Source: Candidatus Competibacteraceae bacterium (GTDB lineage: Bacteria > Pseudomonadota > Gammaproteobacteria > Competibacterales > Competibacteraceae). Taken from it: 64,000 bases of DNA. The stretch is from the NCBI GenBank assembly GCA_003989085.1, contig RXIV01000007.1:1-64000 (forward strand), written 5' to 3'. The position numbers were made by a program, and so were the translations under genes. This document shows, piece by piece, positions 1 through 64,000 of this stretch (positions are counted from its first letter, which is position 1; each line of letters opens with the position of its first letter). Under the pieces are notes generated by a model. The model worked only from the letters and a program-made list of their open reading frames with translations, searched no databases and was not told the DNA's origin.

Positions 1-347
1 GGCTTCAAGCCAGAAGCGTTCAGCAACATCACCACCTATGCCGAAAGCTCGGTGGGGCTATCGCTGATCAAAGCCGATGGACATTTACCGCTGCCGTCAA
101 GCGAGCCGGAATTGCACACTGTACGCCGCACGATTTGCGGCGAACCTGCGGATCATGGCTGGTGCAAGCGCGGACGCCGATCCAAGAAGTTGCCCGGTTA
201 CTCCGCCACTCGGATATCCAAGTGACGATGAGCGTATACGCGCATCTGATGCCGGATCAGTTGCAACAGACGGTTGCGGTGCTGGATCGTCATAATCTGG
301 TCATAGCCCAAGAATCAAGGGCCATGAAAACCAACGTAACCAGTTGA
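1..347 (+). CDS. Tyrosine recombinase (phage-type integrase), C-terminal part
   Basis: The reading frame is open from the left window edge to the TGA at 345-347, so the N-terminal part lies outside the window. The catalytic half is visible: HDLRRT (box II HxxR) near 129-146, LLRHS (second His) and VYAHL with the nucleophilic Tyr. Upstream residues FTAAVKRAGI fit the usual approach to box II. The gene ends six bases before the 3' end of a tRNA-Pro gene, the common target of such enzymes, so it is probably the integrase of an element extending to the left. Whether the N-terminal part is intact cannot be seen. Confidence 0.8.
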   Translation, partial: LQARSVQQHHHLCRKLGGAIADQSRWTFTAAVKRAGIAHCTPHDLRRTCGSWLVQARTPIQEVARLLRHSDIQVTMSVYAHLMPDQLQQTVAVLDRHNLVIAQESRAMKTNVTS

Positions 348-352
348 TTGAT

Positions 353-429
<77 letters not shown>

Positions 430-443
430 ACAAGGGGAAGGAA

Positions 444-1412
444 TTAATACCGGCGGTTGACTGCAAACTGGGCCAAACCCATGAGCGCATCCTTGGCGGG
501 CGAATCCGGCAATATCGCTAAGGAGACGGTAGCCAGTCCGGCCTGTTCAACAGCAAGGGCGCGAGTGTAGTCCAGCGCGCCGCTGGATTCAATAGCGCGA
601 GTGACGGCTTCGATATGCTCCAGACCGCCATGCTCAATCGATTCACGAATGACCTGCGCTTCCATCGCATTGCTGTGGCGCAGGGCGTGGATCAGGGGTA
701 GGGTCGGTTTGCCCTCAGCCAGATCATCGCCAATGTTCTTCCCCAATTCCGCACTGGAGGCGCTGTAATCCAGCACATCATCAATTAACTGGAATGCGGT
801 CCCCAAGTACATCCCATAGCGGCCCATCGCTTGTTCCTGCTCCGATGGCAGGCCTGCCAGCACCGCTCCCAACTGGGCGGCGGCCTCAAACAGTTTGGCG
901 GTTTTGGAACGAATCACCGCCATGTAGCGTTCTTCGGTGGTGTCGGGATCATGGCAATTGAGCAGTTGCAGCACCTCGCCCTCGGCGATGGCGTTGGTGG
1001 CGTCAGCCAGAATCGCCATCACCCGCAAGTTGCCGATGCCCACCATCATCTGAAATGAGCGCGAGTAGAGAAAATCGCCAACTAGCACACTGGCCTGATT
1101 GCCCCAAATCGCATTGGCCGTTTCCCGCCCGCGCCGCAGATTGGATTCATCCACTACGTCGTCATGCAGCAAGGTAGCCGTGTGAATGAACTCAATGATA
1201 GCGGCGGCGGCGATGTGCTGGTCGCCGGCATAACCGCAGGCCTGCGCCGCCAGCAGCACGGTGACCGGGCGTAACCGTTTGCCACCGCTATCAATGATAT
1301 AGCCGGCGAGTTGATTGATCAGCGCCACATCGGAACGCAGTTGCCCGCGAATCAGAGCGTTGACGGCGTGCAGGTCAGTGGCGATAGGAGCGCGGATTCG
1401 TTCAATTTCCAT
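444..1412 (-). CDS. ispB: Octaprenyl/polyprenyl diphosphate synthase
   Basis: This trans-prenyltransferase of 322 residues elongates farnesyl diphosphate with isopentenyl diphosphate to make the side chain of ubiquinone. Both aspartate-rich motifs are present: DDVVD at about 84-88 and DDVLD at about 211-215. GGKRLRP (about 43-49) binds IPP. I start at the ATG giving MEIERI because it matches the length of E. coli IspB; a GTG nine codons upstream (1439) is also possible. In many gammaproteobacteria ispB lies directly divergent from rplU; here about 2 kb of decayed DNA has been inserted between them. Confidence 0.93.
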   Translation of the reverse strand: MEIERIRAPIATDLHAVNALIRGQLRSDVALINQLAGYIIDSGGKRLRPVTVLLAAQACGYAGDQHIAAAAIIEFIHTATLLHDDVVDESNLRRGRETANAIWGNQASVLVGDFLYSRSFQMMVGIGNLRVMAILADATNAIAEGEVLQLLNCHDPDTTEERYMAVIRSKTAKLFEAAAQLGAVLAGLPSEQEQAMGRYGMYLGTAFQLIDDVLDYSASSAELGKNIGDDLAEGKPTLPLIHALRHSNAMEAQVIRESIEHGGLEHIEAVTRAIESSGALDYTRALAVEQAGLATVSLAILPDSPAKDALMGLAQFAVNRRY

Positions 1413-1490
1413 GGGGACGGGCAGGTTGAGAGGAAACACCCGCCATGCTACGGATTGGTTGCGGCAGGGTCAAGGCAAGCGCCAGCAGAC

Positions 1491-2652
1491 TCAGCGCCCG
1501 AGTCGGCGGAGGATGTTCTGGGCGTCGGCATTGCCCTGCGCGGCGGCCTTGAGGTACCACTTCACCGATTCGGTGGCGTCTTGCTTCACCCCGCGACCGA
1601 TTTCGTACATCCAGCCGAGGTTGTTCTGGGCGACGGCATACCCCTGTTTGGCGGCCTTGAGGTACCACTTCACCGCTTTGGCGTCCCAAGCAATACTGAG
1701 CGGTGGCATCCCCCTGCGCGGCGACCGTGCGAAACCAGCGTGTGGTCTCTTCGTCGCTCGCGGTTTCAGATGGGTTCGCAGGCATCCAGCCCAAACAAAT
1801 CTGGGCGCTTGAAAGTCCTTGGGTCGCGGCCTTGTGGATTGCCCATTGTTTGACGATCGGATCAACCGCTGCCGCCGCGGTCGGTCGGTCTTGCACCACT
1901 GGCGGCGGGTGCTGCCCAGCCTTCCACAGGACGTAGGCGCCCGCTCCCAGCGCGGTTACCAGCATTAGCCCCACCAGCCACCGCTGGCCAGCAGGGGGCC
2001 GGGGCGGCGTCGGTTCGGAGGAGGGCGGGGACGCGGGGGTCTTGGGGACGGCGCTGCGCCGCCGCAGGGCGGGCACGGTGGGCGGGGTGCGCACGCTGGG
2101 GTCTTGGGGCCGCTAGTTCGGGTCGTGGACGATTTTCCAGTGATGCGCTAGGCTTTCGGCCAGGTTGTCTTCGCCCAGCAGTCGATCCAGAGGTTCGATC
2201 AGTGCGCGGTGTGGCCGTTGGACCGGCGCGGGTTGTCTGTCCTGCTGCCAGCGCTGGTCCCACCCTCGCAGGTTTTCGAGCAGTTGCCGGGCTTGACTGT
2301 GGCGCGTTTCCGTCTAGCCCCAGTTGCCGTCTTCGGGCAGGCAGCGCTTTTCGATATTGCGCAGGATTTGTTCCAGGACGAAGCCGAGGCTGTATAAATC
2401 TACCCGCCAGTCCAGTCCTCGCGTTGGCCCTAGCTCTGGCGCGGGCGAACTTCCGGCGGCCAGGGCGGCCGGCAGTTGTTCGGATTGGTAGCGAAAGGTG
2501 GATCGCCCGATGAGCAGTGGGCTGTTTTCGTCCAGCGGCAGGTGCTTTTCCCAGACGCTGAAGGCGAAGTCGATCAGTTTCAGTTCGTTCCATTGCAGCC
2601 GGATTTGGTCGGGATAGCCGTCGCCAGCCTCGCTTTCGCACTGCGCCGGCAG
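1491..2652 (-). pseudogene. Broken membrane Ser/Thr-kinase-like protein with Sel1 repeats
   Basis: One reading frame runs through kinase-like sequence (LKLIDFAFS in the position of the DFG segment, then GRSTFRYQSEQLP, then DWRVDLYSLG), a linker, a membrane helix (WLVGLMLVTALGAGAYVLW) and the first Sel1 unit (SSAQICLGWM, then AQYCLG). It is interrupted by two in-frame TAG codons, at 2314-2316 and 2113-2115. A frameshift with loss of part of a repeat near 1690-1700 follows, after which two more Sel1 units (AVKWYLKAAKQG, AVKWYLKAAAQG) are read in another frame to a stop at 1491. The N-terminal kinase lobe is missing where IS66 sequence begins near 2655. Kinases carrying Sel1 repeats beyond a membrane helix are a known design; the ancestral role here is unknown. 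Confidence 0.7.
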
Positions 2653-2655
2653 GCA

Positions 2656-3211
2656 GAAGACCGCCCCGCGTTGTGGGTATCGGATTTATACGGCGTGCAG
2701 CAAGGGCATGCGGACAAATGGCAAGTTTGCCTCGCTCATCAGTTGCGGAACGGCCAGTTCGCCATCGAGGCGGGCGATATGGTTTTCGCGCCGCGCATGA
2801 AGGCATGGCTGCTGCGCGTGTGCGTGCTGGCGCGACGACGAGGCGAGTTGGCCGAGACCACGCGCCGAACCTGCAAACGGCGCTTTGAAAACGATCTCGA
2901 TAAAATCATGGATCTATCGCCGGAAAACAACACAGGGTCGTCGCCTGCGAAAACGATACGGCAAAATTCGCGACAGCCTTCTGACCTTCCTCGAACATCC
3001 GGAAATCGCCCCCGACAACAACAGCTCCGAACGCGAACTCCGCCCCACCGCTACCTACCGCAAAGTCACCGGAGGCTTCCGCTCCGACTGGGGCGCCGAC
3101 CTCTTCGCCGCCATCCGCTCCGTCGTCGGTACCGCCGCCCGCCAAGGCCAAAACGCCTTCGACGCTATCAGATCAACCCTTGGAATCTCATGCGCTTATG
3201 CGGGAAAATGA
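2656..3211 (+). pseudogene. IS66-family transposase remnant (C-terminal half, frameshifted)
   Basis: The frame starting near 2660 gives RPALWVSDLYGVQQGHAD and then FAIEAGDMVFAPRMKA, typical of IS66 TnpC. Near 2935 the match moves to another frame: RLRKRYGKIRDSL, then APDNNSSERELRP with the catalytic Glu region, then YRKVTGGFRSDWGADL. The N-terminal part with the zinc finger and first catalytic Asp is absent, and so are tnpA and tnpB. It is therefore a dead fragment. Its left edge coincides with the truncation of the kinase-like gene. Confidence 0.85.
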
Positions 3212-3406
3212 GCAGATACGTCTCCCTTCAGATCGACGTGCACGTCCTGATAGGTTTCGCGTTATCAGTATGAGTGTAAAAGTTAGGAGGAATATGGATT
3301 CTGGACGATCCGCCATATTACACAGCTAACAATAACAAGAGGGGTATGAGCGGGGCAATTTGCTATGTATTGACAAGCGGTGAAATAGCGCGATTGTCCC
3401 GCAACA

Positions 3407-3520
3407 TATAGGTTTCCTGGTTGCGGTCGCGCTTGGTGGGAAATCCCACCTAATCCCCTTTTACGAAAGGGGGAAACCGCGTGAGCGACGGTGGGACGCC
3501 CGTTCCACAGCCCGTATCGG
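3407..3520 (+). repeat. Palindromic dispersed repeat, copy 1 (diverged)
   Basis: This copy shares the left-end block TATAGGTTTCCT, then GGTCGCGC, GGAAATCCCACCTAA, a C-run/G-run hairpin around TTTTACGAAA, then CCGCGTGAGCG and a right end containing CCACA with the same order as the copy at 7768. It is the most diverged of the three copies. Such hairpins can terminate transcription or be remnants of small non-autonomous elements. Confidence 0.65.
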
Positions 3521-3542
3521 ACTGTGATAGACCGCAGGCGGT

Positions 3543-3571
3543 TTGACCTTGGCGGGGAGCACGGCTAGAAT
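3543..3571 (+). promoter_or_regulatory. Sigma-70 promoter of rplU-rpmA
   Basis: TTGACC (3543-3548) and TAGAAT (3566-3571) are separated by exactly 17 bases, about 50 bases upstream of the rplU start codon. This is close to consensus and suits a strongly expressed ribosomal protein operon. Confidence 0.7.
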
Positions 3572-3618
3572 CGCTCCCCTTTAGTCCGGGACGGACAAGT
3601 CGTTTTGGAGAGTTCATC

Positions 3619-3978
3619 ATGTACGCTGTGATCAAGACCGGGGGCAAGCAATACCGGGTGACCGAGGGCGAAACCCTCAAGGTCGAAAAGCTTGAAGTCG
3701 AGGATGGCGCTTCCGTGGAGTTTGACACGGTGCTGATGATCGCCGACGGCGACCAGATTACGGTGGGCGCTCCCTACGTCGAAGGCGCCAGTGTGACGGC
3801 GACCGTCAAGTCCCAGGGACGCGGCCCGAAAATCCGGATCATCAAATTCCGTCGCCGCAAGCATTACTTCAAGACTCAAGGCCACCGACAGTCCTACACC
3901 GAACTGAAAATCAGCGGTATCAACGGCGTTTCCGGCGCGGCGACGTTTCCGGCAGCGGCCCTGACTCAGGAGGGTTAA
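3619..3978 (+). CDS. rplU: 50S ribosomal protein L21
   Basis: The protein begins [14 protein letters not shown] and carries [13 protein letters not shown] followed by [11 protein letters not shown], the RNA-binding signature of bL21. At 119 residues it is longer than the usual ~103, with a C-terminal tail after the conserved domain. A GGAGAG ribosome site precedes the ATG. It is followed after one base by rpmA, with which it is co-transcribed in almost all bacteria. Confidence 0.97.
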
Positions 3979-3979
3979 A

Positions 3980-4243
3980 ATGGCTCACAAGAAAGCGGGC
4001 GGCAGCAGCCGCAATGGCCGTGATTCCCACGCGCAACGACTCGGCGTCAAGTTATTCGGCGGCCAGTTGGCGTTGGCCGGCAACATCATCGTGCGGCAGC
4101 GCGGCACCCAGTTTCATCCGGGCAAGAACGTCGGTTGTGGCAAGGATTACACCCTGTTCGCCAAGGCTGAGGGTCATGTGACCTTTGAGACCAAAGGGCC
4201 GCTTCACCGTAAATATGTGAGCGTCTACCCGGCAGCGCCATGA
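3980..4243 (+). CDS. rpmA: 50S ribosomal protein L27
   Basis: [16 protein letters not shown] is the diagnostic N-terminus of bL27, whose tail reaches the peptidyl transferase centre. GVKLFGGQ, then [13 protein letters not shown] and HVTFE complete the domain. The length (87 residues) is normal and there is no N-terminal pro-sequence of the Firmicutes type. A terminator lies 25 bases downstream, before obgE. Confidence 0.97.
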
Positions 4244-4267
4244 TGTTACTGGCTGGTTGAACGGTTC

Positions 4268-4297
4268 AAAGGCCCCGCGTGGGGCTTTTCTTTTTTC
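4268..4297 (+). terminator. Rho-independent terminator after rpmA
   Basis: GCCCCG and its near-complement GGGGC form a compact GC hairpin followed by TTTTCTTTTTT. It lies between rpmA and obgE and should reduce read-through into obgE. Confidence 0.8.
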
Positions 4298-4340
4298 CGG
4301 CTGGCAAAAACAGCCCTGATGGCTCGCCCATACCTGATGA

Positions 4341-5447
<1,107 letters not shown>

Positions 5448-5452
5448 ACCGT

Positions 5453-6613
5453 TCAAGGCCGCAATCCCCGCCAAGCGGTCAACCAGGCCAGTGCGCCAAG
5501 CGCCGCCGCCATATCAAAGATCGCGGCCGGTCCCAGTCCTTGCCACAGATAACCTGCGGCCAGACTGCCCACCGCGTTGCCCGCGCCAAAGCTCAAACTG
5601 CTGTACAAGGCTTGACCCCGGCCTTGCAGGGTTCCTGGAAAGAACTGGTGAATCAGATGGATGGACACGGCATGGAACACGCCAAAGCTGAAGGCGTGCA
5701 GGGTCTGGGCGAACAGCAACCACGGCAGACTGCCGGCGAAATGGCCGATCAGCAGCCAGCGCAAGGTCGCCAGCGCCAGCGCCGCCAGCATCAACTGGCG
5801 TGGCCCGAACCGCAGCAGCAGCCGGGGAAATAACACGAAAAGACCCACCTCGACCGCCACGCCCAGCCCCCACAGCAGCCCGATAGCCTCGCGGGAATAG
5901 CCGAAGGTTTCCAGATACAACGAGAGGAAGGCGTAATACGGCCCGTGGGCGGCCTGATTGAGAAAACAGGCGATGAACAAGGCGATCACCGCTGGTCGGC
6001 GCAGTACCTGTCCAAGCGGCGGCGCTGCCTGGATCATCCGGGTCAACGGCGCTTCTGCCACCAGTAGACTATTGATCCACAGGGCGATAAATAACGCCAG
6101 CAGCAGCGCCGGCACAATGCCGACTCCCCAACCCTGCACCAGAAAACCGACCCCGACGGCGGCGACAATAAAGCCCACCGAACCCCACAATCGCACCCGG
6201 CTGTAACGGTGGGTCTGTTCGCCCAAGTGGTTTAGCGTGACCGCCTCAAATTGCGGCAGTGCTGCGTTCCAGAAAAAGCTGAACAGCAGCGTGGTCAGCA
6301 ACAGTCCCCAATAGGCACCGCCCACCGCGTAAACCCCGGTGAAGGTCAGCGCCGTCGCCAGACAGGCCCAGCGGATCACCCGCATTGGGCACCCGGTACG
6401 ATCCGCCAGCCAGCCCCACAGTGTTGGCGCGACCAGTTTGGTCACCTGCGGAATGGCGATCAGTTCGCCGATCCGTGCGGGTTCAAAGCCCAGCGCCAGC
6501 AAGTACAAACCCCAGTACGGCAGCAATACGCCCAGGGTAGCAAAATAAAACAGGTAAAAGCCGGACAGCCGCAGGTACAAGCGGAAACTGAGCACGGTTG
6601 GGAGAGCGGGCAA
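5453..6613 (-). CDS. MFS transporter, HcaT/MFS_1-like family
   Basis: A 386-residue protein of about 12 hydrophobic helices. YFATLGVLLPYWGLYLLALGF near the start and the loop WLADRTGC after helix 2 fit the MFS_1-like group that includes the phenylpropionate permease HcaT and LacY-like symporters. The substrate cannot be read from sequence. The longest frame starts at a TTG (6613); a GTG at 6595 is an alternative. It converges on obgE with five bases between stops and lies downstream of argB on the same strand. Confidence 0.8.
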   Translation of the reverse strand: MPALPTVLSFRLYLRLSGFYLFYFATLGVLLPYWGLYLLALGFEPARIGELIAIPQVTKLVAPTLWGWLADRTGCPMRVIRWACLATALTFTGVYAVGGAYWGLLLTTLLFSFFWNAALPQFEAVTLNHLGEQTHRYSRVRLWGSVGFIVAAVGVGFLVQGWGVGIVPALLLALFIALWINSLLVAEAPLTRMIQAAPPLGQVLRRPAVIALFIACFLNQAAHGPYYAFLSLYLETFGYSREAIGLLWGLGVAVEVGLFVLFPRLLLRFGPRQLMLAALALATLRWLLIGHFAGSLPWLLFAQTLHAFSFGVFHAVSIHLIHQFFPGTLQGRGQALYSSLSFGAGNAVGSLAAGYLWQGLGPAAIFDMAAALGALAWLTAWRGLRP

Positions 6614-6638
6614 CGCGCTGTGGTTGCTGAATCCGCCC

Positions 6639-7767
<1,129 letters not shown>

Positions 7768-7892
7768 TATAGGTTTCCTAAATAAGTTGTGGTCGCGCCT
7801 AGTCGGAAATCCCCCCTAACCCCCCTTTTTCAAAGGGGGGCAGCCGCGTGAGCGGCGGGGGGATTTTGCCTGGTTCCACAACCCGGGTCGGA
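7768..7892 (+). repeat. Palindromic dispersed repeat, copy 2
   Basis: The order is TATAGGTTTCCT, then GTTGTGGTCGCGCC, GTCGGAAATCCCCCC, a hairpin of CCCCCC and GGGGGG around TTTTTCAAA, CCGCGTGAGCGGCGG, then GGATTTTGCC and TTCCACAAC. The outer GTTGTGG and CCACAAC are inverted. The reverse complement of 15425-15527 matches it closely over the whole left arm and hairpin. Confidence 0.8.
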
Positions 7893-7910
7893 TTTCTATA
7901 TTTGACCAGA

Positions 7911-8723
7911 TCAGGGATTGTAGCGTCCCCGGCAGGCGTTGATCAGGATCGTCAACACCGACAGATTGCCTTTGATGCGGCTGATCTTGGTCGGGACTTG
8001 GCCGGAAGCGGGATAGCGACGGGTGGTGGGTAGTTCGAGACAGCGATAACCCAATTTCGGCGCACGGTACGACAGATAGGCCAGCAGTTCGTAAGTCGGG
8101 AAAATATCCCGGAACGGAGCCACCTTGGGGTCCAGCAGCAGTTGGCGGCTATACGCTCTGAATCCCTGTGTGGTGTCGGTCCAGTGAAACCCGGAACAGA
8201 GGCTCAGCAGCGGCGCATGGACCCATCGAATCGCCATTTCCCGAAGTTTCGGCGTATTTTCGCCCACTCCGCCGGGGATGTAGCGCGATGCCTGAACGAA
8301 ATCCATGCCATCTTGCAGCGCGTTGATAAACCGGGGAATGGCTTCAGGATCGTCCTTGTTGTTGCCGTCAATAGTGACAATGCCCGCATAACTCTGATCA
8401 AGCGCAAACGCATAGGCGCAACGCAGTTGGGCGCTCAGCTTGCCGGGTCCGGTTTTGACCAATAAACCGCGCACACCCTGGTTTTGAAGCGTAGTGGTGT
8501 TCAGCGAACCGTCAGTGCTGCCGCCATCAATGATTAAAATATCCGCCAGATTCTGAATTCCAAGATTCGCCATTCGGTCGAGCAGCTTGCCAATCCGCTC
8601 GCCTTCGTTGATGACCGGAATGACAATACACCACGGCTGACGCTGGCCTAGCCATAAGGCGGTATCGAAGGCGGGCACTTGCCAACTGGCGCGGGTTTCC
8701 GGGGCTATCTCATTGTTCATCAT
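7911..8723 (-). CDS. Family 2 glycosyltransferase (polyprenyl-phosphate sugar synthase-like)
   Basis: A GT-A glycosyltransferase of about 270 residues with CIVIPVINEGERI, IIDGGSTDGS, TIDGNNKDDPE (the metal-binding acidic motif) and ASRYIPGG. These fit the DPM1/GtrB group that loads a sugar onto polyprenyl phosphate; no C-terminal membrane helices are visible. The start is set at ATG-ATG (8723/8720), since the upstream extension overlaps the SMR gene in another frame and shows no homology. It is the last gene of an isomerase-SMR-GT2 run, six bases after the SMR stop. Confidence 0.8.
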   Translation of the reverse strand: MMNNEIAPETRASWQVPAFDTALWLGQRQPWCIVIPVINEGERIGKLLDRMANLGIQNLADILIIDGGSTDGSLNTTTLQNQGVRGLLVKTGPGKLSAQLRCAYAFALDQSYAGIVTIDGNNKDDPEAIPRFINALQDGMDFVQASRYIPGGVGENTPKLREMAIRWVHAPLLSLCSGFHWTDTTQGFRAYSRQLLLDPKVAPFRDIFPTYELLAYLSYRAPKLGYRCLELPTTRRYPASGQVPTKISRIKGNLSVLTILINACRGRYNP

Positions 8724-8728
8724 TGATC

Positions 8729-9085
8729 TCAGCCCACGCGGACGGTAATCAGAATCACGCCGACCATCACCAGCACAATGCCAGCGCCGGTCGTCCAATA
8801 AAAAGGCTCCTGGAACAGCAGCAGCGACAGCATGGCAACGGTTGCCACTGCTCCCGAAGTCAGGATCGGATGCGCCACGTTCAACGGCAGCACCGACAGC
8901 GCGGCGGCATACAACAGGAATGCGCCGCCGTACAGCGCCAGCCCCAGCCAGAACGGCCAATTACTCAATGCGCCAATGGGATCGCTGAGCGAAGGAAACT
9001 GACGCGGCGGCATCATCGCGAGCTTGACCAGCACGCTGGCGGATGCGTTGGCGGCAATGCCGGAAAGCAGAATAAGCCACTTCAT
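8729..9085 (-). CDS. SMR/EamA-type small membrane transporter (possible lipid-linked sugar flippase)
   Basis: 118 residues with four predicted helices: WLILLSGIAANASASVLVKLA, then WPFWLGLALYGGAFLLYAAALS, then HPILTSGAVATVAMLSLLLF, then TGAGIVLVMVGVILITV. The fold fits the small multidrug resistance family and the ArnE/ArnF flippase subunits. Its place between a sugar isomerase and a polyprenyl-phosphate glycosyltransferase favours a flippase role over drug export; this is inference. The ATG at 9083-9085 overlaps the isomerase stop as ATGA, which fixes the start. Confidence 0.75.
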   Translation of the reverse strand: MKWLILLSGIAANASASVLVKLAMMPPRQFPSLSDPIGALSNWPFWLGLALYGGAFLLYAAALSVLPLNVAHPILTSGAVATVAMLSLLLFQEPFYWTTGAGIVLVMVGVILITVRVG

Positions 9086-9924
9086 GTTGATGCTCCGCGC
9101 CCGGCTTGTTCGTCCCGGTAATGGCAAATCGCGACATTCAAGGCGCGTTCAATCGCTTGCAGCGGCGGTTCCTGTTGGGCGGCCAGCATCTCAATCGTCA
9201 CGATCTGATCCGGTAGGGTGGCGTTCAACGCTCGGCCCACCGCGTGATGCTCGCAACCGCCATCACCCAAAGTCACCAGGTTTGGCTCGCTGGCATGGAC
9301 ATGACCGATCAGAGCGGCATAGTGGGCAATGACCGCTTCGGGCGCTTCGCCGTTAATCGTCATCGCCCCGGTATCAAGCTGCATACGGATCGCGGGATGA
9401 TCAACCTGCTTCACTATCGCCGCCGTTTCGGCGCTGGTGGTCATGAAGTTGGCGCCGTAGCAGGGCGGATTCGGTTCGAGGCAGACCCGTACCCCGTGGG
9501 CGCCAGCGCTATCGCCCAAGCGCCGGAAGAACTCGACCGCCACGGTCTCGGCTTGGGCGTCGCTGAGGCCGGTACGATCCCGGTTTTTCGGAGAGCCGAA
9601 CACCAGCCGGGTTGCGCCAAGACCGCCGCCAATCCGGCACACCGCGTCCAGATGCGCCAGCATGGCGGTCTGTATCTCAGGGCTGGCGAACAGGTTCAGG
9701 CCGGTGGCGCCAAACAGCAACGCCTGCATCCCGGTGATTTCGATGCCGCGATGCGCCCACCCGTCGCGTACCCGGATCATGTCCACCGAGGTGGCTTTTC
9801 GGGGATCGGGGAAATACTTGCCGGGGGCAATGTCAATGGCGTCTACGTTGTATTGATGCAGCAGCGCGGCTACGGCTTCGTCATCGCCCACATCCCAGGC
9901 GATATTGGAAATCGCAATTCTCAT
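9082..9924 (-). CDS. Sugar phosphate isomerase/epimerase (TIM barrel)
   Basis: A 280-residue xylose-isomerase-like TIM barrel. The start MRIAISNIAWDVGDDEAVAALL and the segments LEPNPPCYGANFM, MQLDTGAM and GHVHASEPNL carry the metal-binding Glu, Asp and His expected of the family. The substrate is unknown. The gene opens a three-gene run with the SMR and GT2 genes (4-base overlap), so it may prepare a sugar for transfer. Confidence 0.8.
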   Translation of the reverse strand: MRIAISNIAWDVGDDEAVAALLHQYNVDAIDIAPGKYFPDPRKATSVDMIRVRDGWAHRGIEITGMQALLFGATGLNLFASPEIQTAMLAHLDAVCRIGGGLGATRLVFGSPKNRDRTGLSDAQAETVAVEFFRRLGDSAGAHGVRVCLEPNPPCYGANFMTTSAETAAIVKQVDHPAIRMQLDTGAMTINGEAPEAVIAHYAALIGHVHASEPNLVTLGDGGCEHHAVGRALNATLPDQIVTIEMLAAQQEPPLQAIERALNVAICHYRDEQAGRGAST

Positions 9925-9971
9925 CAGCCTGCTCCCGCAATTTTCGTGGATAAAGCGAAGGAGTTGCAGTC

Positions 9972-10370
9972 ATGAGCGAAATCATTGTTCCACATGTGGA
10001 GCCGCCGTTTCCTTTCGAGGCTTATACGCATGTGGTTGAACCATTGTCCGATCAGGATGGCGGCGGTTATCTGATCACGTTTCCCGACCTGCCCGGTTGT
10101 ATGTCCGATGGAGAAACGATTGAGGAAGCGATGATTAACGGCGGAGACGCCTTTTCGGCGTGGATGTCGGCGCGTATTCATCTCGGAAAACCCATTCCCA
10201 AGCCAACCCGGCATGGTGAATCTGCCGATCCGGTGCGGTTGATGCAACGTCTGCCACGCAGTTTGCACGCCAATCTGGTGGCTCGCGCCAAAGCAGAAGG
10301 CACTTCGCTGAATACCTTGGTGACGATGCTGCTGGCGGAAGGGCTGGGGCGGCGTGATTCTCATGCCTGA
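9972..10370 (+). CDS. HicB-family antitoxin-like protein, apparently without hicA
   Basis: 132 residues in two parts. The partly degraded RNase-H-like HicB domain has GGGYLITFPDLPGCMSDGETIEEA. The C-terminal part is a ribbon-helix-helix-type DNA-binding segment (VRLMQRLPRSLHANLVARAK, then EGTSLNTLVTMLLAEGL). HicB normally neutralises the mRNA interferase HicA, whose small gene should lie next to it; none is seen on either side. A GGAG ribosome site precedes the ATG. It lies antisense within the sugar cluster, and its 3' end overlaps the convergent SDR gene by 10 bases. Confidence 0.8.
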   Translation: MSEIIVPHVEPPFPFEAYTHVVEPLSDQDGGGYLITFPDLPGCMSDGETIEEAMINGGDAFSAWMSARIHLGKPIPKPTRHGESADPVRLMQRLPRSLHANLVARAKAEGTSLNTLVTMLLAEGLGRRDSHA

Positions 10371-11146
10371 TCAGCCGCTTTCAGCGTAACCGGTTCCGAC
10401 TGCGCATAGGCTCGAATGGCTTGCAAGGTTTCCCGCTTGCTGTACTGATACGCGCCGCGACCGCCGAATAACGCGGCGTGTTTGGACTGAAAATCGTATT
10501 GCGCTGGTGGGTTGGCGAGGGTGTTTTGAAACTCACGGCCAAATCCATTTTGGGCGACTTCAGCAACGCTGATCGGTTCAGCGGTCAAGTGGATCAGTGA
10601 AAGCTTCGCCTGCAACGCTATCTGAATGTCGTACCAGAGATTGACCATCGGGTAAAACTGAAACACGCCCCGGCTGTCGATGGCGTCCAGGTTATTGTCA
10701 TTCAAGAAATCGAAGATGGCGTTCTTGCGCAATCTGGGACCCACCAAGCCGGGTAGCCGGACAATTAGATGCTGGGGAAACTGGGACTCGACAAAGGTTT
10801 CCAGATACCGGCGATGCAGACCGTAGGGTTGCAAGCCGTTTTCATCAACCGCTGTGTCCTCAGTGACGCCAAACGGGTTTTTGAATACGTCTACCGTGCT
10901 GATGAGGATAAAAGTCTGGCACTGGATGGTTTTGAGATGACCGATCAGACGCTCGATATTCTGCCAATCCGTTGCTGGTTCACGATTCGCGATCCATTTT
11001 TGGGCGGGGGCAGCGGCGCAAATCACTGAATCAAATGATTTGCTTTCAATATTGCTTATATTGGTTGAGCGATAAAGATTGTTGAATCCGTGCTGTTTTA
11101 ACAGCGTGGTGCCGATAAAGCCGGTGAACCCGATAAGACTATCCAT
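10361..11146 (-). CDS. NAD(P)-dependent epimerase/dehydratase-like SDR
   Basis: 261 residues. The glycine motif GFTGFIGTTLL comes at the very start, followed by VICAAAPAQKW, ILISTVDVF with the conserved Ser, and YGLHRRYLE with the YxxxR/K pair in modified form. This resembles extended SDRs of nucleotide-sugar clusters that reduce or epimerise sugars. The glycine-rich loop begins only five residues in, so the start is well set. It lies downstream of the large membrane protein with 77 bases between. Confidence 0.7.
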   Translation of the reverse strand: MDSLIGFTGFIGTTLLKQHGFNNLYRSTNISNIESKSFDSVICAAAPAQKWIANREPATDWQNIERLIGHLKTIQCQTFILISTVDVFKNPFGVTEDTAVDENGLQPYGLHRRYLETFVESQFPQHLIVRLPGLVGPRLRKNAIFDFLNDNNLDAIDSRGVFQFYPMVNLWYDIQIALQAKLSLIHLTAEPISVAEVAQNGFGREFQNTLANPPAQYDFQSKHAALFGGRGAYQYSKRETLQAIRAYAQSEPVTLKAADQA

Positions 11147-11223
11147 GAGGTTAACTTCCTCTATTATAGGCTAATTGCCATTTTAAAAGAGAAAAATACC
11201 AAAAAAGTGATTAAAAAATTAGT

Positions 11224-13110
11224 TCACTTGACATCATATTTCATGATTTTTACTAAGCGATAGACTTCTAAACATGCTATCCCATCACCTCCAAAGCCGC
11301 TACGAGATGGATAAAATATTGCTTGTGGATTCTTATAAACTAATTCACCAAACTCAAACCCATTCGGTAGCCAAGGATCGAGCGGTGTTTCATCTGCTTC
11401 TGCTACACCAGATGCCTTTAGGTATAACAGATATATCTCTTCTTGGCCTTTTGGAATTTCCTTATGGTGAGCAACCGTTTTCCGCGGTGAATAAAAAATA
11501 GGGGGACGAGCAAGCCATCCCATTTGCTTAATATTTGTTTTGCTCCTACCAACGAGGATCACGGCATTTTCAGGCAGCACTTTATCAAGAGCTTGATAAT
11601 CCTTAAATAAGGCTGAATATCTATTTAGAAAATCTAACTTGTTCTCAAGACCCAAGCCTACTCTTCCGAGGTTGTAGGCAAAAGCCGCATTGATTATTAA
11701 CCATGGGAGAGAAAGACCAAGAACCACGATTATTGCGGCCTTTTTCCTTTTCACAGTTATTAAACTTAGCGAAATCATTCCGAGTGCAAAGATTGCAAAC
11801 TGGAGACCTGTTAAATGTCTTAGCTCCCAAGGCATAAAAAGAAAAATAAAAATTGATTGCGTAAAGAGTATCGTTAGAACAAATTTTTTCTTATTAAATT
11901 TATCTTTCAATATTATGTAAAATAATATTCCGAGCCAAAGAGATACACTCCATAGGGCTATTTCATACCTGTACATAAAATTCTGTTTGAAGATATTACG
12001 TGTAGCATTATATGAACTAATCGCTTCTTGCCCAAAATAGTTTGTATTGAATATCTCAGCAGTCAAAATTCCGAGCGGTGATCCCGTATTAAACCACAAC
12101 CAGCTGACTATGGGACCGAAGACAATTAACCAAAGCGCACTAGGGAAAACCACATCAAATATCGTGAATTTTCGCTCGTAAACCCGCAGGCCATATGCAA
12201 TAGTAATCAGCACTAATGCGAGAGGAAGCATAAATAATCGTGAAGAAACTGCGGCAATTGATGCCATAGTAATTAGAATTAAAAACTCTCTATGACCATA
12301 ATCACTTATAATGCTATTTCGTTCCCATAGGAGATAAAATGATAATGTTACAGCAAGAAAACCGAAAGCATGGGGACCAACAGTAATTAAAAAATTAATT
12401 GCGGCTGGCTGGCTAATAATCACAATCCAAGTTAACAAGGCCAGCGTCTTATCGCCTGAATAAGAAAGAACCATGTAGTAGAGAAACCAACTGAGCATAA
12501 TTAACATAGCACAAGAAAGTGTTCCACCTGCATCGGGATACCCTAATGCATGAAAAGGTGCCTGAGCGATTTGAAAAAATAGGTGTGGGAATACGGTAGC
12601 CTCCATAGGCATTCGATAGGCCAAAAGGCTCTGATCTGCAACGATACGATATCCTACGATAATATGGTAAGCAGTCTCATCATGTCTCGTGGAAGGAGCC
12701 GCGCTAGATATGAGTAACCATATAGAAATCATAATAATAATAGCTTTTAGAGCAGTGTTTAATAACTGATATTCATCTTCTTTTTGGCTAACAGGAAATA
12801 ATTGCGGAACCCATTGTATTCTCTCTCTTATAAAATAGAGCCAGATGATTCCAACGCAATTCGTAATAAACAAAATTAAGATCAACATCGCTTTAGTCGA
12901 AAATCCTGTCATTGCCAAGATTTGCACCAATATAGAAAATACGGTCAAACCGGTTAACAGTCCCATTGGCTGAAGCCAGGGTGAACGGAGTTTGATATTT
13001 ATCAAATCAAGAATTGCAACTCCAAATCCGCAGAATCCTATTGCTGAATACAAACCCAATATAACAACGAATAGAGAGTTGTAGTGTGGGAGATTTATCC
13101 ATCCACTCAT
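11224..13110 (-). CDS. Large polytopic membrane protein, GT-C glycosyltransferase-like
   Basis: 628 residues with at least ten hydrophobic segments, then a soluble C-terminal domain of about 150 residues. The loop SSAAPSTRHDETAYHIIVGYRI after an early helix has an acidic pair in the place where PMT/ArnT-type enzymes carry the catalytic Asp. No family can be named firmly. Its DNA is far richer in A+T than all neighbours and uses ATA, TTA and AAT codons freely, which indicates recent transfer. It sits between an FAD oxidoreductase and an SDR gene. Confidence 0.6.
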   Translation of the reverse strand: MSGWINLPHYNSLFVVILGLYSAIGFCGFGVAILDLINIKLRSPWLQPMGLLTGLTVFSILVQILAMTGFSTKAMLILILFITNCVGIIWLYFIRERIQWVPQLFPVSQKEDEYQLLNTALKAIIIMISIWLLISSAAPSTRHDETAYHIIVGYRIVADQSLLAYRMPMEATVFPHLFFQIAQAPFHALGYPDAGGTLSCAMLIMLSWFLYYMVLSYSGDKTLALLTWIVIISQPAAINFLITVGPHAFGFLAVTLSFYLLWERNSIISDYGHREFLILITMASIAAVSSRLFMLPLALVLITIAYGLRVYERKFTIFDVVFPSALWLIVFGPIVSWLWFNTGSPLGILTAEIFNTNYFGQEAISSYNATRNIFKQNFMYRYEIALWSVSLWLGILFYIILKDKFNKKKFVLTILFTQSIFIFLFMPWELRHLTGLQFAIFALGMISLSLITVKRKKAAIIVVLGLSLPWLIINAAFAYNLGRVGLGLENKLDFLNRYSALFKDYQALDKVLPENAVILVGRSKTNIKQMGWLARPPIFYSPRKTVAHHKEIPKGQEEIYLLYLKASGVAEADETPLDPWLPNGFEFGELVYKNPQAIFYPSRSGFGGDGIACLEVYRLVKIMKYDVK

Positions 13111-13141
13111 AAGAATATCTCCGAATCAGTGGCTAAGGTGT

Positions 13142-14266
13142 TCATAATATTTCCTTATCCAGCTTTTCTAAACAATCATAAATATTGTCAATCTTCCCGC
13201 CCAGAATCGAATAACACCCCGGCAATTCAGGATGCTTTTCAAACAGAATCGGTCGCCCGTCGTCGCCTTCGTTTTTCACCAGAACTGTTTTCACTTCAAA
13301 CAGCGAATCCACATAACGCGCATCCAGTACCGCTGGCAAATACCGCGCTACATCCCGAACCATCCGATCCACCCGGGTCACGCACTCGTAATTCTCCAAT
13401 CGCTGATAAGGATCGATTCCCGGTTGATCCAGCCAATGCAAATGCGGGGTATAACGGACATGCGAGAGGGTATGCAGCTTGCGGGGTGGAAACGGCATCA
13501 TCGAGAAAAACGGCCCATCCATGACGGTGACGCCTAACCCGGCCAAGGCAGCGGGCGGCTCCATCAACGCCATTTCGGTAATTTCCTGCTTCAAGCGAGT
13601 CCGTGTACCGGGGAAATCCCCGCTGAACTGATTGAGGCCGCTGTAGGTGCAATTGAACACAGTGCGCGCCGTCAGCGTCTCGCTCACGCCCGTCGCGATT
13701 TGCGCACAATCCACCGCCAACCGTGACGTTTCAGTCCGAATGCTGTTGACGTGGACGCCCAATCGGACTTCAACCCCGGTGCGGTTTAACTCCGCTGCGG
13801 CCTGAACCGCCAGCACACTGGCATCAAAAGCGTATTCCTGCACCAGAAACACCGCCTCAATCAAGCGTGGCTCAAATAGCTTGGATAGTGCTTGGGGCGC
13901 GGGTTCGAGCTTGGCCCCAATGTCTTTGCAAAACCGGACAAACTGCTTGGCGGTGACGTTCGAGTTGCGGCGGGCAATGGCGTAGAGCTTGGTGAAATCG
14001 CGCTTTACCGCGTCGGGATAATCGCGCACAAAGCTGGGCAGATTGACCCGGCTGCGATAAGCGGTCGTGAAACTGCGTGGATAGTGATAACCGTTGTGAA
14101 TCCGGGCCTGATTGTTGTATGAGGATCGAGTCAGCAGCTTCTGTTCCCGTTCCAACAACGCCACCCGCGAAAATCCGCGCCGGGTCGTCAGCTCACAGGC
14201 AATAGCGGTTCCATAAAAGCCCCCGCCAATGATGATCGCGTCATACAGCGCCATGCGGTTCTCCAA
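13142..14266 (-). CDS. FAD-dependent oxidoreductase (DAO family)
   Basis: 374 residues beginning with a Rossmann motif (IIIGGGFYGTAIA), followed by VALLEREQKLLTRSSYNNQA, where the family places the second FAD contact, and ending with a C-terminal FAD contact (YSILGGKIDNIYD). The family oxidises amino acids, glycerol-3-phosphate or similar; the substrate is not evident. The start may be the first Met or Met5 (14254). It lies eight bases from the upstream GT2 gene, so the two are probably co-transcribed. Confidence 0.75.
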   Translation of the reverse strand: MENRMALYDAIIIGGGFYGTAIACELTTRRGFSRVALLEREQKLLTRSSYNNQARIHNGYHYPRSFTTAYRSRVNLPSFVRDYPDAVKRDFTKLYAIARRNSNVTAKQFVRFCKDIGAKLEPAPQALSKLFEPRLIEAVFLVQEYAFDASVLAVQAAAELNRTGVEVRLGVHVNSIRTETSRLAVDCAQIATGVSETLTARTVFNCTYSGLNQFSGDFPGTRTRLKQEITEMALMEPPAALAGLGVTVMDGPFFSMMPFPPRKLHTLSHVRYTPHLHWLDQPGIDPYQRLENYECVTRVDRMVRDVARYLPAVLDARYVDSLFEVKTVLVKNEGDDGRPILFEKHPELPGCYSILGGKIDNIYDCLEKLDKEIL

Positions 14267-14273
14267 TCAGCCG

Positions 14274-15299
14274 CTACGCCGAGCGACCACCGGCGTTGCC
14301 GTCGGTGTCTTGTGGGATGACACACGCCTCTTCTATGTTTAACCGCTGGCGTCGGGTCATCACTGCACTGGTGAACTCTTGCGCCACATGGTAGGGCGGC
14401 CCTTCCTGACTGAGCCGGGCCATGTGCAGGATGTATTCGCTCAGCATCAACAGCACCAGAGAAATCAGAAAAAACATCCCGGACTGTTGCAGCGATAAGG
14501 TGACCCAGCCCGGCGCGACGTTTTCCTTGGCAATCGCAATGATGATGACGTAGCCGGAATACACCAGATTGGCGACCGCGCCGAACAGCGACAGCAAGGT
14601 CATCAACCGCATCGGCCCGCGAGTGGTCGCCACCATCAACCGCATCCCGTGATCAATGCTTTCGCCCAAGTGTTTTTTCCGGTGGGTTTTCGGCGGCGCG
14701 CTGTAACTCAGATTGGCTTTGGAAAAGCCGGAGGTCGCTGGCAAATGGCGATAGATCAACGCCGGAGTCGGGTGCTGCAAAATGAAATTCACCACCCGCT
14801 TGCTGATGATCCGGTAAGGCGGCGCTTCCCTCGCCATATCAATGCCATTGAACCACTGATAAAGCGTTCTGAACGCCCAAGCGCAACTGCGATAGGCCAA
14901 ACTCTGCGGCGATTTCTGCTCGTTGACCGCAAACACCACATCAGCGCCCGATACCGCCTGATCCAACAGATTCGGCAAAAACTGAATGTCATCCGCCAAT
15001 GGATCGATGACCGCCACGAAATCCCCCAGCGCGTTTTCCAGACCGGCCCAAGACGCCGTGTCCGAGTCCACTTCCTTGGTCAGCGCGTAAATTTGCAGAT
15101 TGGGAAAACCCTGCTCGCCAGTGAGTTGCTTGAGCGCAGCCACGCTATCGTCATCAGAGGCGTTGTCCACAATGATCAACTCATAATCGCTGACCAAAGG
15201 CGCAACCGTAGTGGTCATCTGTTCGATGATCGCGTGCAATTCAGCGGATTGATTACGCAAGACCAGCACAACTGATAAAAACACTGGGAAATAGGTCAT
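14274..15299 (-). CDS. Family 2 glycosyltransferase with C-terminal membrane helices (ArnC/GtrB-like)
   Basis: 341 residues: an N-terminal GT-A domain with LSVVLVLRNQS, IIVDNASDDDSV and AVIDPLADD, and two strong helices near the C-terminus (LMTLLSLFGAVANLVYSGYV and MFFLISLVLLMLSEYILHM). This is the layout of ArnC/GtrB polyprenyl-phosphate sugar synthases. A strong AAAGGAGATCAG ribosome site supports this start. It is the first gene of the seven-gene minus-strand sugar cluster. Confidence 0.8.
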   Translation of the reverse strand: MTYFPVFLSVVLVLRNQSAELHAIIEQMTTTVAPLVSDYELIIVDNASDDDSVAALKQLTGEQGFPNLQIYALTKEVDSDTASWAGLENALGDFVAVIDPLADDIQFLPNLLDQAVSGADVVFAVNEQKSPQSLAYRSCAWAFRTLYQWFNGIDMAREAPPYRIISKRVVNFILQHPTPALIYRHLPATSGFSKANLSYSAPPKTHRKKHLGESIDHGMRLMVATTRGPMRLMTLLSLFGAVANLVYSGYVIIIAIAKENVAPGWVTLSLQQSGMFFLISLVLLMLSEYILHMARLSQEGPPYHVAQEFTSAVMTRRQRLNIEEACVIPQDTDGNAGGRSA

Positions 15300-15424
15300 C
15301 TGATCTCCTTTAATTTCGCATCAAATCCTATCATATTGTGCTTATTATGAGCAATTTCGGTGATTCCAACCATCAACAGGTTATTTTTTATACAGCCTTT
15401 CAGTGGCTATAGGAGTCCTACTTG

Positions 15425-15527
15425 AGTTGTGGAAAACGGCAAAATCCCCCCTAACCCCCCTTTGAAAAAGGGGGGTTAGGGGGGATTTCCGACCAGGCGC
15501 GACCACAACTCATTCAGGAAACCTATA
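15425..15527 (-). repeat. Palindromic dispersed repeat, copy 3
   Basis: Read on the minus strand it begins TATAGGTTTCCTGAATGAG, then TTGTGGTCGCGCC, GGTCGGAAATCCCCCC, a hairpin of C-run and G-run around TTTTTCAAA, and GGGGGGATTTTGCC, ending TTTTCCACAAC. It is nearly identical to the left two-thirds of copy 2 but lacks the CCGCGTGAGCGG block, so it is a more perfect palindrome. It lies between the glycan cluster and ycgL. Confidence 0.8.
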
Positions 15528-15531
15528 TCCC

Positions 15532-15792
15532 TCAATGCCGGACGCTGGATTCTTGCCACGCTTCACTGCGCGGCATCTGCAAATGCCAGCCGCGCTCCGC
15601 CAGATTTCGCAGCACCTCCGCCGTATCCTCCAGCGCCAGCTTTCGTTCCGGAAGCAACTCCAGATCCATGACATGCTCCGGTTCGCCGATCAGTTTCAGC
15701 AACGCCTCGGGAATCCGGGAAAAATCATCACGGACCGCGACATAAAGATAGGTATCCGCTTTCCGGCGGCTTTTATAGATGGCGCATTGCAT
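15532..15792 (-). CDS. ycgL: YcgL domain-containing protein
   Basis: 86 residues: MQCAIYKSRRKADTYLYV, then DDFSRIPEALLKLIGEPEHV and a C-terminal WHLQMP. This matches the YcgL family (YKS..K..TYLY, DDFSRVPE), a small conserved gammaproteobacterial protein of unknown biochemical function. It often lies near rnd, minD or other housekeeping genes, but here it stands alone after a palindromic repeat. Confidence 0.85.
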   Translation of the reverse strand: MQCAIYKSRRKADTYLYVAVRDDFSRIPEALLKLIGEPEHVMDLELLPERKLALEDTAEVLRNLAERGWHLQMPRSEAWQESSVRH

Positions 15793-15916
15793 GGAGGCGT
15801 CTCCGGGCAGAAGGGTTGGGTACGAGTGGATATAATGCGCCAGATTACAAAAACGATGCCGCCTTGGGAGCCAACGCCATGATTCAAATCACCGTCCGCT
15901 TGCGCCGCATGGTTGA

Positions 15917-17392
15917 GTGACCGCCATGCACCTGCTCAGTTTGATTCTGTGGGTTCCTTTCTTCGGCGCAGTATTGATTGCGCTACTGCCAGCGGCGCAA
16001 CCCCGGCTGATTCGCAGCCTGGCGCTGTTCCATGCCGGGTTGGCCTTGCTTCTGTCATGGAGCCTGCCTGCCGCCTTTGATTACAGCAGCGCGGCGATCC
16101 AGTTCGTCGAACAAGTGGTTTGGAGTTCCACTGTTGGCGTCTCCTACGCGCTGGGTGTGGACGGGCTGTCGCTGCCGATGGTGCTGCTGGCGACATTGCT
16201 GTCTGGGGTGGCGCTGCTGGCCTCGAAACCGATGAAGACCGGCGCCAAGGGCTATCATGCCTGGATGCTGCTGCTGGAATTTGCGATGCTAGGCGTGTTC
16301 ATGGCCCAGGATTGGTCGCTGTTCTTCATGTTCTGGGAGTTGACCCTGATCCCGCTGTTTTTCCTCATCGATCTGTGGGGCGGCGAGAAGCGCCATACCG
16401 CCAGCTTGAGTTTTGTGCTGTACACCATGGGCGGCTCAATTTTCATCCTGATCGGCCTAATCATCGCTTACCAGCTCACCCCCACCCATTCCTTCGCCAT
16501 GACCGCGATTGCCGAAGCAGCGACGGCCTTGCCCCGCCGGGAACAGATTTGGTTGCTGTTGGCTTTTCTGGTTGGCTTCGGAGTGAAAGTTCCTATTTTC
16601 CCTTTGCATGGCTGGCTGCCGCTGGCCCATGTTGAAGCGCCTAGCCCGGTCAGCATCCTGCTGTCAGGGGTGCTGCTGAAAATGGGCGCTTACGGGTTGT
16701 TGCGAGTCGCGCCGATCCTGCCGGAAGCTACGGTGCTGTTGCAGCCGTTGCTGGCCGGGATTGCGCTGGTCAGCATTCTGTACGGCGGGCTGCTGGCCTG
16801 GCGGCAAAGTGACTTGAAGGCGATGATCGCCTATTCCTCGATTAGCCACATGGGCGTGGTGCTGCTTGGCATTTCGGCGCTCAATCCCATTGGCCTGCTC
16901 GGCGCAATGTTGCAAATGGCCGCGCATGGTTTGATCGCCGGGATGTTGTTTTTACTGATTGGCTTGCTCTATGAGCGCACCCACAGCCGCGAAGCGGCGG
17001 ACTACGGGGCGCTAGCGCGGGTGACGCCCCGTTTCGCGCTGTTTATCACCCTGGCGCTGCTGGCCGGGATGGGAATGCCGGGGCTGGCCGGCTTTGTCGC
17101 GGAATTGCATGTATTGATCGGCGGTTTTCAGCAGTGGGGCTGGCTGATGTTGCTGGCCAGTTTGGGCGTGTTGATGAGTGCAGCCTATGGTTTTCGCACG
17201 ATTGGCGGCCTGTTTACCGGCCCGCCGCGCCCGGAACTGGCCGATTTGCCCGATCTGCGGCCGTGGGAACTGGCGGCGGCCTTGCCTTTGGCAGCGGGCT
17301 TGCTGCTGCTGGGGCTGAAGCCCGCGCCACTGGTTGAGTTGGTAGGCGCGAAGATCGCGGAACTGGCCGCAGTCTTCGCCCGGTTGCTGTAG
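15917..17392 (+). CDS. NuoM-like proton-translocating NADH-quinone oxidoreductase/antiporter subunit
   Basis: About 490 residues, 13-14 helices. The conserved Glu of helix 5 (FFMFWELTLIPLFFLI), the Lys of helix 7 (GVKVPIFPLHGWLPLAHVEAPSPVS) and a further helix Lys (QSDLKAMIAYSSISHMG) are all present, as in NuoM and MrpD. No other nuo, mrp or hyd gene adjoins it, so it may serve a second complex I, a bicarbonate or cation pump, or be an extra copy. Start is GTG 15917 or ATG 15926. A 13-codon ORF at 15879-15920 overlaps the GTG start as GTGA. A small AAGGCT/AGCCTT hairpin follows the stop. Confidence 0.85.
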   Translation: MTAMHLLSLILWVPFFGAVLIALLPAAQPRLIRSLALFHAGLALLLSWSLPAAFDYSSAAIQFVEQVVWSSTVGVSYALGVDGLSLPMVLLATLLSGVALLASKPMKTGAKGYHAWMLLLEFAMLGVFMAQDWSLFFMFWELTLIPLFFLIDLWGGEKRHTASLSFVLYTMGGSIFILIGLIIAYQLTPTHSFAMTAIAEAATALPRREQIWLLLAFLVGFGVKVPIFPLHGWLPLAHVEAPSPVSILLSGVLLKMGAYGLLRVAPILPEATVLLQPLLAGIALVSILYGGLLAWRQSDLKAMIAYSSISHMGVVLLGISALNPIGLLGAMLQMAAHGLIAGMLFLLIGLLYERTHSREAADYGALARVTPRFALFITLALLAGMGMPGLAGFVAELHVLIGGFQQWGWLMLLASLGVLMSAAYGFRTIGGLFTGPPRPELADLPDLRPWELAAALPLAAGLLLLGLKPAPLVELVGAKIAELAAVFARLL

Positions 17393-17420
17393 AAAGGCTG
17401 AAAAAGCCTTGCATCGGGGT

Positions 17421-18608
17421 TTATCCGGCGGCGTGGTCCAAATCCCAGCGCGGCGATAAGGCCCGCAACCGTTTCACCGCCGCGCTGATCGCCGCAACGG
17501 CCAAGTCAATGTCCGCATTGGTGCTAAAGCGGCCCAGGCTGAACCGCACTGCGCCTCGCATGCGCCACTCGTCGCAGCCCATCGCCCGCAGTACATGCGA
17601 CGGTTCATAGCTGGCGGAGGTGCAGGCTGAACCGGTGGAAACTGCGATTTCTGGAGTCGCCGCTAACAGCGCCTCGGCGGCAATGCCAGCAAAACTGAGG
17701 TTGAGAATACCGGCGATGCGCTGTTCCGGGTGGCCGTTTAAGGTCACGCCGCCCAACTCGATCAAGCGCTGCTCCAGCCGGTCGCGCAAGGCCCGGATTT
17801 GGGCCGCTTCGACCGCCATAATGTCTCCAGCGATGCGGAACGCCTCACCCATCGCCGCGATCTGGTGGGTGGGCAAGGTTCCGGCCCGCCAGCCGTGTTC
17901 TTGACCTCCACCGTACAGCAACGGCTGCAAGCGCACCCGAACCGGAGATTGCCGGACATACAGCGCTCCGATGCCTTTGGGGCCGTAGAGCTTGTGGGCG
18001 CTCAGGCTGAGCAGATCAATGGGCAGCGTTTGTAGATCCAGCGGCAGTTTGCCGGCGCTCTGGGCGGCATCCACATGCAACAGAACCCCGCGCTGGCGGG
18101 TCATTTCGCCAAAGGCGGCGATGTCCTGGACGACGCCGGTTTCATTGTTGACGTGCATCAGCGACACCAGCGCAGTTTCGGGGCGCAGCGCCGCCGCCAG
18201 CCGATCCGGTGCAATTCGCCCATCCGGCGCCGGGTCCAGATAGCTGACGGCGCAGCCATCCCGCTCCAGCGCCCGACAGACATCAAGAATAGCTTTATGC
18301 TCGGTTTTGGCGGTGATGAGGTGTCGGCGAGGACTGCGGCTGATCGCCATGACGCCACGCAAGGCCAGGTTATTCGCCTCGGTTGCGCCGGAAGTCCAGA
18401 TGATTTCGCGGGGATTGGCGTGCAGGAGAGCGGCAACTTGAGCGCGGGCAATTTCTACTGCTTGCGCCGCTGCCCGACCATAGGGATGAGTGTTGGAAGA
18501 GGGATTGCCAAAGTCGCCATCCAGCGTTAAATGCTGGAGGAGCTGGGCGACGACTCGCGGGTCAACCGGCGTCGTCGCCGCATAATCCAGATAAACCGGC
18601 CCCGGCAT
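17421..18608 (-). CDS. Cysteine desulfurase (IscS/NifS family)
   Basis: A 395-residue PLP enzyme that takes sulfur from cysteine for Fe-S clusters or thio-modifications. Visible are YLDYAATTP at the start, TSGATEANNLA, HVDAAQSAGK (PLP contacts), the Schiff-base Lys206 in SAHKLYGPKG and the active Cys329 in STGSACTSASYEPSHVL. It follows iscR by 18 bases in the same direction, but iscU, iscA and hscBA are absent. I therefore leave the symbol open between iscS and a second nifS/iscS-like copy. Confidence 0.88.
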   Translation of the reverse strand: MPGPVYLDYAATTPVDPRVVAQLLQHLTLDGDFGNPSSNTHPYGRAAAQAVEIARAQVAALLHANPREIIWTSGATEANNLALRGVMAISRSPRRHLITAKTEHKAILDVCRALERDGCAVSYLDPAPDGRIAPDRLAAALRPETALVSLMHVNNETGVVQDIAAFGEMTRQRGVLLHVDAAQSAGKLPLDLQTLPIDLLSLSAHKLYGPKGIGALYVRQSPVRVRLQPLLYGGGQEHGWRAGTLPTHQIAAMGEAFRIAGDIMAVEAAQIRALRDRLEQRLIELGGVTLNGHPEQRIAGILNLSFAGIAAEALLAATPEIAVSTGSACTSASYEPSHVLRAMGCDEWRMRGAVRFSLGRFSTNADIDLAVAAISAAVKRLRALSPRWDLDHAAG

Positions 18609-18626
18609 GGGTGCAGGCGATCGCGC

Positions 18627-19115
18627 CTACATCGGCATTGTCGCCGGGAACCGCTCTACCGGCCGCTCACGTCGGCGCGAGGTGTTATTCTGGCGGCGAA
18701 CGATGTCGCAAACCTCCGGGCGCTCAACGAACTGAGCCAGAGTAATTCCTTCGAGGAAGGTGAAAATCTGGCTGCTCAGATCAGTCCACAGCTCATGCGT
18801 CAGGCAGCGGCGGCCTTCCTGGCAGTTTTCGTGACCAGAACAGCGAGTCGCGTCAAGCCGCTCGTCCACTGCGCCAATGATATCAGCGACAGTCACCATC
18901 TCCGGGGTGCGGGCTAACCGGTAGCCGCCGCCTGGACCCCGGACGCCTTCCACAAGATCACGCTTACGCAGTTTGGCGAACAACTGTTCCAGATAGGACA
19001 GTGAAATGCCCTGGCACTGGGAAATCTCGGACAAAGTCACCGGCCCAAACCGGTCGTGAATGGCGAGATGCATCATGGCGGTCACGGCGTAACGGCCTTT
19101 GGTCGAAAGTTTCAT
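18627..19115 (-). CDS. iscR: Fe-S cluster regulator IscR (Rrf2 family)
   Basis: 162 residues beginning MKLSTKGRYAVTAMMHLA, with the winged-helix recognition part GISLSYLEQLFAKLRK and RGPGGGYRLA. Cys92, Cys98, Cys104 and His107 are spaced exactly as the [2Fe-2S] ligands of E. coli IscR (RCSGHENCQEGRRCLTHELW). IscR senses cluster status and represses its own operon. A palindromic site and promoter lie just upstream, which fits autorepression of the iscR-desulfurase pair. Confidence 0.93.
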   Translation of the reverse strand: MKLSTKGRYAVTAMMHLAIHDRFGPVTLSEISQCQGISLSYLEQLFAKLRKRDLVEGVRGPGGGYRLARTPEMVTVADIIGAVDERLDATRCSGHENCQEGRRCLTHELWTDLSSQIFTFLEGITLAQFVERPEVCDIVRRQNNTSRRRERPVERFPATMPM

Positions 19116-19151
19116 CCGGTTTACCTCGCTGGTTGCCGGTTAGTGGAAATT

Positions 19152-19198
19152 CCTGACTAATAGTCAAGGAAACTATATTAACCCAGCAAGTTAGTCAA
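19152..19198 (-). promoter_or_regulatory. iscR promoter with a candidate IscR operator
   Basis: On the minus strand TTGACT (19193-19198) and TATAGT (19172-19177) form a -35/-10 pair with a short 15-base spacer. Directly downstream lies CCTTGACTATTAGTCAGG (19152-19169), containing the perfect palindrome TGACTATTAGTCA. Its half-sites match the TTGACT/AGTCAGG halves of type 1 IscR sites, although the centre is two bases shorter than the E. coli consensus. Confidence 0.55.
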
Positions 19199-19261
19199 CT
19201 ATTCTAGCCATTAATCCCCAACGATTTGTAGAATTTTTTCTGGAAGCGAATTTGGACAAGA

Positions 19262-19753
19262 TCAGTCCGGGAGATGGGCGGAATCAGTAAAACGATGACC
19301 TTGGCGCAAACAGTAGGTCAACCATTTGAACAAAAAACGGTTAATCCGCCAGCGCGTGCGAAGGGCGCCGCCAGTGGGGCGGGCGTTGAGCAACGAATCA
19401 GCGGTAAATGTAGCGTAATGACGCGTCTGGGCCGCCATCACCTCCGCCAACTGGGCGTCGTGGTAAACACGGATGCGGAGATTGGGTTCGGTGATGGTCG
19501 CGTCTTCCCCTTGGGCGAACTGGTAGCTCAGGCTCAATTCGCTGGTATAGCGGCTGCGCTCGATAATGTGCAGGTACAGATCCAGGCCGCCGGAGACGCG
19601 TGATACGCAAACGGTGGATGCCGGCAGCATGGTGGGAATCAGTCGGCGCATATTGATGTAGTTGCGCTCGTACAAGTCCATCAGCGCAGTAAAGGTGCCG
19701 GGGGTGTCATGCGAAAACGATCCAGCGTGAGCGGGGGCCAGCAGAATCATCAT
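19262..19753 (-). CDS. DUF1249 family protein (YqiB-like)
   Basis: The core ALMDLYERNYINMRRLIP, followed by SRYTSELSLSYQF, IRVYHDAQLAEVMA and INRFLFKWLTYCLRQGH, matches the DUF1249/YqiB family of small gammaproteobacterial proteins of unknown function. I place the start at the ATG-ATG one base after the lpxH stop, which gives 163 residues; the longer frame from 19804 would overlap lpxH by 50 bases. In E. coli yqiB sits near parE and cpdA; here it is the last gene of a cyclophilin-lpxH run. Confidence 0.8.
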   Translation of the reverse strand: MMILLAPAHAGSFSHDTPGTFTALMDLYERNYINMRRLIPTMLPASTVCVSRVSGGLDLYLHIIERSRYTSELSLSYQFAQGEDATITEPNLRIRVYHDAQLAEVMAAQTRHYATFTADSLLNARPTGGALRTRWRINRFLFKWLTYCLRQGHRFTDSAHLPD

Positions 19754-19754
19754 G

Positions 19755-20489
19755 TTATCCGCGAGAGCGGGCGAGTGGTTCCAGCCGCCAGTCAGATTCA
19801 TCACAGCACAACACGCTACCTTGATCTTCCCGCCAGTCGCCTAGCACCGCCCGTCGCGCTGGTTGCCCATCCAGGCTCCAATCGTGAATCGCCGGGCGGT
19901 GGGTGTGGCCGTGAATCAGCCGACTAACACCGTGCCAGCGCATGACCCGCTCCACCTCCGTCGGATTGACGTCCATGATGTCAGCCGCCTTCTGCCCGGT
20001 CGCCTGCCGGCTGCTTTCCCGTAACTGAGCGGCCAGTATCCGCCGTTGCGTTAGGGGCAAGGCCAGTAGCTGCGCCTGCCAAGCTGGCGTGCGAACTTGG
20101 GCGCGGAACGCCTGATAATCCCGATCGTCGGTGCAGAGCGTGTCGCCATGCAGCAGCAACACCGGCTCCCCCGCTAGGTTGATGATCACGCTTTCCGGTA
20201 GTAACTGCACGCCAGCCGCAGAGGCGAACCGATCGCCGAGCAGAAAATCGCGGTTGCCGTGAAGGAAAAATACCGGAACGCCATATTCCCTCAACGCCCG
20301 CAAGGCGGTAGCCACGGTTCGTCCCGGATCGGCGTCATCGTCATCGCCAATCCACGCCTCGAACAGATCGCCCAGGATATAGAGCGCCTCCGCCGAGCGG
20401 GCCTGCTGGCGCAGAAACTCCAGCAGCAACACCGTCCGGGCCGGGTGGGCCGCTTCGAGGTGCAGATCGGCAATGAACAGCGTGGTCAT
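19755..20489 (-). CDS. lpxH: UDP-2,3-diacylglucosamine hydrolase
   Basis: This calcineurin-like phosphoesterase makes lipid X in lipid A synthesis at the inner membrane. The metal motifs are in order: IADLHL (D-x-H), [25 protein letters not shown] (GNRD) and LIHGHTHRP, with a further metal His in [11 protein letters not shown]. The ATG at 20487-20489 overlaps the ppiB stop as ATGA; upstream in-frame sequence is antisense noise. At 244 residues its length is normal. ppiB-lpxH is a common gammaproteobacterial pair. Confidence 0.93.
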
Positions 20490-20995
20490 GGCGCAGGCGG
20501 TTCGCCGACGATCTCGACCTTTTCGATCAGAACATCGTCGGTCGGCACGTCCTGGTGACCGCGCCGGCTGGTGGTGGCGACAGCGGCGATGGCGTTCACC
20601 ACGTCCATGCCGTTCACCACCTTTCCGAACACGCAATAGCCCCAGCCTTGGGCGCTGGCGCTGCGATAGTCGAGAAAGTCGTTGTCTTTTAGATTGATGA
20701 AGAACTGTGCCGTGGCAGAGTGCGGTTCCGAGGTGCGGGCCATCGCCAGCGAACCTACCTGATTTTTCAGGCCATTGTCGGCTTCATTCTGGATGGCCGG
20801 GCGGGTGTTTTTCTGCTTCATCCCGGCTTCGAGACCACCGCACTGGATCATGAAGTTAGGGATCACCCGGTGAAACAGGGTGCCATCATAAAAGCCGTCT
20901 TGGGCGTATTGCAGGAAGTTGGCGACAGTCACGGGGGCGTGGGCGGCATCCAGTTCGATGTCGATGACGCCAAGGGTAGTATGCAGTTTGATCAT
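20486..20995 (-). CDS. ppiB: Cytoplasmic peptidyl-prolyl cis-trans isomerase B (cyclophilin)
   Basis: 169 residues with no signal peptide. The cyclophilin core is clear: [16 protein letters not shown] with the catalytic Arg, [19 protein letters not shown] and [19 protein letters not shown]. It assists folding in the cytoplasm. It is followed with a 4-base overlap by lpxH and preceded by a second cyclophilin with a signal peptide, nine bases upstream. Confidence 0.93.
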
Positions 20996-21004
20996 GGTGG
21001 GAAC

Positions 21005-21658
21005 TCAGGGTTTGAGGGGAACAGGAGGGGCGGGCGGGGCAGTGGGCAAATCGGCCTTGCCGCCCGGCTGGGATGTGGGTGCGGGCAATACCGTGACCGA
21101 TTCGATGATGACCGGCGTCACCGGGACATCGCTAAATCGTCCGCCGGGGCCGCCAGGGCCAGTAGAAACCTGGCGAATTTTGTCAACGGTGTCCATGCCG
21201 CCGACCACCTTGCCAAATACCGTATAGCCCCAATCTTGCGGCGTGGGCGAACGGTGATCCAGTGGCGGATTGTCCTTGACGTTGATGAAGAACTGGGCAG
21301 TGGCCGAGTTTGGATCGTTGGTGCGAGCCATCGCCACCGTACCGCGCAGGTTCTTCAGGCCATTATTAGCCTCGTTGGGTACCGGGGCGCGGGTCGGTTT
21401 CTGCTGAAAGTCGGTGGTGAAGCCGCCGCCCTGGATCATGAAGCCGTCGATGATCCGGTGAAAAATGGTGCCGTTGTAAAAACCGTCGCGGGCATAGGCC
21501 AGGAAGTTCGCCACAGATTGGGGGGCCTGGGCATCGGCCAGTTCCAACGTGATCGGGCCAAGGTTGGTCCTGATCTGGACTGCCGTGCCGGCTAGCGCGA
21601 CGGCGCCCGCCAGACTGAGCGCGACAGCGGCGGCAAACCGGAGGATTCGTGTGAGCAT
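21005..21658 (-). CDS. ppiA: Exported peptidyl-prolyl cis-trans isomerase A (cyclophilin)
   Basis: 217 residues. A signal peptide (MLTRILRFAAAVALSLAGA, ending VALA before GTAV) precedes a cyclophilin domain with [33 protein letters not shown] and WGYTVFGKVVGGMDTV. The C-terminal tail of about 35 residues is rich in Pro, Gly and Lys. I start at Met13 of the longest frame because this puts the signal peptide at the N-terminus. It probably acts in the periplasm and is co-transcribed with ppiB. Confidence 0.88.
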   Translation of the reverse strand: MLTRILRFAAAVALSLAGAVALAGTAVQIRTNLGPITLELADAQAPQSVANFLAYARDGFYNGTIFHRIIDGFMIQGGGFTTDFQQKPTRAPVPNEANNGLKNLRGTVAMARTNDPNSATAQFFINVKDNPPLDHRSPTPQDWGYTVFGKVVGGMDTVDKIRQVSTGPGGPGGRFSDVPVTPVIIESVTVLPAPTSQPGGKADLPTAPPAPPVPLKP

Positions 21659-21763
21659 GGAGGCATCGCCGGGTAGTGAGGAATAGCGCAGCATGATAGT
21701 CGGCTAATTCATTGGCTGCCAGATTTGGCGGGGTTTGGCGCTTTCCGCTACCATGCTTTTACT

Positions 21764-23179
21764 ATGACTACGACGATCTGCAAAACCCGGTTTGCGCCCA
21801 GTCCGACCGGTTATCTGCATCTGGGCAATGTCCGCACCGCGCTGTTCAATGCCCTGCTGGCCCGGCGCCGACAGGGCCGTTTTCTGCTGCGGGTTGAAGA
21901 TACCGACCGCGAGCGCAGCCGCCCGGAGTATGTTGCGGCGCTGCTGGAGGATTTGCGCTGGTTAGGGCTGGACTGGCAGGAAGGGCCGGATATCGGCGGC
22001 CCCCATCCGCCTTACGCCCAGTCGGAACGAACTGCGATCTACGCGGACTATTACCAGCGGCTGGAAGAAACCAACCAAGTTTATCCCTGTTTTTGCACTC
22101 CGGCGGAACTGGCCTTGAGCCGGAAAACCCAGTTGGCGGCGGGTCGTCCCCCGCGTTACGCTGGAACTTGCGCCCGATTGAACGTAGCGGAACAGCAGGC
22201 GCGGTGTGATCGCGGATTACAGCCCACCTTGCGGTTTCGGACTCCGGTCGGGCAAAAGGTGCAATTCACCGATTTAGCGCGAGGCCCGCAGCAGTTCGCC
22301 AGTGACGACATTGGCGATTTCATCATTCGCCGGGCCGATGGCGGGCCTCAATTCTTCTTCGCCAACGCGGTGGACGATGCGTTGATGGGAGTGACCCACC
22401 TGTTGCGCGGCGAGGATCATCTGAGCAATACCCCGCGCCAGTTGCTGTTGCTGGAGGCGCTGCACTTGCCCGCGCCGCACTACGGCCACCTGGCGCTGAT
22501 TGTCGGCGCGGACAGTGGGCCGCTGTCGAAACGCGAGGGACATTTCAGCGTGCGCGAGTTGCGGTCTAGCGGTTATCTGCCCGAAGCGCTGCTGAATTAT
22601 CTGGCCCGGCTCGGCCACAGCTACGAACACGATCACTGGATGCCACTGGCGGAACTGGCCGAAAACTTTGCTCTGGAGCGGCTGGGCCGCGCTCCAGCCC
22701 ACTACGACGAGGCGCAACTGCTGCATTGGCAGAGTGAAGCGGTGCAACGCGCCGCCCCGGAACAGTTATGGGTATGGCTGGAATCGGCGGTTGGTAAAGA
22801 GGTGCCGATCACCTGCCGGGAAGCGTTTGTCGCGGCAGTTCGACCCAATATCCGCTTTCCCGCTGATGCTGTGTTCTGGGCGGAGCGACTGTTTGGCGCG
22901 GAGTTGGCATTGAGCGAGGATAGCCGGGCATTGATTGCGCAGACCGATTCCGCCTTTTTCAGCCACGCGCTGGCCGCCTATGCCGAGTATGGCGCGGTCT
23001 ATCAGCCTTTGATGGATGATCTGAAGCGACGCACTGGCGTCAAGGGCAAAGCTCTGTTCATGCCATTGCGGGCGGCGCTGACCGGCGAATTGCATGGCCC
23101 GGAACTGGCCCGGATTCTGACGCTGGTGCCGGCGGATTTAGCGCGGCGGCGCCTGGAAGCGGCGGGTCGTCCGGTCTGA
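21764..23179 (+). CDS. gltX: Glutamyl-tRNA synthetase
   Basis: 471-residue class I synthetase. The N-terminus KTRFAPSPTGYLHLGNVRTA carries the HIGH-type motif (YLHLGN) and PLSKREGHFSV is the KMSKS-type loop. CFCTPAEL and the later TCARL give Cys residues like those of the zinc-binding insert of E. coli GluRS. I start at the ATG before TTTICKTRF; the upstream 13 codons lack homology. The gene precedes cysS by about 105 bases. Confidence 0.95.
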   Translation: MTTTICKTRFAPSPTGYLHLGNVRTALFNALLARRRQGRFLLRVEDTDRERSRPEYVAALLEDLRWLGLDWQEGPDIGGPHPPYAQSERTAIYADYYQRLEETNQVYPCFCTPAELALSRKTQLAAGRPPRYAGTCARLNVAEQQARCDRGLQPTLRFRTPVGQKVQFTDLARGPQQFASDDIGDFIIRRADGGPQFFFANAVDDALMGVTHLLRGEDHLSNTPRQLLLLEALHLPAPHYGHLALIVGADSGPLSKREGHFSVRELRSSGYLPEALLNYLARLGHSYEHDHWMPLAELAENFALERLGRAPAHYDEAQLLHWQSEAVQRAAPEQLWVWLESAVGKEVPITCREAFVAAVRPNIRFPADAVFWAERLFGAELALSEDSRALIAQTDSAFFSHALAAYAEYGAVYQPLMDDLKRRTGVKGKALFMPLRAALTGELHGPELARILTLVPADLARRRLEAAGRPV

Positions 23180-23285
23180 TTGATGATGACTACGCTGCTG
23201 GAGCCGGTCGCCACCCGGATTTATCGCCACCTGGCAGGCCAGCTGGTAAACCTGACCCCATCATCATCGTCCAAGAGATTTTTCC

Positions 23286-24677
23286 ATGCTCCAGATTTTC
23301 AATAGCCTGACCCGCCAGAAAGAGGAATTCCAATCCATTGAGCCCGGTAAGGTGCGGATGTATGTCTGCGGCATGACGGTTTACGACCATTGTCATGTCG
23401 GTCATGCGCGGGTCATGGTGGTGTTCGACATCGTGCTGCGTTGGCTGCGAGCGAAAGGATATGAGGTCGCCTATGTCCGAAATATCACCGATATTGACGA
23501 CAAAATCATCCGCCGGGCGCAGGAGAATGGTGAGGATTTCCGGGCGTTGACGGACCGGTTTATCCACGCCATGCACGAAGATTTAGCCGCGCTGGATATT
23601 TTGCCGCCGACTCAGGAACCTCGCGCCACGGAAGCAATGGCCGACATCATCGCCCTGATTCAAACTCTGCTGGATAAGGGTTATGCCTATGTCGGAACGG
23701 GCGGCGACGTGTACTACGCGGTCAGCCGCTTTGCGCGTTACGGCCAACTGGCGAACAAGAAACTGGATGATTTACGAGCCGGTGAGCGGGTTGCAGTGGA
23801 AGACGCCAAAACCGATCCGCTGGATTTCGTGCTATGGAAAGCCGCCAAACCGGGTGAGCCGAGTTGGGAATCGCCGTGGGGTGCCGGTCGACCCGGCTGG
23901 CATATTGAATGCTCCGCCATGTCCACTCATTGCCTGGGCGAGCACTTCGATATTCACGGCGGCGGCATGGATTTGAAATTCCCGCACCATGAAAACGAAA
24001 TCGCCCAGTCGGAAGCGGCCAGTGGGCAGCGTTATGTGAATGTGTGGATGCACAACGGTTTTGTGCAGGTCAACAAGGAGAAAATGGCTAAATCGCTGGG
24101 CAATTTCTTCACGGTGCGTGAAGTGTTGCAGCGCTATCAGCCGGAAGTCGTGCGGTTCTTCATCCTGTCCAGCCATTACCGCGGGCCGCTGGATTATTCC
24201 GATGATCATCTGGATCAGGCCAAGGCGGCGCTGACCCGCCTGTATACCGCGCTGCGCGGGCTGCCGGTGGTTGCTGCGCCGGTTGATGAGTCGTGGCAAG
24301 CCCGCTTTACCCAGGCGATGGACGACGATTTCAATACCCCGGAAGCCTTGGCGGCGCTGTTTGAGCTGGCGCGGGAGATCAATCGGTTGCGGGGAGGAGA
24401 GGAAACGGCGGCGGCGCGGTTAGGCGTCACGTTGAAGCAGTTAGGCGGGGTTTTAGGATTATTGCAGCGCAACCCTGAAACCTTTCTACAAGAGTATAGC
24501 GACGTGGCAGCCGGAGCCGGTTATAGCGCTGAACAGGTTGAGACGCTGATAGCCCAGCGTATTGCTGCCCGCAAGGCGAAAAATTGGGCGGAGGCGGATC
24601 GGATTCGCGCCCAGTTGCAGGAAGATGGCATCGTTCTGGAGGACACTGCCAAGGGTACAAGCTGGCGGCGGGAGTGA
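23286..24677 (+). CDS. cysS: Cysteinyl-tRNA synthetase
   Basis: 463 residues. The zinc ligand Cys28 (YVCGMTVYD) is followed by the HIGH motif HVGH at 37-40; further zinc ligands are in GWHIECSAM and in the HHENE segment. KMAKSLGN is the KMSKS loop. It charges tRNA-Cys. The length agrees with E. coli CysS. A gltX-cysS order is common in proteobacteria; the 105-base gap shows no leader structure I can identify. Confidence 0.96.
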
Positions 24678-24693
24678 CTGGACGAGGTTTTGC

Positions 24694-25566
24694 TTAGCGC
24701 CGCCCGCCGCCGCCCGCCCGCCGCAGGATGGCGTCAAGCAGGCAGGTTGGCAGCAGCCTCCGCAGTGCCGCAAATAAATAGGTTGGCACAGTGACCGGAT
24801 AGCGGGCGTGGGGCCGAGGGCTTTCCAGAGCGTGAATCACCCGCTTCAACACCGCTTCCGGCGGCAAGGTGAAGGGCGCGGCTGGCCCAGCTTTAAGCAG
24901 CCGGGCTTCCATCACCGCATAGTTTTCTCGATGCACGCTGGTTGCCGCCGGGATATGTCGCTGATAGGCGGCGTAGGCATGGTCGCGGAACCGGCTGAGA
25001 ATCGGCCCCGGTTCGATCAGTCCAACGTGAATTCCGGTTCCCGCCAGTTCCAGCCGCAAGGCGTCGGCTAAACCTTCCAGCGCGAACTTACTGGCGACAT
25101 ACGCGCCCCGATAAGGGAAAGCGACCAGCCCCAGCACCGAACTGTTGTAGAGAATCCGCCCGCCACCCTGCCGGCGCATGACCGGGATGATCCGGTGGGT
25201 TAAATCCTGAGCGCCAAAGACATTGGTCTCGAACTGTTCCCGTAACGCCTCGCGGCTCACATCCTCCACCGCGCCGACCTGACCGTAACCAGCATTGTTG
25301 AATAGCGCATCCAGCCGCCCACCGCTTCGTTGCAGAATCTCCGTGACCGCCGCGCCAATCGAGGCCGGCTCGCGCACATCCAGCATCAGGCTTTCCAAGC
25401 CTTCGCTTTGCAGCCGCGCCACATCCGCCGCGTGTCGGGCCGTGGCGAACACTCGCCAGCCCCGCGAGTGCAGGCCGTGGGCGACACAATAGCCGATGCC
25501 GGAGGAACAGCCGGTGATCAGGATGCTTTTATCGCGCATCATGGTGGTCGCAGGGCGTGATGCCAT
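24694..25566 (-). CDS. Short-chain dehydrogenase/reductase
   Basis: 290-residue classical SDR: TGCSSGIGYCVA (TGxxxGxG cofactor loop), NNAGYGQ, the catalytic Ser in NSSVLG and Tyr/Lys in YVASKFA. The C-terminal part has a hydrophobic segment (YLFAALRRLLPTCLLDAIL) as in the sterol/retinol-type SDRs. The substrate is unknown. The start is the ATG eight bases after a GGAG. It converges on cysS and diverges from pstS. Confidence 0.85.
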   Translation of the reverse strand: MASRPATTMMRDKSILITGCSSGIGYCVAHGLHSRGWRVFATARHAADVARLQSEGLESLMLDVREPASIGAAVTEILQRSGGRLDALFNNAGYGQVGAVEDVSREALREQFETNVFGAQDLTHRIIPVMRRQGGGRILYNSSVLGLVAFPYRGAYVASKFALEGLADALRLELAGTGIHVGLIEPGPILSRFRDHAYAAYQRHIPAATSVHRENYAVMEARLLKAGPAAPFTLPPEAVLKRVIHALESPRPHARYPVTVPTYLFAALRRLLPTCLLDAILRRAGGGGRR

Positions 25567-25623
25567 CAAAAAGCTCCTGTTTCCGCATATATTTTTCCTT
25601 CTTCATCTCGCGCTGCAATAAAA

Positions 25624-25682
25624 ATGACATATTTCTGCAATATAAAAGCCGTCTTGTCATAGTAGGGTTTGGATCGTGTCAT
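25624..25682 (+). promoter_or_regulatory. Candidate Pho-box region upstream of pstS
   Basis: ATGACATATTTCTGCAAT (25624-25641) resembles two 7-base PhoB half-sites spaced by four bases, five of seven matching in each. Further on, TGTCAT occurs at 25655 and again at 25677, 22 bases apart, twice the 11-base PhoB repeat. The position before pstS fits phosphate control, but the match is weak. Confidence 0.35.
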
Positions 25683-25727
25683 CAACCAGCGATTTTCCCT
25701 CACGACCCCACCTCCTGGAGGTTTTCC

Positions 25728-26771
25728 GTGCTCAAACAAAAACTGGCTCTCGCCCTGGCGGCAACTTTTATCGTCACCGGTTCAGCTTATGCCCAGTCGG
25801 CCCGCGACTACATCAGCATGGTGGGTTCATCCACCGTTTATCCGTTCGCGACAGCGGTTGCCGAACAGTTCGGCAAGGGCAGCAAGTTCAAAACGCCTAA
25901 AGTTGAGTCTACTGGCACCGGTGGCGGCTTCAAACTGTTTTGCGGCGGTGTTGGCGTGCAGTATCCCGATATCAGCAATGCCTCCCGCGCCATCAAAAAG
26001 TCAGAGATAGAAACCTGCGCCAAGAATGGTGTGACTGAGATTGTCGAGGTGAAGATCGGTTTTGATGGCATCGTGATCGCCTCATCGAAAAAGACCAAGC
26101 CGATGGCGCTAACCGTCAAGGATCTCTGGCTGGCCTTGGCCAAGGAAGTCCCTGAGCCGGGCACCGGCAAGCTGATCGCCAACCCATTCAAGACCTGGAA
26201 GGAAATCAATCCCGACTTTCCGGCCACCAAGATCGAAGTATTAGGGCCGCCGCCGACTTCCGGCACCCGTGACGCCTTTGTGGAACTGGTCATGGATACG
26301 GGTTGCAAGGAATTTTCAGCGATCAAGGCGCTGGAAAAAGCCGATGAGAAGAAAGCCAAGGTGGTCTGCGCCACGGTCCGCGAGGATGGGGGTTATATCG
26401 AAGCCGGCGAGAACGACAACCTGATCGTCAATAAACTGGTGGCTAATCCCAATGCCCTCGGCATTTTTGGCTACAGCTTCCTGGAAGAGAACATGGACAA
26501 GATTCAGGGTGAGACGGTAAACGGTGTCGCCCCGACCTTTGAAAACATCGCCGATGGCAAGTACCCAGTGTCGCGGCCGCTGTTTTTCTATATCAAGAAG
26601 GCGCATGTCGACGTTATCCCTGGCATCAAGGAATATGTGACTGAATTCACTAGCGAGAAAGCTGCCGGTAGCGAAGGCTATCTGGCCAATAAGGGGCTAA
26701 TCCCGCTGCCGCCCGCCCAGCGCAAGCAAATCGCGGCAGATGCCAGTGCCCTCAAGACTCTGGCTCCGTAA
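25728..26771 (+). CDS. pstS: Phosphate ABC transporter, periplasmic binding protein
   Basis: 347 residues from a GTG placed seven bases after CTGGAGG. A signal peptide (LALALAATFIVTGSAYA) is followed by MVGSSTVYPFATAVAE and VESTGTGGGFKLFCGG, then ISNASRAIKKSE; these are the Ser/Thr/Asp phosphate contacts of PstS. TSGTRDAF adds the Arg-Asp pair. It captures phosphate and delivers it to PstCAB. It is first in pstS-C-A-B-phoU and is separated from pstC by a stem-loop. Confidence 0.93.
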   Translation: MLKQKLALALAATFIVTGSAYAQSARDYISMVGSSTVYPFATAVAEQFGKGSKFKTPKVESTGTGGGFKLFCGGVGVQYPDISNASRAIKKSEIETCAKNGVTEIVEVKIGFDGIVIASSKKTKPMALTVKDLWLALAKEVPEPGTGKLIANPFKTWKEINPDFPATKIEVLGPPPTSGTRDAFVELVMDTGCKEFSAIKALEKADEKKAKVVCATVREDGGYIEAGENDNLIVNKLVANPNALGIFGYSFLEENMDKIQGETVNGVAPTFENIADGKYPVSRPLFFYIKKAHVDVIPGIKEYVTEFTSEKAAGSEGYLANKGLIPLPPAQRKQIAADASALKTLAP

Positions 26772-26791
26772 CCAGCCGGTTCTTCCTCTGC

Positions 26792-26832
26792 TGCCCGCGA
26801 CCGTGCGTAGTGCACGTCGTGGGCGGCATTTT
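26792..26832 (+). terminator. Stem-loop between pstS and pstC (attenuator-like)
   Basis: An imperfect hairpin pairs TGCC, CGAC and GTGC of the left arm with GCAC, GTCG and GGCA of the right arm, followed by TTTT. In pst operons a partial terminator here would give more pstS than pstCAB message. The bulges make strength uncertain. Confidence 0.45.
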
Positions 26833-26851
26833 ACCCTCGGGTAATCGCTTT

Positions 26852-28231
26852 ATGCTGACCTACCTGCTGCTGACTCTGGCGCTGCTGAGCGCCGCCGGCT
26901 ATTACCTGGGGCGCCATCGCGCCTTTGCCGTCGCCAACGGCCAGCTCCGCAACCTGCATTCGCTGCCCGGTTTCTATGGCTCTTACACCGCCCTGTGGTG
27001 TGGGCTGCCGGCCTTGATCGTGCTGGCGATCTGGATGGTGTTGCAACCGGGCATGATCGTTGACTGGGTGGTCGCTGGAATGCCGCCAGAATTGCGCGAC
27101 CTGCCCCCGGATCGGCTCAATTTGATGGTCAATGACCTGAAGAATCTGGTGAGCGGCAACATCGTCTCCAGCACCCCTAACGCCGCTATTCTCGAAGCCG
27201 CCAATCATTATCGGAACTTGCAGACTATCGGCAATGCGGCGCTGTGGGTCGTGGTGTTGACCTTGTCCATGGCCGGGATTGCCATCGGCTGGCGCAAAAT
27301 TTCACCGACGCTCCGCGCCCGCAATCGGGTCGAACAGGTGGTGAATGTTCTCCTGATCGCCAGTTCTACCATCGCTATTTTCACCACTATCGGCATTGTG
27401 CTGTCGGTGTTGTTTGAATCCATCCGATTTTTCCAGAAAGTCCCCATTTCCGAGTTTCTGTTCGGCTTGCAGTGGAGCCCGCAAACCGCATTGCGGGCTG
27501 ATCAAATCGGTTCCTCCGGCGCATTTGGCGCGGTGCCGCTGTTCACTGGCACTCTGCTGATTTCCGGGATCGCCATGTTGGTCGCCGTTCCGATCGGTCT
27601 TATGTCGGCGCTGTATCTGTCCGAATACGCCACGCCCAGATTCCGGGCGACCGCCAAGCCGGCGCTGGAAGTGCTGGCGGGCATCCCGACTGTGGTTTAC
27701 GGCTTCTTTGCCGCGCTGACCGTAGCGCCGCTGATCCGTGATCTGGGTTCGGCGCTGGGGTTCCAGGTGGCCTCGGAAAGCGCGATGGCCGCTGGGCTGG
27801 TGATGGGCATCATGATCATTCCCTTCGTCTCCTCGCTGTCCGATGACGTGATCAACGCCGTGCCGCAGTCGATGCGCGATGGCTCCTATGCACTGGGCGC
27901 CACCAAGTCGGAAACGATCAAACGGGTGTTGTTGCCCGCCGCGTTGCCCGGCATTGTGGGCAGTATCCTGCTGGCGGTTTCCCGCGCCATTGGCGAAACC
28001 ATGATCGTGGTGATGGCGGCTGGTCTGTCGGCTAATCTGACCGCCAATCCGCTGGCGGCGGTCACGACCGTCACCGTGCAAATCGTGACGCTGCTGACCG
28101 GCGACCAGGAGTTTGACAGCGCCAAGACCCTGGCCGCCTTTGCCCTTGGCCTGATGCTGTTCACGGTGACGCTCATCCTCAACATCATCGCCCTCCAGGT
28201 TGTGCGTAAATATCGGGAGCAATATGAGTGA
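26852..28231 (+). CDS. pstC: Phosphate ABC transporter permease PstC (long form)
   Basis: 459 residues, well above the ~320 of E. coli PstC, because of an N-terminal extension with two extra helices and a soluble loop. The permease core follows: ALYLSEYATPRFRATAKPALEVLAGIPTVVYG and the EAA-type loop DGSYALGATKSETIKRVLLP. I start at MLTYLLLTLAL, where the first helix begins; an in-frame upstream start adds only polar residues. The stop overlaps the pstA start as GTGA. Confidence 0.9.
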   Translation: MLTYLLLTLALLSAAGYYLGRHRAFAVANGQLRNLHSLPGFYGSYTALWCGLPALIVLAIWMVLQPGMIVDWVVAGMPPELRDLPPDRLNLMVNDLKNLVSGNIVSSTPNAAILEAANHYRNLQTIGNAALWVVVLTLSMAGIAIGWRKISPTLRARNRVEQVVNVLLIASSTIAIFTTIGIVLSVLFESIRFFQKVPISEFLFGLQWSPQTALRADQIGSSGAFGAVPLFTGTLLISGIAMLVAVPIGLMSALYLSEYATPRFRATAKPALEVLAGIPTVVYGFFAALTVAPLIRDLGSALGFQVASESAMAAGLVMGIMIIPFVSSLSDDVINAVPQSMRDGSYALGATKSETIKRVLLPAALPGIVGSILLAVSRAIGETMIVVMAAGLSANLTANPLAAVTTVTVQIVTLLTGDQEFDSAKTLAAFALGLMLFTVTLILNIIALQVVRKYREQYE

Positions 28232-29544
28232 ATAAGCCCAGTGATTCCGCCGCGCCGGATTTTCGCAATCGGGACATCAAGACCATCGTTAATGCGGGCC
28301 TCAAGCGCCGACATGCGGCCGAACGACGATTCCGCTGGTACGGACTGATCGCGATCAGTCTAGGGTTGGCCTTCGTAGCGCTGATGTTCGGCAACATCAT
28401 CAGTAAGGGTTACCCGGCGTTTTGGCAAACCTATGTCCAGTTGCCGATCAGGTTTGATCCCACGGTCATTGATCCGGAGGGCCATCATGATCCCAAGGCC
28501 ATCGAGAGTGCTGATTACGCCGCTCTGGTTCGGGCTGGACTGCGCGATCTGTTTCCTGCGGTGCAGGGGCGGACGGAATTGCGGGCTTTATATGACCTGG
28601 TCAGTTCTGATGCAGCTTATGAATTGCGCAGCCGGGTCATCGCTAATCCGGCGCTGATCGGGACAAGTCAGGAGGTCTGGCTACTGGCTTCGGCGACGGT
28701 CGATACCCTGGTTAAGGGCAACATTGACCGCACCCTCGATGAGACGGAACGACCTATCAAGGATAATCAGGTCGGCTGGATCGACAAACTCCAGGCGTCA
28801 GGCAAGATCGAGAAGCAGTTCAACACCATCTTGTTCACCGGCGGCGATTCCCGTGAGCCGGAACAGGCCGGGATTCGTGGAGCGTTGATGGGGTCGTTCT
28901 ATACTCTGCTAATCACCTTTCTGCTGTCGTTCCCAATGGGGGTGGCGACTGCGGTGTATCTGGAGGAATTCGCCCCGAAGAATCGCTGGACGGATTTAAT
29001 CGAGGTGAATATCAATAATCTGGCGGCGGTGCCGTCCATCGTGTTTGGCCTGCTGGGGCTGGCGGTATTCATCAACTTTTTCGGCCTGCCCCGTTCGGCG
29101 CCGCTGGTGGGCGGGTTAGTGCTGAGTCTGATGACCTTGCCGGTCATCATCATTGCCGGTCGCGCCGCTCTGACCTCTGTGCCGCCGTCGATCCGGGAAG
29201 CGGCGCTGGGCATGGGCGCGTCCAAGCTGCAAATGGTCGGGCACCACGTCCTGCCGCTGGCTATGCCTGGCATGTTGACCGGGGCAATTATCGGTATGGC
29301 CCGCGCCTTGGGCGAATCAGCCCCACTGCTGATGATCGGCATGGTCGCTTTCATCGTTGACGTGCCCAAGGGGCTGATGGACCCGGCCACCGTGTTGCCG
29401 GTACAGATTTATCTGTGGGCGGATCTGCCGGAGCGGGCGTTTGTAGAGCGGACTTCGGCGGCGATCATGGTGTTGCTGGCCTTCATGGTGCTGATGAACG
29501 GGCTGGCGATCATTCTCCGCAAGCGGTTTGAGCGGCGCTGGTAG
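28228..29544 (+). CDS. pstA: Phosphate ABC transporter permease PstA (long form)
   Basis: 438 residues starting at a GTG that overlaps the pstC stop. After a first helix (YGLIAISLGLAFVALMFGNI) there is a periplasmic insert of roughly 170 residues before the permease core. The core has VATAVYLEEFAPKNRWTD, AAVPSIVFGLLGLA and the EAA loop REAALGMGASKLQMVGHHVLP. The insert resembles the DUF3333-type N-terminal region of long PstA proteins. It pairs with the equally extended PstC. Confidence 0.9.
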   Translation: MNKPSDSAAPDFRNRDIKTIVNAGLKRRHAAERRFRWYGLIAISLGLAFVALMFGNIISKGYPAFWQTYVQLPIRFDPTVIDPEGHHDPKAIESADYAALVRAGLRDLFPAVQGRTELRALYDLVSSDAAYELRSRVIANPALIGTSQEVWLLASATVDTLVKGNIDRTLDETERPIKDNQVGWIDKLQASGKIEKQFNTILFTGGDSREPEQAGIRGALMGSFYTLLITFLLSFPMGVATAVYLEEFAPKNRWTDLIEVNINNLAAVPSIVFGLLGLAVFINFFGLPRSAPLVGGLVLSLMTLPVIIIAGRAALTSVPPSIREAALGMGASKLQMVGHHVLPLAMPGMLTGAIIGMARALGESAPLLMIGMVAFIVDVPKGLMDPATVLPVQIYLWADLPERAFVERTSAAIMVLLAFMVLMNGLAIILRKRFERRW

Positions 29545-29592
29545 CCGCTGTCCCTGACGATCTGCACGCCAATTACTGAGGATTTCCCCGTC

Positions 29593-30483
29593 ATGAGCAC
29601 TACGACCATCGAAATCAAGACCGCTCTGGACACCATGCTGAAGCCCAACCCCCATGTGGGCAAACAATCCAGCGTCGAGGTGACTGATTACAATAACCGG
29701 CAGACCGTCGGCAAAATCACCGTAGACCATCCCAAAATGATTTGTCGGGGGGTCAATGTTTATTACGGCGAAAAACACGCGCTCAAGAATGTCGGCATCG
29801 ACATTGGCGCTAATGAAGTCATCGCCTTTATTGGTCCATCCGGCTGTGGCAAGTCTACCTTTCTGCGTTGTCTGAACCGGATGAACGACACAATCCCGGT
29901 GTGTCGGGTTGTTGGACAAATCAAGCTGGATAACGACGACATCTACGACAAGAGCATTGATGTCGTGCAACTGCGGGCGCGGGTCGGCATGGTGTTCCAG
30001 AAACCCAATCCGTTTCCCAAGTCGATCTACGAGAACGTCGCCTACGGGCCGCGTATTCACGGGATGGTCAATACCAAGCCGGAACTGGACGATCTGGTGC
30101 GGGCCAGTCTGGAGCGGGCTGGCCTGATCAAGGAAGTCGAAAAGCGGCTGGAAGAACCCGGCACTAGCCTGTCCGGCGGCCAGCAGCAACGGCTGTGCAT
30201 TGCCCGGGCGATTGCGGTGGACCCTGAGGTGATTCTGATGGATGAACCCTGCTCGGCGCTGGATCCCATCGCCACCGCTAAAATCGAGGAACTGATCGAC
30301 GAACTGCGGGAAAAGTACACCATCGTCATCGTAACCCATTCGATGCAGCAGGCCGCCCGAGTCTCGCAGCGCACCGCCTATTTCCACTTGGGCGATTTGA
30401 TCGAAGTCGGGGAAACCGATCAGATTTTCACCAATCCCAAGCATAAGCTGACCGAAGACTACATTACCGGCCGCTTTGGCTGA
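29593..30483 (+). CDS. pstB: Phosphate ABC transporter ATP-binding protein
   Basis: 296 residues: Walker [10 protein letters not shown] at 81-89, signature LSGGQQQR, Walker B VILMDEP with CSALDPIA, and the switch His in VTHSMQQA. An N-terminal extension of about 45 residues precedes the usual PstB domain. It drives phosphate uptake through PstCA. It begins 48 bases after pstA and is followed by phoU. Confidence 0.95.
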
Positions 30484-30524
30484 CCTGCACCCTACACTCG
30501 CCCATCCGACCGGAGCAATCCACT

Positions 30525-31271
30525 ATGGCTATCAGTCACGATGCCCATACCGTCAAGCAGTTCGACCTGCAACTCGCCAATTTGCGTAACCTGGTGCTGG
30601 AGATGGGCGGGCTGGTTGAAGATCAAATCAAGCGGGCTATCAAGGCGCTCGATGAGGAAGATATGACTGCCGCCCGGGAAGTCATTGCCCGCGACCGGCT
30701 GATCAACGGTATGCAGGTCAAGATCGATGAGGATTGCATCAGCCTGATCGCCTTGCGCCAGCCCGTCAGCAGCGATTTGCGAACCGTGATGGCGCTGTTT
30801 AACACCGTCAGTGAGCTGGAGCGAATCGGTGACGGCACCAAAAAAGTGGCCCGGATGACCATCCAGATTTACGACGGCGTCAGCAGTCCGCCCAGCGCTC
30901 GGCTGCTGCGCGACGTCACGCCGATGGCCGAATTGGCGGCGGAGATGCTGCACAATGGCTTGGACGCGCTGGTGCGGCTGGACGTGGAAAAGGCGTTGCA
31001 CATCATCCGCAGCGACGACGATTTGGATCAGGAATTTCAGTCAGCGCTGCGGCGGCTGATCACCTACATGATGGAGGATTCGCGGACCATCGGTCATGCG
31101 ATCAACGTGATTTTCATCATCAAGGCGCTGGAACGGATTGGCGATCACTGTAAGAACATCGCTGAACATATCGTGTATCTGGTCGAGGGCAAGAATATCC
31201 AGCAGCGCCGTAATCTGGATATGAGCCTGGCGACGTTTGCCCAGGAGAAGCAGCAAGAACAGCAGCCTTAA
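30525..31271 (+). CDS. phoU: Phosphate signalling protein PhoU
   Basis: 248 residues forming two three-helix bundles. The repeated metal-binding motifs are visible as ELERIGDGTKKVA in the first half and ALERIGDHCKNIAEHI in the second. PhoU restrains PhoR/PhoB signalling and Pst uptake when phosphate is plentiful. Its place as last gene of pst is standard. phoB and phoR are not in the window. Confidence 0.95.
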   Translation: MAISHDAHTVKQFDLQLANLRNLVLEMGGLVEDQIKRAIKALDEEDMTAAREVIARDRLINGMQVKIDEDCISLIALRQPVSSDLRTVMALFNTVSELERIGDGTKKVARMTIQIYDGVSSPPSARLLRDVTPMAELAAEMLHNGLDALVRLDVEKALHIIRSDDDLDQEFQSALRRLITYMMEDSRTIGHAINVIFIIKALERIGDHCKNIAEHIVYLVEGKNIQQRRNLDMSLATFAQEKQQEQQP

Positions 31272-31348
31272 TTGACAGGCAACGGGAATCGGAGCATGCG
31301 CTGGCAGCGTCATTCCCAATCCCCATATCTGCGCTTGCTACCGGGTGC

Positions 31349-32383
31349 GTGTTTGTTATGACCCTGATGGTCGATTCGATCAAAACCACGCTGAAGGACC
31401 GCGCTGCGACTCGGGGGTTGATCTGCGGTTTTGCGATGTGGCCTGACCAACGGATTCAGGATTTGGCGGGCGATGCGATCGATGAAATTTTCACCCAGGA
31501 GCCAACCGCGATCTGGCTGCATTTCAACGCCCATATCGGCCAGGCCCGTGACTGGATTCAGCAGGGTGAACGGTTGTCGGAGGGATCGCGCCAGTTCTTG
31601 CTGGAAACCGATGATCACAAGCGGCTTGAACGGTCGGGTGAAAGCCTGACTGCCGTGATCAGCGATATCCGTTACGATTTTGGGTTTGATTTTGACCCGG
31701 AGCGGATCGCTACGCTGCGCTTCTCTCTGGATCAGCACTGCCTGATCAGCATCCGGTATCAACCGTCCAGCGCTGCGGATCAGTTACGCACCGAGATCAG
31801 TCGGGGCCGCTATTTTGATAGCTCGGCCAAATTGATGATCCATCTGTTCGAGTCGCAGGCGGCGAAGCTGGAAGCCACCGTCACGCAAGTCCGCACCACG
31901 CTGGATGACATCGAGGATCTGGCTCTGGCGGGGCAAATGCGCGGTCAACAAGCGCAGCTGGGGGGGATCCGCCGGCTGGCGGTGCGCTTGTACCATCACT
32001 TCGCGCCCGAACATCGGATGCTGCAACGTCTGAGTCGGCGGCCGCCAACCTGGTTCAGCGACAGTGACCATGCTGATTTGCAGGATGTGGTGGAGGCGTT
32101 TCGGGAGCTGGTGGATGACCTGACCGAGACTCAGGAACGGGCCAAGCTGTTGCAGGAAGAACTCGCCGCCCGGGTCGCTGAAGAGACCAATAAAAACTTG
32201 TACATCCTTTCCCTGTTTACCGCCCTGCTGCTACCGCCCACTCTGATCACCGGTATTTTTGGCATGAACGTTGCCGGACTACCCGGATTACGGGATGAAA
32301 TGGCGTTCTGGTGGGTGATCCTGAGTTTGGCGGCAGTGTCGGGTCTCGTTCTGCTGATTCTGTACTTGCGGCGGTTGCTGTGA
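31349..32383 (+). CDS. CorA-family metal transporter, ZntB-like
   Basis: 344 residues. The long N-terminal cytoplasmic domain (IWLHFNAHIGQARDWI, typical of ZntB) is followed by a helical stalk and two C-terminal membrane helices. The pore motif GMNVAGLPG is the GMN signature in its zinc-transporter context. It likely moves Zn2+ or another divalent cation. Start is GTG 31349 or ATG 31358. It follows phoU by 77 bases, so shared transcription is possible but not required. Confidence 0.85.
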   Translation: MFVMTLMVDSIKTTLKDRAATRGLICGFAMWPDQRIQDLAGDAIDEIFTQEPTAIWLHFNAHIGQARDWIQQGERLSEGSRQFLLETDDHKRLERSGESLTAVISDIRYDFGFDFDPERIATLRFSLDQHCLISIRYQPSSAADQLRTEISRGRYFDSSAKLMIHLFESQAAKLEATVTQVRTTLDDIEDLALAGQMRGQQAQLGGIRRLAVRLYHHFAPEHRMLQRLSRRPPTWFSDSDHADLQDVVEAFRELVDDLTETQERAKLLQEELAARVAEETNKNLYILSLFTALLLPPTLITGIFGMNVAGLPGLRDEMAFWWVILSLAAVSGLVLLILYLRRLL

Positions 32384-32406
32384 AGCTTCGCGGCTGATTC
32401 GGACGA

Positions 32407-33294
32407 TCAGGGCTTCCCATGATTCTGCGTCTGCAACCAGAGGGCGTGTTTACAGCGGATATCGGCTAGCACCTCTAGATCGATCAAAGCGTCATTGCGG
32501 ATCCTCTCGTCGTAATTTTCCCAGCCCATAAAGTCCCGCAATGCCTTGAGCAGACTCTCATCGCAAAGACCGGTCGCCGCACCTTTGTAAAATCCGCGAG
32601 CATGGAGAATCTGCTGAAGTTCATTGGCAATCGCGGTATCGATAACGGCCAGTTGTTCGGGATCGCTGCGGAAATAGGTCAGCCGGTGAATAGCGTACAG
32701 CCGCGCCAGTTCTGCAATCGGCGCTGGATGATCGTAAACCGAGATGTCCACATAGCGATCGTCAAAGCCGCCGTAACCACCGCCGGCCCGAACCACCAGC
32801 AATGCAGCGGATTGCTGACCGCGCCGGTCGCCGCCACCGGCTTGCCCAGCCTGTAAAGCGGCCATCAGCCGTTCCGCCAATGATCCAGCGCTCTCCGCAA
32901 AAGTCTGCACCATATTTTCCACCACTTGCGGCCCAGCCAGAGTATTACCCTGCGCCGCACAGCATTGACCCTGCACGCTACCTGCCCAGTCGAAACAATT
33001 GGCCCCGCTAAAACTGGCGGTGCGGCCTTGGGCATCAATGATCCCGACCTGGCGATAGTCACGCTGCTCGTCATTGCCGGTCAGAATCGCAATGGCCTGT
33101 TGTGGCGAAGCGCCATTTTCCAATAGCGCCAGTCCCCGTGGACCATAACTGGTATTGCAATAAGATTGGGTCGCCACCGCACCAACCCCTGCTTTAGCGA
33201 AAGGAATGGAAACGCCAACATTGGGGAACTTGGATTGCACAGCCACGCCCAGATCGCCAGTAGCAGGGTCGAAAGCGATAATGGAAAAAGTCAT
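32407..33294 (-). CDS. DUF1028 family protein (Ntn-hydrolase-like)
   Basis: 295 residues starting MTFSIIAFDPATGDLGVAVQS, with FPNVGVSIPFAKAGVGAVATQS and a glycine-rich GNTLAG segment, diagnostic of DUF1028, a family with an Ntn-hydrolase-like fold and unproven activity. After about residue 215 comes a small C-terminal helical domain (GFYKGAATGLCDESLLKALRDFM) that looks like a peptidoglycan-binding-type repeat. Met8 of the longest frame is taken as start. Confidence 0.8.
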   Translation of the reverse strand: MTFSIIAFDPATGDLGVAVQSKFPNVGVSIPFAKAGVGAVATQSYCNTSYGPRGLALLENGASPQQAIAILTGNDEQRDYRQVGIIDAQGRTASFSGANCFDWAGSVQGQCCAAQGNTLAGPQVVENMVQTFAESAGSLAERLMAALQAGQAGGGDRRGQQSAALLVVRAGGGYGGFDDRYVDISVYDHPAPIAELARLYAIHRLTYFRSDPEQLAVIDTAIANELQQILHARGFYKGAATGLCDESLLKALRDFMGWENYDERIRNDALIDLEVLADIRCKHALWLQTQNHGKP

Positions 33295-33311
33295 GGGGAA
33301 TTCTCCTGGAT

Positions 33312-33794
33312 TCAAGTCAGCCGTTCGATGAGTTGGGCGTGGTGAGGATACTGGCAGATCAGAGCGACCCGGTCGGCCAGGATAAAATCTTCGAAATCAA
33401 AGCCCGGCGCGACTGTACAGCCGATTAAGCTGAAGCCGTCTGGATCATTCACCGTAGCGCCGAACCAGCAACCAGCACGAATAGCCCATTGACAATGCTG
33501 ATTAGCGTGGGGATTGGAACCGAGTTGCTGGGCTATATAGATACCCTGATCGTCGAGAACATGAAGAGTCAATGGTGAACCGGCGTAGAAATGCCAGAGT
33601 TCGTCAGACTGGAGCCGGTGCAGGCGGGACTGTTGACAGCCCTTCAGCAAATAATAGATCGCAGTGGCAACAGGACGTGACTGAGCGCGGTCAGGCAAGG
33701 TCAGCATCAAATCAGCGGTATAGCTGCGACGGAAATAGCCGCCTTCAGGGTGGGCTTCGAGCTGCAAATGGGCAATCCAATCATCAGCGTTCAT
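33312..33794 (-). CDS. Cupin, DUF985 family
   Basis: 160 residues: LQLEAHPEGGYFRRSY, then TAIYYLLKGCQQSRLHRLQSDELWHFYAG with a cupin His/Glu set, and later CTVAPGFDFEDFILAD. The family is a metal-free or metal-binding cupin of unknown function found in many bacteria and eukaryotes. It lies 17 bases upstream of the DUF1028 gene on the same strand and may be co-transcribed. Confidence 0.85.
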   Translation of the reverse strand: MNADDWIAHLQLEAHPEGGYFRRSYTADLMLTLPDRAQSRPVATAIYYLLKGCQQSRLHRLQSDELWHFYAGSPLTLHVLDDQGIYIAQQLGSNPHANQHCQWAIRAGCWFGATVNDPDGFSLIGCTVAPGFDFEDFILADRVALICQYPHHAQLIERLT

Positions 33795-33850
33795 CAGTTC
33801 CTTCCTTTAATCTCGGAACGTCCACTTTCAGTAATTCTCCGTCGGCGCGA

Positions 33851-34633
33851 TCATAGAAGACTCAGGGTTTGATGAAAGTCTTGAGCTTTTAATTGCCCCC
33901 CGCACACTGGACACGTCGGCCAGCGTCGTATTTTCATGGTTCGCCATTCCATGCGTTTTGCGTCCAGCAACAGTAAACGTCCGGTGAGTGTTTCACCGAT
34001 TCCGGTTAGAACCTTGATCGCCTCAACGGCCTGAAGACTACCAATGACTCCGACCACTGGCGCGAGAATGCCGGTTTGAGCGCAGGTTTCGGGATTCATG
34101 ACGGCATCACGGTACAGACAACGATAACAACCACCCTCTCCATCGGGCCGCCAGACCAGCACTTGTCCCTCCCAGCGAATCGCCGCACCGGACACCAAGG
34201 GTTTACCAGACTGTACGCAAGCGGCGTTAATCGCCAGTCGGGTGGGCAAGTTATCACAGGCGTCCACTACCACATCAGCCTGTTGAATCTGCTCCAGCAA
34301 TTCGGCCTCGTCCAGGGATTTTTGAATGGTAGCGACACTAATCAATGGATTAAGCGCCAGCAAGGTGTCGCGAGCGGATTCCACCTTGGCCTGGCCTATC
34401 GCAGTAGTCCGGTGAATAATTTGTCGTTGCAAATTGGAAAGATCCACGGTATCGAAATCAACCAGCGTCAGCATTCCCACTCCCGCCGCCGCCAGATACA
34501 TTGCTACGGCGGAACCGAGTCCACCTAAGCCGATGATCAGCGCATGGGCCTCGCGCAGGCGCTCTTGCCCTTCAATATCAAATTCCGGCAGCAGGATTTG
34601 TCGGCTATAGCGCAACAGCTCATCGTCGGTCAT
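33851..34633 (-). CDS. moeB: Molybdopterin-synthase/ThiS adenylyltransferase (MoeB/ThiF family)
   Basis: 260-residue E1-like enzyme that adenylates the C-terminus of a small sulfur-carrier protein (MoaD or ThiS). The ATP site GLGGLGSAVAMYLAAAGVG, the Arg-rich NLQRQIIH, DACDNLPTR and the zinc pairs CYRC and CPVC are all seen. It has no rhodanese domain. MoeB and ThiF cannot be separated with certainty here. Its start codon lies at the stop of rsmE, so the two are probably coupled. Confidence 0.85.
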   Translation of the reverse strand: MTDDELLRYSRQILLPEFDIEGQERLREAHALIIGLGGLGSAVAMYLAAAGVGMLTLVDFDTVDLSNLQRQIIHRTTAIGQAKVESARDTLLALNPLISVATIQKSLDEAELLEQIQQADVVVDACDNLPTRLAINAACVQSGKPLVSGAAIRWEGQVLVWRPDGEGGCYRCLYRDAVMNPETCAQTGILAPVVGVIGSLQAVEAIKVLTGIGETLTGRLLLLDAKRMEWRTMKIRRWPTCPVCGGQLKAQDFHQTLSLL

Positions 34634-35368
34634 TTAATTCCAATCCCCCCATAACGCCTGCATGGCCGCCAGAGCAGCAAGGCCGGCAGTTTCAGTCCGC
34701 AAAACACGTGGTCCCAGGCGAATGCTGAGGAATCCCGCTTGACCCGCCTGAATGATTTCCGCCGGACTTAAACCGCCTTCCGGGCCGATTAGCAGGGTCA
34801 CTGGTTCCATCGGTGGTTCCAGATGACGCAAGCTCCGCTCGGCGGATGGATCAAGCAACAGCCGTAAACCAGGGTCTAACGATTGCGCCAGCCAAGAGCG
34901 AAGCGCCAGCGGTTCCCGCAGTTCAGTCAATTGGTTGCGCCCGCACTGTTCGCTCGCGCCGATTACGATCCCGCGCCAGTGTTCAATCTTGCGTTGCAGC
35001 CGCTCGTCCTTGAGGTCAACCCCGCCGCGTTCGGTAAAGAGCGGTTGAATCATCGTTACGCCTAACTCCACTGCTTTTTGCAGGGTGTAATCCATCTTTT
35101 CGCCGCGTGAAACACCCTGTCCCAAGGTGATCCGCAATGGTGATTCCACCTCGCCGGGTAAGTATTCTGTCACTTGCGCCCAGGCTTCACGCTTGCTGAC
35201 ATCAGCCAACGTTGCGGAAAATGCGCCGCCACCGCCATTGAACAGGATCAGCGCCGCGCCTGATTTGAGCCGCAACACGCGCACTGCATGATTAAAAGCA
35301 TTGTCATCCAACCGCACGGTCGCACCGATGGTCAGCGGCAGCGGAAGGTAAATCCGGGGAATGCGCAT
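34634..35368 (-). CDS. rsmE: 16S rRNA m3U1498 methyltransferase
   Basis: 244-residue SPOUT methyltransferase that modifies U1498 of 16S rRNA. The N-terminal PUA-like part has NHAVRVLRLKSGA; the SPOUT part has KMDYTLQKAVELGV, ERGGVDLK, ASEQCGRN and the SAM-binding knot LLIGPEGGLS followed by LGPRVLRTETA. The length is standard. It is directly followed by moeB. Confidence 0.94.
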   Translation of the reverse strand: MRIPRIYLPLPLTIGATVRLDDNAFNHAVRVLRLKSGAALILFNGGGGAFSATLADVSKREAWAQVTEYLPGEVESPLRITLGQGVSRGEKMDYTLQKAVELGVTMIQPLFTERGGVDLKDERLQRKIEHWRGIVIGASEQCGRNQLTELREPLALRSWLAQSLDPGLRLLLDPSAERSLRHLEPPMEPVTLLIGPEGGLSPAEIIQAGQAGFLSIRLGPRVLRTETAGLAALAAMQALWGDWN

Positions 35369-35484
35369 GGGCTGAAATCCGGTTTAAAACCAATGGGATT
35401 CAAAGTCATTACGCCATACCGACCATTTCTGATTCCAAGGTTGCTTAATCGCTAAACCGAGCGTCGGGTTGCGGCGTTCTGACA

Positions 35485-37680
35485 CTAAGGCGCTGGATCG
35501 GGATGGATCGAGTCTCCTGGAACTGGCCCTTGTCCTCGGACGATGGTTAATGAATAGGCTGGTAGCGTAATTGGCGTTGACGCCGCTGCACTCTGTATTG
35601 TGAAGTGTTCTGGCGGATTGCTTCGGGTGGGATAGCCTTGTTCCCCTTGGGAATGCCAAGCGTACTGTTTTGGAGAATACTGGAAAATATCCAGTTTTCC
35701 CTTTAGAAACGCGATCTCCTTATCCGAAGACTGAAGAAAGCGAATCGTCACGGACTGAGCTTGTTGTGGGCTTTTATTAATCAGCATCAAGGCCCACTGG
35801 TGATCAGGGCGGTACACGGCGTAGGCCGTGACCAAGGGTTGTCCTTGATCGTTTTTAAGATTAGATGAAGCCGGATAAAGCCGATGGAGTCGGTTCACTG
35901 GCTGCGCCCATGCTTGAGTCAGCAGCTTGGCTCCATAATAGGTAGGCATTGGCGCACGAATCCGCCCTTTATCATCAGCGAGGAATAGCATTAGATTACC
36001 CCACTGATCACAAGTCTCTGGTTCAAGGATTGGGGTATTTGGCTGGTAACCGTAAAGATAAGCTGTATGACCACCCAAGCTAAGAAACTGTCCGACAATT
36101 TCAGCATTTAGGAGGGCGCTGGGTATTTCTACTTCGGTTCGTCCTGCAAAGGCGGAATAACCATACTCGGTAATGATCCAAGGGATGTTTGCAGGAACGC
36201 CATCCTGACGTAGTGATTGCATGACTTTATCCAGTAATTCTGGTGCCTTAGCCAATTGAGGCGCCGCTGGATCGCAAATACCATCGAATGGATACCATTC
36301 AAAAGAAAAAAAATTAAAGTCTTCCAAACGGTGATGGATTCGCAGGTCGTTCAGGAAACGATTCATCCAAGAAGAATTACCTTGGGCATCGGGCCATGCG
36401 TGCCAGCCATCAATATCGGTCTGAAATCCCGGTCCTCCCAGTTTCAGTCTTGGGTTTATTTTGTGAATGATTTTTGCCCACTGTCTATAAAGCGCCCCAT
36501 AATCCTCTGGGGTTATATATTGTCCATCGGGTTCCTCTCCCATTTCAATCTGAGTAACAGGATACCCTCGCGACTTGAGAAAACGAATTTCCGCCGCGCT
36601 ATTTTCTGGAGTATCGTAAAGCAAGCCCACTGGCGTCAGTATCGGTAGATGATTGCTAAGGCCGCTACGCATGATGAGATCGAAACCAGGCTGTTCAACA
36701 TTTGGATCTTTGTCAGATACCCGATGCCAGGGGTCTGTTGATGACGTATAAATAATCGTTTGTTTGTCTTTATGTTTACCATGCCGTATCTCGTCGTGAA
36801 ACCGTCCTTTATCATCCAGTGTGCCGAAATAGAGTTCTCGTATAGCATAACCCAGTCCATCACGAATATCCCGTGACTTTATCGGGGCTTTAGCCGAAGC
36901 CTTAGTTAATAAAATTCGTACATAACGTGCTGAAATGAATTCTTGGCTCAGAAGCAGAACTTCATTGGTTTTTGCTTTGTCAACCATGTCCCCGTTTTGG
37001 AAGAGACGCCAACGACTATCGGGTGGGTTTTCGTTAAGATAGATAGGATCAACTCCATCCCAATACTCGAATTGATAGAAAGTGGCGTAGGGGGTGCCCC
37101 AAAGAATCCTGGCGGCATTAACATCAATTCGTTGACCGAAATCGATCACTACCCATTGCGGATGAAGGGCATTGTCTTCACCCGTATAATGCTGATCCAG
37201 ATAGGGATTGCTCTTCCAGAATGTTTTGGGATCATTATCATCCAGGCGGGAGTAACCGTTATTTCCAGCTTGATCGAAGGTATTGCCTCGACGCGGGAGA
37301 CGGTAGCCATGCGTTACCATGATCGGTTGGGCCGAATGATCGTTTGAAACCCAATAGCCTTCCTGGCGTTTTGGATTGCTCCAGACCCCTTTTTCATTCC
37401 AGTGCCAAACTTCGATTCCTAATTCAGTACGCAGCCGATAGGAGATAGGTTTAAATCCAGCACTTTTCATCTGGCGGATATTATCGGCAGTGTAAAGACG
37501 AGTGACATCGCCTTTTTCCAGGCCATCCAATCCTGCCCCAAATGCCTGGTTCGGTAGAAAAGTATTTGCGGCATGTCCAGAACTGAGATCGACCGTGATC
37601 AAGCCAGAGTCTTCCGCCCGCACTATACCGGTCAATAAAATACCAATGAATGGAAAAATCCAACACCTGGTTTTAATCAT
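35485..37680 (-). CDS. Secreted clan-A glycosidase-like protein with discoidin (F5/8C) domain
   Basis: 731 residues. A signal peptide (CWIFPFIGILLTGIVRA) precedes an N-terminal segment and an F5/8C-like domain at about 140-290 (WVVIDFGQRIDVNAARILWG, then ARYVRILLTKAS). A TIM-barrel-like region follows, with MGEEPDG (candidate acid/base Glu382) and ITEYGYS (candidate nucleophile Glu505), the spacing expected of GH-A enzymes. A beta-sandwich tail ends the protein. It probably acts on an extracellular or periplasmic glycan. The GH family and substrate are not clear. The DNA is somewhat A+T-richer than the neighbours. Confidence 0.65.
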   Translation of the reverse strand: MIKTRCWIFPFIGILLTGIVRAEDSGLITVDLSSGHAANTFLPNQAFGAGLDGLEKGDVTRLYTADNIRQMKSAGFKPISYRLRTELGIEVWHWNEKGVWSNPKRQEGYWVSNDHSAQPIMVTHGYRLPRRGNTFDQAGNNGYSRLDDNDPKTFWKSNPYLDQHYTGEDNALHPQWVVIDFGQRIDVNAARILWGTPYATFYQFEYWDGVDPIYLNENPPDSRWRLFQNGDMVDKAKTNEVLLLSQEFISARYVRILLTKASAKAPIKSRDIRDGLGYAIRELYFGTLDDKGRFHDEIRHGKHKDKQTIIYTSSTDPWHRVSDKDPNVEQPGFDLIMRSGLSNHLPILTPVGLLYDTPENSAAEIRFLKSRGYPVTQIEMGEEPDGQYITPEDYGALYRQWAKIIHKINPRLKLGGPGFQTDIDGWHAWPDAQGNSSWMNRFLNDLRIHHRLEDFNFFSFEWYPFDGICDPAAPQLAKAPELLDKVMQSLRQDGVPANIPWIITEYGYSAFAGRTEVEIPSALLNAEIVGQFLSLGGHTAYLYGYQPNTPILEPETCDQWGNLMLFLADDKGRIRAPMPTYYGAKLLTQAWAQPVNRLHRLYPASSNLKNDQGQPLVTAYAVYRPDHQWALMLINKSPQQAQSVTIRFLQSSDKEIAFLKGKLDIFQYSPKQYAWHSQGEQGYPTRSNPPEHFTIQSAAASTPITLPAYSLTIVRGQGPVPGDSIHPDPAP

Positions 37681-37955
37681 TTTTAATCCAAAAAATTGAT
37701 CGTTGGTTTCTTTTATTAATGATTACCTACCGTTTCAGTCGAAACGTTCCTGCCGGGCCTACCCCAAAAATGGGGCGGAACAGGCAATAGGGGGTTTCTA
37801 CCGCTCAATGGGCATCCATCCGGCGAAATCCACGCCGGCTGTCAGGCTCCTGCATGGCAGATCGTCCTGAGGCGGAGCGAAGCCGTTGGCTGTCGCCAAA
37901 TCCGGGGCGATTCAGGTAAAGTTGCTGCCCCTGGCAACCAAGGGTGTCCAAGATC

Positions 37956-38630
37956 ATGCGGGATTATCGGATTGCGCCGTCTATTTTATCCGCCAACTTT
38001 GCCCGATTGGGCGAGGAAGTGGATGCGGTGCTGGCGGCAGGCGCAGATTGGGTGCATTTCGATGTAATGGACAACCACTACGTCCCCAACTTGACCGTCG
38101 GCCCTATCGTGTGCGAGGCGCTGCGCAAACATGGCGTAACCGCGCCGATTGACGTACATCTGATGGTCAAGCCGGTGGATCGGATCATCCCCGATTTTGC
38201 CGCCGCCGGTGCGACGTATATTACCTTTCACCCGGAAACCAGCGATCACATCGACCGCAGTCTCCAGCATATCCGTGATTGCGGCTGTCGATCCGGGCTG
38301 GTGTTCAATCCCGCGACCTCGCTGGATGGCCTGAGATATGTGATGGACAAGGTCGATATGGTGCTGCTGATGACGGTCAATCCCGGTTTTGGCGGCCAGA
38401 GTTTTATCAACGGCATGTTGAACAAGCTGCGCGAGGCCCGCCGGCTGATCGACGAGAGCGGTTTGCCCATCCGGCTGGAAGTGGATGGCGGGGTCAAAAT
38501 CGATAACATTCAGCGGATTGCTGAAGCCGGAGCCGATACTTTCGTCGCCGGTTCGGCCATTTTTAATACTCCCGATTATCGGGCCACACTGGCGGCGCTG
38601 CGGGCGGAACTCGCCCAGGTCAATGGTTAA
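37956..38630 (+). CDS. rpe: Ribulose-phosphate 3-epimerase
   Basis: A TIM-barrel enzyme of 224 residues that interconverts ribulose-5-P and xylulose-5-[50 protein letters not shown] and EVDGGVK carry the metal-binding His/Asp residues and phosphate loops. I take ATG 37956; GTG 37944 would add four residues. It starts an rpe-gph-trpE run, as in many gammaproteobacteria. Confidence 0.95.
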
Positions 38631-38632
38631 CC

Positions 38633-39301
38633 ATGTTTGAGAAGGTTACGGCAGTATTTTTCGATCTCGATGGGACGTTGGTGGACAGCGTTCCCGATCT
38701 GGCGGCGGCGGTGAACGTCATGCTCCGCCAACTGGGTCTGCCGGCGCGGGACGAGTCGCAAGTCCGTACCTGGGTCGGCAATGGTATGAATAATTTGATT
38801 CGCCGGGCGCTGGCCAATGATATGGCTGGCGAAGTGGAGCCGGCGTTATTCGCCCGCGCCCGCCCGCTATACAAGGCTGCTTATGCCGACCATATCAGCG
38901 TCTACAGCGCCCTGTATCCGGGAGTCCAGGAAGGTCTGGCTGCGTTGGCCGCTACCGGGTTGCCGCTGGCTTGCGTGACCAACAAGGCCGCCGAATTTGC
39001 GCTGCCATTGCTGGAACGGCTGGGCATCGACCATTTTTTCGCCACGGTGGTGGGCGGCGAGTGCATTCCCAATCCCAAGCCAGCCCCGGATGCGCTGCGC
39101 CTTTGCGCCGAACGGCTGGGTATAGCCGTTGAAAACGGGCTGATGGTCGGCGATTCGCTCAACGATGTCGGCGCGGCCCGCAATGCCGGTTGCCCGGTGG
39201 TCTGCGTTCCCTACGGCTACAACCACGGTCAGGACATCCGCGATGCTCAGCCGGATGCGGTGATCGAGTCCATCGCCGACCTGCCCGCCCTGCTGATTTA
39301 A
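38633..39301 (+). CDS. gph: Phosphoglycolate phosphatase
   Basis: 222-residue HAD phosphatase: [16 protein letters not shown] (motif I), VTNKAAEFA (motif II), the Lys in NPKPAPDAL (motif III) and [12 protein letters not shown] (motif IV). It hydrolyses 2-phosphoglycolate. The ATG lies two bases after the rpe stop, so translation is likely coupled. Placement before trpE is conserved in related genomes. Confidence 0.93.
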
Positions 39302-39320
39302 CCAAGGCTATCCGATTGCC

Positions 39321-40793
39321 ATGAACCCAACCGATTTTCAGCGCCTGGTTGACCAGGGCTTCAACCGCATTCCGGTCGCCCGCGAAGTGCTGGCCGATCT
39401 CGATACCCCGCTCAGCACCTATCTGAAGCTGGCCGATGCGCCGTATAGCTATCTGCTGGAATCGGTGCAAGGCGGTGAGAAATGGGGACGCTACTCGATC
39501 ATCGGCCTGCCCTGTCGCAAGATCATCCGGGTGCGCGGTGATCGGATCACGGTGGAACACGCCGGGGAAATCGTCGAGGCGCTGACCGTCCCTGATCCGC
39601 TGGCCTGGATTCAGGCGTTCCAGGACCGCTACCGAGCGCCGATTCAGGGTGAAGGACTGCCACGTTTCATCGGTGGACTGGTCGGCTATTTCGGCTACGA
39701 CACGATCCGCTACATCGAACCGAAACTGGCGCAATGTCCGAATCCTGATCCGCTGGATAATCCGGATATTCTGCTGCTGGTGTCGGAAGATGTGGTGGTT
39801 TTCGACAATCTGGCCGGGCGGTTGTATCTGATTACGCTGGTCGATCCGGCGGTGGAGCGCGCTTACGCCCGTGCTCAGCAGCGCCTCGATGAGTGGGTGG
39901 AAAAGCTGCGGGCCGGCCAGTCACGCTATGCCCCGCGCCGCGCTAACCCGGCAGAAAATGTTGCCGAGTTCGTCTCCGGATTCACCCAACCGGGTTTTGA
40001 AGCTGCGGTTGAGCGGATCAAGGACTACATCCTGGCCGGCGATTGTATGCAGGTGGTGCCGTCGCAGCGATTATCCGCGCCGTTTCGGGCCGCGCCGCTG
40101 GATTTGTACCGGGCGTTGCGTGGCCTGAATCCCTCGCCGTACATGTACTTTCTGCACTTGGGCGACTTCCACATTGTCGGTTCCTCACCGGAAATTCTGG
40201 TGCGGCTGGAAGACGGTTTGCTGACCGTGCGTCCGATTGCCGGCACCCGCCAGCGCGGCGCGACCGAGGCGCAGGATCAGGCGCTGGAGGCTGAATTATT
40301 GGCCGATCCTAAGGAACTGGCCGAGCATCTGATGCTGATTGATTTGGGTCGCAACGACGTAGGCCGGGTCAGCGAAATCGGCAGTGTTCGCCTGACTGAA
40401 AAGATGGTGGTCGAGCGGTATTCCCATGTCATGCACATCGTCTCTAACGTCACCGGGCGGCTGCGACCCGGCCTGACCGCGTTGGATGCGTTGCGGGCGA
40501 CCTTCCCGGCGGGCACGGTCAGCGGGGCGCCGAAAATCCGGGCGATGGAGATCATTGACGAGGTGGAGCCGGTCAAGCGCGGAATTTACGCCGGTGCGGT
40601 GGGCTACCTGTCGTGGTCGGGGAATATGGACACTGCGATTGCGATTCGCACCGCCGTCATTAAGGACGGGATGCTGCATGTTCAGGTCGGGGCCGGCATC
40701 GTCGCCGATTCGGTCCCAGCCAGCGAGTGGGAAGAGACCATGAACAAAGGCCGGGCGCTGTTCCGGGCGGCGGCGTTGGCCGAGCAGGGATAA
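39321..40793 (+). CDS. trpE: Anthranilate synthase component I
   Basis: 490 residues converting chorismate to anthranilate with the TrpG amidotransferase, first step of tryptophan synthesis. [18 protein letters not shown] is the N-terminal Trp-binding LLES region. [31 protein letters not shown] and the C-terminal VGAGIVADS form the chorismate site. trpG is not within the window. Its 3' end is overlapped for 112 bases by the convergent tsaE gene. Confidence 0.95.
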
Positions 40794-41242
40794 TCCAGCG
40801 TTGCCAGCAACATCGCACCGGTGGCGGAATGGGCTTCCAATCGGCTGCTCCGCCCGGTTCCGGCGTAGTCCAGTGTAATTTCCAGATCCGCCGCTGGCAG
40901 TTCGCCCAGACCGTGTTCCGGCCATTCGATCAGCAGGATCGCCTTGCCGTCGAGTTGTTCGCGTAGCCCAAGAAACTCCAGTTCCTCCGGATCGGCCAGC
41001 CGGTACAAATCCCAGTGAAACAGCCTCTGATCGGTGATTTGATACGGTTCGACCAGGGTGTAAGTGGGACTTTTGACCGTGCCGTCATGGCCGAGACCGT
41101 GCAGCAAACCTCGCACCAGCGTGGTTTTGCCCGAGCCCAAGTCGCCGCGCAGATAAATCACGCCACCGGGTGGCAACGCCGACGCCAGATCCGCGCCCAG
41201 CGCTTCGGTAGCCGCAGCAGAATCGAGAACCAGTTCCAGCAT
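40682..41242 (-). CDS. tsaE: tRNA threonylcarbamoyladenosine synthesis ATPase TsaE
   Basis: The Walker A motif [15 protein letters not shown], then [27 protein letters not shown] and LIEWPE are those of TsaE, which works with TsaB/TsaD on t6A37 of tRNA. The start is the ATG eight bases after GGAGG, not the GTG 15 bases upstream. The protein is about 186 residues, some 30 longer than usual. The extra tail after LLATLDY is read antisense through the end of trpE and looks like loss of the original stop. Confidence 0.9.
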
Positions 41243-41290
41243 CAATGTTTCCTCCACGCGCTTTATCCCGCTGGCCTGTAGCGAAGCTTT

Positions 41291-42775
41291 TCAGGGGTTG
41301 ACGGCCTGCCGCAATAACGGCAGCAAATCAGTTGCCAGTAACCCGCGTTCGCCGCCCGCCCGCGCCGCCTGATCACCCGCCCGCCCGTGTAAATAAACCC
41401 CGGCTTTAGCCGCCGCAAACAGCGGCAAACCTTGGGCGACCAGACCAGCGATCACGCCGGTCAATACATCGCCCATACCGCCGCTGGCCATTCCTGGATT
41501 GCCGTTTGTACACAGCGCCACCTGTCCATCGATCTGACTGGCGATCAGCGAGCCTGCGCCTTTCAGCACCGTGACTCCACCGTAGCGCAGCGCGATGTCC
41601 TCAACAGCGGTAAAGCGGTCGGCTTCGACCTCAGCAGCGGTCATCTTCAGCAGCCGGGCGGCTTCGCCGGGATGCGGGGTCAGAATCCACGAATCGCGGT
41701 AGCCGGGTTCAACCGCCAGCAAGTTCAAGCCATCGGCATCCACCACCAGCGGTTTATCGCACGCCAGCGCGGCGTGCAGCATGGCTCGACCCCACTCGCT
41801 GCGCCCCAACCCCGGTCCGATGGCGATTACGGTGGCTCGATCCAGTAGCGGTTCCAGTTGTTCTGCGCTTTCAACGCCGTGAAACATGAGTTCTGGTCGC
41901 ATTACCGCCTGCCATCCGGCATGAGCGGTACGGGTGGCGATGCTGATCAGCCCAGCGCCGCAGCGGGCAGCGGCTTCAGCGGCCATCCGCGCCGCGCCGA
42001 CCATGCCGTGATCGCCGCCAATGACCAGCACATGGCCGAAATAACCCTTGTGGGCACTGCGGGAACGACGCGGCAGCAGTTCCGGCAAGTCTTCACCGGT
42101 ATAACGCCAGCAGGCAGGATGAATTGCCGGATAAATATCAGGCGGAACATCGAGATCAACAAAGCGGACCACGCCGCAACAGGCCGGTCCTTGCCCGGTA
42201 AACAACCCTGACTTGAGTCCGATAAAGGTGATCGTGACCGCAGCATGAATCGCCGTGCCGAGGATCGCCCCTGTGTCGGCGTGCAGGCCGGTCGGAATAT
42301 CGAGCGCCAGAATTTCGGCGGAATGATCGTTCATCGCCGCCAGCGCTTCTCGCCACCGACCGCTGACTTCCCGTTCCAGACCAGTGCCAAGAATGGCGTC
42401 CACCAGTAGATCAGCGTCAGCCAGCTCGACGGGGGCAAAGGGCGCGATGGGAACTTCAGCAGCGCGTGCATCTTGCCAGGCGGTTTGGGCGTCGCCGCCG
42501 AGTTGGGCGGGATCAACCAGGGTCAGGATGCGAACTTTCAGTCCCGCCTGCCGGGCCAGCTGCGCCACCACATACCCATCACCGGCGTTGTTGCCGCCAC
42601 CGCAGACCACCGCGATCCGGCTGGCCTCCGGCCAACGCTCGCGCAGCAGTGCAAACGCCGCCGCGCCAGCCCGACTCATCAAGGTATAACCAGGAATGCC
42701 GCGTTCCTGAATAGCGATCCGATCCAGTTCCCGCACCTGCGCGGCGCGGTACAGTTCAACAGGTAGTTCGCGCAT
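41291..42775 (-). CDS. nnr: Bifunctional NAD(P)H-hydrate epimerase/dehydratase
   Basis: 494 residues. The N-terminal YjeF_N epimerase domain has VVCGGGNNAGDGYVVA and LVDAILGTGL. The C-terminal ribokinase-like ADP-dependent dehydratase has AHKGYFGHVLVIGGDHGM, GPGLGR, LTPHPGEAARL and ASGGMGDVLTG. Together they repair hydrated NADH/NADPH. I start at MRELPVELYRAAQVR because the upstream in-frame 60 codons overlap queG and lack homology. nnr-tsaE is a conserved order. Confidence 0.95.
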   Translation of the reverse strand: MRELPVELYRAAQVRELDRIAIQERGIPGYTLMSRAGAAAFALLRERWPEASRIAVVCGGGNNAGDGYVVAQLARQAGLKVRILTLVDPAQLGGDAQTAWQDARAAEVPIAPFAPVELADADLLVDAILGTGLEREVSGRWREALAAMNDHSAEILALDIPTGLHADTGAILGTAIHAAVTITFIGLKSGLFTGQGPACCGVVRFVDLDVPPDIYPAIHPACWRYTGEDLPELLPRRSRSAHKGYFGHVLVIGGDHGMVGAARMAAEAAARCGAGLISIATRTAHAGWQAVMRPELMFHGVESAEQLEPLLDRATVIAIGPGLGRSEWGRAMLHAALACDKPLVVDADGLNLLAVEPGYRDSWILTPHPGEAARLLKMTAAEVEADRFTAVEDIALRYGGVTVLKGAGSLIASQIDGQVALCTNGNPGMASGGMGDVLTGVIAGLVAQGLPLFAAAKAGVYLHGRAGDQAARAGGERGLLATDLLPLLRQAVNP

Positions 42776-42851
42776 GGGAAAACTCCTAGTCGCAGGGGTC
42801 ATGATAGAAGGCACAATACGCCCGTCTTCTTTCTTAATACTAGCCGCCGCC

Positions 42852-43964
42852 ATGACCATTGCCCTGTCTGATCCTGAACTCGCCAAACTGGCCGCCACCA
42901 TCAAAACCTGGGGGCTGGAACTGGGATTCCAGCAGGTAGGAATTGCCAATATCAACCTGCATGAGCATGAGGCGCGGCTGCTGGACTGGCTGGCGGCGGG
43001 CTTTCACGGTGCGATGGACTACATGGCGCGGCATGGCGTCAAGCGCAGCCGCCCGGCGGAACTGGTTCCCGGCACGGTGCGAGTGATTGCGGTGCGGCTG
43101 GATTATCTGCCACCAGATGCGGCCGATCCGTGGCGCGTGTTGCATGACCCGGCGTTGGGCTATCTCTCCCGCTATGCGCTAGGCCGGGATTATCACAAAG
43201 TATTGCGGAATCGGCTGCAACGGCTGGCGGAGCGAATGGCTGCCGCTATTGGCCCGTTTGGCTATCGGGTGTTCGTAGACAGCGCCCCGGTGCTGGAGAA
43301 GGCGTTAGCCGAGCAGGCGGGGCTGGGCTGGATCGGCAAGCACAGTAATCTGCTAAATCGGCAGGCCGGATCGTGGTTCTTTCTTGGCGAAATTTACGTT
43401 GATCTACCGCTGCCGGTGGATGAATCGGGAACGGCCCATTGCGGGCGCTGCGTGGCCTGTTTGGCCGCCTGTCCGACTCGCGCCATTGTTGCTCCGTACC
43501 GGGTGGACGCCCGCCGTTGTCTTTCCTATCTCACAATCGAACTACACGGGCCGATTCCACTGGAGTTCCGCCAGGCGTTGGGCAACCGGATTTACGGTTG
43601 TGACGATTGCCAACTGGTTTGTCCGTGGAACCGTTTTACGCGACTAACGACAGAGCCGGATTTTCAGGTTCGGCAAGGACTGGATGCATCGGAGTTGGTG
43701 GAACTGTTTGGTTGGGATGAAGCGGAGTTTCTGCGCCGTACCGAAGGCAGCGCCATTCGCCGGATTGGGCATGAACGCTGGCTGCGGAATATCGCAGTAG
43801 CGCTGGGTAATGCACCGCATTCACCGGCGGTTGTCGCCGCCTTGCAGACGCGGCAGGCGCACTCGTCAGAACTTGTGCGGGAGCATGTGATATGGGCACT
43901 TGAAAAGCTGAATATACATCAATACTATGGTTGTTCACGGGTTCTAGTGGAATTGGCACTGTAA
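42852..43964 (+). CDS. queG: Epoxyqueuosine reductase
   Basis: 370-residue cobalamin- and Fe-S-dependent enzyme for the last step of queuosine synthesis in tRNA. The N-terminal MDYMARHGVKRSRP region, KHSNLLN, and two 4Fe-4S motifs (CGRCVACLAACPTRAI and CDDCQLVCPWN) are clear. GCDDCQLVCPWNR is a QueG signature. I start at MTIALSDPEL; upstream codons overlap nnr. It is divergent from nnr. After its stop the accessory region begins. Confidence 0.94.
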   Translation: MTIALSDPELAKLAATIKTWGLELGFQQVGIANINLHEHEARLLDWLAAGFHGAMDYMARHGVKRSRPAELVPGTVRVIAVRLDYLPPDAADPWRVLHDPALGYLSRYALGRDYHKVLRNRLQRLAERMAAAIGPFGYRVFVDSAPVLEKALAEQAGLGWIGKHSNLLNRQAGSWFFLGEIYVDLPLPVDESGTAHCGRCVACLAACPTRAIVAPYRVDARRCLSYLTIELHGPIPLEFRQALGNRIYGCDDCQLVCPWNRFTRLTTEPDFQVRQGLDASELVELFGWDEAEFLRRTEGSAIRRIGHERWLRNIAVALGNAPHSPAVVAALQTRQAHSSELVREHVIWALEKLNIHQYYGCSRVLVELAL

Positions 43965-44100
43965 AGCGACCTTTAGTCTATCAGAGTAACTGGGTAATTG
44001 ACCGTATGGCTTTCTTTATAAATCAATCTATTAGGTTGATGGTTGAAACCCTTGGCTCTGGCGGAATCTAGAGAACTCCCTTGATAGTCATAAATTCTAT

Positions 44101-44660
44101 CTAATACCATTTCTCTAATAGGTTTAAGTTTTCAAGAGCCGATAGGATAAATGGATATCCGGTAAGAGAAGCAACAGCTTTCTGTCCAATAATATTCAAT
44201 TGTTCGCAGATTTTTTCTATTTTTTCTTATAGGTCAGCTAAGGTATTAAAGTTTACCCAACGGGATTCTTTTTTCAGATGTTGCCAAAATCGTTCAATTG
44301 AATTGATATATGGACTATAGGCTGGTTGGAACAAGAGCACTATATTTTCCGGAATTTTGAGTTTCCGCGCTTTACACTTTCAACTTGGCTTTCAGTTTAT
44401 AATGAACAATTATGATAGTTCCAAGCCAACACACCCGATAGACCGCTGGCTTGATAGCATGTGAACCATAAATGAAGAGTCGATCCAGCCCGGCCTGATA
44501 AACAAGCTAAGATGCCTATATCATTAACAGTGCCCACTTTCAATAAGTACAAAGCCTGAATTCGCTCTTTGATCTTGGCTTTAATTTGAGCATGCATAAT
44601 CACTTTTAGCTCATCTGCCATTTCAGTAATCATCACTGACTGGAGCATATTCATAGTCAA
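44101..44660 (-). pseudogene. IS630-family transposase remnant
   Basis: The 5' part (44397-44660) encodes the helix-turn-helix region: IKAKIKERIQALYLLKVGTV, then SGLSGVLAW. The 3' part, in another frame and starting near 44355, reads IPENIVLLFQPAYSPYINSI, then ERFWQHLKKESRW with the catalytic Glu, and later IIGQKAVASLTGYPFIL, with an in-frame TAA after FNTLADL. The DDE middle is missing. The DNA is A+T-rich. Terminal inverted repeats were not found. Confidence 0.8.
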
Positions 44661-44812
44661 TCCTATCGTCAGTTGGCGTCAAAATTATAATTAAACCTAT
44701 AGAGAATTAAGGCTATTGATAAAGAAAATATAGCGGAGATTTGGATTTTTGGCAGTCGTTCACCCCCCGTCCCTTGACTTTCCTTTGAGAGGGGAGCATG
44801 GGACACTAAAAA

Positions 44813-46046
44813 TTGCGGGACCCCTGTGGAGTGTGCCGTCCCATACATCTAAGCGATCACAGCCTGCGCCAGATTGATGACGCCTACGTCCGGTCCTTGG
44901 ACCCGGAGGCGTTGCGCGGGTTGTCGGTGCGGCTGCTGGCGGATCTCAAGGAAGCACGGGATCGGTTGAACCAGGGGCCGGAGAATAGCTCACGCCCACC
45001 GAGCAGTCGGGCACTATGGGAACGCCTGAGCGGTGGGCGGGATGCGGAAGCTGCGGACGACGGAGAGGGTGGAGGCGAAACCGGAGGACCTCGACCTCCC
45101 ACCGAAAGCCTCCCCACCGGCGGTGGCGAACACGGCCCGCAAAGCCGGTAAATCACCGAGGGCACCGGGAATCGGCTGGACGCAGGTCTTCCAATCCCAC
45201 CAGGAACAGGCTCATTACCCGGAAGGGTGTGCGGGCTGTGGACGGTCGCTAGAGTCGGTGGGTGCGGTGGCCTACAGCGGTTTTCAGGCGGTTGATCTGC
45301 ACTGAGGCGATCCGGCGCAGCCGGGGCTGACCTTATGGATTGTTGACCATCGCTTCTACGACGTCTCCTGCGCGTGCGGGCATCAGACCCGGGCCGAGGC
45401 CGGCCACGGGGAAGAGGATCCGCTGCCGGCGGGGGTAGAACTGAGCGAATGGCGCTTGGTGGGACCGGGGTTGGCAGCTCTGCTGGTGGCGTTGACTCTA
45501 CGGTTCCGGCTGTCGCGGGCGCGGATTCAGGAATTCCTGTACCAGTGGCTGGGGCTGAAGCTGAGCATCGGCACGATTCACCAGACGATCCACGAACTGA
45601 GTGCCTTGGAAGCCTTGATGGCTGCGGTGTATGTCGCCCGCGAAGGCCCGCCGGTCGTGGCGTTGCCCCTTCAGCACGCGGGGCTGTTGGCCGCCTTGCG
45701 GACCGTCTGCGAGCACCACCAGGGGAGCCTTTATCCGAAGGCCCATGCCTTGGTGGTCGAGTTGCTCAACGACTGGAAGGCGATCTTCCAGGTGTTGTCG
45801 CATCCCGAACTGCCGCTGACCAACAACGAGGCCGAGCGCGCCCTGCGGCACTGGGTGATCCTGCGCAAACTGAGTTTGGGCACCCGCACCGCCACCGGCT
45901 CGCGGGTCTTCGCCCTGCTCGCCAGCGTTATCGATACCTGCTGCCAGCGCGGCCAGTCCCCGTGGCGTTATCTGGAACGGGCCATCGCCGACCGGCGCGC
46001 CGGTCACCCTCCTTGTCCACCTTGCCTCGGTAGGGGCTCTGAATGA
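44813..46046 (+). pseudogene. Second IS66-family transposase remnant (DUF6444 type), catalytic core deleted
   Basis: The start carries SLDPEALRGLSVRLLADLKE and RLNQGPENSSRPPSSRA, the N-terminal signature of DUF6444-type IS66 transposases. Near 45040-45090 the frame shifts, continuing with VFQSHQEQAHYPEGCAGC (zinc-finger part) to a TGA at 45303-45305. The same frame resumes (YDVSCACGHQTRAEAG) to IHQTIHELSALEAL. It then jumps to LPLTNNEAERALRHWVILRK, so the central Asp-bearing part is gone. It is inactive, very G+C-rich, and differs from the IS66 copy at 2656. Confidence 0.82.
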
Positions 46047-46147
46047 CTACGTGGTGAGATATAAAGCCGCGTCCACCCGATTGAGCGTGCGGCTGCACGT
46101 TTTATTGGCCCAATAAGAGCGAAGCTGTTATCAGCGTTTTCGACGGA

Positions 46148-48028
46148 ATGACGGTAACGATGCCCACTGCCAGCCCCAACGCCCGATCATCTCTCGTATG
46201 GCTCTTGGTCGCGTGTTGTTTCCTGCTGGCGCCACCCGCTCTGGCCGGGGAGGCCCGGCACGTTCTCGTGCTGTATTCCAACAATCGGCTGTTGCCGGCG
46301 AACCTCGAATTTGAAGCCGGCCTGCGCGAGACACTGGTCAACTCGGCCGAGTCGAGCGCCGAGTTCCTCGACTATCCTCGCTTCGACGGCGAGTCCTACA
46401 TTCGCGCCCTGACCCTATTCCTGAACGAGAAGTACGCCCAGCCGCCGCCGGACGTATTGGTCGCTGCGGGTGAAGAATCGCTCGATTTCCTGCTCCGCCA
46501 TCGCGCCGAACTGTTCCCACGGATCCCGATGGTCCACGCGGCCGTTGCCCGGTCGTTCCTGTCATCGCTCCCACCGCTGCCGGCCGACGTGGTCGGCGTC
46601 CCGATCCAATACGATTTCCCGGGCACCATCGCCTTGGCGCTGCGCTGGCATCCGCAAGCCCGACGGCTGGTGGTGGTGACGGGGACTTCCGCCCAAGATC
46701 GCGCCTGGGAAGCCGAGTTGCGCGGCGAAGTCGCGCGATTCCAAGACCGAGTAACCGCCGAGTTTCTTGCCGGTTTGCCGACCGATGTGGTGTTGAAACG
46801 GCTGAGCGAATTAGGCGGTGACGCCGTGGTGTTTACGCCGGGCTATTTTGAGGACGGCGCAGGCCATCAATTCGTCCCGCGCGAAGCCGCCCGGCTCATA
46901 GCTGCTGTGTCCACGGCGCCGGTGTACGGACCGTTTGATACCTTTATCGGTACCGGCATTGTCGGCGGCTCCATGCCGAATTTCGCGGCTATGGGGCGAA
47001 AGGCAGGAGAGATCGCGAACGCCTTACTCGACGGCGTCGCGCCCACCGCGCTGCGCTTGCCGGAGATCATGCTCCCGATCGTGAACGTCGACTGGCGGCA
47101 GGTCCGGCGGTGGGACATCGACCACAACGCGATTCCGGGCGACGCCATCGTGTGGTTCAAAACCCTGACGCTCTTGGAGGAACATCCGACCGAAACGGCC
47201 GTCTCCACCGCCGTGTTCCTGATGCAAACCGGGCTGATCGCCGGACTCCTGCTCGAACGCCGTCGCCGCCGCCGAGTGGAACAGGCGATGCAGCAACAGC
47301 GTTTCGAACTCGCCCATGCCTCGCGGCTGGCGGTCGCTGGGGAATTGACTGGCGTGATCGCCCATGAAATCAACCAGCCGCTCGGGGCGATTCTGAGCAA
47401 CGCCGATGCCGCCGACCTCCTGCTCGCGTCCGGCGCGGATCGGCGCAACGAACTGCGTGCGATTCTCGCCGACATCCGCCGCGACGACCTGCGGGCCAGC
47501 GAGATCATCCACCGGCTGCGGGCGCTGCTTGCCAAGCAGTCGGTCGAACGGCAACCCTTCGATTTGAACAGTGCGGTTGGCGAGGTGGAACCCGTGCTGC
47601 GGGCCGAAGCGCGGCGGCGTGGAATAGCCCTTGAAGTTCGAACCGCCGCGACCGCCGCCATCTTGGTCGGTGACCGGATCCAAATCCAGCAAGTGCTCCT
47701 TAATCTGGTGCTCAACGCCTTGGACGCGGTAGCCGACCTGCCCGAAGAACGGCGCGTGGTCGCTGTATCCACCGAGCGTGACGCGGATTGTCTAATCTTG
47801 GTGGTGCGCGATCACGGGCATGGCATCGCCCCCGAGCATCTGCCGAAGCTGTTCGATTCATTTTTCAGCACCAAGCACCGGGGCATGGGGCTGGGGCTGT
47901 CGATCGCGCGTACCCTGGTCGAGGCCCACGGCGGCCGCCTCCGGGCCGAGCCCAATCCCGGCGGGGGCGCGGTATTTCGGGTCGAATGGCCCATGTCCAA
48001 CGGTACGAGCACGCTGGGGCCGGCATGA
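46148..48028 (+). CDS. Sensor histidine kinase with ABC-substrate-binding-like sensor domain
   Basis: 626 residues. A signal/anchor helix (LVWLLVACCFLLAPPALAG) leads into a periplasmic domain of about 310 residues (HVLVLYSNNRLLPAN, VLVAAGEESLDFLL, VVGVPIQYDFPGTI, VVFTPGYFEDG) resembling ABC_sub_bind sensors. A membrane helix near 350-368 and an Arg-rich stretch follow. The kinase has AHEINQPLGAILSNADA with the phospho-His near 400, NLVLNALDAV and DHGHGI, then GMGLGLSIARTLVEAHGG. It overlaps the next response regulator gene by ATGA and is its obvious partner. The ligand is unknown. Confidence 0.88.
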   Translation: MTVTMPTASPNARSSLVWLLVACCFLLAPPALAGEARHVLVLYSNNRLLPANLEFEAGLRETLVNSAESSAEFLDYPRFDGESYIRALTLFLNEKYAQPPPDVLVAAGEESLDFLLRHRAELFPRIPMVHAAVARSFLSSLPPLPADVVGVPIQYDFPGTIALALRWHPQARRLVVVTGTSAQDRAWEAELRGEVARFQDRVTAEFLAGLPTDVVLKRLSELGGDAVVFTPGYFEDGAGHQFVPREAARLIAAVSTAPVYGPFDTFIGTGIVGGSMPNFAAMGRKAGEIANALLDGVAPTALRLPEIMLPIVNVDWRQVRRWDIDHNAIPGDAIVWFKTLTLLEEHPTETAVSTAVFLMQTGLIAGLLLERRRRRRVEQAMQQQRFELAHASRLAVAGELTGVIAHEINQPLGAILSNADAADLLLASGADRRNELRAILADIRRDDLRASEIIHRLRALLAKQSVERQPFDLNSAVGEVEPVLRAEARRRGIALEVRTAATAAILVGDRIQIQQVLLNLVLNALDAVADLPEERRVVAVSTERDADCLILVVRDHGHGIAPEHLPKLFDSFFSTKHRGMGLGLSIARTLVEAHGGRLRAEPNPGGGAVFRVEWPMSNGTSTLGPA

Positions 48029-48648
48029 GCGCCTCCCTTCCCCCGCTGATCCACGTCGTCGATGACGATGAGTCGTTGCGGACCGCGCTGCTGCGGCTGC
48101 TCGGCGCGGCCGGCTTCGAAGCGCGCGGCTACGCCACGACGGGGAATTTTCTATTGTGGCCGCCGCCGGATCGTCCCGGCTGCGTGCTGCTGGACGTGCG
48201 GATGCCGGGGCCGTCGGGTCTCGACCTGCAAGCGGCCCTGCAACGCCAGAACAACCCGTTACCGGTGGTTTTTCTGACCGGTTACGCTGACGTGGCCGCC
48301 AGCGTACGGGCGATGAAGGCCGGCGCAGTGGACTTTCTGACCAAGCCGGTCGAGCGCGAGGCTCTGTTCGAGGCGATCCAGCGCGCCCTCGCCCACGACG
48401 CGGCCCAGCGCATGGCCCGCGCGGAAGCGGAGCGATTGCGTGCGGCCTTTGCCACGTTGACCCCCCGCGAGCGCGAGGTTTTCAATCGCATCGTCCTCGG
48501 CCAGATCAACAAGCAGATCGCCGATGCGCTGGGCATCGCGGAACGCACCGTCAAGATACAGCGCGCGCAACTCATGACGAAGCTGGGCGCGGGATCGGCG
48601 GCCGAACTCGGCCGGCTGGCCGAGCGGTTGCGCCACCTGCCCGACTGA
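48025..48648 (+). CDS. FixJ/LuxR-type response regulator
   Basis: 207 residues. The receiver domain has acidic VVDDDES, phospho-acceptor Asp57 in LLDVRMPGPSG, VFLTGYAD and the Lys in LTKPVERE. The C-terminal LuxR/FixJ helix-turn-helix has LTPREREVFNRIVLGQINKQ and ERTVKIQRAQLM. The ATG overlaps the kinase stop (ATGA), so both are made together. It probably activates nearby genes such as the sulfatase and phosphatase; that target is inferred from position only. Confidence 0.9.
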   Translation: MSASLPPLIHVVDDDESLRTALLRLLGAAGFEARGYATTGNFLLWPPPDRPGCVLLDVRMPGPSGLDLQAALQRQNNPLPVVFLTGYADVAASVRAMKAGAVDFLTKPVEREALFEAIQRALAHDAAQRMARAEAERLRAAFATLTPREREVFNRIVLGQINKQIADALGIAERTVKIQRAQLMTKLGAGSAAELGRLAERLRHLPD

Positions 48649-48901
48649 CCCCGGCCGTGCTCGCAGCCACGTCCGCTTTTGCCCTTTCGGGCAAGCTCCA
48701 TTGCCCTTTCGTCCAATAGTTTCGTTGCCGTGCCGGTGGGATGATAGGCAACAAAACATGCGGATCGGTCGGACATTCCATTCATTGGTGAAGAGCCGAT
48801 CCCCTGTTCGATGGGCCGCACGGTGGTTTGGCCCGATGGTGCGGCAACCCGCAGTCGCGCCCCGGTTTTGATCCGCCTGTCCGTCGGCGAGGAGGTCCGC
48901 G

Positions 48902-49285
48902 ATGGGGATGGTCGGCCAGAAGATCCTCATCGTCGAGGACGACGACAGCCTGCGACCGGCGCTTGAACGCCTGCTGAACACCGCCGGCTGGCTGACCACG
49001 GCCTATTCCTCGGCGGAGGCGCTGCTGGCGGATGCCGCCGCCGGGGACGCCGCGTGCGTGGTCTGTGACCTGAAATTGCCGACGATGTCCGGTTTTGATC
49101 TGCTGGCCAAATGGCGCGGGCGAGCTGGGAGGCCACCGTTGATCCTGATGACCGCGTATGACACGCCGGGATTGGGCGAGGAGGCGGCGCGGTGCGGTGC
49201 GGCGGCTTACCTGTCCAAGCCGTTTCGCGGCACCGCGCTGCTGGAAGCCATCGACGCCGCGATCACATCCGCGAGGCCACGATGA
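48902..49285 (+). CDS. Stand-alone receiver domain (CheY-like)
   Basis: 127 residues, a single receiver domain: ILIVEDDDSLRPAL, Asp56 in VVCDLKLPTMSGFDLL, LILMTAYD and the Lys in YLSKPFRG. No output domain is present. It lies 253 bases after the FixJ-like gene, with no convincing gene between. It may act as a phosphate sink or second output of the same kinase. Confidence 0.85.
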   Translation: MGMVGQKILIVEDDDSLRPALERLLNTAGWLTTAYSSAEALLADAAAGDAACVVCDLKLPTMSGFDLLAKWRGRAGRPPLILMTAYDTPGLGEEAARCGAAAYLSKPFRGTALLEAIDAAITSARPR

Positions 49286-49398
49286 ACGCCCGCCACCCAT
49301 CCCGCGTCATTCTTCGATGCCTTCGCATCCAACCCTTACCCCAGTCCCGCAGATGGGCGCGGGAAGTTGATACCGCTTCTTAACCGGAGGATATGCTC

Positions 49399-51312
49399 AT
49401 GCCAGTCAACAAACGAACGCTCCCGAAAGCGCCTCTCGCGAGGGGAATCAAAGCTGCCTGCTCGGTCCTGGCCCTGACGGCCTGCCTGACTGTGGGTAGC
49501 GCCTGGGCCGCCGACCAGGGACCGCGCCACCACGCGCAGGGTCAGTACGACGCCGTCACCACCACCTATGGGGTGGTCGATGGCGATGAACTGGTCGTGA
49601 TCAGCGAGCGTTTCCAAGTCCCGCTGGACTCTCTGAAGGCGCAGAACAAGCTGACCTCGGAAGAGATCAAGCCCGGCCAGAAGCTGACCATTGGCAGTCC
49701 TGCCAGCGTGACCGGTGGCAAACCCAACATCCTGTTCATCGTCGGTGATGACGTCGGTGTAGGCGACCTCGGCCCCTACGGCGGCGGCGAAGGGCGCGGC
49801 ATGCCCACGCCCAACATCGACCGCATGGCGGCCGATGGAATGACCTTCTTTTCATTCTATGCCCAACCGAGCTGTACGCCGGGTCGAGCGGCGATGCAGA
49901 CTGGCCGGATTCCGAACCGCAGTGGCATGACGACGGTGGCCTTCCAGGGCCAGGGTGGTGGCTTGCCGAAAGCGGAATGGACCTTGGCTTCTGTCCTCAA
50001 GCAGGGCGGCTACCAGACCTACTTCACCGGCAAATGGCACCTTGGCGAGGCCGACTACGCGCTGCCCAACGCGCAGGGCTACGACGAGATGAAGTACGTC
50101 GGCCTGTACCACCTCAACGCCTACACCTACGGCGACCCGACCTGGTACCCGGACATGGACTCGGAGCTGCGCGACATGTTCAACAAGGTGACGATCGGGT
50201 CGCTGTCAGGCAAGGCGGGCGAGAAAGCGAAGGAGGACTTCAAGATCAACGGGCAGTACGTCAACGAACCTGGCAAGCCCGTCACATTGCACGGCGTGAC
50301 TTACCCGGACGGCGTGGTGGGCATCCCGTTCTTCGACGGTTACGTGGAGAAGGCGGCGATCGAATTCCTCGACAAGGCGGCGAAGGAGCCGGGCAAGCCG
50401 TTCTTCCTCAACGTCAACTTCATGAAAGTGCATCAACCGAACCTGCCGGCGCCGGAGTTCGAGCACAAGTCGATGTCGAAGAGCAAGTACGCCGACTCGA
50501 TGGTCGAATTTGACACGCGCGTTGGCCACATCATGGACAAGCTGCGCGAACTTGGCCTCGACCAGAACACGCTGGTCTTCTTCACCACCGATAACGGCGC
50601 CTGGCAGGATGTGTACCCGGACGCTGGCTACACGCCGTTCCGCGGCACCAAGGGTACGGTGCGTGAGGGCGGCAACCGGGTGCCGGCGATCGCTGTCTGG
50701 CCCGGAAAGATCAAGGCGGACGTGAAAAACCATGACATCGTCGGCGGCCTCGATCTAATGGCGACCTTCGCCTCGGTCGCGGGCGTGAAGCTGCCGGAAA
50801 AGGATCGCGAAGGCCAGCCGATCATCTTCGACAGCTACGACATAACACCGGTCTTGTTCGGCACTGGCAAGGACCCTCGCACCACCTGGTTCTACTTCAC
50901 GGAGAACGAACTGAGCCCCGGCGCGGTGCGTGCTGGCCACTATAAGGCGGTGTTCAATCTGCGCGGCGACGACGGCCAAGCGACCGGCGGTCTCGCGGTG
51001 GACTCCAATCTGGGTTGGAAAGGCCCGGAGAAATATGTCGCCACGGCACCCCAGATCTTCGACCTCTGGCAGGACCCGCAGGAGCGCTACGACATCTTCA
51101 TGAACAACTACACCGAGCATACCTGGACGCTGGTGACCTTCAACCAGGTGATGAAGGACCTGATGAAGACCTATGTCCAGTATCCGCCGCGCAAGCTTCA
51201 AAGCGAGGTCTACACCGGACCAATCACGATCTCGAATTATCAGAAATTCCAGTGGACTCGTGAGCAGTTAGGCAAGGGGGGCGTCGATCTCCCGATGCCG
51301 ACCGGGAATTGA
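49399..51312 (+). CDS. Exported sulfatase with N-terminal LysM domain
   Basis: About 637 residues. A signal peptide (ACSVLALTACLTVGSAWA) is followed by a LysM-type carbohydrate-binding domain (YGVVDGDELVVISERFQVPL, then KPGQKLTI). The sulfatase domain has NILFIVGDDVGVGDLG (metal Asp pair), the formylglycine motif CTPGR in PSCTPGRAAMQTGR, GKWHLGE and TTDNGAW. The Cys must be oxidised to formylglycine for activity. I prefer the ATG at 49399, eight bases after GGAGG, to the one at 49393. It probably acts in the periplasm on a sulfate ester of a glycan or aryl compound. Confidence 0.88.
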   Translation: MPVNKRTLPKAPLARGIKAACSVLALTACLTVGSAWAADQGPRHHAQGQYDAVTTTYGVVDGDELVVISERFQVPLDSLKAQNKLTSEEIKPGQKLTIGSPASVTGGKPNILFIVGDDVGVGDLGPYGGGEGRGMPTPNIDRMAADGMTFFSFYAQPSCTPGRAAMQTGRIPNRSGMTTVAFQGQGGGLPKAEWTLASVLKQGGYQTYFTGKWHLGEADYALPNAQGYDEMKYVGLYHLNAYTYGDPTWYPDMDSELRDMFNKVTIGSLSGKAGEKAKEDFKINGQYVNEPGKPVTLHGVTYPDGVVGIPFFDGYVEKAAIEFLDKAAKEPGKPFFLNVNFMKVHQPNLPAPEFEHKSMSKSKYADSMVEFDTRVGHIMDKLRELGLDQNTLVFFTTDNGAWQDVYPDAGYTPFRGTKGTVREGGNRVPAIAVWPGKIKADVKNHDIVGGLDLMATFASVAGVKLPEKDREGQPIIFDSYDITPVLFGTGKDPRTTWFYFTENELSPGAVRAGHYKAVFNLRGDDGQATGGLAVDSNLGWKGPEKYVATAPQIFDLWQDPQERYDIFMNNYTEHTWTLVTFNQVMKDLMKTYVQYPPRKLQSEVYTGPITISNYQKFQWTREQLGKGGVDLPMPTGN

Positions 51313-51450
51313 GCAAATGCCTCTCTCCCTTCGGAAGAGGGGTTAGGGGGTTTTGGTTTCGAGGACTGAGGAATCCAGTCCGTTCGAGTGTTGACGCGGG
51401 CTACTCCCTCCACGGGGTAGCCCGCAAGTTCATAGATAAAAGGGGAATTC
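51313..51450. other. Intergenic spacer with a small hairpin between sulfatase and phosphatase genes
   Basis: CCTCT (51320-51324) and AGAGG (51336-51340) bracket CTCCCTTCGGA, followed by GGTTAGGGGGTTTTGG. This resembles REP-like hairpins that are frequent between genes in G+C-rich gammaproteobacteria. It might slow read-through. No gene is supported here. Confidence 0.35.
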
Positions 51451-52455
51451 GTGAAACCAGGCAGCAGCAAACATATCCTCATCTGCATGGTCGCTAGCGT
51501 ACTCGCCTTCGCCGCGATGGCTGCTCGCGCCGCAGACCCCCTCCCTTCTTGGCGGGAAGGACCGGCCAAGCAAGCCATCGTGGCGTTTGTCGCCAAAGTG
51601 GCGAAGGAGCATTCGCCTGACTTCGTGCCAATCCCCGAGCGCATCGCCACGTTCGATAACGACGGCACGCTCTGGGCCGAGCAACCGATGTATTTCCAGC
51701 TTCTGTTCGCGCTCGACCGCGTGAAGGCGCTCGCGCCCCAGCATCCCGAATGGAAGGATCAGGAACCGTTCGCCTCTTTGCTCAAGGGCGATATGAAAGG
51801 TGTGCTGGAGGGTGGCGAGAAAGCCATCGCCGAGATCGTTATGGCCACCCATGCTGGGATGACCACGGCGGAATTCGAACAAACGGTGAAGGATTGGCTC
51901 GCCACGGCAAAACATCCTAAGACCGGCCGGCCTTATACCGAGATGGTGTACAAGCCGATGCTTGAACTGCTCGCCTATCTACGTGAAAACCATTTCAAAA
52001 CCTTCATCGTGTCCGGCGGGGGCATCGAGTTTATGCGGCCGTGGACCGAAAAAGTCTATGGCATCCCGCCCGAACAGGTGGTAGGCAGCAGCATCAAGAC
52101 GAAGTACGAACTGCGTAATGGCAAGCCGGTGCTGGTGCGTCTGCCTGAAATCAACTTTATCGACGACAAGGCTGGCAAACCGGTCGGCATCAATTCGCAC
52201 ATCGGCCGTCGACCCATCGCCGCGTTCGGCAATTCGGACGGCGACCAGCAGATGCTGGAGTGGACGCAAGCCGGCGGCGGCGCGCGGCTGATGATGCTGG
52301 TGCATCACGATGATGCCGAGCGCGAATGGGCCTACGGTGCGGCGTCAAAGATCGGTACGTTCAGCGACGCGCTCATGGCCGAGGCGAAGCAGCAAGGCTG
52401 GATCGTCATCAGCATGAAGAACGACTGGAAGCGGATCTTTGCCTTTGAGCCATAA
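51451..52455 (+). CDS. Exported HAD-family phosphatase
   Basis: 334 residues from a GTG start. A signal peptide (HILICMVASVLAFAAMAARA) precedes the HAD domain: FDNDGTLW with nucleophile Asp69 and Asp71, TFIVSGGGIEFM (motif II), a Lys near VGSSIKTKYE (motif III region) and AAFGNSDGDQQML (motif IV). It is predicted to be a periplasmic phosphomonoesterase. Its position after the sulfatase, with similar base composition, suggests that both release inorganic sulfate and phosphate from the same kind of organic matter. Confidence 0.85.
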   Translation: MKPGSSKHILICMVASVLAFAAMAARAADPLPSWREGPAKQAIVAFVAKVAKEHSPDFVPIPERIATFDNDGTLWAEQPMYFQLLFALDRVKALAPQHPEWKDQEPFASLLKGDMKGVLEGGEKAIAEIVMATHAGMTTAEFEQTVKDWLATAKHPKTGRPYTEMVYKPMLELLAYLRENHFKTFIVSGGGIEFMRPWTEKVYGIPPEQVVGSSIKTKYELRNGKPVLVRLPEINFIDDKAGKPVGINSHIGRRPIAAFGNSDGDQQMLEWTQAGGGARLMMLVHHDDAEREWAYGAASKIGTFSDALMAEAKQQGWIVISMKNDWKRIFAFEP

Positions 52456-52598
52456 GGTGCTGATTTCGGCATCACGTCCGCTGGTATACCGATGCTCGTT
52501 CCCCAGACCGACATCGTCGGCAAGGTTTCGCTTGCATCCGCATAGGTGTAACTTTGATGGGGTAGACCCAACAGTCCTGTCATTAGCCGCCACTTCTC

Positions 52599-53620
52599 TC
52601 AAGGCAAGGCCAGCCGAGTGCTCATGTCGAGCTCGAACCGTCCGTACGGATTGACGTGCTCCCAGATCAGCGGCGTCAGCGCCGCATAGTCGCGAGGGGT
52701 GAGCCTTCCCTGCCAATGCGGCTGCGCCAGCATCGTTTGGATCATCAGCGTGTTGATGTAGACCATGCATTCTGGATCAGGTGGAGGGCGAGCATGCTGA
52801 TCTCGTGGTCCTCGCGGCGGTTGCTCACCATCTCGCCGCGCCGGGCGAAGAAGACGAAATCGGTCGCTCCGTTCCACTGCTCGACCACGTTGAGTCCCTC
52901 GTTGATCTCACGCCGCAGGGCTTCGGAGTACAGGTAGCGGCACAGGAAGATGGTCTTGATGGCCTTTCCAAGCTCCGCCAGCGCCCTGTACATGGGGTGC
53001 TGCACGTTCTGCCGGGTGAATCGTCGCAGTGTCGCCTCGGTTTTGGCGGTCCCTTGGCGCAGTGCTGTCGTGTATTTGATCATCTGGTCGCACTACTGCC
53101 GGATCAGCTCCCAATCGATCGGTCGGGTCAGAACCAGTTGGAGATTCTTGTAGGCATCGGCCTTGCCAGTTTCCGGCCGGTACAGCTTCTGCGAGTGGAT
53201 AGCCTTCAGCCGAGGCGGCAGCTCGAAGCCGAGCAAGCGACAGAAGGCGAACGCGACCGTGCTCTGGCCGTGCGAATCGACGTACTGGCGGTCGACTTCC
53301 ATCTCGGTGCAATGATGGAGGACACCTTCAATCATCGAGGCGACCTCAGAGGAGGCCGGCGACTTCAGTTGGCTGTGGATACACAGCGACTTGCGCTCGA
53401 CGTGCCAGTAGATCATGACGCGCCGCGTCCACCATAGCGGACATGCCATTGTGTCGTTAGGTTCTGATCCCAGGCATCGAAATGCTTGGAGTCGGATGCG
53501 CAGGCCGTCGTCCCATCTCCCCAGATGGCCGGGTTGCGGGCATGTAGGGTTCCGTCGGCGATGATGGCAATGGCTCGGCGCATCGCCTCGATGTTGAGCC
53601 AGAGCCAGGCGGCGGAGGCG
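52599..53620 (-). pseudogene. Tn3-family transposase remnant (C-terminal half)
   Basis: Read leftwards from near 53600: [20 protein letters not shown] and [17 protein letters not shown], then a frameshift near 53415. Next come [38 protein letters not shown] and [18 protein letters not shown], then DWELIRQ and an in-frame stop at about 53094. [16 protein letters not shown] and [18 protein letters not shown] follow, with a second frameshift near 52770 before [15 protein letters not shown]. The stop is at 52599. Half the protein and the resolvase are absent, so it is dead. Confidence 0.88.
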
Positions 53621-53621
53621 G

Positions 53622-53941
53622 TTCCGGTGGAGGCCTTGCCGACGCTGCCGTTTGATCATCCGCAGATCGTGGAGAAAGCCATTGAGCGGCTGCGCGGGAA
53701 GGCGACCTATTCCTCGTTGCCGGCGTTTCTGTTGCCGTCGGAATTCACCATGAATGATCTGCACCACGTTTATCAGCAGACCATCGGGACGCGGCTGGAT
53801 CAGGCGTCATTCCGGCACAAGATTCTGAAGCAGGACATCATTGAACCGATGCCGAACCGGTTCCGGGGCGGGGCGCATCGTCCGGCCCAGTTGTATCGGC
53901 TGACCAGCCGGGCGCTGACCCCGTTCGAGCGGAAGATCTAG
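53622..53941 (+). pseudogene. Truncated NUDIX/NrtR-type regulator, C-terminal winged-helix part
   Basis: About 105 residues remain: [20 protein letters not shown], then [35 protein letters not shown] and HRPAQLYRLTSRAL. This is the DNA-binding C-terminal domain of NrtR-like proteins, whose N-terminal NUDIX-like domain senses ADP-ribose. The frame upstream of about 53622 is Tn3 transposase DNA read backwards, so the gene was cut by the transposon. There is no visible start of its own. Confidence 0.65.
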
Positions 53942-53958
53942 CGGCGGCCACTCATCAC

Positions 53959-54666
53959 TCAAGCAGTCGATTGCGTCACCGAGCGCGCGCGGTCGAGCCG
54001 GTTCCATTCGACGGTGCGCCGCCGCCAGTGATCGCCGATGTGCTGGATGAAATCTGGTCGGACAAGCTTGGCCCGGGCGATGAGCCACTCCAGAGACTCC
54101 TGGCGAATCACGATCCCCTCCAGGTGGTCAGCCTGGAACCGGCTAGACGCCGACTGAACCAGGGTTTCAAGCTCCGGGAGCGCCGTTTTTCCGCGGAACA
54201 GGGTCGGCGCCACGCTCAGCCCCAAGCTCCGCGCCAGCGCGTCTCGCCGAGCGGTACTCCAGAAGCAGCAGACGGAACGGTCGTAAACATCGAACACCAG
54301 AAACCAGTCGGGAAGATGGTCATAAGCCACCGAATGCCGGGCGGCGCACCACTCGCCAAACAGGATCAGGTTCTCACCCAGAGCATCGAAAAGTGCGTCC
54401 TCGCGTGCGTCGATCCAGTGACCCAGGCGTTCAAACTGACCCGCGTAGGGCGCGATCAGGTATTGCCCGCGATTTTGCGCCCACAACGTCCCATCAGGGC
54501 TGATCGAGAGGCCAAGGTTGGCCCCGTCGAGCTTTTCTTCAATGACGACCGCCTCCGCGAGCAGCGTTTGCGCCTCGGCGGGCGAAAGCACCTTGTCATC
54601 GCGCGGAGTTCCACTGCCGAGCCACGCAAGGTGCGGGGTATGGGGGAAGCGGAAGAAGTCGGTCAT
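53959..54666 (-). CDS. ATP-dependent RNA ligase family protein
   Basis: 235 residues with all the nucleotidyltransferase motifs of RNA ligases. Motif I is EKLDGANLG (AMP-accepting Lys45); motif III is LILFGEWCAARHS (about 101-112), IIIa is WFLVFDVYDR (121-130), IV is EGIVIRQ (183-189) and V is RAKLVRPDF (198-206). It should join RNA 5'-phosphate and 3'-hydroxyl ends or seal nicks. The ATG overlaps the PIN gene stop as ATGA. It is the last gene of the ATPase-PIN-ligase operon. No polynucleotide kinase partner is present. Confidence 0.87.
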   Translation of the reverse strand: MTDFFRFPHTPHLAWLGSGTPRDDKVLSPAEAQTLLAEAVVIEEKLDGANLGLSISPDGTLWAQNRGQYLIAPYAGQFERLGHWIDAREDALFDALGENLILFGEWCAARHSVAYDHLPDWFLVFDVYDRSVCCFWSTARRDALARSLGLSVAPTLFRGKTALPELETLVQSASSRFQADHLEGIVIRQESLEWLIARAKLVRPDFIQHIGDHWRRRTVEWNRLDRARSVTQSTA

Positions 54667-55190
54667 TTGCCGAGCTTCTCCTGATACTTGGCGAGCGACC
54701 ATTCGGGAATGAGCGGTTCCAGTTCGAGGCCCGCCGCCACCAGAGGGTCCGCCCAGCCGTGCCAGTCGCTATCTCCAGCAAACGCAATCGCGCATTCTCC
54801 ATACAGAAATCTCGCGTCCAGCGCGGCGGCCACCATTTTGCGATCAGCACGATCATGGACGACGGTCTGTAGCGGTTCGTCGAGGACGCCATCACCATTC
54901 TCGTCGTAAGGAACATCGGCTAGATCGACGGCGCAAGTGTCCCACTTGTGTCTCACCACCTGGCGACCAAAATCGTTGAAGCCCAGCTTGTTGCGGTATT
55001 CCTGTTCAATTTTGCCTTGTCCGTCGAGAACCAGACGGGAATTCGATGTACTGAATTGGTCCAGCCAAGTCCAAACCTGCATCCGCAACGCCGGGTCGCT
55101 GGGCGTCGCGTCCTTCGCCATCGGGGAATCCACATCCACAGCGCTGGCCGCGATCAAGACGTTGGTATCCACCACGTAGCGAGGCCTCAT
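54663..55190 (-). CDS. PIN-like nuclease
   Basis: 175 residues. The N-terminus MRPRYVVDTNVLIAAS is the first strand of a PIN domain with Asp8. A second acidic site lies in KIEQEYRNKL (Glu62/Glu64), then HDRADRKMVAAAL (Asp113/Asp116) and AGDSDW (Asp140/Asp142). These are the four acidic positions expected around the metal ions of a PIN ribonuclease. The ATG overlaps the ATPase stop (ATGA) and its stop overlaps the ligase ATG. It is not VapC-sized and has no VapB-like partner; the likely partner is the ATPase. Confidence 0.75.
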   Translation of the reverse strand: MRPRYVVDTNVLIAASAVDVDSPMAKDATPSDPALRMQVWTWLDQFSTSNSRLVLDGQGKIEQEYRNKLGFNDFGRQVVRHKWDTCAVDLADVPYDENGDGVLDEPLQTVVHDRADRKMVAAALDARFLYGECAIAFAGDSDWHGWADPLVAAGLELEPLIPEWSLAKYQEKLGK

Positions 55191-56497
55191 GCCGGGCGCG
55201 CCCGCTTTTGCCGTTCGAACATCAGCCGGGCCTGCTCCCGCGTTTCGCCGAGCGCATCGCCGAAAAACTGGTCCGGCCATTTCAGCACCCGGCCATAGGC
55301 ATCCAATTGAAGCTGCTTGAGAGCGGCGGCGGCACCATTGCGTTCGACGAAATAAAGGCGGCAATCGTCTACCCGAACCTGATCCCTTGCCACAAGAGTT
55401 TGCAGACGACGGAAGAGGTGCTCGGAGTGGGTCTCGACGATAAATTGCACCTGTCGCTGGCGACTGACCCCGACGAACAATTCGGCGAGTGCCGACTGCG
55501 CCAGTGGATGCAGGTGAATTTCTGGTTCTTCGAGCAACACAGTCGACCCAGGCTGGGCGAAAAAGGCCAGCGTTATCACCGGCAAGACTTGAGAAATACC
55601 GATCCCTACATCGCGCAGATTGGCGGCCACGCCATCTTTATGCACCACGATTTCATATCGTGTTGAATGGCCCAGTTGCCGGACTTCAAGCCGGTCGGCC
55701 ACCCCCATGCGCGCCAGCCATGAAGACACATCGTGGATCGTCTGCCCTGCCCCCTCGTCCCTGGAGCGAAGCAAGGCGCTCGCCAGGATCGCGTTGATGA
55801 CGCCAGCGCCGTCGATACCCAGTTCGCCCGGTTTGGACTTGTTCCAGACGTAATCCCGTTCAGGCTTGCGGCGCAGTGGCCCAAGATAAGCGATGCCCTC
55901 CAGTTCGCGCCGGATAGCAAGGCTGATGTCCTCGGCTGGCGGGCCTTCCATCGCGAGCAATTGAATGGCCTCGGCAGGCAGCGCAATCGAGCGTTCCGGT
56001 GCGTAAGCCCGACTCTTGCCGCGAGGCTGTAATTCCTCGTCGACGAAGAGGGAATAGGCGCCCTTGTCGCGTCGAACGGCGCGGAATTTATGCGGGCCGG
56101 TACACAGGATGAGTTCCTGAATGACAGCCGCTCCAGACGAGGTCATGCCGTAGATCGCCGTGAACTCGCCGCTATCCACTCGCTGCTTTCCATCAGGCTG
56201 GCTCCCTGGTGGTCGCTGAAACTGAAATCCGATTTCAAATTGACGCGGTGAGGCGCCGTGGGTCAGCACGTCATTGAAGTGACCGAAATTGAAATAATCA
56301 TTGACCTCGTCGCCTCCCAGATTGAGATGGATGCGGCGATCCGGCGAGGCGGCGGTTTGCTTGAGCAGCAGCAGCGCCTGCAATAGCGAAGATTTACCGG
56401 AGGAATTGGTTCCTAGGAGCATCGTGATGGGCGTTAACTCAACATCGATACGGTCTCGCCATGCCTTGAAGTTCTTGAGCGTCAATTTGGTAAACAT
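55187..56497 (-). CDS. AAA ATPase of the DUF3696/SMC-like (AAA_15) type
   Basis: 436 residues. KLTLKNFKAWRD and the Walker A GTNSSGKSSLLQ (about 29-40) mark an ABC/SMC-like ATPase. YLGPLRRKPERDY (205-216), the signature DVGIGISQVLP, Walker B TVLLEEPEIHLHP (about 319-331) and the switch His in ETHSEHLFRRL follow. The C-terminal YFVERNGAAA and WPDQFFGD are the DUF3696 region. No TOPRIM or coiled-coil arm of length is visible. AAGGAGTCCTCGCA precedes the ATG at 56497, which fixes the start. Such ATPases are common sensors in anti-phage systems. Confidence 0.85.
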   Translation of the reverse strand: MFTKLTLKNFKAWRDRIDVELTPITMLLGTNSSGKSSLLQALLLLKQTAASPDRRIHLNLGGDEVNDYFNFGHFNDVLTHGASPRQFEIGFQFQRPPGSQPDGKQRVDSGEFTAIYGMTSSGAAVIQELILCTGPHKFRAVRRDKGAYSLFVDEELQPRGKSRAYAPERSIALPAEAIQLLAMEGPPAEDISLAIRRELEGIAYLGPLRRKPERDYVWNKSKPGELGIDGAGVINAILASALLRSRDEGAGQTIHDVSSWLARMGVADRLEVRQLGHSTRYEIVVHKDGVAANLRDVGIGISQVLPVITLAFFAQPGSTVLLEEPEIHLHPLAQSALAELFVGVSRQRQVQFIVETHSEHLFRRLQTLVARDQVRVDDCRLYFVERNGAAAALKQLQLDAYGRVLKWPDQFFGDALGETREQARLMFERQKRARPA

Positions 56498-56644
56498 TGC
56501 GAGGACTCCTTGGAAGCTATCTAAAAACCCACTTATTAATCTGCATGATAGTGGAGCCAGATGAAAACCTGCTAGAAGCTGGTTCACGTTGAATTTTTGT
56601 TCAAAATCAATGGCAATTTTTGCGACAGTATCTCAGTATCCCCC
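56498..56644 (-). promoter_or_regulatory. Upstream region of the ATPase-PIN-ligase operon
   Basis: This A+T-rich 147-base gap separates the operon from nifA, which reads in the same direction. It contains the inverted repeat TTGAA-N6-TTCAA at 56589-56604, a possible operator, and the ribosome site of the ATPase gene. No clear -10/-35 pair is evident and no terminator for nifA is obvious. Confidence 0.3.
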
Positions 56645-58240
56645 TCACAGCCGCCGCATCTTGATATTGAGAATCTGCACCCGGTAGGCGATCTGGCGCG
56701 GGGTCATGCCCAGCAAGCGGGCAGCCTTGGCCTGCACCCAGCCGGCCTGCTCCAGCGCCGCGATCACCCGTTCCCGTTCGTCCAGACCGGGCGTATCCGG
56801 ATCGATCCGATCCGTGGCATCGCTGGCGGGCGCTAATGTCGGGCTGGGGCCACGCAACCCTAAACCGTTCAGCTCGATCACATCCTGCGCGATCACCCCG
56901 TCGGCGCTCATGATTGCGCTGCGCTCCAGGCAGTTTTCCAGTTCCCGCACGTTGCCCGGCCACGGATGGCGCATCAGCAGCCGGATCGCGCTGTCGGTGA
57001 TCGTCAGCCGCCGCCCCTGCTGTTTAGCGATTTTCTCCACCAGAAACCGCGCCAGATCAGGAATATCTTCCTGCCGCTCACGCAATGGTGGCATGAAAAT
57101 TGGCATCACGTTCAGCCGGTAATACAAGTCCTCGCGGAACTCGCCGGTGTCCACTGCCGTTTCCAAGTCGCGGTTGGTGGCGGCGACGATGCGCACATCT
57201 ACCCGCAAAGTTTGGCTGCTGCCGACCCGCTCCAGTTCACCTTCTTGCAACACTCGCAGTAATTTAGCCTGAAAAGTCAGGGAAATGTCGCCGATCTCGT
57301 CCAGAAACAGGGTGCCGCCATGCGCCTGTTCAAAGCGGCCCTTGCGCTGGTTGACCGCGCCGGTGAACGCGCCCTTTTCATGGCCGAACAGTTCCGATTC
57401 CAGCAGATTATCCGGCAATGCTGCACAGTTCAGCTTGATCAGCGGCCCGCCTGAACGCGGCGAGTTGTAATGAATGGCGCAGGCGACCAGTTCCTTGCCA
57501 GAGCCGGATTCGCCGCGAATCAGCACGGTGGTATTCCATTTCGCCACCTGCCGCACCTGATCGAACACCCTCTGGATTCCCAGACTGTGGCCGACCATGC
57601 TGTCGAAACCGTGCTGACCGCGCACCGTTCGTCGCAGACTGTCGCGCTCGGCGGTCAACACGCCGCGTTCGCGCTCAACATCCAACGTCAGGCGGACACT
57701 GCGAGCGATCAGATTAGCGACCATTTCCAGAAAGCGGGCGCGATCCGGCAACCACGGGTCCAAACCCGGCGGCTGGGCGGCCAGCACCCCGGCGAACTGG
57801 CCGGGACCGACCCGAATTGGAACGCCAATTAACGGCAGTTCCCGGTCATACAGCCGCAGTCGGTCAAGAAAGCGAGGTTCATCAGCCAGACGCGGCAACA
57901 TGACCCGCTCGCCACGCTCCAGCACCATGCCGAGTACGCCTTCGCCCGGCAGGTAGCGCACCGGCTCCTGATCCGGTGATGGCGCCTGGCCGTGAACGGC
58001 GCTGACCAGCAATGCGCCGCTGTCGGGATCGACCAGCGACACTACACCGCGCAACAGTTCGCCGTGGTCATGCAGGATATTCAATACTTGGGTGAGGGTT
58101 TCCGACAGCGGACAGGGACGACTGAGCCCTTGGCTGACCCGGAACAGGGTTTCCAGTTGCATTTCCAGCAATGCGGGCCGATCCACAACGGCGGTCCCCA
58201 GGGTGGGGCCAAGAGGCGCGGGTTTAGGAATCATCGTCAT
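56645..58240 (-). CDS. nifA: Nitrogen fixation activator NifA
   Basis: 531-residue sigma-54 activator: an N-terminal GAF domain (to about 180), an AAA+ domain with Walker [25 protein letters not shown] (the sigma-54 contact loop GAFTGA), [10 protein letters not shown] (Walker B) and [18 protein letters not shown]. The C-terminal Fis-type helix-turn-helix is [20 protein letters not shown]. The inter-domain CysxxxxCys motif of oxygen-sensitive rhizobial NifA is not seen, in line with control by NifL. Its ATG lies 17 bases before the nifL stop, so translation is coupled. Confidence 0.93.
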
Positions 58241-59801
58241 AGCGGAGCGGCAGCGAAATTCTCCAGCGGCACCCGGTCACATAGTCTGGATCGATGCTGA
58301 TTACGCCACGCTGTTCATTGACGACTTCCTGCACCAGCGCCAATCCCAAGCCGACATGGGTAGCGGCCCGTTTGGTGGTGAAAAACGGCTCGAAAATCTG
58401 CCACCGCAACTCGGCGGGAACACCGGGGCCGGTATCCTCAATGATCACGATCACCGCCTCATCACGGAGGCTGGTGGCGATTCGCAACTCACGGGGGTCA
58501 TGACGGCTCCCTTCCATCGCATCCAGGGCGTTTTCGATCAAGTGCTTGAACATACTCCGTAACCGGCTGACCCGAGCGGTCACGGCGGGCAGAATTGGGG
58601 TTGGTTTCCAATCTACGATCATCCCGCCAGCCAGCAGGCGCTGCTTGTCCAGTTCCAGCACCTCGCGCAGCAACTGATTGATGTTGATCGGAGCTACTGC
58701 TTCCGGCGGCGCGACAGGAATCAGCGCCCGCAATCGTTCCAGCGCCGCTTGACCGGTGGTTGTCGCCTGCCGCAGCGCTTGGCGTAGCGCTGGATCGGCC
58801 TGAGCGCCGCGTCGCGCCAACAGATCGTGAGCGGCCGTCATTAGGTTCAGCGGCCCCTGCATCTGAAAAATGGCGGCCTGCAACGCCTCGCGCATACTCC
58901 GCACCCGCTCCTGCTCGGCCAGCAGCGCCCGCATTGCGTTCATCCCTACGGCTTCCTGCTGGCGCTTCAGGGCGGTGATGTCGTTAGCCATCAGCAGCAG
59001 CCAGGTTTGCCGCACCGGTTTGAAGAAATTGGCGGCGGTGCTGGCCCGCTCGCGGAACCAGACGCCGGAACAGGAAAACCAGCGTGGCTGCCCGCTGTTA
59101 CCGGGATCGAAACTGATTTCCTGATCGCGGAAATCGGATTCTGCGTCCGCGCCCCACGGGAAGTTTTCACCGAGGCTTTCGCGCAGGGCGCGGAGAAATT
59201 CTGCCGCCGGCTCGCGCACTCGCAAATCGCCGACCAGCTTCTTGTATTCATGGTTATCGAGAATCACCCGGCCATTCTCATCTAGCAGGGCAATTACGGC
59301 GGGAGCGGCATCCACCATCGATTCAATCAGCGCCTTTTGATAATGCACCTGTTGTTCAAGGTGGTGCATAGCGGTCACGTCGCGGTAAATACCGAGAAAA
59401 CAAGCAGTTTGCGCCTGTTCATCCTGCACCGGCAATACGGTTAGCTCCGCCAGATAGACGGTATCGCCTTGGCGACGATTGACCAGTAGCCCGGTCCACG
59501 GCTCACCGCGCCGGATTTGCCGCCACATCTGGTCGTAGATCCGGGTCGGAGTGGATGGATCAGAGAGAACCGCCGTGTTTTGACCGACTACCTCACTGGA
59601 CGTATAGCCGGTCACTTCTGTAAAGCTTCGATTTACATAGATAATATTGGCGGCGGTGTCGGTCAGGCAAACCGGGGTCGTCAACTGATCGACCACCTTG
59701 GCGAACACCCAGAGTGGCAGGTTTTCAGCGGTAAGAGGCGCTGCGCCGGTCTCGATAGGAGCGGGGGAGTAGCCGAATGGTTTGTGATGATTCTTGGTCA
59801 T
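58224..59801 (-). CDS. nifL: NifA-inhibiting sensor NifL
   Basis: 525 residues. The first PAS domain (TPVCLTDTAANIIYVNRSFT, then EVTGYTSSEVVGQNTAVLSD) is the FAD-binding type; a second PAS follows from about 150. The dimerisation region reads REALQAAIFQMQGPLNLMTA, with no His at the usual H-box position. The ATPase-like domain has HLIENALDAM, IIEDTGPGVP and THVGLGLALVQEVVNEQRG. It senses redox and fixed nitrogen and sequesters NifA. I start at MTKNHHKPFGYSP; a frame 19 codons longer is open. Confidence 0.92.
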   Translation of the reverse strand: MTKNHHKPFGYSPAPIETGAAPLTAENLPLWVFAKVVDQLTTPVCLTDTAANIIYVNRSFTEVTGYTSSEVVGQNTAVLSDPSTPTRIYDQMWRQIRRGEPWTGLLVNRRQGDTVYLAELTVLPVQDEQAQTACFLGIYRDVTAMHHLEQQVHYQKALIESMVDAAPAVIALLDENGRVILDNHEYKKLVGDLRVREPAAEFLRALRESLGENFPWGADAESDFRDQEISFDPGNSGQPRWFSCSGVWFRERASTAANFFKPVRQTWLLLMANDITALKRQQEAVGMNAMRALLAEQERVRSMREALQAAIFQMQGPLNLMTAAHDLLARRGAQADPALRQALRQATTTGQAALERLRALIPVAPPEAVAPININQLLREVLELDKQRLLAGGMIVDWKPTPILPAVTARVSRLRSMFKHLIENALDAMEGSRHDPRELRIATSLRDEAVIVIIEDTGPGVPAELRWQIFEPFFTTKRAATHVGLGLALVQEVVNEQRGVISIDPDYVTGCRWRISLPLRYDDDS

Positions 59802-59963
59802 GGCGGTACTCGGCAGTGCGCGATGATGAGTGAAATGGTGGCGGAGCAAGCCATGCAAGTTTCATGACTGGGGCTAATCGAATGTAAACCCTTAGCCTTT
59901 ACCTTTGTTCCGCATTCGGCGATGCAGCATTTACCACAACCATCGCCAATGGACCCGCCGCAA

Positions 59964-59979
59964 TGTTGTAAACCTTACA
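59964..59979 (+). promoter_or_regulatory. NifA upstream activator sequence (TGT-N10-ACA)
   Basis: TGT at 59964-59966 and ACA at 59977-59979 are separated by exactly ten bases, and the core TTGTAA-ACC-TTACAA is a perfect inverted repeat. It lies 80-95 bases upstream of the -24 element before rnfA, the usual distance for NifA sites. Confidence 0.8.
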
Positions 59980-60058
59980 AGGATTCAAGGGGGCGGTGGG
60001 CGGAATGAGATGAGCCAACACCTTGAAACCACTAGGCAATGCAGTCAGTGGCAGTCTT

Positions 60059-60074
60059 TGGCGTGATAGTTGCG
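60059..60074 (+). promoter_or_regulatory. Sigma-54 (-24/-12) promoter of the rnf operon
   Basis: TGGCGTGATAGTTGCG keeps the invariant GG and GC with ten bases between and the TGGC and TTGC blocks. It deviates from TGGCAC-N5-TTGCA only at the fifth base and the last base. It is about 30 bases upstream of the rnfA start, whose ribosome site is GGAGAG. With the NifA site upstream it forms a complete nif-type promoter. Confidence 0.7.
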
Positions 60075-60104
60075 AAAACCGGCGCAGGCTTTTCGGAGAG
60101 CATC

Positions 60105-60686
60105 ATGCGCGATTACCTGTTCATTCTGTTAGGAACGGCGTTGGTCAATAACGTCGTACTGGCCCGATTCCTGGGGTTATGCCCGTTCATGGGGGTTTCC
60201 AATAAGGTCGATTCTGCGCTGGGGATGGGCATGGCGACCACCTTCGTGCTGACCCTGGCGGTCGCGGTGTCTTGGCTGGTGGAGCGTTATGTGCTGGTTC
60301 CGCTTGACATCACCTTTCTGCGGATTCTCGCCTTCATTCTGGTCATCGCCGCGCTGGTGCAATTCACCGAGATGTTTGTCCGCAAGGCCAGCCCGACGCT
60401 CTACCAGGCGCTCGGTATTTATCTGCCGCTGATTACCACCAATTGCGCAGTGTTCGGCATGGCGTTGCTGAATGTCCAGCAACCACACAGCTTTCTGCAA
60501 AGTCTCCTGTTTGGTTTTGGTTCAGCGCTGGGTTTTACCCTGGTGATGGTGCTGTTTGCCGGTCTGCGGGAACGCCTGGCTTTGGCGGATGTGCCGGACA
60601 CTTTTGCCGGAGCGCCGATTGGCTTCATCGTCGCTGGGCTGCTGGCGCTGGCGTTTATGGGTTTTGTGGGTTTGCCGGTGAAGTGA
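60105..60686 (+). CDS. rnfA: Electron transport complex subunit RnfA
   Basis: 193-residue inner-membrane protein with six helices. [21 protein letters not shown] and [11 protein letters not shown], then [17 protein letters not shown], are RnfA/NqrE signatures; the Cys residues near the membrane ligate the shared cluster of RnfA/RnfE. I start at MRDYLF; 22 upstream codons are unlike the family. It is the first gene of the operon behind the NifA-dependent promoter. Confidence 0.95.
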
Positions 60687-60770
60687 AATGAAGGCGAACC
60701 GGCTAGCTGTGGGTTCCGTGAGTTCCGTGGGTAAAAGTTAAAAACGCGCTGTATCACCAGGAGAAAAATC

Positions 60771-61298
60771 GTGATTGCCGCTGTGTTGAGTTTGACGGTG
60801 TTGGGCGTGTGCTGTGGCTGGTTGCTGGGTCTGGCAGCCCGTTATCTGCGGGTAGAAACCAATCCGCTGAATGAAGAACTCCAGCAATTATTGCCGGGGG
60901 TGAATTGTGGGCAATGCGGTTTTCCCGGTTGCGCTGGAGCGGCGGAGGCGCTGGCCTCCGGTAAAGCGCCCGTTACCCTTTGCCCCCCCGGTGGCCCAGC
61001 ACTGGCGCAGGCGCTGGCCGCCAAGCTGGGGGTTGCGGTCGATGCGGCTGCCGGGCCGCCAGTGCTAGCCCATATCAACGAGGCGATCTGTATCGGCTGC
61101 GCCCATTGTGGTCCGCGCTGTCCGACGGATGCCATTATCGGCGCACCCAAACAAATTCACAGCGTCATTCAGGACGCCTGCATCGGTTGCGGGTTGTGCG
61201 TCGAAGTCTGCCCGACCGAGTGTCTGCAATTGCGTCCAGTCACACTGACCCTGAAAACTTGGCACTGGCCTAAGCCAGCGCTCGGTTTTGGAGCATAA
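60771..61298 (+). CDS. rnfB: Electron transport complex subunit RnfB (ferredoxin-like)
   Basis: 175 residues from a GTG start. An N-terminal membrane helix (VLSLTVLGVCCGWLLGLAA) is followed by the CGQCGFPGCAGAAEAL cluster motif and two 4Fe-4S motifs, CIGCAHCGPRCP and CIGCGLCVEVCP. RnfB exchanges electrons with ferredoxin or flavodoxin. The stop is four bases before the rnfC start. Confidence 0.95.
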   Translation: MIAAVLSLTVLGVCCGWLLGLAARYLRVETNPLNEELQQLLPGVNCGQCGFPGCAGAAEALASGKAPVTLCPPGGPALAQALAAKLGVAVDAAAGPPVLAHINEAICIGCAHCGPRCPTDAIIGAPKQIHSVIQDACIGCGLCVEVCPTECLQLRPVTLTLKTWHWPKPALGFGA

Positions 61299-61302
61299 CG
61301 CC

Positions 61303-62769
61303 ATGAAACTGTTTGACTTTTGGGGCGGTGTCCATCCTGCCGGGCAAAAACATCTGAGCGCTGATCAGCCGATCCGGATCATGCCGCCGCCGGCCAGGCT
61401 CCATATTCCGCTCCAGCAACATACCGGCTTGCCGGCGTTGGCGGTGGTCAAGGTCGGGGATTCGGTTCTCAAAGGACAGTTGCTGGCCCAGGGACAGGGC
61501 GCAGTGTCGGCGTCGGTTCACGCCCCGACCTCCGGCGTAATCACCGCCATTGGCGATTTCACCGCGCCCCATGTGTCGGGTCTGCCGTTGCCAACGGTCA
61601 CGCTGGACAGCGACGGGGAAGACCGCTGGCTGGAGCGGGAGCCGCTGCCTGACCCGTTTGCGCTGGAGCCGGAGCAAGTCGCCGCGCAGATTGCCGAGGC
61701 GGGCATTGTCGGGATGGGTGGGGCCAATTTCCCGGCGGCGCTCAAATTGAACAAAGCCCGGCAGGCCAAGGTTCATACGCTGGCGGTCAATGGCGCAGAG
61801 TGCGAACCCTACATGACGTGTGACGACCGGCTGATGCGGGAACGCGCCGCCGGGATCGTCGATGGCGTCCGATTGATGCTCTACGCCCTGCAAGCCCCGC
61901 AGGCGGTGATCGCGATTGAGGACAATAAGCCGGAAGCTATTGCCAGCATGAGCGCGGCGTGCCACGGCGACCCGCAAATTCGGGTGGTAGTGGTGCCATC
62001 CCGTTATCCAGCAGGTTCAGCCAAGCAGTTGATTCAATTGTTGACCGGGCTGGAAACGCCCGCTGGTGGACGCGGCACCGATACCGGCATCCTCGTCCAC
62101 AACGTCGGTACCGCCTATGCGGTGCATCGGGCGCTGCGTCAGGCGCACCCGTTGATCTCGCGGATCGTGACCATTACCGGTGGCGCGGTGGCTGAACCGC
62201 AAAATCTGGAAGCGCCCATTGGCGCGTTGGTGGAGGATTTGCTGGCGTTCTGCGGCGGCGTGACTGGTGAGGTCGCGAAACTGTTGATGGGTGGGCCGAT
62301 GATGGGGCAACCCTTGCCAACCTGGCAGACGCCGATGGTGAAAGGCACCAACGGCATTCTGGCCCTGACGGCTGCTGAAGCCCAACTGACGACACCTTCG
62401 CCCTGTATTCGTTGCGGGCGTTGTGTTGAAGTCTGTCCAATGGGTCTGATGCCGCTGGAAATGTCCAAACGCGCTCGTTGTGACGATCTGGACGGGGCGC
62501 TCGACTTCGGGCTGATTGACTGCATCAGTTGTGGTTCCTGCGCTTATGCCTGCCCCTCGCATATTCCGCTGGTGCAGTATTTTGAATACGCCCGGGGCGT
62601 GCTCGAAGCACGGGAGCGAGCCGAGCAGAAATCCAAGGAAACCCGCCGCTTGCTGGACCAGCGCCAGGCCCGGCTGGCGCGGGCGGAACAAGCCAAGGCT
62701 GAGGCGGCTGCGCGGCGGCAGGCCGAGAAGCGGCAGGCCAAGGCAGCTAAGGCCGGAGCGGCGGCATGA
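61303..62769 (+). CDS. rnfC: Electron transport complex subunit RnfC
   Basis: 488 residues. FDFWGGVHPAGQK at the N-terminus, GMGGANFPAALKL (the NADH/FMN-binding glycine loop), AVNGAECEPYMTCDDRLM and VGTAYAVHRAL fit RnfC. Two 4Fe-4S motifs, CIRCGRCVEVCP and CISCGSCAYACP, lie before a Lys/Ala-rich helical tail. RnfC oxidises or reduces NAD(H) at the cytoplasmic face. The stop overlaps the rnfD ATG (ATGA). Confidence 0.95.
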   Translation: MKLFDFWGGVHPAGQKHLSADQPIRIMPPPARLHIPLQQHTGLPALAVVKVGDSVLKGQLLAQGQGAVSASVHAPTSGVITAIGDFTAPHVSGLPLPTVTLDSDGEDRWLEREPLPDPFALEPEQVAAQIAEAGIVGMGGANFPAALKLNKARQAKVHTLAVNGAECEPYMTCDDRLMRERAAGIVDGVRLMLYALQAPQAVIAIEDNKPEAIASMSAACHGDPQIRVVVVPSRYPAGSAKQLIQLLTGLETPAGGRGTDTGILVHNVGTAYAVHRALRQAHPLISRIVTITGGAVAEPQNLEAPIGALVEDLLAFCGGVTGEVAKLLMGGPMMGQPLPTWQTPMVKGTNGILALTAAEAQLTTPSPCIRCGRCVEVCPMGLMPLEMSKRARCDDLDGALDFGLIDCISCGSCAYACPSHIPLVQYFEYARGVLEARERAEQKSKETRRLLDQRQARLARAEQAKAEAAARRQAEKRQAKAAKAGAAA

Positions 62770-63860
62770 ACCTGCATTTGCCGAGTGCTCCGCACACCCA
62801 CGCTCCAGACAGCGTGCCGCGCATCATGGGGCTGGTGTTGCTGGCGGTCGCGCCGGCGACGCTGTACGGCCTCATCCTGTTTGGCTGGCCGGCCCTGAGC
62901 CTGTTACTGGTGACGGTGTTGACCTGCCTGTTGTGCGAGGCCGCTTGCCTGTCCATCGCTGGACGCCCGGTGAAGCCCTTTCTCTGGGACGGTTCCGCCT
63001 TGCTGACTGGGGTGTTGCTGGCCGTGTCGCTGCCGCCGTGGGCGCCGTGGTGGATTGGGGCGCTCGGCGGCTTCTTCGCCATTGTGATCGGCAAGCAGGT
63101 GTTTGGCGGCGTTGGACAGAACCTGTTTAATCCGGCGATGCTGGCGCGAGTGGCGCTGCTGGTGTCGTTTCCGGTCGAGATGACTACTTGGCTGGGACCC
63201 CATCCGTTGTTTTCCAGCCATGCCCCCGGTCTGTTCGATGGCTTGGCGATCACTTTCAACGGCATTCCCGATGTGGACGGCGTCAGCGGCGCAACCATTC
63301 TCGGCCATGTCCGCACCCAGTTGGGCATGAATCATAGCCTCAGCCAGATTTTGCCGGGACACTTTCAGCCGGGCGCTGCGGTGCTTGGCTGGACTGGCGG
63401 CAGTCTGGGCGAAACGGCCGAATGGCTGGCGCTGCTCGGCGGCGGGTGGCTGTTGTGGCGACGGGTGATTACCTGGCAGATTCCGGTTGCCATGCTGACT
63501 ACAGTGGCGCTGCTGGCCGGTGGTTTTCATCTGCTCAATCCCGACCGCTTCGCTGATCCAGCCCTGCATCTGCTATCCGGCGGGTTAATGCTGGGTGCCT
63601 TCTTTTTCGCCACCGATCCGGTTACGTCGCCGACCACGCCTATTGGACAACTGGTGTTCGGGGCTGGCTGCGGGGCGCTGGTCTATATCATCCGCACCTG
63701 GGGCGGTTATCCCGAAGGCGTCGCCTTCGCGGTGGTGCTGATGAACGCGGCGACGCCCTTGATCGATCACTACCTCCGCCCACGGATCTATGGCCGCACC
63801 TGGGGCGGCCAATCGCGCCCGGTCAAACGTCCGCCCACCCGGCCTGGAGAAAGCCAATGA
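62766..63860 (+). CDS. rnfD: Electron transport complex subunit RnfD
   Basis: 364-residue membrane protein. The segment DGVSGATIL carries the Thr that binds FMN covalently (SGAT motif), preceded by GGVGQNLFNPAMLARVALLV. FFFATDPVTSPTTPIGQLVFG near the end is also conserved. It overlaps rnfC and rnfG by four bases each, a tightly coupled operon. Confidence 0.95.
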   Translation: MNLHLPSAPHTHAPDSVPRIMGLVLLAVAPATLYGLILFGWPALSLLLVTVLTCLLCEAACLSIAGRPVKPFLWDGSALLTGVLLAVSLPPWAPWWIGALGGFFAIVIGKQVFGGVGQNLFNPAMLARVALLVSFPVEMTTWLGPHPLFSSHAPGLFDGLAITFNGIPDVDGVSGATILGHVRTQLGMNHSLSQILPGHFQPGAAVLGWTGGSLGETAEWLALLGGGWLLWRRVITWQIPVAMLTTVALLAGGFHLLNPDRFADPALHLLSGGLMLGAFFFATDPVTSPTTPIGQLVFGAGCGALVYIIRTWGGYPEGVAFAVVLMNAATPLIDHYLRPRIYGRTWGGQSRPVKRPPTRPGESQ

Positions 63861-64000
63861 ATCTCCTGGATATTTTCAAGCCGGAACATCGGCAGACCTT
63901 GCGCTATCAAGTTGTGCTGTTGGGCGGTGTCGCCTTGTTGACCAGCGCCGTGATGGGCATTGCCGACCGGCTGACCCGTACCGACATTGCCAATCGCCAA
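63857..64000 (+). CDS. rnfG: Electron transport complex subunit RnfG, N-terminal part (runs off window)
   Basis: 48 codons are present: MNLLDIFKPEHRQTLRYQ, then a membrane helix (VVLLGGVALLTSAVMGIADR) and TRTDIANRQ. This fits the N-terminal anchor of RnfG, the next gene in rnfABCDGE order; the FMN-binding periplasmic domain lies outside. The ATG overlaps the rnfD stop. Confidence 0.88.
   Translation, partial: MNLLDIFKPEHRQTLRYQVVLLGGVALLTSAVMGIADRLTRTDIANRQ

Follow-up and report, generated by a model that had tools for sequence, protein, structure and literature searches.

Within the 64,000-nucleotide stretch of DNA analyzed here (the window), an operon of three minus-strand genes was found at positions 53959–56497, in the order ATPase, PIN-fold protein and RNA ligase (table 1). 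An earlier note, made from the DNA letters, had described two ATGA overlaps joining these genes, and its coordinates proved exact. The same 4-base overlap occurs at the ATPase–PIN junction in 36 of 65 relatives and at the PIN–ligase junction in 25 of 75. A promoter scan gave no signal above shuffles.

Table 1. Features of the ATPase–PIN–RNA ligase operon and its neighbors in the window.
Feature	Position	Strand	Description
DUF3696 ATPase gene	55187..56497	minus	436 aa; ABC/SMC-type; PADLOC HEC-03B (3e-88); Pfam AAA_15, AAA_21, DUF3696
PIN-fold gene	54663..55190	minus	175 aa; predicted metal-dependent endoribonuclease; PADLOC HEC-03A
RNA ligase gene	53959..54666	minus	235 aa; PF09414, nucleotidyltransferase domain only, active-site Lys45; ATP-dependent
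ATGA stop/start overlap, ATPase–PIN	55187..55190	minus	Read from sequence
ATGA stop/start overlap, PIN–ligase	54663..54666	minus	Read from sequence
Truncated NrtR-type regulator, winged-helix part only	53486..53941	plus	Convergent neighbor; outside the system
Tn3-family transposase remnant	52559..53598	minus	Removed the NrtR 5' part; outside the system; family name from translation

The operon lies between nifA and the NrtR/Tn3 remnants and has no methylase neighbor. The Tn3-family remnant, which contains several stop codons and shares 93% identity with a copy at another place in the same-genus genome G026, has cut off the 5' part of NrtR, a gene that is intact in same-genus genomes; the remnant and the truncated regulator are fused over 52559–53941. 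In one of these genomes (G027), a 65-base PIN fragment lies beside NrtR, which is intact there, and a transposase gene is close by, indicating that the operon was present at this place in the common ancestor and has decayed there. Two others (G026 and G028) have NrtR and lack the operon. The Tn3 scar and the truncated gene which the earlier note had taken as signs of a mobile setting are both real, but they are local accidents. Elsewhere in the window (49393–51312), a sulfatase carries an N-terminal LysM domain, which is an unusual combination.

The ATPase matches AAA_15/AAA_21 and, at its C-terminus, DUF3696 (5e-10). Its Walker A, Walker B and His residues are invariant or nearly so in 63 relatives (Walker A G29/G34/K35/S36; Walker B region E323, E326/H328/H330; H357). 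At the family level, PADLOC search showed a resemblance to AriA.

No Pfam match was found for the PIN protein, and a PDB sequence search with it returned chance matches only. Its AlphaFold model (pLDDT 94.4) has VapC, HARP/PRORP, AF0591 and other PIN proteins as best-ranked structural neighbors, each of them individually weak (E 0.04–0.3). Profile alignment against VapC from related genomes (hhalign) gave 94.5% probability over 46 columns, compared with 0.1–0.3% for two unrelated control profiles. Four acidic residues (D8, E64, D113 and D116) do not vary among 65 homologs, and D140 is always Asp or Glu. In addition, the PADLOC profile HEC-03A is matched by the window protein (5e-8) and by all 65 homologs. 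The fold scores are weak and the profile match and residue pattern are good; together they point to a PIN domain with a conserved acidic tetrad, as the earlier reading of a nuclease-type fold had it. PIN RNases are expected to leave products with a 5'-phosphate and a 3'-OH, ends of the kind that Rnl-type ligases can seal without further processing. PIN RNases are metal dependent, and those of the VapC group act on tRNA or rRNA, in most cases at one or two positions (PMC5408214).

The third protein scores well above the gathering cut-off of PF09414 (110 bits vs. 27; 2e-31). Its predicted structure (pLDDT 91.8) is closest to Naegleria Rnl, the archaeal RNA ligase 2vug, TbREL1 and T4 Rnl2, and DNA ligases come lower in the ranking than RNA ligases. 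Motifs I, III, IIIa, IV and V, all of which had been named in the earlier note, are invariant in 53 homologs (K45, D47, G48, E105, F125-D126, E183-G184, R198 and K200). These features place it in the T4-type RNA ligase family. The 235 residues comprise the nucleotidyltransferase domain alone, the C-terminal domain being absent, and the sequence is far more conserved than that of PIN (median identity 61% vs. 31%). Both properties would suit an enzyme that does not seal but transfers adenylate to RNA 5' ends or to the PIN/ATPase proteins, as a regulator or as part of the effector. However, the RNA-ligase motifs are all intact and the nearest folds are RNA-sealing enzymes. Moreover, nearly identical ligases occur next to very different PINs, which speaks against a substrate that is a protein. 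We therefore regard a non-sealing role as unlikely.

Another possibility is that the PIN protein cuts DNA or has an inactive fold, and that the operon acts on DNA. PIN-like folds include flap nucleases, the structural scores are weak, and DNA methylases are found near many related operons (see below). On the other hand, the partner belongs to an RNA ligase family, the acidic site is conserved, and the nearest matches are the VapC and HARP RNases; this reading appears very improbable.

To see how often the three genes occur together, about 85,000 genomes were scanned with a ligase profile, which yielded at least 550 relatives. Among the best 80, the PIN gene is immediately upstream of the ligase in 73 and the complete ATPase–PIN–ligase order is present in 62. 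An independent sample of 398 Pseudomonadota genomes contained 11 full-length close ligases (the window's included), every one of them in the trio order. Chance adjacency was rejected on these counts, and the trio is a real unit, found together in most close relatives when sought by profile as the earlier note had advised. The same arrangement occurs in Proteobacteria, Verrucomicrobiota and Actinomycetota; plasmids of Aeromonas, Azotobacter, Tistrella and Rhodococcus carry it, as do three viral contigs. Its distribution is patchy (about 3% of genomes).

Searches starting from PIN gave a similar picture. In a class sample of 369 genomes, six were positive and four of these had the ligase; in the Acidovorax soli family the ligase was present in 13 of 15 (1 of the 13 split across two contigs), the remainder having ATPase and PIN alone; these fractions lean towards the trio because the PIN profile was built from ligase-linked copies. 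The HEC-03A model, which was built by others, found five of the same six class genomes and nothing further, and missed only the window's own copy. Searches of genome contigs, plasmids and viral contigs with the PIN sequence as query returned nothing useful, as PIN diverges too fast.

The ATPase–PIN pair can do without the ligase, since loci with both of these genes and no ligase exist (L012, L029, L030, L171 and L179). Nine loci have PIN without the ATPase, and the ligase is kept in all nine; they were found through the ligase, so that a PIN gene alone there would have been missed. Eight of them adjoin gspA-gspB in Burkholderiales (L035, L041, L061, L063, L078, L079, L080 and L103) and form, together with L082, one supported clade in the ligase tree, possibly a domesticated form. 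Two ligase copies (L076 and L093) are apparently orphans.

Comparison with defence catalogs showed that part of the system is already listed. The window ATPase matches HEC-03B and the adjacent PIN protein matches HEC-03A of PADLOC, whereas the ligase has no PADLOC match. Thus, the earlier view that the trio is not a described system does not hold for the ATPase–PIN pair, which is a listed, little-studied candidate phage-defence pair, but may hold for the ligase, which is outside that model. HEC stands for "Hma-embedded candidate", a term from a preprint (Payne et al. 2024; 10.1101/2024.01.29.577857) as cited in PMC12988326; the latter describes several HECs as antiviral and names HEC-06. Nothing on HEC-03 activity was found in the literature, and no paper found names the trio; coverage of preprints and subscription papers was thin, which makes both weak evidence of absence. 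Two differences from HEC-03 should be noted. The PADLOC model has no RNA ligase, whereas here and in most relatives the third overlapping gene is one. In addition, the window copy lies outside any Hma locus, although such embedding is how HEC-03 was found and is not necessarily required.

Some relatives lie in Hma-type loci (e.g., L235, L092 and L012). Of 55 related loci whose upstream flank reaches 6.5 kb or more, 22 (about 40%) have an Hma-type or type I methylase, consistent with the HEC name. A PADLOC "HNH" gene is directly 3' of the ligase in 14 of 76 loci, and PADLOC and Pfam searches of 101 neighbor genes, for which there was no matched control set, gave matches to type I methylase/specificity proteins, HNH and argonaute. 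In a genome of the same family (G024; L235), the trio is located inside a helicase-methylase locus. That locus also contains a second, different PIN-like gene between the helicase and the methylase (L235:15066–15491).

The new and unexpected feature of these loci is the exchange of modules, in which PIN alone or ATPase and PIN together are replaced while the ligase and the flanks stay. Pairwise identities over 62 trios are strongly correlated between ATPase and PIN (r = 0.86), whereas the correlation of the ligase with either is about 0.2. Because the 80 loci were picked for their similar ligases, the correlation of the ligase is biased downwards; the exchange is therefore argued from the ligase tree and from in-place swaps. 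PIN proteins fall into three deep classes, between which PIN identity is 22–33% and ATPase identity 31–47%; ligase identity is about 61% both between and within these classes. In a quick ligase tree the PIN classes interleave, and well-supported branches force at least four changes for the class of the window.

Swaps in place were observed at several levels. Loci L070 and L073 share flanking DNA and have 92% identical ATPases and 95% identical ligases, but their PINs are only 32% identical, indicating that PIN alone was replaced; in L070, L073 and L089 (about 7420–8010) the PIN gene alone has been exchanged between near-identical ATPase and ligase genes. Flanks are also shared by L067 and L090, whose ligases are 85% identical, whereas their ATPases are 37% and their PINs 25% identical. 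L057 and L092 share a methylase gene and the ligase; L092 has ATPase–PIN, and L057 has instead PD-T4-4 A and B (5e-203 and 2e-93), a named anti-phage pair, followed by an RNA ligase of the same type inside a helicase-methylase locus (5975–8741). Ligases of this type also follow PDC-S46 (an AAA_13 ATPase; 1e-212), preceded by a DNA methylase (L043:1453–4422), and MqsR–MqsA–SecB-like chaperone, an RNase toxin system, adjoining type I methylase/specificity genes (L101:2422–4586). The swap with PD-T4-4, together with Hma and type I methylase neighbors, conjugative plasmids and viral contigs, bear out the mobile defence setting that had been suggested.

Ligase and PIN show no co-evolution, and so nothing here implies that the two make a specific contact. 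The same lack of co-variation, the company of PD-T4-4, PDC-S46 and MqsRA, and the two apparently orphan copies would be expected if the ligase guards host RNA against phage or foreign nucleases, or serves general RNA repair, and is merely co-mobilized with ATPase–PIN in defence islands. However, in the unbiased sample every close full-length ligase is the third gene of a trio, 4-base overlaps are common, and the PIN–ligase pair persists even where the ATPase is missing. We consider such an independent role unlikely, though somewhat less so than the other alternatives. A housekeeping function, in which PIN and ligase cut and join RNA as HARP and Rnl3 may do (PMC12153264), would account for the Burkholderiales clade with PIN–ligase only beside gspAB (8 of 9 loci). 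This is hard to reconcile with the patchy distribution, the presence on plasmids and viral contigs, the decay of the operon in G027, the methylase islands and the exchange with PD-T4-4, and we judge it quite unlikely.

A reasonable hypothesis, which we hold at roughly even odds, is that the operon is an HEC-03-type defence module equipped with its own RNA ligase, in which an ATPase-gated PIN RNase makes cuts that can be sealed without end-healing, so that arrest of translation is reversible. The ATPase would act, like those of PrrC and PARIS, as a sensor or gate keeping PIN inactive until a phage or stress trigger leads it to license PIN, which may then cut cellular RNA, probably tRNA or rRNA, and stop translation. 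The cut ends would carry 5'-phosphate and 3'-OH and could be joined directly by the Rnl-type ligase; this would explain the lack of a kinase or phosphatase gene in the operon, in contrast to T4 Pnk/Rnl1 (PMC3506569) and Pnkp1–Rnl–Hen1 (PMC4411300). The ligase might thereby set a damage threshold, mending leaky or transient cleavage so that the cell survives, and being overwhelmed once PIN is fully active. The co-variation of ATPase and PIN fits direct contact between these partners. That the ligase is retained while the RNase changes would be natural for an enzyme whose substrate is an RNA end and not one particular protein, and the persistence of PIN–ligase pairs without the ATPase fits mending of leaky or transient cutting. 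Published precedents exist for RNA ligases that reverse programmed RNA cutting or occur alongside it: T4 Pnk/Rnl1 counters PrrC (PMC3506569), RtcB reverses MazF cuts (PMC5408214), and the protein-only RNase P HARP is linked to Rnl3 (PMC12153264). Several points weigh against this model. ATPase–PIN pairs also occur without a ligase; MqsR, a member of the RelE superfamily (PMC5408214), should produce ends that need healing before Rnl can act on them; the ligase does not co-evolve with PIN; the window copy has no methylase neighbor; and the individual PIN structural matches are weak. The earlier note had offered self-rescue or defence against phage nucleases as roles of the ligase; its observations were confirmed and its interpretation is partly supported. 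Of the two roles, resealing of the operon's own cuts would fit better than countering phage nucleases.

The proposed module resembles several known systems without belonging to them. In PrrC/RloC an SMC-like ATPase also gates an RNase, PrrC lies beside restriction-modification genes, and RNA ligases affect the outcome; however, these are single polypeptides with a HEPN RNase, and the ligase is that of the phage (T4 Rnl1) rather than of a host operon. Membership was rejected because ATPase and nuclease are here in separate genes and the nuclease is PIN, not HEPN. PARIS (AriA–AriB) likewise combines an ABC ATPase with a separate nuclease effector, but AriB is a Toprim nuclease and PARIS has no ligase; with PIN as partner and no AriB match, it was also rejected. 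In HARP–Rnl3, a gene for a PIN-related RNase adjoins one for an ATP-dependent RNA ligase (PMC12153264). That ligase is of the Rnl3 family (TIGR01209/PF18330), the genes are usually not co-linear, have no ATPase and are not considered defence; the window ligase reaches 22.5 bits against TIGR01209 (cut-off 136.9), and assignment to this system was rejected. Pnkp1–Rnl–Hen1 contains a bacterial RNA ligase repairing ribotoxin cuts, but it requires end-healing and methylating partners, and that operon, as described, has no toxin (PMC4411300). VapBC shares the PIN-domain RNase. It was rejected because the genes here abut by 4-base overlaps, leaving no room for a VapB antitoxin; control appears to be exerted by the ATPase (and the ligase) instead.

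A broader and more tentative proposal, to which we give somewhat less than an even chance, is that these loci are antidote cassettes, in which a stable ligase sits beside an exchangeable slot for RNase-type effectors (deep PIN classes with their ATPases, PD-T4-4, PDC-S46 and MqsRA). In this way bacteria would carry their own means to "undo" abortive RNA cleavage, a mirror image of what phage T4 does with Rnl1.

RNA ligases in phage–host conflict are best known as a phage weapon, as when T4 Rnl1 undoes PrrC. If the hypothesis is true, a host operon with a predicted RNA cutter and sealer makes reversible abortive infection testable by a point mutation of Lys45. In addition, the conserved ligase beside exchangeable effectors offers a handle for finding further RNase effectors, by inspection of the genes upstream of the ligase. 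A separate family of RNA ligases of about 300 amino acids, followed by a gene for an HD-domain-like protein (L022–L024 and L249–L251), was excluded from the analysis and is possibly another RNA repair pair.
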